Shown here in pieces: positions 1 through 55,705 of a stretch of DNA of 55,705 nucleotides. A program made the position numbers and the translations under genes. The number at the start of each line of letters is the position of its first letter. Within the stretch, counting starts at the first letter, position 1. The stretch comes from Comamonadaceae bacterium (lineage in GTDB: Bacteria; Pseudomonadota; Gammaproteobacteria; Burkholderiales; Burkholderiaceae_C), in assembly GCA_947485165.1 (NCBI GenBank), contig CANKRG010000007.1, positions 1 through 55,705 of the forward strand, written 5' to 3'. Below the pieces are notes generated by a model. It did not search any database and was not told the origin of the DNA. It saw only the letters and a program-made list of their open reading frames with translations.

Positions 1-600
1 CGCTCATTCTTCAATGTCATTTTGGGTGGTTTTGGCGGCGAGGCCGTGACCGCAGCTGCAGGTAGTGCGGTGCAACGACCGGTTAAATCTGGCAGTGCTG
101 ACGATGCAGCGTTCGTCTTGTCAAACGCTGAAACAGTTGTGATTGTCCCAGGCTACGGTTTAGCCGTGGCTCGCGCCCAGCATGCCGTCAAAGAGTTGGC
201 TGCAAAACTGACCGAAAAGGGTATCAAAGTTAAATACGCTATTCACCCAGTGGCGGGACGTATGCCTGGACACATGAATGTGTTGCTGGCTGAGGCTGAA
301 GTTCCCTACGACCAAGTGTATGAGATGGAAGACATCAATGGTGAATTCGGGCAAGTCGATGTCGCTATTATTTTAGGAGCTAATGACGTTGTCAATCCGG
401 CGGCTCACGTTAAAGGTAGCGCCATTTACGGCATGCCTATTTTAGAAGCCTACAAAGCCAAAACGATCATTGTCAACAAGCGCAGCATGGCGGCTGGTTA
501 TGCTGGTTTGGACAACGAACTCTTCTACATGGACAAAACCATGATGGTGTTTGGCGATGCCAAGAAGGTCGTGGAAGACATGGGCAAAGCTATCGAATGA
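1..600 (+). CDS. pntB: NAD(P) transhydrogenase subunit beta, C-terminal part (5' truncated by window)
   Basis: Open frame from base 1; RSFFNVILGGFGGE...VIVPGYGLAVARAQHAVKELA...HPVAGRMPGHMNVLLAEA...NDVVNPAA is the PntB NADP-binding domain. Confidence 0.95.
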   Translation, partial: RSFFNVILGGFGGEAVTAAAGSAVQRPVKSGSADDAAFVLSNAETVVIVPGYGLAVARAQHAVKELAAKLTEKGIKVKYAIHPVAGRMPGHMNVLLAEAEVPYDQVYEMEDINGEFGQVDVAIILGANDVVNPAAHVKGSAIYGMPILEAYKAKTIIVNKRSMAAGYAGLDNELFYMDKTMMVFGDAKKVVEDMGKAIE

Positions 601-637
601 AGTGGTTGAAAATGAAGCGATTGAGTAAGGTTTTTGA

Positions 638-2116
638 ATGATGCAACTAGATAATCCTGTTTCCCTGCAAGTCAAAGTGGTTGCCGCATTGTTGCAGGTG
701 GTGCCCAAACACGCGCTGCTTTGGCATGCAGAGGAGACCACACCGTTTGAGTGCGATGGTTTAACCGCCTACCGCCAGCGCCCGATGGTGGTGGCGTTGC
801 CAGAAACCTATGCGCAAGTGCAAGGCATTTTGAAGTCTTGCCATGCGATGGGTGTCCCTGTCGTGGCGCGTGGTGCTGGCACAGGCTTGAGCGGTGGTGC
901 GATGCCGCATGCTGCGGGTGTGACGCTTTCATTAGCGAAGTTCAATAAAATTTTGAAATTGGATGCGAAGAGCCGCACTGCAGTCGTCCAAGGTGGCGTA
1001 CGCAATTTAGCGATATCAGAAGCAGCAGCGCCACTGGGTTTGTATTACGCGCCTGATCCCTCCAGCCAAATTGCTTGCACCATAGGCGGCAATGTTGCTG
1101 AAAATTCAGGTGGGGTGCATTGTTTGAAATATGGTTTGACCGTGCACAACGTGCTGAAAGTCAAAGGTTTCACGGTTGAAGGCGAGGAAGTTGAGTTTGG
1201 CAGTGATGCTTTAGATGCCTCTGGGTACGACTTGCTCAGCTTGATCGTCGGTAGCGAAGGTATGTTGGCTGTCACGACGGAAGTTACTGTCAAATTGATC
1301 CCTAAACCGCAGTTAGCGCGTTGCATCATGGCGAGTTTTGATGATATTCGCAAGGCTGGCGATGCCGTGGCCGCTGTCATTGCAGCAGGCATCATTCCCG
1401 CTGGTTTAGAGATGATGGACAAGCCAATGACCGCTGCCGTGGAAGACTACGTTCATGCGGGCTACGACTTAACAGCCGAGGCCATTTTGTTGTGCGAGAG
1501 CGATGGCACACCGGAAGAGGTTGAAGAAGAAATTGGTCGCATGACGCAAGTTCTCACAAGCTGTGGAGCTAGCGCGATTGCCATCAGCCAAAACGAAGCC
1601 GAACGGCTGCGGTTTTGGAGCGGTCGCAAAAATGCTTTCCCAGCATCGGGCCGCATCAGTCCCGACTACATGTGCATGGATTCCACCATCCCGCGCAAGC
1701 GCTTGGCCGATATATTGATCGCCATTGCCGAGATGGAAAAAAAATACCAACTACGCTGCGCCAATGTGTTTCACGCTGGCGATGGCAATTTGCACCCTTT
1801 GATTTTGTTTGATGCGAATGATGCAGACCAATTACATCGCTGCGAGCTGTTTGGCGCCGACATTTTAGAAACCAGTGTCGCCATGGGCGGCAGTGTGACA
1901 GGTGAGCACGGCGTGGGTATTGAAAAACTCAATTCCATGTGTGTTCAGTTCAATGCTGCTGAAAACGAGCAAATGTTTGGCGTGAAACGTGCTTTTGACC
2001 CGCAAAGTTTGCTGAATCCAGGCAAAGTGATACCAACATTGCAGCGCTGTGCTGAATACGGAAAGATGGTGGTGCGTGGCGGTGCGCTATCTCATCCTGA
2101 ATTAGAGCGCTTCTAA
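638..2116 (+). CDS. FAD-binding oxidoreductase, glycolate oxidase GlcD-like
   Basis: FAD-linked oxidase motifs VARGAGTGLSGGAMP, NVAENSGGVHCLKYG, NVFHAGDGNLHP, GSVTGEHGVGIEK. Confidence 0.9.
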   Translation: MMQLDNPVSLQVKVVAALLQVVPKHALLWHAEETTPFECDGLTAYRQRPMVVALPETYAQVQGILKSCHAMGVPVVARGAGTGLSGGAMPHAAGVTLSLAKFNKILKLDAKSRTAVVQGGVRNLAISEAAAPLGLYYAPDPSSQIACTIGGNVAENSGGVHCLKYGLTVHNVLKVKGFTVEGEEVEFGSDALDASGYDLLSLIVGSEGMLAVTTEVTVKLIPKPQLARCIMASFDDIRKAGDAVAAVIAAGIIPAGLEMMDKPMTAAVEDYVHAGYDLTAEAILLCESDGTPEEVEEEIGRMTQVLTSCGASAIAISQNEAERLRFWSGRKNAFPASGRISPDYMCMDSTIPRKRLADILIAIAEMEKKYQLRCANVFHAGDGNLHPLILFDANDADQLHRCELFGADILETSVAMGGSVTGEHGVGIEKLNSMCVQFNAAENEQMFGVKRAFDPQSLLNPGKVIPTLQRCAEYGKMVVRGGALSHPELERF

Positions 2117-2183
2117 GGTGAGCTGTACCCGAATATCTGGACGGGCAAGTTGAAGATAATTTCACAACTTGCAAGGAGCATCC

Positions 2184-2549
2184 ATGAAACGCATCCCCCG
2201 ACGGATATTTACAGCGGAAATTAAGTTAGAGGCCATCAAACTAGTCATTCGTGAGCTTTATCCACTCATCTTGGCCGATCTGGAAGATTCTGCATCTTCT
2301 GCTTGACATAGGAGCGTCAATGCGCCTGTGGAGAGTTTCTTTGGCACGATCAAGACGGAGAGTTTGCAGCATTACAGATTTACAACCCGTGAAGAAGCAA
2401 AACTCGTCGTCTTTGAGTACATGGAGGTGTTCTACAACCGCATCAGGCGAGACAGCAAAATCAACAATATTGCACCTGCAACTTACGCGGCGCAGTTCCC
2501 TTCAACTGTGCAGCAATGGACTGCATCATTGAGACACTTGCCCGTCTAA
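2184..2549 (+). pseudogene. IS3-family transposase remnant (OrfA N-terminus joined to OrfB C-terminus)
   Basis: MKRIPRRIFTAEIKLEAIKLVI (OrfA-like start) followed out of frame by VESFFGTIKTESLQHYRFTTREEAKLVVFEYMEVFYNRIRRDSKINNIAPATYAAQF (OrfB integrase C-terminus); catalytic core missing. Confidence 0.85.
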
Positions 2550-2587
2550 TGAAGCAGGTACCGCTCAGTCTAGGTTGTGACTCAGAG

Positions 2588-3169
2588 CTAGGCAAACACG
2601 TCTGCCTCAGAAAGCAGTAACCCCACAGCATCTTTGCCTGAAAGTTTGGGCTGCTCGGTCAATTGCCAGTCAATACCTATGGCAGGGTCGTTCCACAAAA
2701 TACATCGCTCAAATGCCGGCGCGTAGTAATCCGTCGTTTTATAGAGAAAGTCTGCGGTCTCGGACAACACCACAAAACCATGCGCAAAACCAGGGGGCAC
2801 CCAAAGTTGTCGGTGATTTTCTCCACTGAGCAAGACGGTTACTGCTTTACCATAAGTAGGTGATGAACGACGAATATCAACGGCAACATCTAGCACGTCA
2901 CCACTCACCACGCGAACCAACTTACCTTGCGGCTGCTGGATTTGGTAATGCAAGCCACGCAGCACGCCTTTAGCAGAGCGTGAATGGTTGTCTTGCACAA
3001 AATGGGCATTCAAACCGGTGACTTGATTGAACGCTTCTTGATTAAAGCTTTCAAAAAAGAAACCGCGTTGATCACCAAACACTTTGGGCTCAATGATCAA
3101 AACTTGCGGTATCTCTGCCGGTGTGGCTCTCAGGCCGTTAGCTGCCACCCGATCGCTGATACCGTTCAT
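2588..3169 (-). CDS. rfbC: dTDP-4-dehydrorhamnose 3,5-epimerase
   Basis: [48 protein letters not shown] motifs. Confidence 0.95.
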
Positions 3170-4077
3170 GCGACGGGACCTTCTTTGAGCATCCGCAGCA
3201 AATATTGTCCATAGCCGTTTTTAGCCAACGGTTGTGCTAGCTTCTCAACTTGTTCGCCAGAAATAAAACCATTACGCCATGCAATTTCTTCTGGGCAGGC
3301 AATTTTCAAACCTTGTCTATGCTCCAAGGTTGAAATAAATTGGCTCGCTTCCAACAAACTGTCATGTGTGCCTGTATCCAACCAAGCGTAGCCACGCTGC
3401 ATGATTTTCACATTCAGTTGCCCCATTTCTAGGTAAGTTTGGTTCACCGTGGTGATTTCCAGCTCGCCACGGGCGCTGGGTTTGACGGCTTTGGCGATGT
3501 CGATAACTTGGTTGTCATAAAAGTACAAGCCCGTCACGGCATAGTTGCTTTTGGGTTGCAGCGGTTTTTCTTCAATACTGGTTGCTCGTCCTTCTCCATC
3601 AAAAGCCACCACGCCATAGCGCTCAGGGTCTTGCACGTGGTAGGCAAACACGGTTGCGCCAGCGGTATTGTTGTCGGCACCAGACAACAAATGTGCAAAG
3701 TCGTGGCCGTAAAAAATGTTGTCACCCAACACCAGTGCGCTCGGTGAATTGCCTACAAACTTGTCACCAATGATGAACGCTTGCGCCAGCCCGTCGGGGC
3801 TGGGCTGCACCGCGTATTGCAAATTCATGCCCCATTGGCTGCCGTCGCCCAAGAGCTGCTGAAAACGGGGCGTGTCTTGCGGCGTGCTGATGATGAGCAC
3901 ATCGCGCATTCCCGCCAACATCAAGGTGCTGAGTGGGTAGTAAATCATCGGCTTGTCGTACACAGGCAGCAATTGCTTGCTAAGTGCCAATGTGGCAGGG
4001 TGTAAGCGCGTACCGGAGCCACCAGCCAAGATGATGCCTTTGCGGGAGGTTTGATGTTTAGCAGTTGGTGAAGTCAT
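3166..4077 (-). CDS. rfbA: glucose-1-phosphate thymidylyltransferase
   Basis: [44 protein letters not shown]; overlaps the rfbC start by 4 nt. Confidence 0.97.
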
Positions 4078-4105
4078 AGCTAGTGATACGTTTATAGATC
4101 AGTTT

Positions 4106-5005
4106 TTATAAAATTTCTGTCAGCATCCGCGCCACACCCTGCTGCCAGGGTGGCAAATACAAGTTAAACGCAGTTTGCAATTTCAAAGTGTCTAATTTAG
4201 AGTTCAAAGGTCGTCTAGCCGGCGTAGGATATGCCTGAGTAGCTATTTTATGAATAGCATTTTTAGCTGTCTTGAGGTCAATACCTGCGTTTCTTACATG
4301 TTCAATCACCAGCGCCGCATAGCCATGCCACGAAGTAGCGCCGCTGGCAACCAAGTGGTACAAACCTGCCAAGTCAGGCTGCGTTTGAACGCGTTGCAAG
4401 GCCAGCGCAGTGATATCCGCCAGCAAATCTGCCCCCGTGGGCGCACCAATTTGGTCGTCAATCACGCTCAAGCTGTCGCGTTCTTTGGCCAAGCGCAGCA
4501 TGGTTTTGGCAAAGTTACCGCCTCGTGCTGCGTAGACCCAGCTGGTTCTGAAAATCAAGTGCTTGGCGCAGTTTGCAGCCACGGCTTGTTCGCCCTCTAA
4601 CTTGGTTTGGCCATATACGCTTAAGGGTGCGGGCGTATCGGACTCTTTCCAAGCTTGGCTGCCCGAGCCGTCAAAGACATAGTCGGTCGAATAATGCACC
4701 AGCCAAGCGCCCAGCTTTTGCGCCTCAGCTGCAATCGCGCCGGGTGCCAGGGCATTGATGGTGCGAGCCAAGTCAGGCTCAGACTCCGCCTTGTCCACGG
4801 CGGTATGCGCTGCAGCGTTGACGATGATGCTGGGTTTGACTTGACGTACCGTTTCAGCCAAGCCGGCTAAATTCGTGAAATCACCACAAAAATCGGTACT
4901 GTCAAAATCTACAGCGACCACCTCACCCAGCGGCGCTAAGCTGCGTTGCAGTTCCCAGCCGACTTGGCCACCCTTACCGAACAGAAGTATTTTTTGAACT
5001 TGCAT
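4106..5005 (-). CDS. rfbD: dTDP-4-dehydrorhamnose reductase
   Basis: LLFGKGGQVGWELQRSL, VNAAAHTAVDKAESEPDLA, STDYVFDGSG, YPTPARRPLNSKLDT. Confidence 0.95.
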   Translation of the reverse strand: MQVQKILLFGKGGQVGWELQRSLAPLGEVVAVDFDSTDFCGDFTNLAGLAETVRQVKPSIIVNAAAHTAVDKAESEPDLARTINALAPGAIAAEAQKLGAWLVHYSTDYVFDGSGSQAWKESDTPAPLSVYGQTKLEGEQAVAANCAKHLIFRTSWVYAARGGNFAKTMLRLAKERDSLSVIDDQIGAPTGADLLADITALALQRVQTQPDLAGLYHLVASGATSWHGYAALVIEHVRNAGIDLKTAKNAIHKIATQAYPTPARRPLNSKLDTLKLQTAFNLYLPPWQQGVARMLTEIL

Positions 5006-5036
5006 ATGAGCTTGTAACTAGGGACTTGTCAGCGGA

Positions 5037-6107
5037 TTAGCTGGCATATTGCTTGTTCACCCATTCGCGGTAGCTGCCATTTTGCACATGGCTGACCCAA
5101 TCGGTATGGCTTAAATACCATTCAACGGTTTTTTGTATGCCTGATTCAAAGGTTTCAGCCGGCTTCCAGCCCAGTTCTTTTTCAATCTTGCTGGCGTCAA
5201 TGGCGTAGCGGCGGTCATGGCCGGCGCGGTCAGTCACGTAGGTAATCTGCTCTACGTAGCTTTTACCATCAGCGCGGGGCTGCAATTCATTAAGCAACTT
5301 GCAAATGGTGTTCACAATCTCGACGTTCGGCTTCTCGTTCCAGCCGCCCACGTTGTAAGTCTCACCCAACTTGCCGGCTTCCAGCACACGGCGAATCGCG
5401 CTGGCGTGGTCTTTCACGTACAACCAATCGCGAATTTGCTGGCCGTCACCGTAAATCGGCAGGTTTTTACCCGCCAAGGCGTTCACAATCATCAGCGGAA
5501 TCAGCTTTTCAGGGAAATGGTAGGGGCCGTAGTTGTTGCTGCAATTGGTCGTCAGCACGGGCAAACCGTAGGTGTGGTGGTAGGCGCGCACCAAATGGTC
5601 GCTGGCTGCTTTGCTGGCTGAATACGGGCTGTTCGGCTCGTATGGGTGCTTCTCTGTGAAACATGGCTCTTGGGGGGCGAGTGAGCCATACACCTCGTCC
5701 GTCGATACATGCAAAAACCTGAAATCAGTTTTCGTCTTATTTTTTTCGTTATCTTCTAATTTGCCAAAATACCCGCGCACCGCTTCCAGCAGGTGAAACG
5801 TACCCACTATATTGGTCTGAATAAAGTCTTCCGGCCCATGAATGGACCTGTCCACATGCGATTCTGCGGCGAAATTGATGATTGCGCGAGGTTGGTGTTT
5901 TGCCAGTAGCGCGTCAAGCAAAGCCCTGTCGCCAATGTCGCCCTGCACAAAAACGTGGCGTTTGTCATTGGCAAGTGACGCCAAATTCTCTAAATTCCCC
6001 GCATAAGTCAGCTTGTCCAAATTGAGCACAGGCTCGTCATGCGCTGCCAACCAGTCCAACACAAAGTTAGCCCCAATAACCCCCGCCCCGCCCGTGACCA
6101 AAATCAT
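5037..6107 (-). CDS. rfbB: dTDP-glucose 4,6-dehydratase
   Basis: [66 protein letters not shown]. Confidence 0.97.
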
Positions 6108-6288
6108 GCCAAACCCCTAAGACTATGTTGAACTTGCTACTAATAAGAATACAAACAGCCTGTACTCAGTACTGCTGAGATTATCGCTGCTTTGTGACGT
6201 GTAAATTAAATAGTAAATCCACCCTTTTACCCTTTTACCTTTCCTAAAGCCATGACAACAACCCCCTCAAAAAAAGACAAGCCACACG

Positions 6289-6405
6289 TTAGCCTTCACT
6301 TTCTTTGCGAATCAAAAAGTGGACGATCGTACCCTTACGCGCCAGCAATTTTTTAACCAGCCGTTTGCCAACAAAACGCGTTGCACCCGTGACAAAATAT
6401 TGCAT
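6289..6405 (-). pseudogene. Truncated SDR/NAD-dependent epimerase remnant (38 codons)
   Basis: Not in ORF track. Minus-strand translation MQYFVTGATRFVGKRLVKKLLARKGTIVHFLIRKESEG*; Rossmann GATxFVGKRLV start of an SDR, ending directly in TAA. Confidence 0.75.
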
Positions 6406-6623
6406 AGTAAAGCTCCAAATGAATCGATCATTTTTCCCCAATTTGGCTCACGTTGTATTCAGCGTATACCCGCAGTTACCTCAATACTTGCTAGTCCTTA
6501 GACGCTAGATTTCTAGTACCCAGCACCTAAACAGGTAGCCTTTCTAAGGTTAAAGTAAACCACACAACGCACAAGTCGTTTGCCACCGCTTTTTTCTGCT
6601 TTACTTTTAACTTTGGAGGCCCA

Positions 6624-7211
6624 ATGGTCAAGAAATTACACAAATCTACCGATCAAACCCAAGCTCACACCGCGACTGGTGCACAGTTGGTCAGCAGCGT
6701 TAAAGACTCTGCACAGCAAATCTGGTTGGCCGGCTTGGGCGCATTCTCCAAGGCGCAGGCCGAAGGCGGCAAAGTGTTTGAAACCCTGGTTAAAGATGGC
6801 ATGGGCTTGCAGCGCAAGACGCAAGCAGCCGCAGAAGAAAAAATCTCCGAAGCCACCAGCAAAATGACCAACATGGCCAACGGCATCTCCGCCAAAGCGA
6901 CGGGCGTGGCCACAGACATCACAGCAAAGGCAACAGGTCAGTGGGACAAGCTGGAAAACATCTTTGAAGAGCGCGTGGCCAAAGCTTTGAGCAAAATGGG
7001 CATGCCAACTGCTAAAGAGGTTCAAGCTTTGGCTAAGCGCGTTGACGAACTCAGTGCACAGCTGAAGAAAGCCCCGGTTAAATCAGCTACTAAACCTAGC
7101 GCCAAGCATGCTGTAGCACCAAAAGTCGCGGTTAAAAAAGCTGTTGTTGCTAAAAAAGTAGCGGTCAAGACTGTGAAAGCAGCGACAAAACGAGCTTCAA
7201 TAAGTAAATAA
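6624..7211 (+). CDS. Phasin / polyhydroxyalkanoate granule-associated protein with Lys/Ala-rich C-terminal tail
   Basis: QIWLAGLGAFSKAQAEGGKVFETLVKDG..., ALSKMGMPTAKEVQALAKRVDELSAQL, then a KSATKPSAKHAVAPKVAVKKAVVAKK tail (PhaF/PhaI/PhaM-like). Confidence 0.9.
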   Translation: MVKKLHKSTDQTQAHTATGAQLVSSVKDSAQQIWLAGLGAFSKAQAEGGKVFETLVKDGMGLQRKTQAAAEEKISEATSKMTNMANGISAKATGVATDITAKATGQWDKLENIFEERVAKALSKMGMPTAKEVQALAKRVDELSAQLKKAPVKSATKPSAKHAVAPKVAVKKAVVAKKVAVKTVKAATKRASISK

Positions 7212-7270
7212 GTAAATAAGTAAATAAATAAGTAAATAAGTAAATAAGTCTGATAAGTCTGATAAGTCAG
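7200..7270 (+). repeat. TAAGTAAA octamer tandem repeat followed by TAAGTCTGA units
   Basis: Direct reading: TAAGTAAA x3, TAAA, TAAGTAAA x2, then TAAGTCTGA x2 and TAAGTCAG; overlaps the phasin stop codon. Confidence 0.95.
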
Positions 7271-7292
7271 CCGATTAGCTTCGGCGAGAGTT

Positions 7293-7319
7293 AAAAAGAG
7301 CGCTTAGTCGCTCTTTTTT
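7293..7319 (+). terminator. Rho-independent terminator (probably bidirectional)
   Basis: AAAAAGAGCG-CTTAGT-CGCTCTTTTTT: 10-bp stem with A-tract and T-tract. Confidence 0.85.
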
Positions 7320-7351
7320 GCTTTTGAATTGCTTAAATCGTTTAAAATAGA

Positions 7352-7410
7352 GATAAATATGGCTATAGCCAGCGTATTTATTGCTTAAGGTGCTATTATA
7401 AATATAGCAA
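7352..7410 (+). repeat. Dispersed ~59-bp palindromic repeat, copy A
   Basis: gataaatatggctatagccagcgtatttattgcttaaggtgctattataaatatagcaa; about 54/59 identical to copy B at 20716..20774 by manual alignment. Confidence 0.9.
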
Positions 7411-7478
7411 ATTTGGAGGCGGTAAATATTGCAATGTCTCACCACCATCCCTCGATTATTCATTCATAAAGGCTGCCC

Positions 7479-8390
7479 GTGTTCAAAAACGCCCTCATTT
7501 ATCGCATTGCACCCACTTGGACGGCTGATTTAGAGCGTATTGAAGCAGGATTAGAGGCTTCGCGTTACGTTGAATGCGGCGCAAGCCAAGAGAAAGCCGT
7601 CGGTTGGACTGAACCTAGAGGTGAGGAGAATGGCTTGTTGGCGGAGTCTGTTGCTGGGCAAATTGTGCTGAAGCTGATGGTGGAGGTGAAAGCCGTGCCT
7701 AGCTCGGTGGTTAACCGCAAAGCCAAAGAAGAATTGTTGAAAATAGAGGCTGCAACTGGGCGCAAACCGGGCAAACGCGAGACGAAAGAGATCAAAGAAG
7801 ACATCAAGCTGTCGCTGATGCCGCTGGCGTTTACCAAGCTGTCTAGCGTACTGGTGTGGATTGATGCTAAAGCGCAGTTGCTGACGATTGGCGCATCCAG
7901 CACAGCCAAGGCTGATGAGGTGATCACGTACTTGGTGAAATGTCTGGATGGTTTTTCAGCCATGCCGCTGAACACCCAAACCTCAAGCGCCGTGGCAATG
8001 GCGGATTGGCTGGCGACACAAGCGCCGCCTGCGGGTTTCACGATTGACCGCGAATGCGAGCTTAAATCGCCCGACGAGAGTAAAGCCGTGGTGCGCTATT
8101 CACGTCACCCCTTGGATATTGAGGAAGTAAGCGCCCACATAACCAGTGGCAAGGTGCCGACTAAATTGGCGCTGACCTGGATGGCTAGGGTGTCGTTTGT
8201 GCTGACCGAAACCTTGCAAATCAAGAAAATTGCCTTCTTGGACGGTGTGTTTGACGCAACGTCCCAAGAAAAAGAAGATAGTTTTGATGCGGATACGGCG
8301 ATTGCAACAGGCGAATTGCGGCAGTTGATTCCTGAATTGCTGGCAGCTTTGGGTGGGGAAATGGCGATTGGCGAGCCTGCGAGCACTTAA
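7479..8390 (+). CDS. rdgC: Recombination-associated protein RdgC (GTG start)
   Basis: MFKNALIYRIAPTWTADLERIEAGLEASRYVECGASQEKAVGWTEPRGE...; typical ~300 aa. Confidence 0.93.
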   Translation: MFKNALIYRIAPTWTADLERIEAGLEASRYVECGASQEKAVGWTEPRGEENGLLAESVAGQIVLKLMVEVKAVPSSVVNRKAKEELLKIEAATGRKPGKRETKEIKEDIKLSLMPLAFTKLSSVLVWIDAKAQLLTIGASSTAKADEVITYLVKCLDGFSAMPLNTQTSSAVAMADWLATQAPPAGFTIDRECELKSPDESKAVVRYSRHPLDIEEVSAHITSGKVPTKLALTWMARVSFVLTETLQIKKIAFLDGVFDATSQEKEDSFDADTAIATGELRQLIPELLAALGGEMAIGEPAST

Positions 8391-8465
8391 TAAACAGCGA
8401 AAGAGCAAAAACATAGAAATTTAGACGGCTCAAGCTATGAAATGTCGTAAATAGTCATAAATAAG

Positions 8466-8494
8466 TTGAACGAGCGCTAAATCTATGCCATAAT
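8466..8494 (+). promoter_or_regulatory. Predicted sigma70 promoter of the rplN (spc) operon
   Basis: TTGAAC (8466-8471), 17-nt spacer, CATAAT (8489-8494), about 155 nt upstream of rplN. Confidence 0.7.
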
Positions 8495-8649
8495 CGAGGG
8501 CTCGGTTAATACAAAGTTGCAAGACTAGTAGTGATCGGGTATCTGCCTAACGGAAGTGCTGCGAGTGGTTTGCAGTGTGGACGACAGGCCCAAGACTGAT
8601 CGATAGCATTCAATGGTGGATGCCATTGGGAAAGTTGGGAATAAACGAA

Positions 8650-9018
8650 ATGATCCAAACAGAAACACGATTAGATGTAGCCGATAACACCGGCGCAAAG
8701 TCCGTACTGTGCATTAAGGTGCTCGGTGGTTCTAAGCGTCGCTACGCTAGCGTAGGCGATGTTATCAAGGTAAGTATTAAAGAAGCTGCTCCACGCGGTC
8801 GCGTCAAAAAAGGCGAGATCTATAGCGCGGTAGTGGTGCGTACGGCCAAAGGTATTCGTCGCGCTGACGGATCATTGGTCAAGTTTGACGGCAATGCAGC
8901 AGTTTTGCTCAACGCCAAGTTGGAGCCTATCGGCACCCGCATCTTTGGACCAGTGACGCGTGAGTTGCGCACTGAGAAGTTCATGAAGATCGTGTCATTG
9001 GCTCCTGAAGTTTTGTAA
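8650..9018 (+). CDS. rplN: 50S ribosomal protein L14
   Basis: [37 protein letters not shown]; 122 aa from the ATG at 8650 (ORF track extends too far upstream). Confidence 0.98.
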
Positions 9019-9031
9019 GGACGCATCCATC

Positions 9032-9364
9032 ATGAACAAAATTCGCACAGGCGACGAAGTGGTTGTGCTCACGGGGCGTGACAAAGGCAAGCGCGGTAAA
9101 GTATCCGTTCGCCACAGTGAGACGCACGTCATTGTTGACGGCATCAACTTGGTCAAAAAACATGCCAAGCCAAACCCGATGAAGGGTGTGACTGGCGGCA
9201 TCGTTGAAAAAACCATGCCTATTCACCAGTCTAACGTGGCCATTTTCAATGCAGCCAGTGGCAAGGCTGATCGCGTAGGTATCAAATTAACTGCTGATGC
9301 CAATGGCAAAGTAGTGCGCGCACGCGTCTACAAGTCAACTGGCTTAGAAATCAAGGCGGCATAA
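9032..9364 (+). CDS. rplX: 50S ribosomal protein L24
   Basis: [24 protein letters not shown] (KOW motif). Confidence 0.98.
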
Positions 9365-9366
9365 TC

Positions 9367-9906
9367 ATGGCACGTTTACAACAACAATACCGCGAGACAA
9401 TTGCTCCTGCGATGGTCGCCAAGTTTGGCTACACATCAGCGATGCAAGTGCCGCGTTTGACAAAAATCACGCTCAACATGGGTGTGAGTGAGGCGGTCTC
9501 TGACAAGAAAGTCATGGACAACGCAGTTGCTGACCTGACAAAAATTGCAGGCCAAAAACCTGTGGTGACCGTGGCGAAGAAGCCAATCGCTGGTTTTAAA
9601 ATCCGCGAAGGTCAAGCCATTGGTTGCATGGTTACTTTGCGTGGTGTGCAGATGTGGGAATTCTTGGATCGTTTTGTTACCGTGGCTTTGCCTCGCGTAC
9701 GTGACTTCCGTGGTATCTCTGGTCGCGCATTTGACGGTCGTGGTAACTACAACATCGGCGTTAAAGAGCAGATCATTTTCCCTGAAATTGAATACGACAA
9801 AGTTGATGCTTTGCGCGGTCTCAATATCAGTATCACCACAACGGCTAAAACTGATGAAGAGTGCAAAGCACTGCTCACAGCATTCCGTTTCCCGTTCAAA
9901 AACTGA
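9367..9906 (+). CDS. rplE: 50S ribosomal protein L5
   Basis: [39 protein letters not shown]. Confidence 0.98.
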
Positions 9907-9914
9907 GGTGACAC

Positions 9915-10220
9915 GTGGCTAAACAAGCATTAATTCAACGCGAAATCAAGCGCGACAAATTGGTTGCAAAGTACGCAAAAGTACACGCAGACAACAAAGC
10001 AATTGCTAATGATGCAAAGTCAACCGAAGAGCAGCGTGCTGCCGCTCGTTTGGTTTTGCAAAAACTCCCGCGCAACGCGAACCCGACTCGTCAACGTAAC
10101 CGTTGTGCGATCACGGGTCGTCCACGTGGTACGTTCCGTCAGTTCGGCTTGGCTCGCGCCAAGATCCGTGAGATGGCTTTCGCTGGGAATATTCCCGGTA
10201 TCACCAAAGCCAGCTGGTAA
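9915..10220 (+). CDS. rpsN: 30S ribosomal protein S14
   Basis: [41 protein letters not shown]. Confidence 0.98.
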
Positions 10221-10235
10221 GTCAGGAGATTAAAC

Positions 10236-10631
10236 ATGAGTATGAGTGATCCAATCGCCGACTTGCTAACTCGCATTCGTAATGCGCAGATGGTGGCGAA
10301 GCCCGCAGTAGCGGTGCCCTCTTCTAAAGTAAAAATTGCTATTGCCCAAGTCTTAAAAGACGAAGGTTATATCGATAGTTTCGAAGTGAAAACTGAAGGC
10401 GGCAAAGCTGAACTTCAAATCACTTTGAAGTACTATGCTGGCCGTCCTGTGATTGAGCGCATCGAGCGCGTCAGTCGCCCGGGTCTACGTGTCTACAAAG
10501 GCCGTGATGACATTCCTCAGGTCCAAAACGGCATGGGTGTTGCCATTGTGACCACGCCACAAGGCGTTATGACAGATCGCAAAGCACGCGCTACCGGTAT
10601 CGGTGGTGAAGTGTTGTGCTACGTCGCTTAA
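10236..10631 (+). CDS. rpsH: 30S ribosomal protein S8
   Basis: [18 protein letters not shown]...[36 protein letters not shown]. Confidence 0.98.
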
Positions 10632-10666
10632 TCTGATTAATGCACGGCACACAGGAGAAATAAAAA

Positions 10667-11200
10667 ATGTCACGAATTGGAAAAATGCCAGTGTCCATCC
10701 CAGCGGGTGTGGATGTGGCGATTAATAACAGCACGATCAATATCAAGGGTACGGGCGGCGCATTGTCTCTCGCGCAAAATGCATTGGTCAGCATCGTCAA
10801 CAATGCTGGTGCGCTCACTTTTGCTCCGGCAAATGAGTCACGTGAAGCAAATGCGATGACTGGTACGATGCGTCAGCTGGTAAACAACATGGTTGTTGGT
10901 GTGACCAAGGGTTTTGAGAAGAAATTGACCTTGATTGGTGTGGGTTACAAGGCGGCAGCGTCTGGTAATAAGCTCAACTTGGCGGTTGGTTACTCTCACC
11001 CGGTCAATAAAGACATGCCGGCTGGTATCACGGTGGCAACACCTTTGCCAACAGAAATTATCATCAAAGGTGCAGACCGCCAACGTGTTGGCCAAATTGC
11101 AGCCGAGATTCGTGCTATTCGTCCACCAGAGCCTTACAAAGGCAAAGGTATCCGTTATTCGGATGAGAAGATCACGATCAAAGAGACCAAGAAGAAATAA
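10667..11200 (+). CDS. rplF: 50S ribosomal protein L6
   Basis: [15 protein letters not shown]...[16 protein letters not shown]. Confidence 0.98.
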
Positions 11201-11211
11201 GGAACTGCACC

Positions 11212-11577
11212 ATGTTGACCAAAAAACAGCAGCGACTACGTCGTTCACGTCAGACTCGAATCCGTATCGCTATTCAAGGCGTTGCGCGTTTGACTGTCAA
11301 TCGTACAAATTTACATATTTATGCCAGCGTCATTTCTGGCGACGGTACCAAAGTGCTGGCTTCAGTTTCAACTGCTGCTGCTGATGTTCGTGCCAAGTTG
11401 GGCGAATCAGGCAAAGGTAGCAATGTTGCAGCAGCGCAAGCAGTTGGCACCATGATTGCTGAAAAAGCAAAAGCTGCCGGTGTTGAAAAAGTTGCGTTTG
11501 ATCGCGCAGGTTTTGCTTACCACGGTCGTGTTAAAGCACTGGCTGAAGCTGCACGCGCAGCTGGTTTGCAGTTCTAA
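11212..11577 (+). CDS. rplR: 50S ribosomal protein L18
   Basis: [29 protein letters not shown]...[20 protein letters not shown]. Confidence 0.98.
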
Positions 11578-11606
11578 ATTGCGCTATTAAGCGATAGGAA
11601 AATATT

Positions 11607-12131
11607 ATGGCAAAAATGCAAGCAAAAATGCAAGGTAAACCAGAAGGTCCTGAAGACGGCATGCGCGAAAAAATGATCGCGATCAACCGTGTAACCAAAG
11701 TGGTTAAGGGTGGTCGGATTTTGGGTTTCGCAGCTTTGACAGTTGTTGGTGACGGTGATGGTCGCGTCGGTATGGGTAAAGGCAAATCAAAAGAAGTGCC
11801 TGCAGCTGTGCAAAAAGCGATGGAAGAGTCACGTCGCCAATTGGTCAAAGTCTCATTGAAAAATGGCACCATTCACCACAAAGTGATGGGTCACCATGGC
11901 GCTGCAAGCGTGATGGTTGCTCCTGCACCTAAAGGTACTGGCATTATTGCTGGTGGCCCAATGCGCGCAGTTTTTGAAGTGGTGGGTATCACTGACATCG
12001 TGGCAAAAAGCCATGGTTCCAGCAACCCTTACAACATGGTGCGCGCCACTTTGGACGCCCTGAAAAAAGTAACGACTCCTTCTGATGTGGCTGCCAAACG
12101 TGGCAAAAGCATAGAAGACATTTTTGCTTAA
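11607..12131 (+). CDS. rpsE: 30S ribosomal protein S5
   Basis: [46 protein letters not shown]. Confidence 0.98.
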
Positions 12132-12146
12132 ATTGAGAGTAACAAC

Positions 12147-12329
12147 ATGACGACACAACAAACAGTCAAACTCCAATTGGTACGTAGTCCTATTGGATGT
12201 AAAGAATCTCACCGCGCGACCGTGCGTGGCTTGGGTTTGCGCAAAGTTAACAGCACCAGCGAGTTGGTGGATTCTCCCGCAGTTCGCGGCATGATTAACA
12301 AGATCAGCTACCTGATCAAAGTACTATAA
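12147..12329 (+). CDS. rpmD: 50S ribosomal protein L30
   Basis: [53 protein letters not shown]. Confidence 0.97.
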
Positions 12330-12339
12330 GAGGCCAGTG

Positions 12340-12771
12340 ATGGAATTAAATAGCATCAAGCCTGCTGATGGCGCAAAACATTACAAACGTCGCGTAGGTC
12401 GCGGCATTGGCTCTGGCATTGGTAAAACCGCTGGTCGTGGTCATAAGGGTCAAAAATCACGTACAGGTGGCTACCACAAAGTCGGTTTTGAAGGCGGTCA
12501 AATGCCTATGCAACGCCGTTTGCCGAAGCGCGGTTTTAAATCACATTTGCTGAAGTTCAATGCTGAAGTTACTTTGTCGGCACTCGAATTGCTCGGTGCC
12601 CCTGAAGTTGACATCTTGTCATTGAAGCAAGCTGGTTTGATTGGCGAATTGGCCAAAGTTGTCAAAGTCATCAAGTCTGGTGCTATCACACGTGCGGTCA
12701 AGCTCAATGGAATTGGTGCAACTGTTGGCGCTAAAGCAGCTATCGAAGCTGCTGGTGGCAGCATCGCTTAA
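12340..12771 (+). CDS. rplO: 50S ribosomal protein L15
   Basis: [47 protein letters not shown] at 12340. Confidence 0.98.
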
Positions 12772-12812
12772 TAGCGTTGCTTCAATCTAACAAGATACTG
12801 AAAGCATAAAGA

Positions 12813-14132
12813 GTGGCAACTGGTTCCAATCAATTAGCAAAAAACGGTAAGTTCGGCGATTTGCGTCGTCGGCTGATGTTTTTATTGCTAGCCTTGGTGG
12901 TGTATCGCATCGGTGCTCACATACCTGTTCCAGGTATTGATCCAGCACAGCTGCAGCAGTTCTTCAAGGGGCAAGAGGGTGGCATATTGAATTTGATCAA
13001 TATGTTCTCTGGCGGCGCTTTGTCACGCTTTACTATTTTTGCGCTCGGTATCATGCCGTATATTTCGGCCTCCATCATTATGCAATTGTTGGCGTATGTC
13101 GTTCCAGCATTTGAGCAAATGAAAAAAGAGGGTGAATCAGGTCGTCGTAAAATCACGCAATATACGCGTTACGGAACTCTTGGTTTGGCTTTGTTTCAAA
13201 CTATCAGTATCGCTTTGGCTTTGGAGAGCTCTCCTGGTATGGTGATTGAGCCAGGCTTTGGCTTTAGAGCTACAGCCGTGATCAGTTTGACAGCTGGGAC
13301 CATGTTTTTGATGTGGCTCGGTGAACAAATTACCGAACGCGGTTTGGGTAATGGCATTTCAATTTTGATTTTTGCAGGTATAGCTGCAGGCTTACCAAGT
13401 GCTGTGAGTGGTTTGCTTGAATTGGTACGAACCGGCGCCATGAATATATTGGTAGCTGTCGTGATTGTGGCAGTCGTCATCGGTGTGACTTATTTTGTTG
13501 TATTTGTTGAACGTGGTCAGCGCAAGATTTTGGTGAATTATGCCCGTCGACAAGTTGGCAACAAGGTGTATGGCGGTCAGTCATCGCATCTGCCATTGAA
13601 ATTGAACATGGCAGGTGTGATTCCTCCCATCTTTGCATCTTCCATTATTTTGCTCCCTGCGACTTTGGTTAGCTGGTTAAGCACAGGTGATTCAATGCGA
13701 TGGCTTAAAGACATGGCTGGCATGTTAACCCCTGGCCAGCCGATCTATGTCATGTTTTATGCTGCGGCTATCGTATTCTTCTGTTTCTTCTATACGGCTT
13801 TAGTTTTCAACAGCCGTGAAACTGCAGACAACCTGAAAAAGAGCGGTGCATTTGTGCCAGGAATTCGCCCCGGTGATCAAACAGCCAAATATATCGACAA
13901 GATTCTACTTCGACTGACCTTTGCGGGTGCTGTTTACATTACTTTTGTTTGCCTGCTGCCTGAGTTCTTAATTTTGAAATATAATGTGCCCTTCTACTTC
14001 GGTGGTACATCGCTTCTGATTATTGTGATTGTGACTATGGATTTCATGGCGCAAGTACAAAACTATATGATGTCTCAGCAGTACGATTCGCTTCTCAAAA
14101 AGGCAAATTTCAAGTCTTCTTTAGGTACTTGA
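12813..14132 (+). CDS. secY: Preprotein translocase subunit SecY (GTG start)
   Basis: [66 protein letters not shown]. Confidence 0.98.
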
Positions 14133-14139
14133 TCAAATT

Positions 14140-14358
14140 ATGTCTAAAGATGATGTTATTCAAATGGCGGGGGAAGTGGTTGAAAACCTTCCCAATGCAA
14201 CTTTCCGAGTTAAATTGGAAAATGGGCATATCGTATTGGGTCATATTTCAGGAAAAATGCGGATGCACTACATTCGAATTTTGCCTGGTGACAAGGTAAC
14301 GGTTGAGTTAACTCCCTACGATTTAACGCGGGCGAGAATTGTGTTTCGTGCTAAATAA
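14140..14358 (+). CDS. infA: Translation initiation factor IF-1
   Basis: [72 protein letters not shown]. Confidence 0.98.
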
Positions 14359-14397
14359 ATTAAATTATTTAGTTTTATTTAGCACGTTGGTTTTTTT
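14347..14397 (+). terminator. Predicted intrinsic terminator/attenuator between infA and rpmJ
   Basis: Perfect 13-bp inverted repeat CGTGCTAAATAAA (14347-14359) / TTTATTTAGCACG (14374-14386) followed by TTGGTTTTTTT; 5' arm includes the infA stop codon. Confidence 0.7.
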
Positions 14398-14418
14398 ATA
14401 GATATTTGGGAGAATGAA

Positions 14419-14532
14419 ATGAAAGTTTCGGCTTCGGTCAAGAAAATTTGCCGCAACTGCAAAATCATCCGTCGTAAGGGTGTAGTGCGTGTTATCTGTA
14501 CAGATCCACGTCACAAGCAGCGCCAAGGTTAA
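14419..14532 (+). CDS. rpmJ: 50S ribosomal protein L36 (37 aa, absent from ORF track)
   Basis: [37 protein letters not shown]; zinc-ribbon Cys/His positions retained. Confidence 0.97.
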
Positions 14533-14556
14533 TTTATAAAGTTTTAGAGGACGTAT

Positions 14557-14922
14557 ATGGCACGTATAGCAGGTATTAATATTCCTCAGCATCAACATGC
14601 TGAAATCGGATTGACCGCAATTTTCGGTATTGGTCGTACACGCGCACGCAAAATTTGCGAAGCATGTGATATTGCCTATTCCAAGAAAATCAAGGATCTC
14701 ACTGACGGTGATTTGGAAAAAATTCGCGATCAAATCGCAGTTTTTACCATTGAAGGTGATTTGCGTCGTGAGACAACCATGAACATCAAGCGTTTGATGG
14801 ACATTGGTTGCTATCGCGGTTTCCGTCATCGTCGCGGTCTGCCTATGCGTGGTCAAAGAACGCGTACCAATGCGCGTACGCGAAAAGGTCCGCGCAAAGC
14901 GGCGGCATCGTTGAAAAAATAA
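14557..14922 (+). CDS. rpsM: 30S ribosomal protein S13
   Basis: [34 protein letters not shown]...[25 protein letters not shown]. Confidence 0.98.
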
Positions 14923-14939
14923 TCAGATAGAACACTATT

Positions 14940-15344
14940 ATGGCAAAAGCACCATCCAATAGCGCGGCTCAACGCGTACGTAAAAAAGTCCGCAAGAACG
15001 TTGCGGATGGCATTGCACACGTGCATGCATCGTTTAACAACACCATCATTACCATCACCGATCGTCAAGGCAATTCATTGGCCTGGGCTTCATCAGGTGG
15101 TCAAGGTTTCAAGGGCTCACGTAAGTCAACACCATACGCTGCTCAAGTGGCTTCTGAAGTTGCTGGTCGTGCTGCCATGGAGCAAGGCATCAAAAACGTT
15201 GATGTTGAAATCAAAGGTCCAGGTCCAGGTCGCGAATCTTCGGTTCGTGCGCTCGGCGCATTGGGCATTCGTATCAATTCAATTGCTGATGTCACGCCTG
15301 TACCGCACAACGGTTGCAGGCCGCAAAAACGTCGTCGTATCTAA
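14940..15344 (+). CDS. rpsK: 30S ribosomal protein S11
   Basis: [43 protein letters not shown]. Confidence 0.98.
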
Positions 15345-15367
15345 TTTTTTGAAGTCAGCAAGTTTTC

Positions 15368-15457
15368 GGGCTTGTTGAATTTAGAATTTAACTCGGCAAT
15401 CAATCAAAGCCCACCGCTATTGGCAGCTTGTCAGTAGCTCCCACAGCTAGTCTGTGG
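15368..15457 (+). promoter_or_regulatory. Structured intergenic leader upstream of rpsD (two hairpins)
   Basis: GGGCTT-GTTGA / TCAAT-CA-AAGCCC (15368-15412) and CCACAG-CTAGT-CTGTGG (15441-15457). Confidence 0.45.
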
Positions 15458-15481
15458 CAGATGATATAAAAGGAAGTTCAA

Positions 15482-16105
15482 GTGGCACGTTATTTAGGCC
15501 CTAAGGCCAAGCTCTCCCGCCGTGAAGGCACCGATCTTTTCTTGAAGAGCGCACGTCGTTCTATCAGCGATAAAGCAAAATTTGACTCTAAACCAGGTCA
15601 ACACGGACGCACTTCAGGTGCACGTACGTCAGATTTTGGTTTGCAACTGCGCGAAAAACAAAAAGTTAAGCGTATGTACGGTATCTTGGAGCGCCAGTTC
15701 CGCCGTTATTTTGCAGAAGCTGACCGTCGTAAAGGCAATACAGGTGCAAACTTGTTGTCATTGCTCGAGTCACGTTTGGACAACGTTGTTTACCGTATGG
15801 GTTTTGGCTCAACACGTGCTGAAGCGCGTCAGTTGGTGTCGCACAAAGCCATGACCGTGAACGGTCAGTCTGTCAACATTCCGTCTTACATGGTTAAGGC
15901 TGGTGATGTGATCGCTGTGCGTGACAAATCTAAAGCGCAAACACGTATTGCCGAAGCCTTGCAATTGGCTCAACAAGTTGGTATGCCAGCTTGGGTGGAA
16001 GTTAACATCGAAAAAGCAACAGGTACTTTCAAGAAGTCTCCTGATCGTGACGAATTCGGTGCCGATATCAATGAATCGCTCATTGTTGAGCTGTATTCTC
16101 GCTAA
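15482..16105 (+). CDS. rpsD: 30S ribosomal protein S4
   Basis: [23 protein letters not shown]...[42 protein letters not shown]. Confidence 0.98.
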
Positions 16106-16123
16106 AAATCATTTTAATTGGTT

Positions 16124-16186
16124 CTCGAACTTGCTTCGCATTGCAAGTTTGAGCGCTTCACCAGCTTTACCGGCGTAACGAGCTGG
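16124..16186 (+). promoter_or_regulatory. Two tandem strong hairpins in the rpsD-rpoA intergenic region
   Basis: CTCGAACTTGC-8nt-GCAAGTTTGAG (11 bp, one G-U) and CCAGCTTTAC-CGGC-GTAA(CG)AGCTGG (10 bp with 2-nt bulge). Confidence 0.6.
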
Positions 16187-16207
16187 GGGTATTGAGAGGA
16201 AATTAAT

Positions 16208-17203
16208 ATGCAAGCAAATCTATTAAAACCAAAAGCTATCCACGTAGAGCAACTCAGTGCTAACCGTGCCAAGGTGACATTAGAGCCTTTCGAGCGTGGC
16301 TATGGACACACGCTAGGTAATGCCTTGCGTCGCGTTTTGTTGTCTTCCATGGTCGGCTATGCCGCTACTGAAGTGACAATCGCTGGTGTTTTACACGAGT
16401 ACTCATCTATTGATGGCGTGCAAGAAGATGTCGTCAACATTTTATTGAACCTCAAGGGCGTTGTCTTCAAATTGCATAACCGCGATGAAGTCACCTTGAG
16501 CTTGCGCAAAGACGGCGAAGGCCCAGTCACTGCCGCTGATATTCAAACGCCGCACGATGTCGAAATCGTGAATCCTGATCACATCATTGCTCACTTGTCG
16601 CAAGGCGGTAAGTTGGACATGCAGATCAAGGTTGAAAAAGGCCGTGGCTATGTACCAGGTACGATGCGTCGTTTTGGCGATGAGCCAAATAAATCTATCG
16701 GCCGTATCGTTTTAGATGCTTCTTTTTCACCAGTATCACGCGTCAGCTATGCTGTTGAGAATGCACGTGTTGAACAGCGTACCGACTTGGATAAACTGGT
16801 TATTGAGATCGAAACCAATGGCGCCATCAACGCTGAAGATGCTGTGCGTTCATCGGCCAAAATTTTGGTTGAACAATTGGCTGTGTTTGCGCAATTAGAA
16901 GGTAGCGAATTAGCGGCTTTCGATGCGCCAAGCTCGGCACGTAATGCGCAGCAGTTTGATCCATTGTTGTTGCGCCCAGTTGATGAGTTAGAACTCACCG
17001 TTCGCTCTGCCAACTGCCTCAAAGCAGAAAACATCTATTACATTGGTGATTTGATCCAGCGCTCTGAAAATGAATTGCTCAAAACGCCAAACTTGGGTCG
17101 TAAATCACTCAATGAAATCAAAGAAGTTTTGGCTTCTCGCGGTTTGACATTGGGCATGAAGCTCGAGAGCTGGCCACCAGCTGGTTTGGATAAACAAGGG
17201 TAA
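16208..17203 (+). CDS. rpoA: DNA-directed RNA polymerase subunit alpha
   Basis: [48 protein letters not shown]...[19 protein letters not shown]. Confidence 0.98.
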
Positions 17204-17346
17204 AGATCATTTTTTTGAATCTTTTGATTTAAAAGAATGTGAAAGAATTTATATAAATACAAACGGCGAGATTTGAGTCACATCAAACTTGCAGTTTCAA
17301 TCGGATAGTACCTGATACGGCTATCTACTAATAAAAGGAAAACACC

Positions 17347-17739
17347 ATGCGCCACGGACACGGACTACGTAAACTAAACAGAACCAGCGAACACCGCTTA
17401 GCGATGCTTCGCAACATGATGAATTCGCTCATTGAGCATGAAGTCATCAAAACAACTTTGCCAAAAGCAAAAGAACTACGCCGCGTTGTTGAGCCAATGA
17501 TCACCTTGGCTAAAAATCCAACTTTGGCGAACAAGCGTATGGCTTTTGACCGTTTGCGCGACCGCAATTCAGTCGTGAAATTGTTTGCTGATCTGGGCCC
17601 ACGCTTTGCTGCGCGTCCTGGTGGCTACACACGTATTTTGAAAATGGGTTTCCGCGTGGGTGACAATGCACCTATGGCTTTGGTCGAATTGGTTGACCGC
17701 CCAGACACAACGGCACCAGCAGTTGAAGATAAAGCGTAA
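17347..17739 (+). CDS. rplQ: 50S ribosomal protein L17
   Basis: [56 protein letters not shown]. Confidence 0.98.
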
Positions 17740-17836
17740 GCTTAGATAATTTTTGTAATCACCAGATAATAAATAATATTTAACTCACTCATTTAACTCG
17801 CAGAGTTGGATAAGTAAGTTATAATAGAGTAGTTAA

Positions 17837-17913
<77 letters not shown>

Positions 17914-17918
17914 ATATA

Positions 17919-17953
17919 AAACCCTCAGAATTTAGGTTCTGAGGGTTTTTTTA
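17919..17953 (+). terminator. Rho-independent terminator after tRNA-fMet
   Basis: AAACCCTCAGAA-TTTAGG-TTCTGAGGGTTTTTTT (12-bp stem plus T-tract). Confidence 0.92.
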
Positions 17954-18022
17954 TGTTCGCTGCTGATTGCAGTTGAGGCGGACAGCAAAAAGGTTGGTGA
18001 TCCAGAATGATCTGCAGCGCCT

Positions 18023-20578
18023 TTATTGCTGTCGTAGTGTTTCAATCACCGGTCTGCGCAGCACAGACCGCAGCACATAGGTGCCTGCAATCAGCGCCAA
18101 CACCGACCCAGCAAAAGCACCGGCTAGCGGTACCCACAGTTTGATACTCCAGCTGAATTCAAACACATAGCGTGCCATGGCCCAGCCGATTGCCACCGCA
18201 ATGATGCTGGCTAAGAAACCCGCTAACAGGCCCACACCGGCCAGTTCAGCCCCTTGCACTTGCCGCAACAGTTTGCCGCCAGCGCCGAGGGCGCGCATCA
18301 CGGCAAATTCTTTGGCACGTTCGTCCTTGGTGGCTGTAATAGCAGTCAGCAACACAACCACACCGGCTGCCAAGGTGAACGCAAACAAAAACTCAACAGC
18401 GCGAATCACTTGATCGAGCACTTTTTGAATTTGCGACAGCGTCGCGCTCATGTCCACATTGGTGATGTTGGGATAGTTTTTGACGAGTGCATTGTCAAAG
18501 GCCGCACTGTTATTGCCTTCTGTTGCGGGCGCACGAAATGCACCCATGTACGTTACAGGCACGCCTGCCAATTGCGCGACTGGGAACATCACATAAAAGT
18601 TAGCCCGCATCGAGCCCCAATCTACTTTGCGGATGGAACTCACCTTGCTCTCAAGCATCATGCCGCCCACGTCAAAGCGCAGTTTGTCACCCATGGCCAG
18701 ATTCAAGGTTTTCGACACGCTTTCTTCCACGCTTACGCCGCCGCTTTCCTCGGGTGTCCATGCGCCGGCCGTGACGATGTTGTGCGCAGGTAAAGCAGCG
18801 CTGTTGGATAAATTGAACTCTCTATCCAGCATGCGCTTGGCACGGTCGTCTGCAAAATTGTCTGGTTTCACATCTGCGTTATTAATCGCCACCAAACGCC
18901 CGCGAATCATGGGGTACCAGTCATAATTTTTGATACCCGCCTGCTTCAGCGTTTGTTGAAAACTCTCGCTTTGCTCAGGCATCACATTGATGACAAAGCG
19001 GTTGGGTGCATCGGGCGGTGTGGCTTTGCGCCAGCTGTCGAGCAAGTCGGTTCGCAGCAGCACCAATAAAATCAAAGCCAGCAGCCCGAGCGACAACGCG
19101 CTGATTTGCACCACCGCAAATGCTGGTCGCGCCGTGAGCTGCCGCGTTGCCAGCACCAGCCAGCGCGGAGCGGTGGCATCGTTCACACTGATGCGCAGCA
19201 GTTTGATGGCCAAGTAGCTGATGCCCGCAAACAGCACCACAGCCGCCGCAAAACCACCGACAGTGATCAAAGCCAGTTTCAAATCACTGCTGGTTGCCAG
19301 TAACAGCGTCACAAACCCCGCCAGGCCCAAACTCAGCACGGCCAACGAAGCCGGTTTCAAGCTGCCCACATCGCGCCGAATCACCCGCAGCGGCGGCACT
19401 TGCGCCAGCTGCAACACAGGTGGCAGACCAAATGCCAGCAGCAGCGTCATGCCCATGCCCAAACCAAATGCGACCGGCCACAACGACGCAGCAGGCAAGC
19501 TCGATTCAATCAACCCCGCCAGCAGCAACACAAACACATAGTGCACCGCATAGCCAATCAACACACCCAGCGCACTGGCAAACAGCCCAACCAGTGCAAA
19601 TTCAAAGGTATAGCTCAGCCCAATATTGCGCTGGCTCTGCCCCAGCACGCGCAGCATCGCGCAATCGTCCAAATGCTTAGCCGCAAAGCCCCGCGCTGCT
19701 AAAGCTACTGCCACAGCGCTCAGCAGGGCGGCGAGCAGGGCGATCAAGCTCAAAAACTTCTCGGCTCTGTCCAGTGTTTGCTTCATCTCCGGCCGCCCGC
19801 TCTCGAACGATTCCAGCCGCACGCCGGCGATGTTTTGTGTCTTGGCAAAATCCACAAACGCCTTCATGGCCTTATCCGCCACCGGCCCGCCCGAACCCGT
19901 GCCCGCCACGGCAAACCGATACGTCACCCGGCTGGCCGGTTGAATCAAGCCAGTCGCCGCCATGCCCGCCATGTTGACCATCACGCGCGGTGCGAAATTG
20001 GCAAACCCTGCGCCGCGGTCAGGTTCAGCCGTGATGATTTGGCCAATCCGCAGCTCCGCATCGCCCAGCAATAGCTTGTCGCCGACCTGCAAACCTATGC
20101 CATCCAGCAATGCGGCATCTACCCAAGCTTCGCCCACTGCGGGCACAGCGCGTGTTTTAGCGGGTTCTGAGCCTGGTTTTGATGTGATTTGTAAACTCCC
20201 CCGCAGCGGGTAAGCCTCGCTCACCGCTTTCAGCGCGACAAGTTTGGTCATGGGGTCGGTTTGTCCAACCGCCTGTGGGGTGGATGCTGCTCTGGCCATC
20301 GTCGGAAACCCCAGCGTAAACGCCGTCTGCAGCCCCAGTTGCTTGGCTTTATCGATAAATACCTGTGGCGTGGGGTTGTCGCTAGAAATGACCGCGTCGC
20401 CCCCCAACAGCTGGCGCGCATCCCGCTGCAGCCCACCGTTCAGCCTATCCGCAAAAAACCCCACCGCCGTCAGCGCCGCCACTGCTAGCGCCACCGCCAA
20501 AACCAGCAACCGCAGTTCCCCCGCCCGCAAGTCCCGCCAAAGTGACCGCCACCCCAATACGTAAAATGCTGTGTTCAT
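18023..20578 (-). CDS. FtsX-family ABC transporter permease (YbbP-like, 851 aa)
   Basis: N-terminal YVLGWRSLWRDLRAGELRLLVLAVALAVAALTAVGFFADRL; multiple TM segments and two FtsX-like modules; no ATPase gene next to it in the window. Confidence 0.85.
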   Translation of the reverse strand: MNTAFYVLGWRSLWRDLRAGELRLLVLAVALAVAALTAVGFFADRLNGGLQRDARQLLGGDAVISSDNPTPQVFIDKAKQLGLQTAFTLGFPTMARAASTPQAVGQTDPMTKLVALKAVSEAYPLRGSLQITSKPGSEPAKTRAVPAVGEAWVDAALLDGIGLQVGDKLLLGDAELRIGQIITAEPDRGAGFANFAPRVMVNMAGMAATGLIQPASRVTYRFAVAGTGSGGPVADKAMKAFVDFAKTQNIAGVRLESFESGRPEMKQTLDRAEKFLSLIALLAALLSAVAVALAARGFAAKHLDDCAMLRVLGQSQRNIGLSYTFEFALVGLFASALGVLIGYAVHYVFVLLLAGLIESSLPAASLWPVAFGLGMGMTLLLAFGLPPVLQLAQVPPLRVIRRDVGSLKPASLAVLSLGLAGFVTLLLATSSDLKLALITVGGFAAAVVLFAGISYLAIKLLRISVNDATAPRWLVLATRQLTARPAFAVVQISALSLGLLALILLVLLRTDLLDSWRKATPPDAPNRFVINVMPEQSESFQQTLKQAGIKNYDWYPMIRGRLVAINNADVKPDNFADDRAKRMLDREFNLSNSAALPAHNIVTAGAWTPEESGGVSVEESVSKTLNLAMGDKLRFDVGGMMLESKVSSIRKVDWGSMRANFYVMFPVAQLAGVPVTYMGAFRAPATEGNNSAAFDNALVKNYPNITNVDMSATLSQIQKVLDQVIRAVEFLFAFTLAAGVVVLLTAITATKDERAKEFAVMRALGAGGKLLRQVQGAELAGVGLLAGFLASIIAVAIGWAMARYVFEFSWSIKLWVPLAGAFAGSVLALIAGTYVLRSVLRRPVIETLRQQ

Positions 20579-20715
20579 GCTGTACCTTAACTTAGAAGTG
20601 CCTAAATTGCCCGCAAATGGCAGCTAGTCTGACTAGGAAGTGAGGGTATTTGGTGAAAAATCTAGTCGAATATGACGTTTTGCACCTTAAATCCGGGTGC
20701 GCAATAAAAAAAGGT

Positions 20716-20774
20716 GCTAAATATGACTCTAGCCAGCGTATTTATTGCCTAAGGTGCTATTAAAAATATAGCAA
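20716..20774 (+). repeat. Dispersed ~59-bp palindromic repeat, copy B
   Basis: gctaaatatgactctagccagcgtatttattgcctaaggtgctattaaaaatatagcaa. Confidence 0.9.
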
Positions 20775-20795
20775 TTATGCGCTAAAATTGATTAT

Positions 20796-21629
20796 TTATT
20801 CAACTTTAGCCGTCTGCCAAACCACCCGCTCAGGCGCTGAAAAGCACAGAAAGCGTTTGTTCGTGGCGCGGCCAATGGCGCATAGGCTTAGTTTTTGCGC
20901 TAAGGCCAAGCCCATTTCCGTCATGCCGCTGCGAGAGACGACGACGGGGATACCCATTTGGGCGGATTTCATGACCATTTCGCTGGTTAAACGACCTGTG
21001 GTGTAGAACACTTTGTTGCCGCCCTGCACGCTGGCGGGGTCTTGCAGCCACATCCAGCCGGCGATGGTGTCAATGGCGTTGTGGCGGCCGACGTCTTCGA
21101 CGAACATCATTAGTTCGGCAGTTTCAGGGCTCTCTGGCAGCGCGGAAAACAGCGCACAGCCATGCACAGAGCCGGCTTGCTTGTAGACGCTGTCTTGCAG
21201 ACGTATGGCGTTGGTGATGGTTTCCAGCTGGGCTTGGGTGACTGTGGAATCGGGCAGGGTGACACTGTCAAACGCGCCCAACAAGTCGCCAAACACACTG
21301 CCTTGGCCACAGCCGGTGGTGACGACGCGTTTTTCAGTGCGTTTTTCAATATCGGTGATACCGTGGCGGGTTTTGACGGCGGCAGCGCCGACCTCCCAAT
21401 CGACGGTGATGGATTCAATCTCAGCAATCGAATCAACCAAGCGCTGGTTGCGTAAATAGCCCAACACCAGCCATTCAGGCTGCGCGCCCAAGGTCATCAG
21501 CGTGACAAGCTCGCGCTTGTCAACGTAAACCGTCAGTGCGCGTTCTGCAGGTATAAAAAGGGTGCGATTCTGTCCGTGTTCGTCAACTGCTATCACCTCA
21601 CGCACCAAGGGTGCGTGGGACTGGGTCAA
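20796..21629 (-). CDS. fdhD: Formate dehydrogenase accessory sulfurtransferase FdhD
   Basis: VTTGCGQGSVFG, HGCALF, MFVEDVGRHNAIDTIAGW, VFYTTGRLTSEMVMKSAQMGIPVVVSRSGMT. Confidence 0.95.
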   Translation of the reverse strand: MTQSHAPLVREVIAVDEHGQNRTLFIPAERALTVYVDKRELVTLMTLGAQPEWLVLGYLRNQRLVDSIAEIESITVDWEVGAAAVKTRHGITDIEKRTEKRVVTTGCGQGSVFGDLLGAFDSVTLPDSTVTQAQLETITNAIRLQDSVYKQAGSVHGCALFSALPESPETAELMMFVEDVGRHNAIDTIAGWMWLQDPASVQGGNKVFYTTGRLTSEMVMKSAQMGIPVVVSRSGMTEMGLALAQKLSLCAIGRATNKRFLCFSAPERVVWQTAKVE

Positions 21630-21646
21630 GTAGGGAAGGGGCGCGT

Positions 21647-22057
21647 TCAGGATTTTTTAGCCGGCGCAGCCACCACAGCGGGTGCGGCTTTGGCGGCTGG
21701 GGCTGCCGGTTTCGCTGCTGCTGCGGCTACTGCCGGCGTTGCTGGTGCTGCAGCTGCGGCTGGTGCAGCAACGTCAGGCACGGGAAATACAAAAGCACCT
21801 GGGTCAGCACAGGGGGGCATCGTAGCAGCTGGTTTGGCATTGGCGGCTGTCTTGCGGTAATGCGCTGCTGATTTGTCTTGGTATTTGCAAAGCAAGAAAC
21901 TATCAACTTTGCCAGACCACGCCGTTTTTGCGGCTGTTTCAGCGGCTTTGAGCTTGGCTTCGTCCGACAACACGGGGGCAGGAATTTTAGCGGCAGCAAC
22001 TGTTGCAAACAAGGCAACGACTGTGAATGCGGTGAGTGCGAATAGTTTTTTCATCAT
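21647..22057 (-). CDS. Exported Ala/Pro-rich protein of FDH operon, unknown function
   Basis: Signal peptide MMKKLFALTAFTVVALFATVAAA; domain ...AWSGKVDSFLLCKYQDKSAAHYRKTA...PPCADPGAFVFP; low-complexity Ala/Pro/Lys tail. Confidence 0.75.
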   Translation of the reverse strand: MMKKLFALTAFTVVALFATVAAAKIPAPVLSDEAKLKAAETAAKTAWSGKVDSFLLCKYQDKSAAHYRKTAANAKPAATMPPCADPGAFVFPVPDVAAPAAAAAPATPAVAAAAAKPAAPAAKAAPAVVAAPAKKS

Positions 22058-22064
22058 CAATTCC

Positions 22065-23270
22065 TCAAACTTGTACAGATTTTGTAGCGAGCACTGCATC
22101 AGCAGCAACAGCTGTGCGATCACGCGGAATTTTGCCAGCGTTCACGTCATCCAACCACAACTCATGGTGGTGTTTCGCCCAGTTGTCATCCACGTAGCCT
22201 GTTTTCATGCCTTGGTATGTGCCTTCGGTGCCGATGGTGCCTAGGTAAATGTGACCTATGAATACAACCATCATCAAAACAGTAGCGACAGCGTGAACCA
22301 TATGTGAAATTTGCATCATACTGCGGTCGTAACTAAGACCGGGAATGAGTTTATCCATCACCAGCCCAGAAGCGATGACAATGATTCCCAAGAGAAACGC
22401 ACCACCCCAGAACATCACTTTTTCTCCGGCGTTAAAGCGAGCAGCTTTGATATGCTCTTTAGAGAACAAACCACCACCCTTGAGCAACCAATTCAAATCG
22501 CCTTTGGCTGGCATGTTGTCACGTACGAAGGTGAAGATAACAATGATGAGTGATACGGCAAAAACAGGACCTGCAAAGTTGTGTGCATTTTTTAAGATGT
22601 AAGCGAGGTAGCCAAACAAAGCTTTACCTATGATTGGCATTAAAAAATATTGACCAAAGGCCATGACCAAACCCGAAATTGCCAAAATACTGAACGCAAT
22701 GGCGTTGGCCCAATGCGCTGAGCGCTCAAAAGGTGTGAATCGCTCAATTTTGCGTCCCGTTGGTGCGTCATCCAATTTGACAGCACCTAGACGCCAATAG
22801 TACAAACCCAATCCGCCCAATACAATCAAAAGCAAAGCGCCGCCGTAGGGAATAATCAAGCCATTGCGCACTTGTCGCCACGCTTCTCCCGCATTGGTCA
22901 AGCGAGAGCCTGGGTATTGCGTGAAGGGTTGAATCAAAATGCCCGCTTCTGGTGCGGTGTCTTTAGGGTAGCTAGTGAAACCCTCAACGCCGGCACCGAC
23001 TTGACGCCACATAGGTGCATTGTTGCCAGGCTGAACCTTGCCGCGTTCTGCATTGCTTTGTTTGGCGTACCCTGGTTCAAGACTGGCTTCAGGCTTGATG
23101 TCCATGATGTTGGCACTTTGAATGCCACCTTGCGTTGCAGCTGGTGGTACCAAGTCAGGTGCAGTGGCAGCAGTAGCAGTCGCTGGCGAAGGTGCCTGAG
23201 CAAATGCCGTGCCGTGCATTGCCAAAGCAAGACCGACTGTTGTGAAAGTCGCAATGAATGACCGCAGCAT
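22065..23270 (-). CDS. Formate dehydrogenase gamma subunit (cytochrome b556 type) with N-terminal exported extension
   Basis: RKIERFTPFERSAHWANAIAFSILAISGLVMAFG, NAHNFAGPVFAVSLIIVIFTFVRDNMP, HIYLGTIGTEGTYQGMKTGYVDDNWAKHHHELW. Confidence 0.92.
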   Translation of the reverse strand: MLRSFIATFTTVGLALAMHGTAFAQAPSPATATAATAPDLVPPAATQGGIQSANIMDIKPEASLEPGYAKQSNAERGKVQPGNNAPMWRQVGAGVEGFTSYPKDTAPEAGILIQPFTQYPGSRLTNAGEAWRQVRNGLIIPYGGALLLIVLGGLGLYYWRLGAVKLDDAPTGRKIERFTPFERSAHWANAIAFSILAISGLVMAFGQYFLMPIIGKALFGYLAYILKNAHNFAGPVFAVSLIIVIFTFVRDNMPAKGDLNWLLKGGGLFSKEHIKAARFNAGEKVMFWGGAFLLGIIVIASGLVMDKLIPGLSYDRSMMQISHMVHAVATVLMMVVFIGHIYLGTIGTEGTYQGMKTGYVDDNWAKHHHELWLDDVNAGKIPRDRTAVAADAVLATKSVQV

Positions 23271-23282
23271 AGTTGAGTCCTT

Positions 23283-23510
23283 TTAGTTGACTTTGGAATA
23301 CTCGTTTTGAGTATTTTGCATACGGGCTTTTAGTTGCTGCTCCCAACCCGCTTTATCGCCAGCTTTCCAGCCAGGAGCGGTAAAAGATGCCACACCGGTG
23401 CCAGCGTAAGGTGCTGTGTCATTTTTTGGTGTCCCAGAGGTTTGTTGTTTGTCGCCACAGGCAACCAAAGCTGCCGCTGCAATAACCATGAATGCTGTCT
23501 TTTTCATCAT
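23283..23510 (-). CDS. Small predicted lipoprotein between FDH beta and gamma genes
   Basis: MMKKTAFMVIAAAALVACGDKQQ (lipobox LVAC); start overlaps the fdhB stop by 4 nt, suggesting coupling. Confidence 0.75.
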   Translation of the reverse strand: MMKKTAFMVIAAAALVACGDKQQTSGTPKNDTAPYAGTGVASFTAPGWKAGDKAGWEQQLKARMQNTQNEYSKVN

Positions 23511-24127
23511 TTTGCTCCTACTGCAGGTGCTTGACCAGCTTGCTTAGAGCCATAAGCCGTACCCCAACCCCAAACTTCTGCGCCTTTGCCGCGCTTGAGC
23601 ACACGGTTGCGGAAAATGTCTGCAATCACGTCGCCATCACCCGCCAAGAGCGCTTTGGTAGAGCATTGCTCAGCACAAGCAGGCAGTTTGCCTTCAGCCA
23701 AGCGGTTGCGACCATATTTCTCGAATTCGGCTTGGCTGCCGTTGGCTTCCGGGCCGCCTGCACAGAAGGTGCATTTGTCCATTTTGCCGCGTACGCCAAA
23801 GGTGCCTTGTGATGGAAACTGTGGTGCACCAAACGGGCAAGCGTAGGAGCAGTAGCCGCAGCCGATGCACACGTCTTTGTCATGCAAGACCACACCTTCG
23901 TCGGTGCGATAAAAGCAATTGACGGGGCAGACCGCCATACATGGTGCGTCGCTGCAATGCATACATGCCACAGAGATCGATTTTTCACCAGGAACGCCAT
24001 CGTTCAAGGTGACCACGCGGCGGCGATTCACACCCCAAGGGACTTCGTTTTCGTTTTTGCAAGCCGTTACACAGCCATTGCATTCGATGCAGCGCTCTGC
24101 ATCACAGACAAATTTCATGCGTGCCAT
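23507..24127 (-). CDS. Formate dehydrogenase iron-sulfur (beta) subunit
   Basis: MARMKFVCDAERCIECNGCVTACKNENEVPWGVNRRRVV; further CSDAPCMAVCP and CIGCGYCSYACPFGAPQ motifs. Confidence 0.95.
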   Translation of the reverse strand: MARMKFVCDAERCIECNGCVTACKNENEVPWGVNRRRVVTLNDGVPGEKSISVACMHCSDAPCMAVCPVNCFYRTDEGVVLHDKDVCIGCGYCSYACPFGAPQFPSQGTFGVRGKMDKCTFCAGGPEANGSQAEFEKYGRNRLAEGKLPACAEQCSTKALLAGDGDVIADIFRNRVLKRGKGAEVWGWGTAYGSKQAGQAPAVGAK

Positions 24128-24138
24128 GGTTTGACTCC

Positions 24139-27102
24139 TTATGCTTTCTCGACGTTACAGATCGTCGTTTTGGTTTCTTGCATCATGGTCACGCTGTCAT
24201 AACCATATGTTGTCGCTGTGTTGACAGCCTCGCCGCGAATCACGGGCGCTGCACCATTCGGGTAGTAGACCAGCATGTCAGCACCTTGCCAGCGTCCTGA
24301 GAAGTGGAACGGCAAGAAGACGGTATCTGGACCCACACGCTCTGTCACCAAAGCTTGCACATTCAAGCGTGCGCCGGTAGGTGACGATACCCAAGCGCGG
24401 CCACCATTGGTGATGCCTTTTTCAGCCGCTATTTTCGGGTTAATCTCGATAAACATCTCTTGCTGCAATTCGGCCAACCAAGGGTTAGAACGCGTCTCTT
24501 CACCGCCGCCTTCGTACTCCGTCAAACGACCAGACGTCATGATGAACGGGAACTTCTCATGCAATTTGTCCGCAATGTTCTTTTGTTGGATCGTTTTGTA
24601 CAAAGTGGGCATGCGCCAAAAGGCTTTCTTGTCGTCATGCGTTGGGTACTTGGCCACCAAATCAGGACGGGTGCCATACAGAGGCTCACGGTGCTGTGGA
24701 ACTGGATCTGGGAAGTTCCACACCACGGCACGCGCTTTGGCATTGCCAAACGGATGGCAACCATGCACTTGCATGACGACACGTTGAATGCCGCCCGTCA
24801 AGTCTGTCTTCCAATTTTTGCCTTCGGCACCCGCTTTTTCTGTATCGGTCAAATCATCCCACCAGCCGAGTTTTTTCAACAGCACGTGGTCAAATTCTGG
24901 GTAACCCGTCGTGATATCTGCGCCCAATGAATGTGAGCCATCTTCCGACAACAAGCTCTTACCTTCACGCTCCACACCAAAGTTAGCGCGGAAGTTACCA
25001 CCACCGTCCATCACGTGTTTGGAGGTGTCATACAAGTTAGGCGAGCCTGGGTGCTTCATCGACGCATTGCCGTAGCAAGGCCATGGCAAACCGAAGTAAT
25101 CACCTGTAAAGTCGTAACCCGTTTCTTTGTCTTTCGCACTGCCTTTGGCTTTGAGCGTTTTGACATCAAACACATGCATATTGCGCATGTGGGCTTTCAA
25201 GCGCTCAGGGCTTTGGCCGGTGTAGCCGATGGTCCAAACGCCTTTGTTGATTTCGCGCAAAATATCTTCAGGCACCGGTTCATCCATGCCGCCTACTTTT
25301 TGCATTTTGTAGTTGACAGACAGTTCTTTGCCAAAACCTAGCTTGTTAGCAAACTGCTGCATGATCATGTGATCGCTGCGGCTTTCCCACAATGGCTCTA
25401 TGACTTTTTCACGCCATTGGAGTGAACGATTTGATGCCGTCACAGAACCACTGGTTTCAAACTGCGTCGCAGCGGGTAGCAAATACACCGCACGGCTCGC
25501 GTTCAAATCTTCTGCCTTGCCCGGCATGGCTGCCATCGCTGCGGTGGCTGACGGATAGGGATCGACCACGACGAGCAAATCTAGTTTGTCCATCGCACGT
25601 TTCATTTCCAAACCACGCGTTTGCGAGTTGGGCGCATGGCCCCACATGAAGACACCACGCAAGTTGGAATCTTGGTCGATCAGCTCGTTTTTCTCAAGCA
25701 CGCCGTCAATCCAGCGTGACACGGTTATACCTGGCTTGCTCATCATCGCTGCTGTTGCAAACTGTTTTTTGATCCACTCAAAATCAACACCCCAGACTTT
25801 CGCGAAGTGTTTCCAAGCGCCTTCGACGATGCCGTAGTAGCCTGGCAATGAGTCAGGGTTAGGACCCACATCAGTCGCGCCTTGCACATTGTCATGGCCA
25901 CGGAAAATGTTGGTTCCGCCGCCTGATTTGCCAACGTTACCTAATGCTAACTGCAAAATACAGGTTGCTCGAACCACTGCGTTACCCGTTGTGTGCTGGG
26001 TTTGCCCCATACACCAGACCACTGTGCTTGGGCGGTTCTCGCTCAGCATAGTCGCCACTTTCAAAACTTGCGCTTCTTTCACACCACAAGCTTCTTCAAC
26101 TTTGTCTGGTGTCCATTTAGCCAAGACTTCAGCTTTGACAGTCTCCATGCCGTACACACGGTCGTTGATGTATTTGGTGTCCTCCCAATTGTTCTTGAAG
26201 ATGTGGTAGAGCACGCCAAATACAAACGGAATGTCTGAGCCTGAGCGAATACGCACAAACTCGTCCGACTTGGCCGCCGTACGCGTGTAGCGCGGGTCAA
26301 CCACAATCATTTTGGTGCCAGTTTCTTTGGCATGCAACATGTGCAACATGCTGACTGGGTGCGCTTCGGCAGCATTCGAGCCAATGTACATCGCGCACTT
26401 GCTGTTTTGCATGTCGTTGTACGAATTGGTCATCGCGCCATAACCCCAGGTGTTGGCGACACCAGCAACCGTTGTTGAATGGCAAATACGCGCTTGGTGG
26501 TCACAGTTGTTGCTGCCCCAAAAGCTGACGAATTTACGTAACAAATAAGCTTGCTCGTTGTTGTGCTTGGAAGAACCAACAAAATAAACGCTGTCTGGGC
26601 CGCTGGCCTTTTTCAGCTCCATCATTTTGGCGCTGATTTCAGTCAGTGCGGTGTCCCAGCTGATGCGCTCATACTTGCCGTTGACCAATTTCATGGGATA
26701 ACGCAAGCGGAACTCACCGTGACCATGCTCACGCAAAGCTGCACCTTTGGCACAGTAAGAGCCTAAATTGATAGGCGAATCAAACACAGGCTCTTGGCGA
26801 ACCCAGACACCATTTTCAACAATGGCATCTACCGCGCAGCCGACTGAGCAATGTGAGCAAACCGTACGTTTGATTTCAATTTTTCCTGCGCCTAATATTG
26901 AAGCGCCTTCTGCAGCCTGCGCTTTTTTCACGAGCGTCAACTGAGTCGCTGCAATACCTACACCAACGCCTAAACCGGAGCGGCGCAAAAACGCGCGGCG
27001 GTCCATGGTGGGCAGGGCTTGTGAAATGCCTCTGCGTAGGCTATGCACGAAGGGTGAGCGAGCTGCGTTCTCAGCAGTGCTTGTTTTTTTAGTTAATAAC
27101 AT
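24139..27102 (-). CDS. Formate dehydrogenase catalytic alpha subunit, TAT-exported, Cys-type
   Basis: TAT motif DRRAFLRRSGLGVGVG; CSHCSVGC cluster; active-site segment NNCDHQARICHSTTVAGVANTWGYGAMTN (Cys rather than selenocysteine). Confidence 0.95.
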   Translation of the reverse strand: MLLTKKTSTAENAARSPFVHSLRRGISQALPTMDRRAFLRRSGLGVGVGIAATQLTLVKKAQAAEGASILGAGKIEIKRTVCSHCSVGCAVDAIVENGVWVRQEPVFDSPINLGSYCAKGAALREHGHGEFRLRYPMKLVNGKYERISWDTALTEISAKMMELKKASGPDSVYFVGSSKHNNEQAYLLRKFVSFWGSNNCDHQARICHSTTVAGVANTWGYGAMTNSYNDMQNSKCAMYIGSNAAEAHPVSMLHMLHAKETGTKMIVVDPRYTRTAAKSDEFVRIRSGSDIPFVFGVLYHIFKNNWEDTKYINDRVYGMETVKAEVLAKWTPDKVEEACGVKEAQVLKVATMLSENRPSTVVWCMGQTQHTTGNAVVRATCILQLALGNVGKSGGGTNIFRGHDNVQGATDVGPNPDSLPGYYGIVEGAWKHFAKVWGVDFEWIKKQFATAAMMSKPGITVSRWIDGVLEKNELIDQDSNLRGVFMWGHAPNSQTRGLEMKRAMDKLDLLVVVDPYPSATAAMAAMPGKAEDLNASRAVYLLPAATQFETSGSVTASNRSLQWREKVIEPLWESRSDHMIMQQFANKLGFGKELSVNYKMQKVGGMDEPVPEDILREINKGVWTIGYTGQSPERLKAHMRNMHVFDVKTLKAKGSAKDKETGYDFTGDYFGLPWPCYGNASMKHPGSPNLYDTSKHVMDGGGNFRANFGVEREGKSLLSEDGSHSLGADITTGYPEFDHVLLKKLGWWDDLTDTEKAGAEGKNWKTDLTGGIQRVVMQVHGCHPFGNAKARAVVWNFPDPVPQHREPLYGTRPDLVAKYPTHDDKKAFWRMPTLYKTIQQKNIADKLHEKFPFIMTSGRLTEYEGGGEETRSNPWLAELQQEMFIEINPKIAAEKGITNGGRAWVSSPTGARLNVQALVTERVGPDTVFLPFHFSGRWQGADMLVYYPNGAAPVIRGEAVNTATTYGYDSVTMMQETKTTICNVEKA

Positions 27103-27181
27103 GAAACTCTCCAATAAACTTGGGGTTGTTTGGGAATGTTTGGGACTCTAGGTTTGTTCAAGTGCAGAACAAGACGCGGCA

Positions 27182-27385
27182 TTAAACCAGGGTCGTTTTG
27201 TAATACTGTTTGACGTGTTCACTGAGCACATAGCCGCCACCCGTAGCAGGCGCCGGCTTGAGCACTTCCGCAATGGCAGCAGGTGCTGGTGACTTGATCA
27301 AGGTGGCTGATGCAACAGCTGCACCCGCTACGCTAGCAGTGATGAAAAAACCTCGGCGTGAGGCTTTGTTTGTAATTTCTTGCAT
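27182..27385 (-). CDS. FDH-region twin-arginine-like small protein (TIGR02811-type)
   Basis: MQEITNKASRRGFFITASVAGAAVASATLIKSPAP...GGGYVLSEHVKQYYKTTLV. Confidence 0.8.
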   Translation of the reverse strand: MQEITNKASRRGFFITASVAGAAVASATLIKSPAPAAIAEVLKPAPATGGGYVLSEHVKQYYKTTLV

Positions 27386-27464
27386 GGTTTTACTCCAAGG
27401 TCTTCGCGCAATCATTCAACGAAATATTCGAATGCATGCTTACTGTAACTCAAAAATAACCACA

Positions 27465-27525
27465 TAGGCAAATAAATGCCTAGGGAAAACGCGGATGTTA
27501 AGAAAATAAATTCAATAATTATTGA
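27465..27525. promoter_or_regulatory. Two palindromes upstream of the membrane-FDH genes
   Basis: TAGGCA-AATAAA-TGCCTA (27465-27482) and perfect 14-mer TCAATAATTATTGA (27512-27525). Confidence 0.4.
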
Positions 27526-27535
27526 TGCTGGTCAT

Positions 27536-28177
27536 TTACACGAGCATGTCAAAGCCTTGCGCTTCTACGCCCATAAATGCGCGGATGAGTTCGGCTAGTG
27601 AGGCGTAGAATTTTGCTTTATTATTATTTTGAATATCATCACACATCAAGCTAACCCATGGTTGTATGTGCGTTGAGAAAAACTCGCGCTGGCGTGTCAA
27701 GTTGGCGACAGCAACATCCTCGCCTGCGATCAAATACCGCATCACTTCGCACAAATAGGCGAAATGGTCTTCAGTATCAGACATCACCTCTGAGCGTTCC
27801 AAACCCAGGCTCTGGAGCTCGGTGCGCAGTCTGGCCAGTGGTTTTTCGTTTAAAAAACCGCTCAAATAATGCGAACCATACAAATAGACTTCAGGCTTGC
27901 CGACGCCACCAAACAGTGCGTCGTATTCGTCTTTGATGGCTTGGTCCGACATGGAGCGGGTCACGCCGACGAAGTTGCGCCAAGGTTCTTCTAAAAAAGC
28001 ACCAGCTGCTGGTGTGTCGGTCGCAGCAACGCGTATTTGTGCTATTAATTCAATAGCAGGTGAGGCGTATAATACACTGGCTAGAAGGCCGTACAGCTCT
28101 GATCTTGCGGTTTCTTCATCAAGTGTGTTGGTAAGCTGTGCAGCGAGTAGGGAATCATTGCTTGTTGCCATGTTCAA
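27536..28177 (-). CDS. TorD/DmsD-family molecular chaperone
   Basis: ARSELYGLLASVLYASPAIELI...EYDALFGGVGKPEVYLYGSHYLSGFLNEKPLARLRTEL; downstream HIQPW. Confidence 0.88.
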   Translation of the reverse strand: MNMATSNDSLLAAQLTNTLDEETARSELYGLLASVLYASPAIELIAQIRVAATDTPAAGAFLEEPWRNFVGVTRSMSDQAIKDEYDALFGGVGKPEVYLYGSHYLSGFLNEKPLARLRTELQSLGLERSEVMSDTEDHFAYLCEVMRYLIAGEDVAVANLTRQREFFSTHIQPWVSLMCDDIQNNNKAKFYASLAELIRAFMGVEAQGFDMLV

Positions 28178-30309
28178 ATGTCCGTGATCTTAGATTCATT
28201 GGTGGTCGAATACATGTCGATGACACGGCAATCGCTGCACATTTTGAGGCGTTCAGCGGCAGCGCCCTGAAACATGCTGTGCCCTGACAACTTACCGACC
28301 ATGGCTTCAATCGCTTTGAGTGTGCCAAAGGGTTTGCTGCATCGAATGCATGAATACGGTTTCATCTCGTTGATCACCACAGGGTCTTTGCGTGATGGCG
28401 CTAAATTCAGCTGCGGAATCAAGGTGATGGCGTTTTCAGGGCATGTTTTTGCACACAGGCCACATTGAACGCAGTTTTTCTCAACCAGTTTTAGTTGCGG
28501 CGAGTCCACATTGTCTTGCAGCGCGCTGGCTGGGCAAGCGTTCACGCAGCTTAGGCACATGGTGCAAGCATCTTTGTTGATGACGATGGCTCCGAGAGGA
28601 GAGCCTTTGGCTGGCATCGCTATCACCGCTGGTTTTGTAAAATTAGCAGGTGCAAATTCGATCAAATGGTCTAGCGCCAGTTCCATGGTGGCGCGTTTGT
28701 CGGCTTGAATAGCGAAGCCGGCATTACGACTCACGACTTGGGCGATCGGAGCTTGCAAGGCTGTATCAACAGCTGCTATATCTTGAATATCCTTGGCTTC
28801 TATAAGCCGGAAATGCTCTCCTGTATAGCCCAGTCCCGTCAAAATAGACTGCGCCACAGCCATTTGTTCAGTCAAAGCAGCGCGGTATTGCGGCGCCTCT
28901 TCATCGGTCAGCAGGACCCAAACTTGCGATGCGCCGTAGGCAACCGCGGTCAGCCACACATCCAAACCAACGGATGATGTGTGCCACAAGCTCACAGGCA
29001 AAACACGCGCAGGCACGCCTTGCGTCGTTTTGTTGATTTGTGCCGAGCGACCCAATGCATTCAGCAACTTTGAACCCGCTTCTTGGCTGTGCAGCAAAAC
29101 AGCTGCATTTTTACCACCGCTGCGGGCATAGGTGCTCAGCATGGTCTTGAGTTTGACGCCTTGCTCGCTCGCCCGTGGGTACGCAAACGTCAGCGCGCCG
29201 CTAGGACATACCGTGGTGCATGAACCGCAGCCGACGCATAAATTGGGATTGACTTTGATCTGTTGGCGGTCTTTTTCGCTGCTGATGGCTTTGGCCGAGC
29301 ACACATCGATACAGGCATTGCAGCCGACTTTTTCATTGCGGCTGTGGGCACAGAGCTTTTGCTTGTAGTTGAAAAACTTAGGCTTCTCAAACTCGCCGAC
29401 CAAACCTCGCAAACTCATCAATGGTTTTGGATCAACACCATCCCAACGGAAATAGCCTTGCGGTAGCGCGTGTTGTGTGAAGCCGTTGTCACTGTTAATA
29501 CTGGCAACGTCACGCAGATCCAAAATAAGATCAAACTTATCGCTCGAGCTTTCTGCGTCACGGTTGAAGTCAATCGCGCCAGCCACCTGACAGGCTTTGA
29601 CGCAGCTGCGGTGTGATGTGCAAAGCGACATATCGACTTGGTAGTCCAAACCAATCGCGTCTTCCGGGCAGGCGGTGACGCAAGCGTTGCAGCGGGTGCA
29701 AACGTCTAAATCGATGGGGTTATTTCGCAACCACTTGAGCTCAAAAGCGCCAAGCCAGCCAGAAAGAGATTCAATTTTCCCGCCTAAAACGGGGTATTGG
29801 CGCTCTTGCATCGCTAACAAATTCATGGCCAATAAGTTGCTAGCGTTTTTCGTTCCTTGGGTGAAAATGCTGATGTCCAGCTCATCGCCCAGCAAGCCAG
29901 CAGCACGTTCGGCAGTAGCCAGATCACCAATAATCAACACGCGCCCAGCGCTTTTGTAGGTCACGGTTGAAACTGGCTCAGGCTCAGCCAAATGTGCAAC
30001 GGCTAAAAGCGCTGCAATTTTCGGGCTGGCTTTGCTGGCGTCTTTGCTCCAGCCGCCCATTTCACGAATGTTGACAAAGCGAATCGGCGAACTTGCACCC
30101 ACCGTTTGCTCGGCTAGCTCGGTGAACAAGCGCTTTTCTTGGGTGCAAGCGACGACAACGTCTTCGCCAGATTGAATGGCTTGCTGGAAACTACCAGCCT
30201 CGCGGCGGCACAGGGTGGTGTGGAGGGTTAAATTTTCATTCAGCGCCGCGCCCAAGCTTGTGGGGTCCAGCGGCATGGTTTTGCTGCAATCGCAAATCAG
30301 AGTGGTCAT
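28174..30309 (-). CDS. FDH-associated polyferredoxin (4Fe-4S protein, 711 aa) with degenerate HdrA-like N-terminal region
   Basis: Multiple ferredoxin motifs: CTRCNACVTACP, CNACIDVC, CVGCGSCTTVCP, CTMCLSCVNACP, CVQCGLCAKTCP, plus C-terminal CIRC...CSDC; N-terminus ICDC...LC...VVVACTQE...FVNIREMGGW. Confidence 0.88.
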   Translation of the reverse strand: MTTLICDCSKTMPLDPTSLGAALNENLTLHTTLCRREAGSFQQAIQSGEDVVVACTQEKRLFTELAEQTVGASSPIRFVNIREMGGWSKDASKASPKIAALLAVAHLAEPEPVSTVTYKSAGRVLIIGDLATAERAAGLLGDELDISIFTQGTKNASNLLAMNLLAMQERQYPVLGGKIESLSGWLGAFELKWLRNNPIDLDVCTRCNACVTACPEDAIGLDYQVDMSLCTSHRSCVKACQVAGAIDFNRDAESSSDKFDLILDLRDVASINSDNGFTQHALPQGYFRWDGVDPKPLMSLRGLVGEFEKPKFFNYKQKLCAHSRNEKVGCNACIDVCSAKAISSEKDRQQIKVNPNLCVGCGSCTTVCPSGALTFAYPRASEQGVKLKTMLSTYARSGGKNAAVLLHSQEAGSKLLNALGRSAQINKTTQGVPARVLPVSLWHTSSVGLDVWLTAVAYGASQVWVLLTDEEAPQYRAALTEQMAVAQSILTGLGYTGEHFRLIEAKDIQDIAAVDTALQAPIAQVVSRNAGFAIQADKRATMELALDHLIEFAPANFTKPAVIAMPAKGSPLGAIVINKDACTMCLSCVNACPASALQDNVDSPQLKLVEKNCVQCGLCAKTCPENAITLIPQLNLAPSRKDPVVINEMKPYSCIRCSKPFGTLKAIEAMVGKLSGHSMFQGAAAERLKMCSDCRVIDMYSTTNESKITDI

Positions 30310-30940
30310 CGTTAGGTCCGGAAATAGGTGTCGATATGGGTGTCGTTTGTGGAGGTAAATTTTCTATCCTCGACTGTGCCACAGATTGCATGCTTACGGT
30401 ATGAGCATCATCCCCAATGGGAGCCTCTATTAATGTTGCTGTTTGCGCCGTTTTTGCGTCTAAAGCAGCTTTTTCAGCGGCAGCTTCGGCCTCTTCTTCA
30501 GCTTTGAACAAATTCAAAAACTTGGCGCTGACCATTTGCCGCAGCATAGATTCAGGAATTGGGTCTGGCTTGGAATAATCATCAATGTAGATGTCCAGCC
30601 TGTCCATCACGTTGTAATGTGGGTCGGTAAACAGCTTTTTCATCGCTGTATTACGCACTTCAGGCGACACGTTTTTGGCAAGGAAGGGTGAAAAATCGGA
30701 CTCTGCTGTCAATTCATGAACATCTGCCATCGTCGGCAGTGGGACTTCGGGTTTTTCCGCAACAGCAGTTTTTTCTGAAGTTTGGGCAGAAGGTAGGTTT
30801 GAAGCTTTGTCGGCTAGTGCAACGGGCTTGGTCGTAATTTCAGGCTCTGCCAAGGGCTTTCCTGCACGAATATCTTGCTTACGTTGTGACCAACGACCCA
30901 AAAACCCCTCTTGAGAACCTTCATTATTGCTATCCGCCAT
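30236..30940 (-). CDS. DUF3306-domain protein (FDH-associated)
   Basis: FLGRWSQRKQDIRAGKP...LTAESDFSPFLAKNVSPEVRNTAMKKLFTDPHYNVMDRLDIYIDDYSKPDPIPESMLRQM. Confidence 0.8.
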   Translation of the reverse strand: MADSNNEGSQEGFLGRWSQRKQDIRAGKPLAEPEITTKPVALADKASNLPSAQTSEKTAVAEKPEVPLPTMADVHELTAESDFSPFLAKNVSPEVRNTAMKKLFTDPHYNVMDRLDIYIDDYSKPDPIPESMLRQMVSAKFLNLFKAEEEAEAAAEKAALDAKTAQTATLIEAPIGDDAHTVSMQSVAQSRIENLPPQTTPISTPISGPNDDHSDLRLQQNHAAGPHKLGRGAE

Positions 30941-31538
30941 GGTTGTTACCTCCAGGAAAGCCGCCACCTCTATTCTTTTCGGTTGAGATTGAGGCAGGAT
31001 TGCCAAACCTGTCCTCTAAACGTTTGAAACTATCAGGTCGTTTACGCTTTTTGAGTTCACTGACGTGGTGTTGGTCCACAAAGGCTTTTAGCCAAACGAC
31101 AACTTCAGGCGGCAGCGGCACTTGTTCCACAGTTTCTTGTGCATCCAGCCAGCGGCCAGCGTCATGGTAGCTCAGGCTCACCATTTCGGGTTTGGCGATA
31201 GGCTCATCGGTGATGCCTGCTTCTTCTTCCATGCGCCACAGCACAAACCAGCAGGGCGCATTTGTCGTCACATTCAGGTAATACCCTTCGGCATCATCTG
31301 TGAATAATTCTGCGCAGTAGCCGCTATGCAGCCATCGCTCAGTGTTTTCATTCTTTGATAATAATTGCGATTTTTTATCACTGAAACCGGCCTGCGAGCT
31401 ATCCTCTTGAGCAACTTCTTCGTTCAAAACGACTTGCTCCAATACCCAGCGATGCGACTGCCAGCGGCTCATCGCACCGACGATAGGCTCGCGGCGCATG
31501 ATGACTGAAACGCTTAAAGCGGGGCGTGGGGAAGACAT
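30930..31538 (-). CDS. DUF3305-domain protein (FDH-associated)
   Basis: VSVIMRREPIVGAMSRWQSHRWVLEQVV...GYCAELFTDDAEGYYLNVTTNAPCWFVLWRMEEEAG. Confidence 0.8.
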   Translation of the reverse strand: MSSPRPALSVSVIMRREPIVGAMSRWQSHRWVLEQVVLNEEVAQEDSSQAGFSDKKSQLLSKNENTERWLHSGYCAELFTDDAEGYYLNVTTNAPCWFVLWRMEEEAGITDEPIAKPEMVSLSYHDAGRWLDAQETVEQVPLPPEVVVWLKAFVDQHHVSELKKRKRPDSFKRLEDRFGNPASISTEKNRGGGFPGGNNHGG

Positions 31539-31617
31539 AGGTAGTGATGATATCGTTCAAAGTCTTCCCCCAGCTATTTAATTCAGGGTATTTCAGCCAG
31601 TTCAGTAACTGAATACT

Positions 31618-34542
31618 TCAATACCCCGTCTTAAGTGCTGCTTTGCCACCTTTGGTAACAGAAACAGCGCAATACTTGAACTCAGGAATTTTTCCCACAG
31701 GATCAAGTGCTGCATTCGTCATCATGTTCGCCGCCGCTTCGTAGTAGGCGAAGGGGATAAATACGGCCCCGCGCGGTGTACCATCATCACGACGGATGTG
31801 AATCGCCACTTCGCCCCGACGTGATTTGACAGTGATGACATCGCCCGCGTTCAAGCCCATGGCTGTCATGTCTGCCCCGCACAGCGACGCAGTCGCCATA
31901 GGTTCTAAAGCGTCCAGCACCGAAGCGCGGCGCGTCATGCTGCCGGTATGCCAATGTTCCAATTGGCGGCCGGTGATCAACACAAAGGGATATTGCGCAT
32001 CAGGCCGTTCATCCGCTGGAATGATATCTGCAGGCACAAGCTGCACACGCCCATCGGCGGTTGGGAAAGTGTCGATAAACACGGTGGGTTGGCCAGGGTC
32101 TTCAGCGCTTAGGCAAGGGTAGGTCACGCTAGATTCGCGCTCCAAACGTTCCCATGTGATGCCAGCAATGGCCGCATGCATCGCTTGACGCATTTCTTCA
32201 TACACTTCTGCCACGCCTGAATGCTCACCCTGGTAAAAGGCCCCCACGTTTGTCGCTTCGCGTACTGCACTGCCCCCCGAGGGGGCTACGCCTGCTTGGG
32301 GCGGCCCGGCGCTGGCGTTGTCCCAGTTCACCCCCATGCGGAAAGCGATTTCCTGGATGATCCACAAATCGGGCTTGGCATCGCCCGGTGGGGTGATGGC
32401 TTGTTTGCCCATTTGCACCATGCGGTCGGTGTTGCTCACCGTGCCTGTTTTTTCCGGCCAAGCGGTTGCGGGCAGCACCACATCGGCCAGCCAAGCGGTT
32501 TCGGTCATGAAAATGTCTTGCACCACCAAATGGTCTAACGATGCCAAAGCATGGCGGGCATGGTTCAAATCAGGGTCACTCATCGCGGGGTTTTCACCCA
32601 TGATGTACATGCCACGCACCTTGTGTGGGTCACTGTCAGGCGCAAGTGCCTTGTGCATGATTTCCACCACCGTGTAGCCCGGTTGGTCGTCCAGCTTGGT
32701 CTGCCAAAAATCTTCAAACCACGCATGCACGCCCTTGTCGGTGACGCGCTGGTAATTGGGGAACATCATCGGAATCAATCCAGCATCGCTGGCACCTTGC
32801 ACATTGTTTTGCCCACGCAGCGGGTGCAAGCCAGAGCCGGGTTTGCCAATCTGTCCCGTCACCGTGACCAAAGCAATCAAACAGCGCGCATTGTCGGTGC
32901 CGTGGATGTGCTGGCTGATGCCCATGCCCCATAAAATCATCGCACCTTTGGCTTTGGCAAACTCGCGCGCTACTTCGCGCAGCGTTTCGGCCGGCACGCC
33001 GCAAATCGGGGCCATGGCCTCGGGGCTGTAACCTTTGACATTCTCACGCAGCGCTTCAAAGTTGCTGGCGCGGGTGCGGATGAATTCTTCGTCCGTTAAG
33101 CCTTCTTCAATCACGGTATGGATCAAGGCGTTCAGCATCGCCACGTCTGTGTCGGGCTTGAATTGCATCGTGCGCCAAGCATGGGTGCTGATGTCAGTAC
33201 GGCGCGGATCGGCTAAAACGATTTTGGTGCCGTTTTTAGCGGCGTTTTTCATCCACGTAGCCGCCACAGGATGGTTGGAAGTAGGGTTGGAGCCGATCAC
33301 CAAAATCAGCCCGGCGTGTTCGACATCACTGACCTGGTTGCTCACCGCACCAGAGCCCACACCTTCTAAAAGTGCCGCCACGCTAGAGGCATGGCACAGC
33401 CGCGTGCAGTGGTCCACATTGTTGCTGCCAAAGCCGGTACGCACCAGTTTCTGGAACAAATACGCCTCTTCGTTGCTGCCTTTGGCCGAGCCAAAACCAG
33501 CCAGCGATTTCTTGCCATAGGTGTCGCGCAAACCCACCAGCTTGCCCGATGTGTAGGCCAAAGCCTCTTCCCATGTGGCTTCGCGGAAGACTTCGCGCCA
33601 GTCTGCGGGATTGCGGGTGATCAGTTCGTCTTTTGCTATACCTTCTTTACGAATCAAAGGCACAGTCAAACGCTGGTCATGGTGTGCGTAGTCAAAGCCA
33701 AAGCGGCCTTTGACGCACAGCCGGTTGTGGTTCGCCGGGCCATCGCGGCCATCCACACTCACGATTTTGTTGTCTTTGACGTTGTAGGTCAGCAAGCAAC
33801 CGACGCCGCAGAACGGGCAGACCGAATCAACTTTTTTATCAACAATTTGTGAGCCTACTTGGGTTTTTGGCATCAGCGCGCCCGTCGGGCAGGCTTGCAC
33901 GCATTCGCCGCAAGCCACACAGGTGCTTTCGCCCATTTTCTCGCCAATATCAAAAACAATCTCGCTGTGCGAGCCGCGCATCGCGTAGCCAATCACGTCA
34001 TTCACCTGCTCTTCACGGCAGGCGCGCACGCAGCGGTTGCACTGGATGCAGGCATCCAAGTTCACCGCCATGGCGGGGTGGGAGTAGTCTGATTTCGGTT
34101 GCTCGCGGCGCAAGGCTTTCAGCTCTGGACGCACCGACACATCCATGCGTGCTGCCCAGTCGCTCAGTTCACCGTGTTGTTGCGATTCATCTTTTTCATT
34201 CCATTTGTAGCCCGTGTCCGGCATGTCGCTGAGCAACATTTCCAGTACCATTTTCTGGCTTTTTACCGCACGTTCGCTGGTCGATTTGACCTCCATACCC
34301 GCTGTCACATTGCGGCAGCAGCTCGGTGCAAGGGTGCGTTCGCCGTTGATTTCAACCACACAGGCGCGGCAGTTGCCATCGGCTCTGTAACCTTCTTTGT
34401 AGCAAAGATGGGGAATATCAATGTCGTGGCGTTTGGCCGCATCAATGATGGTTTCGCCTTCAAAGGCTTGCATCGCTACGCCGTCGAGTTTGAAGTCAAG
34501 CAAGGCTGGCATCAACTCTGTTAATTTGGTAGGCGCGTTCAT
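31618..34542 (-). CDS. NAD-dependent formate dehydrogenase alpha subunit (FdsA-like, Cys-type)
   Basis: N-terminal [2Fe-2S]/NuoG-like domain, CIQCNRCVRACREEQVNDVIGYA, CPFCGVGCLLTYNV, NNVDHCTRLCHASSVAALLEGVGSGAVSN. Confidence 0.94.
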   Translation of the reverse strand: MNAPTKLTELMPALLDFKLDGVAMQAFEGETIIDAAKRHDIDIPHLCYKEGYRADGNCRACVVEINGERTLAPSCCRNVTAGMEVKSTSERAVKSQKMVLEMLLSDMPDTGYKWNEKDESQQHGELSDWAARMDVSVRPELKALRREQPKSDYSHPAMAVNLDACIQCNRCVRACREEQVNDVIGYAMRGSHSEIVFDIGEKMGESTCVACGECVQACPTGALMPKTQVGSQIVDKKVDSVCPFCGVGCLLTYNVKDNKIVSVDGRDGPANHNRLCVKGRFGFDYAHHDQRLTVPLIRKEGIAKDELITRNPADWREVFREATWEEALAYTSGKLVGLRDTYGKKSLAGFGSAKGSNEEAYLFQKLVRTGFGSNNVDHCTRLCHASSVAALLEGVGSGAVSNQVSDVEHAGLILVIGSNPTSNHPVAATWMKNAAKNGTKIVLADPRRTDISTHAWRTMQFKPDTDVAMLNALIHTVIEEGLTDEEFIRTRASNFEALRENVKGYSPEAMAPICGVPAETLREVAREFAKAKGAMILWGMGISQHIHGTDNARCLIALVTVTGQIGKPGSGLHPLRGQNNVQGASDAGLIPMMFPNYQRVTDKGVHAWFEDFWQTKLDDQPGYTVVEIMHKALAPDSDPHKVRGMYIMGENPAMSDPDLNHARHALASLDHLVVQDIFMTETAWLADVVLPATAWPEKTGTVSNTDRMVQMGKQAITPPGDAKPDLWIIQEIAFRMGVNWDNASAGPPQAGVAPSGGSAVREATNVGAFYQGEHSGVAEVYEEMRQAMHAAIAGITWERLERESSVTYPCLSAEDPGQPTVFIDTFPTADGRVQLVPADIIPADERPDAQYPFVLITGRQLEHWHTGSMTRRASVLDALEPMATASLCGADMTAMGLNAGDVITVKSRRGEVAIHIRRDDGTPRGAVFIPFAYYEAAANMMTNAALDPVGKIPEFKYCAVSVTKGGKAALKTGY
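32239..32310 (-). repeat. GC-rich palindromic repeat inserted in frame in the FDH alpha gene
   Basis: Minus strand gccgggccgccccaagcaggcgtagccccctcggggggcagtgcagtacgcgaagcgacaaacgtgggggcc, encoding low-complexity AGPPQAGVAPSGGSAVREATNVGA. Confidence 0.75.
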
Positions 34543-36443
34543 TGTGCTGCTCCTGCTTGAGTTTGGCTGATTTCATGGGGGAAGTATTTTTGAACGCAGC
34601 GCACCGGGTTGGGTGCCGCTTGGCCGAGGCCGCAAATCGAGGCATCGGTCATCACCACGTTCAAGTCTTCTAAGGTGTCGTTGTCCCACACCTTGGCCTC
34701 CATCAAACGTGCCGCTTTCACGGTGCCGACGCGGCAGGGCGTGCATTGGCCGCAGCTTTCGTGCGCAAAGAAACGCATCATGTTCAAGGCGGCGTCACGT
34801 GCGCTGTCATGTTGACTCAGCACAATCACCGCGGCAGAGCCGATGAAACCACCCAGCGGCTGCAGTGTGTCAAAGTCCAAAGGCACATTGGCATGGCTGG
34901 CGGGGAAAATGCCACCTGATGCACCACCAGGCAGGTAGGCGTAAAGTTCATGGCCATCCAACATGCCCCCGCAATACTCGTCAACCAACTCCAGCAGGGT
35001 GATGCCCGCAGGCGCCAATTTCACGCCCGGGTGCTTGACGCGGCCGCTCACGCTGAAGCTGCGCAAACCTTTGCGGCCATTGCGGCCAAAACTGCTGAAC
35101 CATTGCGGCCCCAGCTGCACAATGTCGCGCACCCAGTACAGGGTTTCAAAATTGTGCTCCAGCGTCGGGCGGCCAAACAAACCGACTTGGGCGATGTAGG
35201 GCGGACGCATGCGCGGTTCGCCGCGTTTGCCTTCAATACTCTCAATCATGGCGGATTCTTCACCGCAGATGTATGCACCCGCACCTCGGCGCAGCTCGAT
35301 CAGGGGCAACTTGCCCACCAAAGCCGCTGGTGGGTTGGCTTGTAATTTAGCCAATTCAGCCGTCAGCAAGCGTCGGCAATCGTGGTATTCATCCCGCAGG
35401 TAGATGTAGCAGGCGTCGATGCCCACCACCATGGCGGCGACCAGCAAGCCTTCTAAAAACCGATGCGGGTCGCGCTCTAAATAGGTGCGGTCTTTGAAGG
35501 TACCCGGCTCGCCTTCGTCAATGTTGACCGCCATCAGCTTGGGGGCGGGCTGGTCGCGCACAATGCGCCATTTGCGTCCTGCAGGAAAGCCTGCGCCGCC
35601 CAAGCCACGCAGGCCAGAGTCTTCCATCGCTTTGAGGATGGGCTCTACGTCCAAGCTGCCGTTCGCCATATCGTTGGCAAGCTTGCTTGGCAGCGCGTAA
35701 CCGCCATGCGCCAGATAGGTGGCAAAATCGGTGTAGGCTGGCGGAAGCCGTGCATCGGCATGTTCGGGGTGCGGTGAAATGCTTTTTTCAGTCAATTCAC
35801 TTGTTATAAAATTAATAGCACCTTTAGCAATAAAAACGCCGGCTACATCGTTATTTGCTTCATTTTTAACGCTCTCCAGCGTGGCGTATGGCACGTTGCG
35901 TTGATGCACAGCCACCACAGGCGCTTGTTCGCAGCGGCCTAGGCAGGGCGCAGGAATCACCCGCATGCCTGGGTTGCCCAAAATAGCCGGCAAGCGTTTG
36001 AGTAAATCTTGCGCCCCTGCGAGCTCGCAAGACAAGCCGTCGCAAACGCGGATGGTCAGTGCGGGGGCCGTGCCATCCACGATCACATCGCCATCCCCTG
36101 TATCTTGTTTGATGCCTTTGACGACTTCAAAGTGGTGATAAAACGTGGCCACCTCGTACACCTCGGCCATGGGTATGTTCATTTCCTTGGCCAAGGCGAC
36201 CAGATGTCGCTCATGCAGGCAGCGGTAGGTGTCGTTCAGCAAATGCAGGTTTTCAATCAACAAATCGCGTCGGTAGCCCTCTGCTGGTCGCGCCCCAAGC
36301 AGCGCCACCACCTCAGCGCGGGAAATATCATCGGCCTGTCGGCCTTTGAGTTTGCTTTTCTGGCGAATACGTTCGCGCAGCTGGTCTGGGGTGGCTAGAA
36401 CGACGGAATTGACTGAGTTCATAACTGGAAGTGCGGCTGTCAT
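34539..36443 (-). CDS. Fused NuoE/NuoF-like subunit of NAD-dependent formate dehydrogenase (FdsG-FdsB fusion)
   Basis: NuoE-like DLLIENLHLLNDTYRCLHERHLVALAKEMNIPMAEVYEVATFYHHF and CDGLSCELAG; NuoF-like GLRGLGGAGFPAGRKW, NIDEGEPGTFKDRTYLERDPHRFLEG, CGQCTPCRVGT. Start uncertain (36443 or 36422). Confidence 0.92.
   Translation of the reverse strand: MTAALPVMNSVNSVVLATPDQLRERIRQKSKLKGRQADDISRAEVVALLGARPAEGYRRDLLIENLHLLNDTYRCLHERHLVALAKEMNIPMAEVYEVATFYHHFEVVKGIKQDTGDGDVIVDGTAPALTIRVCDGLSCELAGAQDLLKRLPAILGNPGMRVIPAPCLGRCEQAPVVAVHQRNVPYATLESVKNEANNDVAGVFIAKGAINFITSELTEKSISPHPEHADARLPPAYTDFATYLAHGGYALPSKLANDMANGSLDVEPILKAMEDSGLRGLGGAGFPAGRKWRIVRDQPAPKLMAVNIDEGEPGTFKDRTYLERDPHRFLEGLLVAAMVVGIDACYIYLRDEYHDCRRLLTAELAKLQANPPAALVGKLPLIELRRGAGAYICGEESAMIESIEGKRGEPRMRPPYIAQVGLFGRPTLEHNFETLYWVRDIVQLGPQWFSSFGRNGRKGLRSFSVSGRVKHPGVKLAPAGITLLELVDEYCGGMLDGHELYAYLPGGASGGIFPASHANVPLDFDTLQPLGGFIGSAAVIVLSQHDSARDAALNMMRFFAHESCGQCTPCRVGTVKAARLMEAKVWDNDTLEDLNVVMTDASICGLGQAAPNPVRCVQKYFPHEISQTQAGAAQ
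35801..35858 (-). repeat. Dispersed palindromic repeat, copy E, in frame inside the NuoE-NuoF linker
   Basis: Minus strand gcaaataacgatgtagccggcgtttttattgctaaaggtgctattaattttataacaa; core tagccggcgtttttattgctaaaggtgctatta differs from copy A at 3 of 33 positions. Confidence 0.85.
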
Positions 36444-36586
36444 ACAATTTGTAATACGATATTTGGTTGCTAATTCGCCTGAGTGTGGGCGCAATGGCCG
36501 TACCGGTCAAATTGAATCGAAACATGCATTCATTCAAAAAATAAATGATGCACTGCAGCATTTGAAATGCTGAGCTGATTGAATCC

Positions 36587-37534
36587 TCAACTTTTCAGCA
36601 AACCGCTATGCTCCGCAGCGTGTTTAAGCCAAATTTCGTCTTGCGCCAGCGCCATCGCCGCTTGTTGGGTGTGTGAGGTACGCAGACTTTGCGGCATCAT
36701 AAAACCAATGGGTGTCGCCACCAGGGGGCTTTCTAGCGGCAGCGCTTCCAGCTCGGCATAGCCGCGCACAGTATCCAACATGGCGCCTGGCAAAATGCTA
36801 CAAACTTCACCCGCGACAACCGACAAAGCCAGCGTCAGCAGCGAATTGGTTTCTATGATGGGTTTCGCGGTCACGCCAGCTTGCGCAAACGCGGCATCCA
36901 CAATCGTGCGGTTATGCATGTCAGGCGTTAGCAAACACAGCGGCAGGTTGCTGGCTTGCTGCCAAGTTATTTTGGCACCAATTTTCAGTCGGTTGTGTGC
37001 CTCTGGCTGGGCTGACTTTTGCACCAAAAAATAATGTTCGGTGTACTGCGCCAAGCTGCGTAAGCGCAAAGCTTTGGATTGCAGCCTATCCGTGTAGCCC
37101 AAAGCCACATCCAATGACAACTTTTCTAAGCCGTTTTCGATCTCGTCTGACGACATGGATAGCACCGTTGGCATGATGCCTGGGTGCTGTGCTTGCAGCA
37201 TCGCGGCAAAGCGAGCCGCAATGGGCACCGCAGTGGGCACAGCGCCGATAACGATATTTCCGACGGGTTTGTTTGCCACACTGCGTAAATCTTGCTGCAG
37301 CAGCTCCCGCTCATGCATCATGCGCTGCGCGGTGGCCAGCACACGCTCACCCTCAGGCGTCAAGCCGACAAACACCCGGCCACGGTTGATGATGGTGGTG
37401 CCAAACTCCTGCTCCAGCGCCCGCAGCGCATTGGACAGCGCTGGTTGCGTGATATGGCAAGCCAGCGCTGCTCTGCCAAAATGCTTGTGCTCATCTAAAG
37501 CGACAAGGTAGCGCAGCGAGGCAAGCAGGTTCAT
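36587..37534 (-). CDS. LysR-family transcriptional regulator, likely FDH regulator
   Basis: MNLLASLRYLVALDEHKHFGRAALACHITQPALSNALRALEQEFGTTIINRGR (LysR HTH). Confidence 0.92.
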   Translation of the reverse strand: MNLLASLRYLVALDEHKHFGRAALACHITQPALSNALRALEQEFGTTIINRGRVFVGLTPEGERVLATAQRMMHERELLQQDLRSVANKPVGNIVIGAVPTAVPIAARFAAMLQAQHPGIMPTVLSMSSDEIENGLEKLSLDVALGYTDRLQSKALRLRSLAQYTEHYFLVQKSAQPEAHNRLKIGAKITWQQASNLPLCLLTPDMHNRTIVDAAFAQAGVTAKPIIETNSLLTLALSVVAGEVCSILPGAMLDTVRGYAELEALPLESPLVATPIGFMMPQSLRTSHTQQAAMALAQDEIWLKHAAEHSGLLKS

Positions 37535-37559
37535 GGCAATGGCTTTGTCGAATCTCTAT

Positions 37560-38648
37560 TTACGTATCTTTAGAAATCTTGATGCTCGGAAACTTGCTCG
37601 AAAAATCTTTGTTCTTCGCCGCAATCGACACCGCCACTTGGCGTGCCACCGCTTTGTAGATGCCGGCGATCTCGCCATCAGGGTCGCTCACTACCGTAGG
37701 TTTTCCGTTGTCAGCTTGTAGTCGAATTTGCATATTCAGAGGTAAAGCACCTAGGTAAGCCATTTTGTAGTCGGCCGCCATCTTTTTGCCACCGTCAGCG
37801 CCAAAAATATGCTCGGTATGGCCGCAATTCGTACACACATGCACGGCCATGTTTTCCACAATGCCCAAAATCGGCACGCCGACTTTTTCAAACATTTTGA
37901 TGCCTTTTTTCGCATCCAACAGGGCAATGTCTTGCGGTGTTGTTACCACCACCGCGCCTGTCATCGGCACACGTTGTGACAAGGTGAGCTGAATGTCGCC
38001 TGTGCCAGGCGGCATATCGACGATCAAATAATCCAAATCTTTCCAATTGGTTTGGCGCAGCAGCTGTTCCAGAGCCTGCGTTGCCATCGGACCGCGCCAA
38101 ATCATGGCTTCGTCTTGCGCCACCAAAAAGCCAATGGACATGACTTGCACGCCGTAGTTTTCCAGCGGCTCCATGTTGGTGCCATCCAAACTCTCCGGTT
38201 TACCCGTAATACCCATCATCATCGGCAAGCTAGGGCCATAAATGTCGGCGTCCAGCAAACCGACGGACGCGCCTTCAGCCGCCAATGCCAAAGCCAAGTT
38301 CACAGCTGTCGTGCTTTTGCCGACGCCGCCCTTGCCGGAAGCCACGGCGACGATATTTTTCACATTCGGCAGCAACGCCACACCGCGCTGCACCGCATGC
38401 GCGGTGATTTTGCTGGTGATGTTGACCGACACGTTTTGCACGCCAGCCACGCCCTTGGCCGCTGCGATCAGCGCTTTGCGAAAACCCGCCATTTGGCTTT
38501 TGGCGGGGTAGCCCAGCTCCACGTCAAAAGCGACATCGCCGTCTGTCACAGTCAGGTTTTTAAGCGCTTTGCTGGTGACGAAATCACGACCTGTGTTCGG
38601 ATCTACGACGGTTTGCAGGGCTTGCAGAAGTTGTTCTTGGGTGGCCAT
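37560..38648 (-). CDS. apbC: Iron-sulfur cluster carrier protein ApbC/Mrp
   Basis: IVAVASGKGGVGKSTTAVNLALALAAEGASVGLLDADIYGPSLPMMMG; CTNCGH. Confidence 0.95.
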   Translation of the reverse strand: MATQEQLLQALQTVVDPNTGRDFVTSKALKNLTVTDGDVAFDVELGYPAKSQMAGFRKALIAAAKGVAGVQNVSVNITSKITAHAVQRGVALLPNVKNIVAVASGKGGVGKSTTAVNLALALAAEGASVGLLDADIYGPSLPMMMGITGKPESLDGTNMEPLENYGVQVMSIGFLVAQDEAMIWRGPMATQALEQLLRQTNWKDLDYLIVDMPPGTGDIQLTLSQRVPMTGAVVVTTPQDIALLDAKKGIKMFEKVGVPILGIVENMAVHVCTNCGHTEHIFGADGGKKMAADYKMAYLGALPLNMQIRLQADNGKPTVVSDPDGEIAGIYKAVARQVAVSIAAKNKDFSSKFPSIKISKDT

Positions 38649-38779
38649 AAAGGTAAATCAGTTCAAAAAAAGAGGAGGAAAAACGCTAGTTTAGGGTGCT
38701 TAAGTGCGAATAATGCTAGAAGTGTAACGACAACCCATAAAATAACTGCTTAGCTTCAAAAGATACCCTTTTTACTCCC

Positions 38780-40936
38780 ATGACCGCCCCACGCCAACTT
38801 TTCGTCACCACCGCACTGCCGTACGCCAACGGAAACTTCCACATCGGCCACATCATGGAATACATCCAGGCCGATATATGGGTGCGGTTTCAGCGCATGC
38901 AGGGGAATGCGGTTAATTTTGTAGGCGCGGACGACACCCACGGCGCACCCATCATGATTGCGGCTGAAAAAGCGGGCAAAACACCGCAGCAGTTTGTGGC
39001 TGACATAGCTGCCGGACGTAAGCAATATTTAGACGGTTTTCACATCAGTTTTGACAACTGGCACAGCACCGATGCGCCAGAAAACCATGAGCTGGCGCGC
39101 CAAATCTACTGCGATTTGCGTGACCGCGCGGATGGCTCGCTGATTGAAACCAAGACGATTGAACAGTTTTTCGATCCCGAGAAAAACATGTTCCTGCCAG
39201 ACCGCTACATCAAAGGTGAGTGCCCGAAGTGCCACAGCAAAGACCAGTACGGCGACAACTGCGAAAACTGCGGTGCTGTCTATGCGCCTACAGACCTGAT
39301 CAACCCGTTTTCTACGCTGTCTGGCGCACGGCCCGAGCTCAAAAACTCCGAGCATTTTTTCTTCAAGCTCTCAGACCCGCGCTGTGTCGAGTTTTTAGAG
39401 AAATGGACGCAAGATGGTAAGTTGCAACCTGAAGTCGCCAACAAGGTCAAAGAGTGGTTCTCCGTCCGCACCAACCCCGACGGCAGCACCTCAGAAGGCC
39501 TGGGCGACTGGGATATTTCGCGCGACGCACCGTACTTTGGTGTTGAAATCCCTGACGCACCGGGCAAATACTTCTATGTTTGGTTGGACGCACCTGTGGG
39601 TTACTTGGCATCGTTGAAGAATCTACTGGATAAACGTTCAGTGATAGATCCGCAAAGCCCAAGTTACGAGGCTTACATGGCGAACCTGAATTTGGAGCAA
39701 TACCACTTCATCGGCAAAGACATTGTCACCTTCCACACCCTATTTTGGCCCGCCATGCTGCACTTCAGCGGTCGCAAAGCCCCAACCAACATCTTCGTCC
39801 ACGGCTTTTTGACCGTCAACAACGGTGAAAAGATGAGCAAAAGCCGAGGAACGGGCTTGGATCCGCTCAAATACCTGAGTTTGGGGATGAACCCGGAGTG
39901 GCTGCGCTATTACTTGGCTGCCAAGCTGTCAGCCCGCAATGAAGACATCGATTTCAATGCCGACGACTTTATGGCGCGGGTGAACAGCGACCTGGTGGGT
40001 AAATACATCAACATCGCCAGCCGGGCGGCCGGCTTCTTGGCCAAGAAGTTCGATCATAAATTGGGTGCCATTTCTGACGATGGCCGGCAATTAATAAGCC
40101 TGATCAGCTCTCAAAAAGAGAGCATGGCTGAGTTGTACGAAACCCGCGACTTTGGCAAAGTGCTGCGCGAAACCATGCTCTTGGCAGACCGTGTGAACGT
40201 GTACGTGGACGCCAACAAACCTTGGGAATTGGCAAAAAAAGAGGGCATGGAAGCACGTCTTCACGATGTTTGCACAGTGTGTATCGAGGCTTTCAGATTG
40301 CTCACGATCTACCTCAAACCCGTCTTGCCGCAGTTGGCCGCAGGCGTTGAGCAGTTTTTGAAAACTGCACCGTTCACCATCCAAGACGCTGCAACGCAGC
40401 TGGGCGCGGGACATGGCATTGGCGATTACGTGCATTTGATGCAGCGCGTCGATAGCAAGCAGTTGGACGCCCTTTTTGAGGTGATAAATATGCCTCTAGC
40501 CGTTGAATTAATTGCCAGTATTGCTATTAAATCAGGAGTAAAAGCGGCTCCTGAAGCAGCTTCAGATGCCAAATCCGAGATCATCACCATCGACGATTTC
40601 GCCAAAATCGACCTGCGGATCGCCAAAATCGTCAACTGCGAAGCGGTCGAAGGCAGCACCAAGCTGCTGCGGCTGACATTGGACGTGGGCGAGGTGGACG
40701 ATGCGGGGCAGGCTAAGACCCGCAATGTCTTCAGCGGCGTCGCCAGCAGCTACGCGCCAGCCGATTTGATCGGCAAACACACGGTGATGGTGGCCAACCT
40801 GGCACCGCGAAAAATGAAGTTTGGCATGTCCGACGGCATGGTCTTAGCCGCCAGCGCGGCGGATGAAAAAGCGCAGCCGGGTATTTATGTTTTGGAGCCT
40901 ATGGTTGGCGCTTTGCCAGGAATGAGAGTGAAATAA
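38780..40936 (+). CDS. metG: Methionyl-tRNA synthetase with C-terminal tRNA-binding domain
   Basis: [40 protein letters not shown]-terminal [34 protein letters not shown]. Confidence 0.98.
40483..40541 (+). repeat. Dispersed palindromic repeat, copy D, in frame inside the metG linker
   Basis: gataaatatgcctctagccgttgaattaattgccagtattgctattaaatcaggagtaa; same spacing of gataaatatg, tagcc and gctatta blocks as copy A. Confidence 0.7.
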
Positions 40937-41005
40937 GGGTGAAGTAAGGACTCACTTATGGCTTGAAATCGTCGTTTGTAAGTGCAGATTTGAAAGGGAA
41001 TAAGT

Positions 41006-42727
41006 TTGAAGCATTTAGACTTTCACCCTAAGCTGGTTGATACCCTAAAAAGTTACGACAAAGCGCAGTTTGGGCGTGACGTGACCGCTGGCATCACGGT
41101 CGGCGTGGTGGCGCTGCCGCTGTCTATGGCCTTTGCCATTGCCAGTGGCTTGAAACCCGAAGCGGGCATTTTCACCGCCATCATCGCAGGCTTCATCATC
41201 TCCGTTTTAGGTGGCAGCAAGGTGCAAATCGGCGGGCCGGCCGGCGCGTTTATTGTGATCGTTTATGGCATGGTCGAGCGCTTTGGCGTGGCGAACTTGA
41301 TCATTGCCACCGCCATGTCGGGCGTGTTGCTGTTTGTCATGGGTATGTTCAAGCTGGGCAGTTTGATTCGTTTTATCCCTATATCGGTGGTGATTGGCTT
41401 CACCAACGGCATTGCGGTGTTGGTGGGGTTGTCACAAATCAAAGACTTTTTGGGACTGAAAGTGGGCAACATGCCAGCTGACTTTTTTGGCATCATCAGC
41501 ACCCTTTACAACAACTTGTCCAGTTGGAGTCCGCAGACGGTGCTGGTCTCAGTCGGTTCGCTGGCCATCATCGTGCTGTGGCAAGTCGGTTTGACCAGAT
41601 GGTTGAAAAGACCTGGCCAAACGAATCAAGTCAAAACTGAGCTGCATGGCAAATTGGGTAACAAAATCACCTCAGTCGCCGTTATTTTGCCGGGTGCAAT
41701 AGTGGCATTGGTGTTGGCAACGTTGGTCGTCAGCCTGTCGGGTTTGCAAGTGGAGACGATTGGCAGCAAGTTTGGAGGCATTCCTGCGACATTGCCAGCC
41801 TTTGTGTGGCCAGATTTCACCTGGCAGAGCGCCCGTTTTTTGCTGATTCCTACGCTTACCTTGGCGCTTTTGGGCGCGATTGAATCATTGCTTTGCGCCC
41901 GCGTGGCCGATGGCCTGATGGGTGACCGCCACAACCCCAACCAAGAGCTGATGGCGCAAGGCATCGCCAACTTTGTCACCCCGTTTTTCGGCGGCATGCC
42001 CGCTACGGGCACGGTGGCGCGCACCATGACCAATATCAAAAGCGGGGCGGTTAGTCCAGTGGCAGGCATGGTGCATGCCGTGGTCTTGCTCATCATCGTG
42101 CTGGTCGCCGCGCCGCTGGCCAACCATGTGCCGTTGGCGACCTTGTCGGCAATTTTGATGTTTGTAGCCTGGAACATGGGCGAATGGCGCGAGTTTTTGC
42201 ACCTGCGCCAGCTGCGAAAATCGTACGGCGCCACGCTGGTGGCGGTGTTTTTGTTGACGGTGATTTTTGACTTGACCGTCGCTGTGGAAGCGGGGTTGAT
42301 TGCGGCGTGTTTGATCTTTATCTACCGTATTTCCAGCCTGTCCCGTTACGAGGCGGTGAGTGCCGAAGCGCAGCCCGCCTTGGCTAATTTGCAAGGCCAA
42401 GTAGACGCCTATCGCCTGTATGGCGCTTTGTTTTTTGGTACGGTTAAGTTGTTAGAAGACATTGAAGTCAAACTGCCCTCGTACGCTTTGGTGCTAGACC
42501 TGAAAAACGTGATCTACCTGGACCCCACAGGCGTCGATACGCTGAGCAGCCTGGCCCGTAAATGCCGCAAAGAGCGGGTGCGGCTGCTGGTGTGTGGCTT
42601 GGCGTATCAACCGCTGGAGATGGCCGAGCGCGGCGGTTTGCTGAAAACATTAAGAGCGAATGATCTTTACCCCAATCTAGACAGCGGTATCACTGCCGCC
42701 ACGACAGCAGCTTCACCCATAGACTGA
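41006..42727 (+). CDS. SulP-family inorganic anion transporter with STAS domain
   Basis: DVTAGITVGVVALPLSMAFAIASGLKPEAGIFTAIIAGFIISVLGGSKVQIGGPAGAFIVIV; C-terminal STAS LVLDLKNVIYLDPTGVDTLSSL. Confidence 0.95.
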   Translation: MKHLDFHPKLVDTLKSYDKAQFGRDVTAGITVGVVALPLSMAFAIASGLKPEAGIFTAIIAGFIISVLGGSKVQIGGPAGAFIVIVYGMVERFGVANLIIATAMSGVLLFVMGMFKLGSLIRFIPISVVIGFTNGIAVLVGLSQIKDFLGLKVGNMPADFFGIISTLYNNLSSWSPQTVLVSVGSLAIIVLWQVGLTRWLKRPGQTNQVKTELHGKLGNKITSVAVILPGAIVALVLATLVVSLSGLQVETIGSKFGGIPATLPAFVWPDFTWQSARFLLIPTLTLALLGAIESLLCARVADGLMGDRHNPNQELMAQGIANFVTPFFGGMPATGTVARTMTNIKSGAVSPVAGMVHAVVLLIIVLVAAPLANHVPLATLSAILMFVAWNMGEWREFLHLRQLRKSYGATLVAVFLLTVIFDLTVAVEAGLIAACLIFIYRISSLSRYEAVSAEAQPALANLQGQVDAYRLYGALFFGTVKLLEDIEVKLPSYALVLDLKNVIYLDPTGVDTLSSLARKCRKERVRLLVCGLAYQPLEMAERGGLLKTLRANDLYPNLDSGITAATTAASPID

Positions 42728-43345
42728 TTAAGGCTGCGTTGAAGCTTTGATGGCTGCGCCATCCACCACCGACCCCGTTGAAATCACTTTCAAATCAGGG
42801 TTGAAAATGACGGTGAAGATTTTGCTGTCGGTCACATTCGGGCCATCCATGTAGCGCCAGTCATAGTGCCACTTCATTTGCAGCTCATACGGGGTGATTT
42901 TCATGGGCTTGCCCAGCAGTTTGCGCACATCTTCCATCATCATGCCGGGCGTGATTTTGGCGAAGTTTGTTGGCGTCAGCACTTGGCGCAGGGCGCTCAT
43001 TTTGCCGTCTGCGCCAATGGTGATCATGTAGTTTTGCGTGCCGGCGGGCTGGCGGTTGTATTCCAAAATTTTCGCACCGTTTTCGCCATCCCAAATTTTC
43101 TCAGGTTCACCAAACTTCATTTTCACGTCGCCCTCAGAGGCCACGCCTTCTTCCAGCTGCGAAATGCGCTGGTTGTCACAAGCTGGCAAAAAGACGGCCA
43201 AACTTGCCAACAGCATCAAAACACTGATTTTTCTGAAAACAGAATCAGGAAATGAATCCAAAAAGTGATTAAAAATGAACACGTGCGACACCCCGTAAAA
43301 TGGTGGAAATTCCGCAATTCTAGTGAAATTGAACCGAGAGCTCAT
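42728..43345 (-). CDS. bamE: Outer membrane protein assembly factor BamE (SmpA/OmlA); start uncertain
   Basis: Lipobox LPAC; ITPGMMMEDVRKLLGKPMKITPYELQMKWHYDWRYMDGPN. Confidence 0.85.
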   Translation of the reverse strand: MSSRFNFTRIAEFPPFYGVSHVFIFNHFLDSFPDSVFRKISVLMLLASLAVFLPACDNQRISQLEEGVASEGDVKMKFGEPEKIWDGENGAKILEYNRQPAGTQNYMITIGADGKMSALRQVLTPTNFAKITPGMMMEDVRKLLGKPMKITPYELQMKWHYDWRYMDGPNVTDSKIFTVIFNPDLKVISTGSVVDGAAIKASTQP

Positions 43346-43347
43346 TT

Positions 43348-43551
43348 ATGTCATTTTTCCGCCGCCCCGATTACCAGTCAGACATCACCTTGTTCATCGA
43401 CCAGCTCAAAGCCGACAAGCCGACGCTGGAAGCCGAGCAGCGCGCAGGCCGCGCTTTGCTGTGGGATAAAAATGTAGACCGCAGCGCACAAGCTGAGTAT
43501 TTGGATGGCAAAGTGGCGCAATCACCTTACGTTTATCAGACTAAAAAATAA
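43348..43551 (+). CDS. DUF3460 family protein
   Basis: MSFFRRPDYQSDITLFIDQLKADKPTLEAEQRAGRALLWDK, typical small beta-proteobacterial protein next to scpA. Confidence 0.8.
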   Translation: MSFFRRPDYQSDITLFIDQLKADKPTLEAEQRAGRALLWDKNVDRSAQAEYLDGKVAQSPYVYQTKK

Positions 43552-43557
43552 GTTTTT

Positions 43558-44406
43558 ATGACGGAGAAAAGCAGTCTGCTGCCCGCGATACTGCCCGAAA
43601 GTTTGGCCATGCCACAGGTTATCGACCAAGTCGCCTTGGCGCGCCTGTATGGCGAGCCTTTGTTCAATCTGCCGAATGATTTATACATCCCGCCCGACGC
43701 TTTGGAGGTCTTTTTAGAAGCCTTTGAAGGTCCGCTGGATTTGCTGCTGTACCTGATTCGCAAGCAGAATTTCAATATTTTGGACATTCCCATGGCGCCG
43801 CTGACGCGCCAGTATTTGAGTTATGTCGAAGAAATCAAGAAGCACAACCTCGAACTGGCCGCCGAATACCTGCTGATGGCAGCCATGCTGATTGAAATCA
43901 AATCCCGCATGCTGCTGCCGCCCAAGCGCACGGCTGAGGGTGTGGAACCTGAAGACCCACGCGCTGAGCTGGTGCGCCGCTTGATGGAATACGAGCAAAT
44001 GAAGCTGGCGTCCATCAAAATCAACAACCTGCCGCAAATGGGTCGTGATGTGCTGAAGGCGCAGATTTACGTCGAGCAATCGCTGAAACCGCGCTTCCCC
44101 GATGTGGACATGGCCGATTTGCAAAGTGCCTGGCAAGATATTTTGAAACGCGCCAAATTGATCCAGCACCACACGATTTCAAAAGAAGAGCTCTCGGTCC
44201 GGGAATACATGAGTATTATTTTGCGCCGCATGCAGGGCAAAAAGTTTTTAGAATTTGAGCGCCTGTTTGATGGCAGCAAGGGCGTTCCCGTCTTGGTCGT
44301 CACCTTTGTGGCGATGCTGGAGCTGGCCAAAGAAGGCTTGATCAACTTCGTGCAGGCCGAGTCGTATGCGCCGATTTATGTGACACTGACCTACACGCCG
44401 ACATAA
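43558..44406 (+). CDS. scpA: Segregation and condensation protein A
   Basis: [36 protein letters not shown]...[21 protein letters not shown]. Confidence 0.95.
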
Positions 44407-44441
44407 CGGCATCGACATAACGGCACCGACATATCAACACC
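44400..44441 (+). repeat. Three tandem 14-nt imperfect repeats at the scpA stop codon
   Basis: gacataacggcatc / gacataacggcacc / gacatatcaacacc. Confidence 0.85.
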
Positions 44442-44461
44442 TACGTAATTCATACTCATCC

Positions 44462-46057
44462 ATGACCCAACAATTCGACGTCATCATCATCGGCAGTGGC
44501 TTGGCCGGCTTGTCCGCCGCCATGCATTTAGCACCCACGCACCGTGTTGCCGTGATCACCAAAAACGAATTGGGCGATGGTTCAAGCGCTTGGGCGCAGG
44601 GCGGTATTGCAGCGGTTATGGGCGAGGGCGACACCATCCAATCGCATGTGGAAGACACCTTGGTCGCAGGTGCCGGTTTGTGCGATTTAGCCGCCACCAT
44701 GTTCACCGTCGAGCACGCGCCCGAAGCTGTGCAGTGGCTGCAGCAACTGGGCGTGGAATTCACGCAGGAAGACGGCCATGTTCACCTGACGCGCGAGGGT
44801 GGTCACTCTGAGCGCCGCATCGTCCACGTGACCGATGCCACTGGCGCTGCCGTGCAAAAAGTGCTGGTGCAGCGCGTGCGTGAGACGCCCAATATCACCG
44901 TGTTTGAGCAGCATATGCTGGTCGATTTGATCACCGCCAAAGGCCCGGACAAACGCTGCCTCGGTGCCTACGTGTTAGACCAGGTCAAAGACGAAGTCGT
45001 TACTTTTTCCGCCCCGCACACCATTCTGGCCACGGGCGGTGCAGGCAAAGTCTATTTGTACACGACCAACCCTGATACGGCGACGGGTGACGGCATTGCT
45101 GCCGCTTGGCGCGCCGGCTGCCGCGTTGCAAATATGGAATTCATCCAGTTTCACCCCACCTGCCTGTATCACCCGCACGCCAAAAGCTATCTGATCACCG
45201 AAGCCGTGCGCGGTGAGGGTGGGCACTTGCTTCTGCCCGCATCCGCCGGCGCTGAATATGCTGGTAAGCGCTTCATGCCCGACCATGACCCGCGCCTGGA
45301 GCTCGCCCCGCGCGACGTGGTCGCCCGCGCGATCGACTTTGAGATGAAAAAGCACGGCGTTGATTTCGTGCTGCTCGATATATCGCACAAATCCCCCGAG
45401 TTCTTGCAAGAGCACTTCCCCAACATCAAAGCCAAGTGCCTGGAGCTGGGCATAGACATCACCAAAGAAGCCATCCCCGTCGTACCCGCAGCGCACTACA
45501 CCTGTGGCGGTGTGATGACGGATCTGCAAGGTCACACCGACCTGGCGGGCCTGTTCGCCATTGGTGAAACGACCTATACCGGTCTGCATGGTGCGAACCG
45601 TTTGGCGAGCAATTCGCTGGTCGAATGCATGGTGTTTGCCAAATCAGCCGCCAGCGCGATCAAAGCCAGCGCCAAAGTTGCGCCCGGCCAGCCACCCGCG
45701 TGGGACGACAGCCGCGTGACCGACCCAGACGAACTCGTCGTCGTTTCCCACAACTGGGCCGAACTGCGCCGCTTCATGTGGGACTACGTGGGCATCGTCC
45801 GCACCAACAAGCGCCTAGAGCGCGCCGCCCACCGCATTGACCTCTTGAAAGCCGAAATTCAAGAGTTCTACGCGGCCTTCCACGTCACCCGCGACTTGCT
45901 GGAGCTGCGTAATTTGGTCGAAGTGGCCGATCTGATCGTCCAATCCGCCCTGCGCCGCAAAGAAAGCCGTGGCTTGCATTTCAGCCGCGATTATCCGAAT
46001 ATGTTGGCTGAAGCGAAGCCGACGATTCTGGAGTCTAGCGAAAAAGAGTTACACTAG
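44462..46057 (+). CDS. nadB: L-aspartate oxidase
   Basis: [68 protein letters not shown]. Confidence 0.96.
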
Positions 46058-46061
46058 CATC

Positions 46062-48145
<2,084 letters not shown>

Positions 48146-48194
48146 AAATGAATGGCTTGGAGCGTAAACCGTTCGGACTGAGCTTGTCGAAGTC

Positions 48195-49301
48195 ATGAAA
48201 ATCGGCATTGCTGGCGCGGGTTTACTTGGGCGCTTACTGGCGTTTGAGTTGACGCGTGCTGGCCATCATGTGAATGTGTACGACCCTGCACCCGATGCCT
48301 TGGGGCGCGGTGCAGCGGGTTGGACGGCGGCTGGCATGCTCAGCCCCGTCGCAGAGCTCGAAGGCGCTGATGCGGCGGTGTTTGCCATGGGCTTGCGCTC
48401 GCTGGTGCGTTGGCCGCAGCTAATAGCAGAGGTGAGGCAGGCTTTGGGGCAAGCTTCGCATGAATCAGCGGTTGAATTTCACCAACGTGGCAGCTTGCTG
48501 GTAGCGCATCGGGGCGACGAAGGCGCGGCACGCCGCGTGGTGGACTTGCTCAAACACAAAGCGCCGATTGAATTCGCCCCGCAAGCGCTGGCCATGCCTG
48601 AACTGCGCGAGTTAGAACCTGCCATTCACGGTTGCGCCCATGCCTGGATGCTGCCGGGAGAAGGACAAATCCACACCGTCCAAGCGATGATGGCTTTGCA
48701 CCAGGCCGCAACGCAACACGGTACGCACTGGCATTGGGGTGAATCCGTCCAGCGTGTCAGCGCTGGCGTGTTGCACACGGCGAAGGGAGAGCGTGGTTTT
48801 GACTGGGTCTTTGATGTGCGGGGAACGGGAGCACGACCCAGTGCAGCGTTGCAGAATGAAGACAACGGATTCACACCTCAAGTCAGAGGCGTGCGTGGCG
48901 AGATTTTCTGGCTAGATGCGCCCGATCTGGTGTTGCACCGCCCCGTGCGCTTGCTGCACCCGCGCCACCGTGTCTACATCGTGCCACGTCAAGGTGGGCA
49001 TATTGTGGTGGGTGCGAGCGAGATTGAAAGCGAAGACCGTTCCCCGGTGTCGTTACGCACAACGTTGGAGCTGCTTTCCGCCGCGCACAGCATCCTGCCC
49101 GAGCTGGCCGAAGCCCGCATCATCCACAGCGAGTCAAATCTGCGTCCCGCGCTGCCAGACAACTTACCGCGTTTGGAGACTTCGTCAGGCATCACGCGCA
49201 TCAATGGGCTGTTTCGGCATGGCTGGCTGATAGCGCCGGCTTTGGTCGAGCAGGCGATGGCCGAGATGCAACAATTTGAAAAGATGAAAGAGATTGCATG
49301 A
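48195..49301 (+). CDS. thiO: FAD-dependent glycine oxidase ThiO
   Basis: MKIGIAGAGLLGRLLAFELTRAGHHVNVYD, WTAAGMLSPVAE, FRHGWLIAPALVEQ; in thi operon. Confidence 0.9.
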   Translation: MKIGIAGAGLLGRLLAFELTRAGHHVNVYDPAPDALGRGAAGWTAAGMLSPVAELEGADAAVFAMGLRSLVRWPQLIAEVRQALGQASHESAVEFHQRGSLLVAHRGDEGAARRVVDLLKHKAPIEFAPQALAMPELRELEPAIHGCAHAWMLPGEGQIHTVQAMMALHQAATQHGTHWHWGESVQRVSAGVLHTAKGERGFDWVFDVRGTGARPSAALQNEDNGFTPQVRGVRGEIFWLDAPDLVLHRPVRLLHPRHRVYIVPRQGGHIVVGASEIESEDRSPVSLRTTLELLSAAHSILPELAEARIIHSESNLRPALPDNLPRLETSSGITRINGLFRHGWLIAPALVEQAMAEMQQFEKMKEIA

Positions 49302-49516
49302 GCCTCATCGAGCACATCTTGATAACCGTCAATGGAGAGTCGCAATCGATTCCTTTGGGGACGAGTTTGGCCGCTGTCATTGCCAACGCACAACTGGCCG
49401 CAGAAGCCGTTGCCACCGCCGTGAATGGTGAGTTTGTAGCGCGCAATGACCGGGCATCGCGCGAATTGCTGGCCGGCGATGCTGTGTTCACCTTTCAAGC
49501 CATCACAGGGGGCTAA
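49298..49516 (+). CDS. thiS: Sulfur carrier protein ThiS
   Basis: [20 protein letters not shown]...[17 protein letters not shown]-terminal GG. Confidence 0.95.
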
Positions 49517-49521
49517 AAATT

Positions 49522-50337
49522 ATGGATTCTTCTATGAGCTTTCGTATTGCAGATGTTGAACTGAGCAGCCGGTTTTTTCTGGGAACCTCCAGTTATCCGT
49601 CGCCGCAGGTGCTGCAGCAGGCGATAGCCGCTTCGGGCGCGCAGGTGGTCACGGTCGGGCTGAAACGGCAGCTGGCTGCCGTTTCATCATCAAGTTCAGC
49701 GCCAAATGGGCAAGCCACACAAAACGATTTTTACCAGCTGATTCGCCAAAGCGGTGCCCGCTTGCTGCCCAATACCGCGGGTTGCCGTACCGCGCGTGAA
49801 GCGGTGACGCTGGCGCATATGGCGCGTGAATTGTTTGGCACGCACTGGATCAAGCTGGAAGTGGTGGGCGACGAGCACACCTTGCAGCCCGACCCGTTTG
49901 AGCTGCTGACCGCCACCACCGAGCTGGTACGCGCCGGTTTTGAGGTGTTTCCCTATTGCACGGACGACTTGGTGAGCTGCCAGCGCCTGCTGGACGCCGG
50001 TTGCCGTATTTTGATGCCTTGGGGTGCGCCGATTGGTTCTGGTCAAGGGCTGATCAACCCTTATGCCCTGCGCACTTTGCGGGCGCGCTTGCCTGATGTG
50101 CCCTTGATTGTGGACGCCGGCATCGGCTGCCCCTCAGACGCGGCGCTGGCCATGGAGCTGGGTTTTGACGCCGTGTTGCTCAATTCCGCCGTGGCCTTGG
50201 CGCACCAGCCGGTGCAAATGGCGCAGGCCTTCAAGATGGGTATTCAAGCGGGCCGACTGGCCTATGAAGCCGGCATCATGGCAACGCAAGACATGGCGGT
50301 GGCTACCACGCCGGTGACAGGCAGGCCATTCTTATGA
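49522..50337 (+). CDS. thiG: Thiazole synthase
   Basis: [78 protein letters not shown]. Confidence 0.96.
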
Positions 50338-51890
50338 ACCATGAAACCACAGTGCGTCCACCCATCGTGTGGTCGGTCGCTGGCTCAGACTCTGGCGCGG
50401 GCGCGGGTTTGCAAGCAGATTTACGCGCGTTTGAGGCGATGGACGTGCATGGCTGCACCGTCATAGCCGCCATCACCGCGCAAAATTCCATGGGTGTGCA
50501 GCTGATTGCGCCTGTGGATGCTGCCGTTTTTGAAGCGCAACTGGCCGCGCTGGCAGACGACATGCCGCCTGCCGCTATCAAAGTCGGCATGATCGGTAGT
50601 GTGGATAACTTGCGCGTGCTGGTGCGCTGGATTGACCGATTGCGTCTGCAACATCCAAAATTAGCCGTCGTCGTTGACCCCGTTTTAGGTGCGACGACGG
50701 GAGCCAGCTTCGCCCAAGCAGATTTAATTCAAGCTTATCGTGATGAGTTGTTGCCCCGTGCGGATGTGATCACCCCAAACCGTGCGGAAGCGGCATTGCT
50801 GTTGAATCAAGCGCCGTTAAATGACGCCTCAGCCGTCGAGCAAGCCGCGCAATCCTTGCAAGTTTTAGGCTGCGAAACCGTCATCATCACCGGTGGCGAT
50901 GCCCAGGGTTTGAACAGCGAAGATTATTGTCTCAGCCCGCATGCCCAGGGCTGGCTGCGTCTGCCGCGCGTGAATACGCCTCACAACCACGGCACGGGTT
51001 GCGTGTTTGCCTCTAGCGTGGCGGCCGCCATGGCGCGTGGTTTTGTCAGTATGGAAGCGCTGGTTGTGGCCAAAATGGCAACAACGCATGCCTTGCGCCA
51101 CGCCTACGCAGCAGGCCAGGGTGCAGGCCCCGTACGTCCACGGCCAGATTTTGCCCAGCAACTTGAAAACCTGCCGACTTTCAGCTTGCCCAACGCTTCA
51201 ATCCAAACACAGCCACTGCGTTTTGCTCCTTTGAGCGATGCCGATTTGGGCTTGTATGCCGTGGTTGACAGTGCCGATTGGGTGCAACGTGTGTTGGCTT
51301 CTGGCGTTAAAACCATACAACTTAGAATCAAATCCCCTGAACTTGTAGACATCAGGCGTGAAGTGCAGCTGGCCATTCAACATGCCAAAGCAGCCAATGC
51401 CCAGCTTTTCATCAACGACCACTGGCAACTCGCCATTGAAGAAGGCGCTTACGGCGTGCATTTGGGGCAAGAAGACTTGCATGTGGCCGATTTGCAGGCC
51501 ATCGCCCAGGCCGGTCTGCGCTTGGGCCTCAGCACCCATTGCTATTGGGAAGTTTGCCGCGCCTGGGGCTTGCAGCCTAGCTACATCGCCTGCGGCCCGG
51601 TGTTTGCCACGCAATCCAAAGACATGCCGTGGCAGCCGCAGGGCACGTACAACGTCGCGTATTGGAGCGCCTTGTTGCCGTTGCCTTTGGTCGCTATTGG
51701 CGGCGTCAACGTGGAACGGGCTTCAGAATCGCGAAAGGCTGGCGCTGCTGGCGTCGCCGTGATCAGCGCTATCACAGCAGCAGCGTCGCCAGAGGGCGCT
51801 ATCATGGCGTTAAATCAGTCATTGGAACAAGCGGATGCCGCAAAAACGCGTATCATCGCCCCAAAACTGCCCAATTCAACGCTTTATTGA
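50334..51890 (+). CDS. thiDE: Bifunctional HMP(-P) kinase / thiamine phosphate synthase fusion (ThiD-ThiE)
   Basis: Thi[40 protein letters not shown]; Thi[17 protein letters not shown]...[36 protein letters not shown]. Confidence 0.93.
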
Positions 51891-51902
51891 TGGACTTCAC
51901 CC

Positions 51903-52283
51903 ATGTTTCGTACCCTCTTAAAATCCAAAATCCACCGCGTCGCCGTCACCCAGTGTGAGTTGCACTATGAAGGCTCCTGCGCGATTGACGAAAACCTGCT
52001 GGAAGCGGCGAATATCGCCGAAAACGAGCAAATCCACATCTGGAACATCAACAATGGCGAGCGTTTCATCACCTACGCCATCCGTGGCGAACGCGGCACC
52101 GGCATGATCTCCGTCAACGGCTCAGCCGCCCGCCGAGCCAGCGCCGGCGACCTCATCATCATCGCCGCCTTCGCACAGGTGCATGATGACAACGTGGCTA
52201 CGCATCAGCCGAAATTGGTCTTTGTGAATGAGAAGAACCAGCAAACGGATCTTAGGTCGAATGTGCCGTTGCAGTTGCAGTGA
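51903..52283 (+). CDS. panD: Aspartate 1-decarboxylase
   Basis: [34 protein letters not shown] (GS self-cleavage site). Confidence 0.97.
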
Positions 52284-52310
52284 TTTTTGAATATATCGCG
52301 TTAGTATAAA

Positions 52311-52366
52311 CGCTATAAATAAAATAGCACTTTAGGTAATAAATACGCTGGATGGACGCGTATTTA
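52311..52366 (-). repeat. Dispersed palindromic repeat, copy C
   Basis: Minus strand taaatacgcgtccatccagcgtatttattacctaaagtgctattttatttatagcg; its first TAA is the stop codon of the 52364..52702 gene. Confidence 0.85.
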
Positions 52367-52702
52367 ACCCTCTGTCATCCGTACTTCTAATATCTCGTAC
52401 TCAATCGCCTCTTGGTACGTCTTGGCATCGCTTTGTGCTAGGTGCAATAGTATTTTCGGGGCTTGTTTTTTAATATAGCGCGGCAAAAGAATGCCGATCA
52501 ATACCAGCGGCAAACCTGCCCAGGGGTAGCCAGATAATGCCAAAGCAGCGCCAATACCAATCATCGGAAGCGCGATACCCACGACAAACAGTTTGTGTTT
52601 AATATACTTTTGAGCCCGCTCAGGGTTCACAATAACGCGAAAACGGCCACGGGGGAGGCCGGTTTTGAATTCTTGATGGGGGATGAAGATCGGGTCGGTC
52701 AT
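52364..52702 (-). CDS. Small predicted membrane protein, unknown
   Basis: MTDPIFIPHQEFKTGLPRGRFRVIVNPERAQKYIKHKLFVVGIALPMIGIGAALALSGYPWAGLPLVLIGILLPRYIKKQAPK; two TM segments. Confidence 0.65.
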   Translation of the reverse strand: MTDPIFIPHQEFKTGLPRGRFRVIVNPERAQKYIKHKLFVVGIALPMIGIGAALALSGYPWAGLPLVLIGILLPRYIKKQAPKILLHLAQSDAKTYQEAIEYEILEVRMTEG

Positions 52703-53079
52703 TTTGAAACTACCATATCGCACCTGTCCCCCAGCGATTCGCGCCAAACGGAGACGCGAGATAGTGCTAAACCATTAGCCCGCATGGTTTTTTCAATATA
52801 GATGCAGAGGTTTTCTAGGGTGGGAATACCCAAATTTGGCACTTCGTCTAAATAATGGTGATCTAATAATTCACGCACTTTGGCGACTTCAATTCTAATA
52901 AGTCCAATATCCATCACCATGCCAGTTTTAGTATTAACTGCACCACGTACTGAAACTTCCGCAAGATAAGTGTGGCCGTGGATGCGACGACTTCCTTTGG
53001 TTTCAATCTCTCGTTTTAGCCGGTGGGCGGCGTCAAAGTAGAAGCGTTGGCAGACTTCGAAGGTGTTATTGGTTGTCAT
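52699..53079 (-). CDS. queD: 6-carboxy-5,6,7,8-tetrahydropterin synthase
   Basis: FYFDAAHRLKREIETKGSRRIHGHTYLAEVSVRG...LDHHYLDEV. Confidence 0.95.
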   Translation of the reverse strand: MTTNNTFEVCQRFYFDAAHRLKREIETKGSRRIHGHTYLAEVSVRGAVNTKTGMVMDIGLIRIEVAKVRELLDHHYLDEVPNLGIPTLENLCIYIEKTMRANGLALSRVSVWRESLGDRCDMVVSK

Positions 53080-53104
53080 ATTATTTGTTGCTACTTATCG
53101 CTTG

Positions 53105-53779
53105 CTATCTGATACCGGTTATTTTGTGCGTTTGCAGGCTGAGTTTCCATGCTGGGTTATCTAAGCAGAGTTGAATGCAAGCTTTGATATTGTCTTTTTG
53201 TAGAATATTATCCATAGGGGAAATATATTTATGATCAAACTGCAATTCATCTGAATTTACAAATCTCTCTAAATCAGCCTTGGTAAACCCAGTCTGCGGC
53301 CAGACGATTTTGAGTTCTTGACCGTTTTTTTGCACCCAATCTTTACCCGCCGCACCCGCTTTGGGGCTGATGCACAGCCAATCTATGCCTTTGGGCGCTT
53401 TCACCGTGCCATTGCTTTCCACCGCGACGGTGAAGCCCTGCGCGTGCAAGGCTTCCAAGAGCATTTCATCGACTTGCAGCAAAGGCTCACCACCCGTGAG
53501 AACGACAAAACGATTAGATTTAGCTTTTCTGTCCCACTTTTCAGGCCAAAGCGATGAAATTTTCAGCGCCAATGCCTCCGCCGTGGCAAATTTGCCGCCC
53601 AATGTCCCATCCGTCCCCACAAACTCAGTATCACAAAACTGACAAACCGCACTCGCGCGGTCTTGCTCGCGACCCGTCCACAGGTTGCAGCCCGAAAAGC
53701 GGCAAAACACCGCAGGCCGACCCGCGTTGCCGCCTTCGCCTTGCAGGGTGTAGAAGATTTCTTTTACCGAATATGTCAT
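53105..53779 (-). CDS. queE: 7-carboxy-7-deazaguanine synthase
   Basis: MTYSVKEIFYTLQGEGGNAGRPAVFCRFSGCNLWTG, CQFCDTEFVG, VVLTGGEPLLQVD. Confidence 0.95.
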   Translation of the reverse strand: MTYSVKEIFYTLQGEGGNAGRPAVFCRFSGCNLWTGREQDRASAVCQFCDTEFVGTDGTLGGKFATAEALALKISSLWPEKWDRKAKSNRFVVLTGGEPLLQVDEMLLEALHAQGFTVAVESNGTVKAPKGIDWLCISPKAGAAGKDWVQKNGQELKIVWPQTGFTKADLERFVNSDELQFDHKYISPMDNILQKDNIKACIQLCLDNPAWKLSLQTHKITGIR

Positions 53780-53795
53780 TGATGGGTCATTAAAA

Positions 53796-54914
53796 CTAAG
53801 CCGCCCCAATATGCGGTACGAGGTGATTCGTCGGCTGGCCGTTGCGCAGAGCTGCGGTGAAGGCCAGCATGCGGTCTATGGGTAAGCGGGCGCGGACGCC
53901 TAGGGCGGGGTCGATGTGGATTTGATTCGTGTTGGTTTCCAGCACATGCGCCAGCGCGGCCAAGCCGTTCATCGCCATCCACGGGCAGTGGGCGCAGCTT
54001 TTGCAGGTGGCGCTGTTGCCGGCGGTGGGGGCTTCTAAAAAGACTTTGCCAGGGTTTTGCGTGCGCAGCTTGTGCATCATGCCGTTGTCGGTCGCGACGA
54101 TAAATTCTTTGGCATCCATCTCGCGCGCGGCTTTCAAAATCGCCGAGGTGGAGCCGACAGCATGTGCCAAGGCAACCACGGCTGCGGGCGATTCCGGGTG
54201 AACCAAGACTTTGGCTTTCGGGTGATCCTTCATCAACGCTTCGAGTTCTGCCGCTTTGAACTCGTCGTGCACGATGCACGCGCCGTTCCACATCACCATG
54301 TCCGCGCCGGTTTCGCGCTGGATGTAGCCACCCAAGTGTTTGTCGGGTGCCCAGAGGATTTTTTGCCCTTTGTCTTTCAACGCTTTGACGATGTCCAAGG
54401 CGCAGCTGGATGTCACCAGCCAGTCCGAGCGTGCCTTCACCGCCGCGCTGGTGTTGGCGTAGACGACGACGGTGCGGTCTGGGTATTGATCGCAAAATTT
54501 TCTGAAATCATCGATCGGGCAGCCCAAATCCAGCGAACAGGTGGCTTCTAGCTCGGGCATCAGCACGGTCTTTTCAGGCGACAAAATCTTCGCCGTCTCA
54601 CCCATGAAGCGCACGCCAGAGACGACCAGCGTTTGCGCCGCGTGGTCACGGCCAAAGCGTGCCATTTCCAGTGAATCACTGACGATGCCGCCAGTTTCTT
54701 CCGCCAAATCTTGTAAATCGGGGTGCACGTAGTAGTGCGACACCATCACCGCGTTGCGCTCTTTGAGCAGGCGTTTGATGCGGGCTTTCAGCTCGATGCG
54801 CTCGTGCGGCAACGGCTCGGCAGGCACTTTCACCCAGACGTTTTGCGTCGGGCAAGCGGGCTGGTCGTACTCGACGTTGATTTTGTCGATGCGTTTCAAA
54901 ACGGATGTGGTCAT
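53796..54914 (-). CDS. nadA: Quinolinate synthase
   Basis: [79 protein letters not shown]. Confidence 0.97.
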
Positions 54915-54930
54915 GGTTTGAGTCCTAAAT

Positions 54931-55705
54931 TCACAGCGCACCAAAACGCATCGAAAAATCGGTCGCCTTCACGTCTTTGGTCAGCGTGCCTATAGAGATG
55001 CGGTCAACACCGGTTTCTGCAAGCTCGCGCAGGCCATTTAGCGTGACACCGCCTGAGATTTCTAGAATGGCACGGCCTTGGTTCATCTTCACCGCCTCAT
55101 GCAGCGTCGGCACGCTCATGTTGTCCAGCAAAACCATTGTGGCGCCCGCGTTCAGGGCTTCGGCCAATTGCTTCAAATTCTCCACTTCAATTTCGATGAA
55201 CTTGGCGTTCGGCGCAAGCTTAGCGGCGCGTTCCAGCACGGCGGCAATGCTGCTCGCTGCCGCGATGTGGTTTTCTTTGATCAGCACCGCGTCATACAGC
55301 CCGATGCGGTGGTTGGTCCCGCCGCCGCACAGCACCGCGTATTTTTGCGCTAGGCGCAGGCCGGGCAGGGTTTTGCGGGTGTCGACGATTTTTGCCTTGG
55401 TGCCCTTCACGATATCGACATAAACCGCCGTTTTGGTCGCCACGGCGCTCATCATCTGCATGAAATTCAGCGCGGTGCGCTCGGCGGTCAGCAGTTTGCT
55501 GGCGAAGCCTTCGATGTCTAAAACCGTTTGGTCGGCTTGGCAGCGTTCGCCTTCTTTGACGCGCCAAGTTAGCTTGGCGGTGGGGTCTAGCCCCAAAATC
55601 GCCGCTTCTGCCCAGGCCGAGCCGCAAATCACCGCTGACTCACGTGCCAAGATGCGGGCGGTGGTGCGTTTGCTGGGGTCGATCAGTGATGCCGTTAAAT
55701 CACCC
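54931..55705 (-). CDS. nadC: Nicotinate-nucleotide pyrophosphorylase (carboxylating), N-terminus beyond window
   Basis: Open frame continues to window edge ([28 protein letters not shown]); [41 protein letters not shown]. Confidence 0.96.

Follow-up and report, generated by a model that had tools for sequence, protein, structure and literature searches.

The closest described relatives of the protein analysed here are the HdrA proteins of methanogens (PDB 5odc, 8rvu and 7bkb), in which Cys197 of the FAD domain serves as the last ligand to the N-domain cluster of the partner HdrA (PMC9012536). Related to these are the HdrA-MvhD fusions such as QmoB, which unite an HdrA-type N-domain, a ferredoxin and MvhD in one chain of ~700 residues. 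QmoB is a protein of sulfur metabolism. As for the C-terminal part of our protein, the nearest system is HycF of Escherichia coli formate hydrogenlyase, whose C-terminus (CxxC-x34-CPxC) binds a single metal, faces the formate dehydrogenase FdhF and was proposed to regulate FdhF binding (PMC9474812). The gene itself is almost certainly not new, judging from its neighbourhood: a 'fer4' or 'hypothetical ferredoxin' gene in DUF3306/DUF3305/torD/fdh loci was reported by Bay et al. 2015 (PMC4464133), and where that paper names it, it is labelled a 4Fe-4S domain protein only, an HdrA/MvhD origin not being given. In public records the family is called '4Fe-4S binding protein'. The Shewanella counterpart, assigned by gene order, is SO_4506, which is regulated together with fdhT, fdhA and fdhB (PMC5826389; PMC2535785). 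Literature searches for mutants of the polyferredoxin gene, DUF3305, DUF3306 and SO_4506 yielded mentions of gene order and expression only. Mutant, interaction or biochemical data on the polyferredoxin were not found, and neither was a paper naming its HdrA-MvhD origin or testing its function, in a searched literature that left subscription journals mostly outside. In Cupriavidus necator, mutants of a membrane formate dehydrogenase (FDH), whose operon may or may not be of FDH3 type, showed no fitness effect on formate (PMC11540253).

In the window (the whole stretch of 55,705 nucleotides analysed here), the family is represented by an intact open reading frame for 711 aa on the minus strand, with an ATG start and present in one copy in the host genome; the plus strand across the same interval is crowded with stops. 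The reading frame proposed in the earlier note is real, at exactly its coordinates. The protein is 89% identical to one from a Polaromonas MAG, and the host is related to Polaromonas. Along the minus strand, the gene order runs from a NuoEF-like diaphorase fusion through a cytosolic FDH alpha, DUF3305, DUF3306, the polyferredoxin and a TorD/NarJ chaperone to a small Tat peptide, a Tat-type FDH alpha, FDH3 beta, cytochrome b gamma, a small ORF and FdhD (Table 1). The first two genes encode an NAD-linked FDH next door (31618-36494), with a NuoG-like alpha and the NuoEF-like fusion directly upstream. The polyferredoxin has neither a signal peptide nor a transmembrane segment, its hydropathy over 19 residues peaking at 1.34.

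Table 1. Parts of the polyferredoxin gene and neighbouring genes in the window
Feature	Coordinates	Strand	Remarks
Whole gene, flavin-less HdrA-MvhD-type polyferredoxin, '4Fe-4S binding protein' of the FDH3 cluster	28174..30309	-	intact ORF, single copy
Residues 1-108, HdrA-type N-terminal FeS domain (C6, C8, C34, C55, NIRE..GW)	29986..30309	-	
Residues 109-196, relic of HdrA FAD/Rossmann half (LIIGDLATAERAA, GWLGAF), GxGxxG lost	29722..29985	-	hhalign collinear with HdrA
Residues 197-246, inserted dicluster ferredoxin, Burkholderiales only, His233 for one Cys	29572..29721	-	
Residues 247-318, shortened remainder of FAD domain (FDLILDL...PQGYF)	29356..29571	-	full-family hhalign to HdrA
Residues 319-376, dicluster ferredoxin, equivalent of HdrA C-terminal ferredoxin	29182..29355	-	phmmer, HdrA chains, E 7.7e-11
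Residues 377-572, MvhD/FlpD-like domain, zero cysteines	28594..29181	-	Foldseek MvhD chains; sub-threshold FlpD
Residues 573-640, HycF-like dicluster ferredoxin	28390..28593	-	NCBIfam HycF; 7z0s_F
Residues 641-711, metal-binding tail C654xxC657-x33-C691xxC694	28177..28389	-	invariant in all groups
DUF3306 protein	30236..31006	-	PF11748, E 2.5e-36; overlaps start of polyferredoxin gene by 74 bp
DUF3305 protein	30930..31538	-	PF11749, E 1e-46
TorD/NarJ-family chaperone	27536..28177	-	PF02613, E 1.2e-24; start overlaps end of polyferredoxin gene
Small Tat-signal peptide gene, formate dehydrogenase region TAT target type	27182..27385	-	MQEITNKASRRGFF...
FDH3 catalytic (alpha) subunit, Cys-type, Tat signal RRAFLRR	24139..27114	-	
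FDH3 beta subunit	23507..24127	-	NF038355, 338 bits, over cut-off
FDH gamma (cytochrome b) subunit	22065..23270	-	TIGR01583, over cut-off
FdhD sulfurtransferase	20796..21629	-	TIGR00129, E 3.6e-33

All of the 31 cysteines of the protein are kept in 42/42 Burkholderiales relatives. The N-terminal part contains the motifs ICDC (C6, C8), LC (C34) and DVVVACTQEKRLFTEL (C55), followed by RFVNIREMGGW (77-87), RVLIIGDLATAERAAGLL (123-140) and SGWLGAFELKW...DVCTRCNACVTACP (183-215). Every motif quoted in the earlier note as following the HdrA layout was thus found, and the NIRE..GW motif is kept along with the four cysteines of the N-domain, which are invariant in the 65 relatives possessing this domain. 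Six ferredoxin half-motifs form three dicluster pairs (C204-C240, C320-C368 and C582-C623), and the chain ends with C654IRC657...C691SDC694. These are the roughly six ferredoxin motifs and the CIRC..CSDC that had been claimed; all are there, but the first pair is imperfect, since His233 occupies the place of the expected sixth Cys (in 78/85 sequences). Two stretches are free of cysteines, from 55 to 204 and from 368 to 582. Fully loaded, the protein would be expected to carry seven [4Fe-4S] clusters and one metal.

We then compared the N-terminal part with known structures by profile. A profile of residues 1-199 built from 41 diverse relatives retrieved three HdrA chains only (E 1.9e-6, 2.1e-6 and 7.1e-6; next match 0.33) from all 177,635 distinct PDB sequences. 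When aligned by hhalign with seven HdrA sequences, the N-terminal profile gave a probability of 95.1 (E 3.5e-8, score 63.7), and the match was collinear with HdrA across the N-domain, the Rossmann half and GxxGxF; the maximum score among those of 40 column-shuffled controls that gave output was 22.3. The whole family matched HdrA with a probability of 99.3 and a combined HdrA+QmoB profile with 99.0, the latter collinearly from the N-domain to the MvhD domain. Taken alone, the N-domain or the MvhD part gave weak hhalign matches, and residues 247-318 by themselves gave none. The conservation of cysteines in 42/42 relatives, the PDB profile match to HdrA only and the gap between real and shuffled scores indicate that the motif layout is more than chance.

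This likeness does not extend to single sequences. Residues 1-202 found no match in the PDB by single-sequence phmmer, therefore the HdrA homology is visible by profile only; with the whole protein as a single query, the HdrA matches lie on ferredoxin motifs, among them the match of residues 319-376 to the C-terminal ferredoxin of HdrA. Searches of Pfam with single N-terminal sequences gave scattered chance matches only, and the NCBIfam HdrA cut-off was missed (51-57 bits versus 1100-1400). QmoA, which the earlier note had named beside HdrA, was rejected as a comparator: its profile probability was 27.7 or lower, on short spurious stretches, and HdrA and QmoB serve better.

Predicted structures agree with the profiles. 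In a Foldseek search of the PDB with an AlphaFold2 model of the whole protein (58 sequences, pLDDT 86.7, pTM 0.84), HdrA took ranks 1-11 (best 1.0e-15, probability 1.00). Global TM-scores, at 0.16-0.27 when normalized by query length and 0.25-0.29 when normalized by target length, were low and the rmsd large, as expected for a protein that has lost much of the FAD domain and whose domains are shifted. With a separate model of residues 1-320 (pLDDT 81.4), all eleven matches below 1e-3 were HdrA (best 4.3e-14, TMq 0.31-0.42), the next match appearing at 5.6e-3. An HdrA-like fold in residues 1-230, on which the earlier proposal depended, is therefore present in the model. Together with the PDB profile (E 2e-6), Foldseek also bears out the predicted confident match to HdrA with a lost FAD site.

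As for the flavin site, the position of HdrA VIGGGxAGxxAA is occupied by LIIGDLATAERAA; the GxGxxG loop is absent, in agreement with the earlier note. Only 9/122 relatives keep GxGxxG/A, each time as GxGxxA, which reads as a relic. The FAD domain between the inserted and C-terminal ferredoxins spans some 240 residues in HdrA versus about 70 here; ~180 residues of the domain are absent from the region of residues 190 to 320. A counterpart of Cys197 is absent as well, no Cys being found between residues 55 and 204. With the loop gone, the domain shrunken and this ligand missing, HdrA-type flavin chemistry is very unlikely. Flavin-based electron bifurcation is likewise unlikely, and in the HdrA style it would not be possible, because the FAD site is gone. 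To summarize the comparison, our protein shares with HdrA the N-domain, the Rossmann half, both dicluster ferredoxins (the inserted one, 197-246, in Burkholderiales only, and 319-376) and their order, whereas the FAD loop, most of the FAD domain, the Cys197 ligand and the HdrBC partners are missing and MvhD-like, HycF-like and metal-tail parts are added.

The second ferredoxin pair is followed by an MvhD-like domain (residues ~400-510). By Foldseek, this region matched 7bkb_F, 5odc_D and 5odh_D (probability 1.00, TMt 0.64-0.68); by annotation, the first two are MvhD-type hydrogenase subunit D, and 5odh is listed under the 5odc_D sequence. FlpD (PF02662) was the sole Pfam family recurring in the region, in 12/48 relatives, with a best E of 0.0076, which is below the cut-off (13.8 bits versus a gathering score of 22.3). 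A profile of the region found no significant PDB match by sequence (MvhD 9sfi_K, E 0.64). The assignment to MvhD is thus one of predicted fold, recurrent sub-threshold FlpD matches and domain order. While the predicted fold is that of MvhD/FlpD, the domain contains no cysteine and therefore has lost its [2Fe-2S] cluster. From its location it follows that the domain order is that of HdrA-MvhD fusions (QmoB) and not that of QmoA. The earlier reading of the layout was correct as to HdrA type but overlooked this cysteine-free domain. QmoB retains the FAD motif GGGxSG and the MvhD-type cysteines and has no inserted ferredoxin, while the opposite is true for our protein; since GGGxSG is absent, it is related to QmoB and not a member.

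The C-terminal part resembles HycF. The top NCBIfam match of the protein was HycF (E 9e-22, residues 577-701), and the HycF chain 7z0s_F matched residues 577-695. As the NCBIfam cut-off was missed (77.7 versus 204 bits), we call this part HycF-like rather than a HycF member. Both proteins have a dicluster ferredoxin followed by a CxxC-x33/34-CxxC metal tail, with x33 in our protein, where the cysteines C654/C657 and C691/C694 are invariant in all groups of relatives; here, however, the HycF-like part is one segment of a far larger soluble protein without hydrogenase partners. By analogy with HycF, the tail may offer a mode of docking.

Finally, we examined the distribution of the family. Among 399 Pseudomonadota genomes, the polyferredoxin was present in 62, FDH3 beta in 61 and DUF3305 in 61, and the three genome sets were identical save one extra family genome, G219. 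The relative in G219 is 511 aa long and has as neighbours a Tat-exported molybdoenzyme (RRRFLQ), an NrfD anchor, a TorD-like chaperone and a 4Fe-4S subunit; when the panel was searched with the G219 protein, no further lineage of this kind turned up. The order DUF3305-DUF3306-polyferredoxin-TorD-FDH3 is kept across beta- and gammaproteobacterial loci. In Sinorhizobium meliloti the polyferredoxin gene points away from the cluster, with an ABC transporter and molybdopterin genes close by, and in Variovorax the FDH genes are followed by moeA and a molybdopterin biosynthesis gene. The cytosolic NAD-type FDH adjoins the gene only locally.

Burkholderiales members possess all parts of the protein. 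Outside their class (where 'same class' labels were taken as gamma and 'same phylum' as alpha; named members include Sinorhizobium and Bradyrhizobium), most relatives retain the N-domain without the inserted ferredoxin, and one gammaproteobacterial clade (554-577 aa) has neither. Because HdrA has a ferredoxin at the same point, the simpler reading is that the inserted ferredoxin was retained in Burkholderiales and lost elsewhere. As some relatives lack both the N-domain and this ferredoxin, neither is essential to the core role.

What this role might be can be approached from the side of the partner enzyme. Tat substrates fold in the cytoplasm and are then exported by Tat. As the polyferredoxin is cytoplasmic and its partner exported, it is hard to imagine how electrons could pass between it and the mature enzyme in the periplasm, whereas contact with the precursor would be natural; the tie to FDH3 and TorD, the case of G219 and the neighbouring cofactor-biosynthesis genes indicate maturation. 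The joint regulation of SO_4506 with fdhT, fdhA and fdhB and the HycF tail at the FdhF interface also speak for it. While anatomy and co-occurrence are shown, each step of function is inferred. We give an even chance to the proposal that this cytoplasmic protein, descended from an HdrA-MvhD fusion and devoid of flavin, acts on the FDH3 alpha precursor before export as an electron-transfer and docking factor of maturation. According to this proposal, the polyferredoxin would act inside the cell, before FDH3 export, and its HycF-like tail would dock it, together with the TorD chaperone, onto the alpha precursor. A cytoplasmic donor would reduce it, single electrons would travel along the [4Fe-4S] ferredoxin chain, and the HycF-like end would hand them to the chaperone-held alpha, where they could support FdhD sulfuration, cofactor insertion or reductive activation. 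What counts against a role in maturation is that ferredoxins of the HycF kind serve working complexes as electron carriers and are not assembly factors. Also on that side, co-occurrence cannot tell assembly from electron transfer.

Several other explanations have to be weighed. The earlier note had offered two roles, an electron hub in formate oxidation and an assembly factor. Since the protein stays in the cytoplasm and follows the Tat-exported FDH3 system alone, the latter fits better. A catalytic hub passing formate electrons from a cytoplasmic FDH, for example the NAD-linked enzyme of the window, to ferredoxin-type acceptors is suggested by the position of that enzyme directly upstream and by the pairing of methanogen HdrA/MvhD with formate dehydrogenases (PMC9012536). 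However, a cytosolic FDH is missing beside the gene in loci outside Burkholderiales, in Variovorax its genes sit on the opposite strand, and the diaphorase was seen at 23/126 loci (some of them short), while FDH3 beta is found in 61/61 genomes; we consider such a hub unlikely. We think no better of the chances of an iron-sulfur cluster donor or storage scaffold supplying [4Fe-4S] clusters to FDH3 alpha and beta before export. Seven cluster sites, the cytoplasmic location and the strict pairing with an exported Fe-S enzyme would suit it, but most of its ligand sets are complete cubane motifs of the sort that typifies stable electron-transfer clusters, and HdrA-MvhD is unlike any known Fe-S scaffold or carrier.

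Still less probable is a soluble sensor of redox state or oxygen, or a gate, permitting FDH3 maturation or export only under suitable redox conditions. A HycF-type single-metal site was indeed proposed to be redox-regulating in FHL (PMC9474812), and the protein combines many clusters with no catalytic site; on the other hand, it has no regulatory or DNA-binding domain, and direct evidence for such a gate was not found. The least probable explanation by far is that an ordinary polyferredoxin came to resemble HdrA by convergence in its short motifs, as the empty phmmer search with residues 1-202 and the location of the whole-protein matches on ferredoxin motifs might suggest. The profile search, the shuffled-column control and Foldseek on residues 1-320 all pick HdrA, with collinear domain order, and we rejected convergence by the control and the fold search. 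Returning to maturation, a broader version of the proposal is possible, though we trust it somewhat less than the FDH3-specific one: a bifurcating HdrA-MvhD scaffold, stripped of its flavin, might have been recruited as a dedicated redox partner maturing Tat-exported Mo/W enzymes, with the HycF-type tail docking the FDH precursor.

The polyferredoxin gene occurs in about one in six of the sampled Pseudomonadota genomes and, with a single exception, always together with FDH3. Its identity as a flavin-less relative of HdrA-MvhD provides a concrete structural hypothesis, specifying cluster ligands, a docking tail and a lost FAD site, and raises the question why an exported formate dehydrogenase would need a dedicated cytoplasmic electron chain. 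The family also represents a clear case of decay from a bifurcating scaffold to a simple wire for electrons, and different lineages still show intermediate states of the domains. If the proposed role is true, a flavin-stripped HdrA-MvhD redox partner would be a molybdoenzyme maturation factor of a kind not described so far.

The start of the polyferredoxin gene overlaps the DUF3306 ORF by 74 bp, which suggests translational coupling of the two genes. Directly upstream, the FDH3 cluster (the polyferredoxin gene with those of DUF3305, DUF3306, a TorD chaperone and a Tat-exported formate dehydrogenase) is adjoined by genes of a second, cytosolic-type formate dehydrogenase (FDH); in Variovorax, the latter lie on the opposite strand. 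At the Sinorhizobium meliloti locus, a biotin/lipoate protein ligase family gene and DUF6352/DUF6505 genes separate DUF3305 from the polyferredoxin gene.

Coordinates of features in the window and at related loci
Feature	Position	Strand
Inserted dicluster ferredoxin	window 29572-29721	
DUF3306/polyferredoxin overlap	window 30236-30309	
Cytosolic-type FDH: 974-aa NuoG-like alpha, NuoE-NuoF fusion diaphorase	window 31618-36494	same as FDH3 cluster
S. meliloti biotin/lipoate protein ligase family gene, DUF6352/DUF6505 genes	L188:6580-8872	
TorD-like chaperone (312 aa), G219	L133:4846-5784	

The inserted dicluster ferredoxin has His233 instead of its sixth cysteine, a replacement seen in 78 of the 85 Burkholderiales sequences; it suggests a His-ligated or [3Fe-4S] cluster. 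The equivalent of C361, a cysteine of the dicluster ferredoxin at residues 319-376, is replaced by Val, Ala or Ile (LCxGxGSC) in gammaproteobacterial relatives devoid of the N-domain (L106, L121, L122, L127, L128), which would leave a three-cysteine site there.

Full HdrA genes of Pseudomonadota (L141-L143 and L170-L172; genomes G145, G053 and G030) adjoin a gene for a hydrogenase-like large subunit. In-frame TGA codons were present inside their HdrA match; these genes possibly encode selenoproteins or represent separate ORFs.

In G219, where a shorter polyferredoxin relative accompanies another Tat-exported molybdoenzyme, the TorD-like chaperone of the molybdoenzyme operon ends in CTRCDQPI...LCLDCRD. 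This end is similar to the polyferredoxin tail (CIRCSKPF...MCSDCRV), and a docking or metal module common to both proteins is possible.
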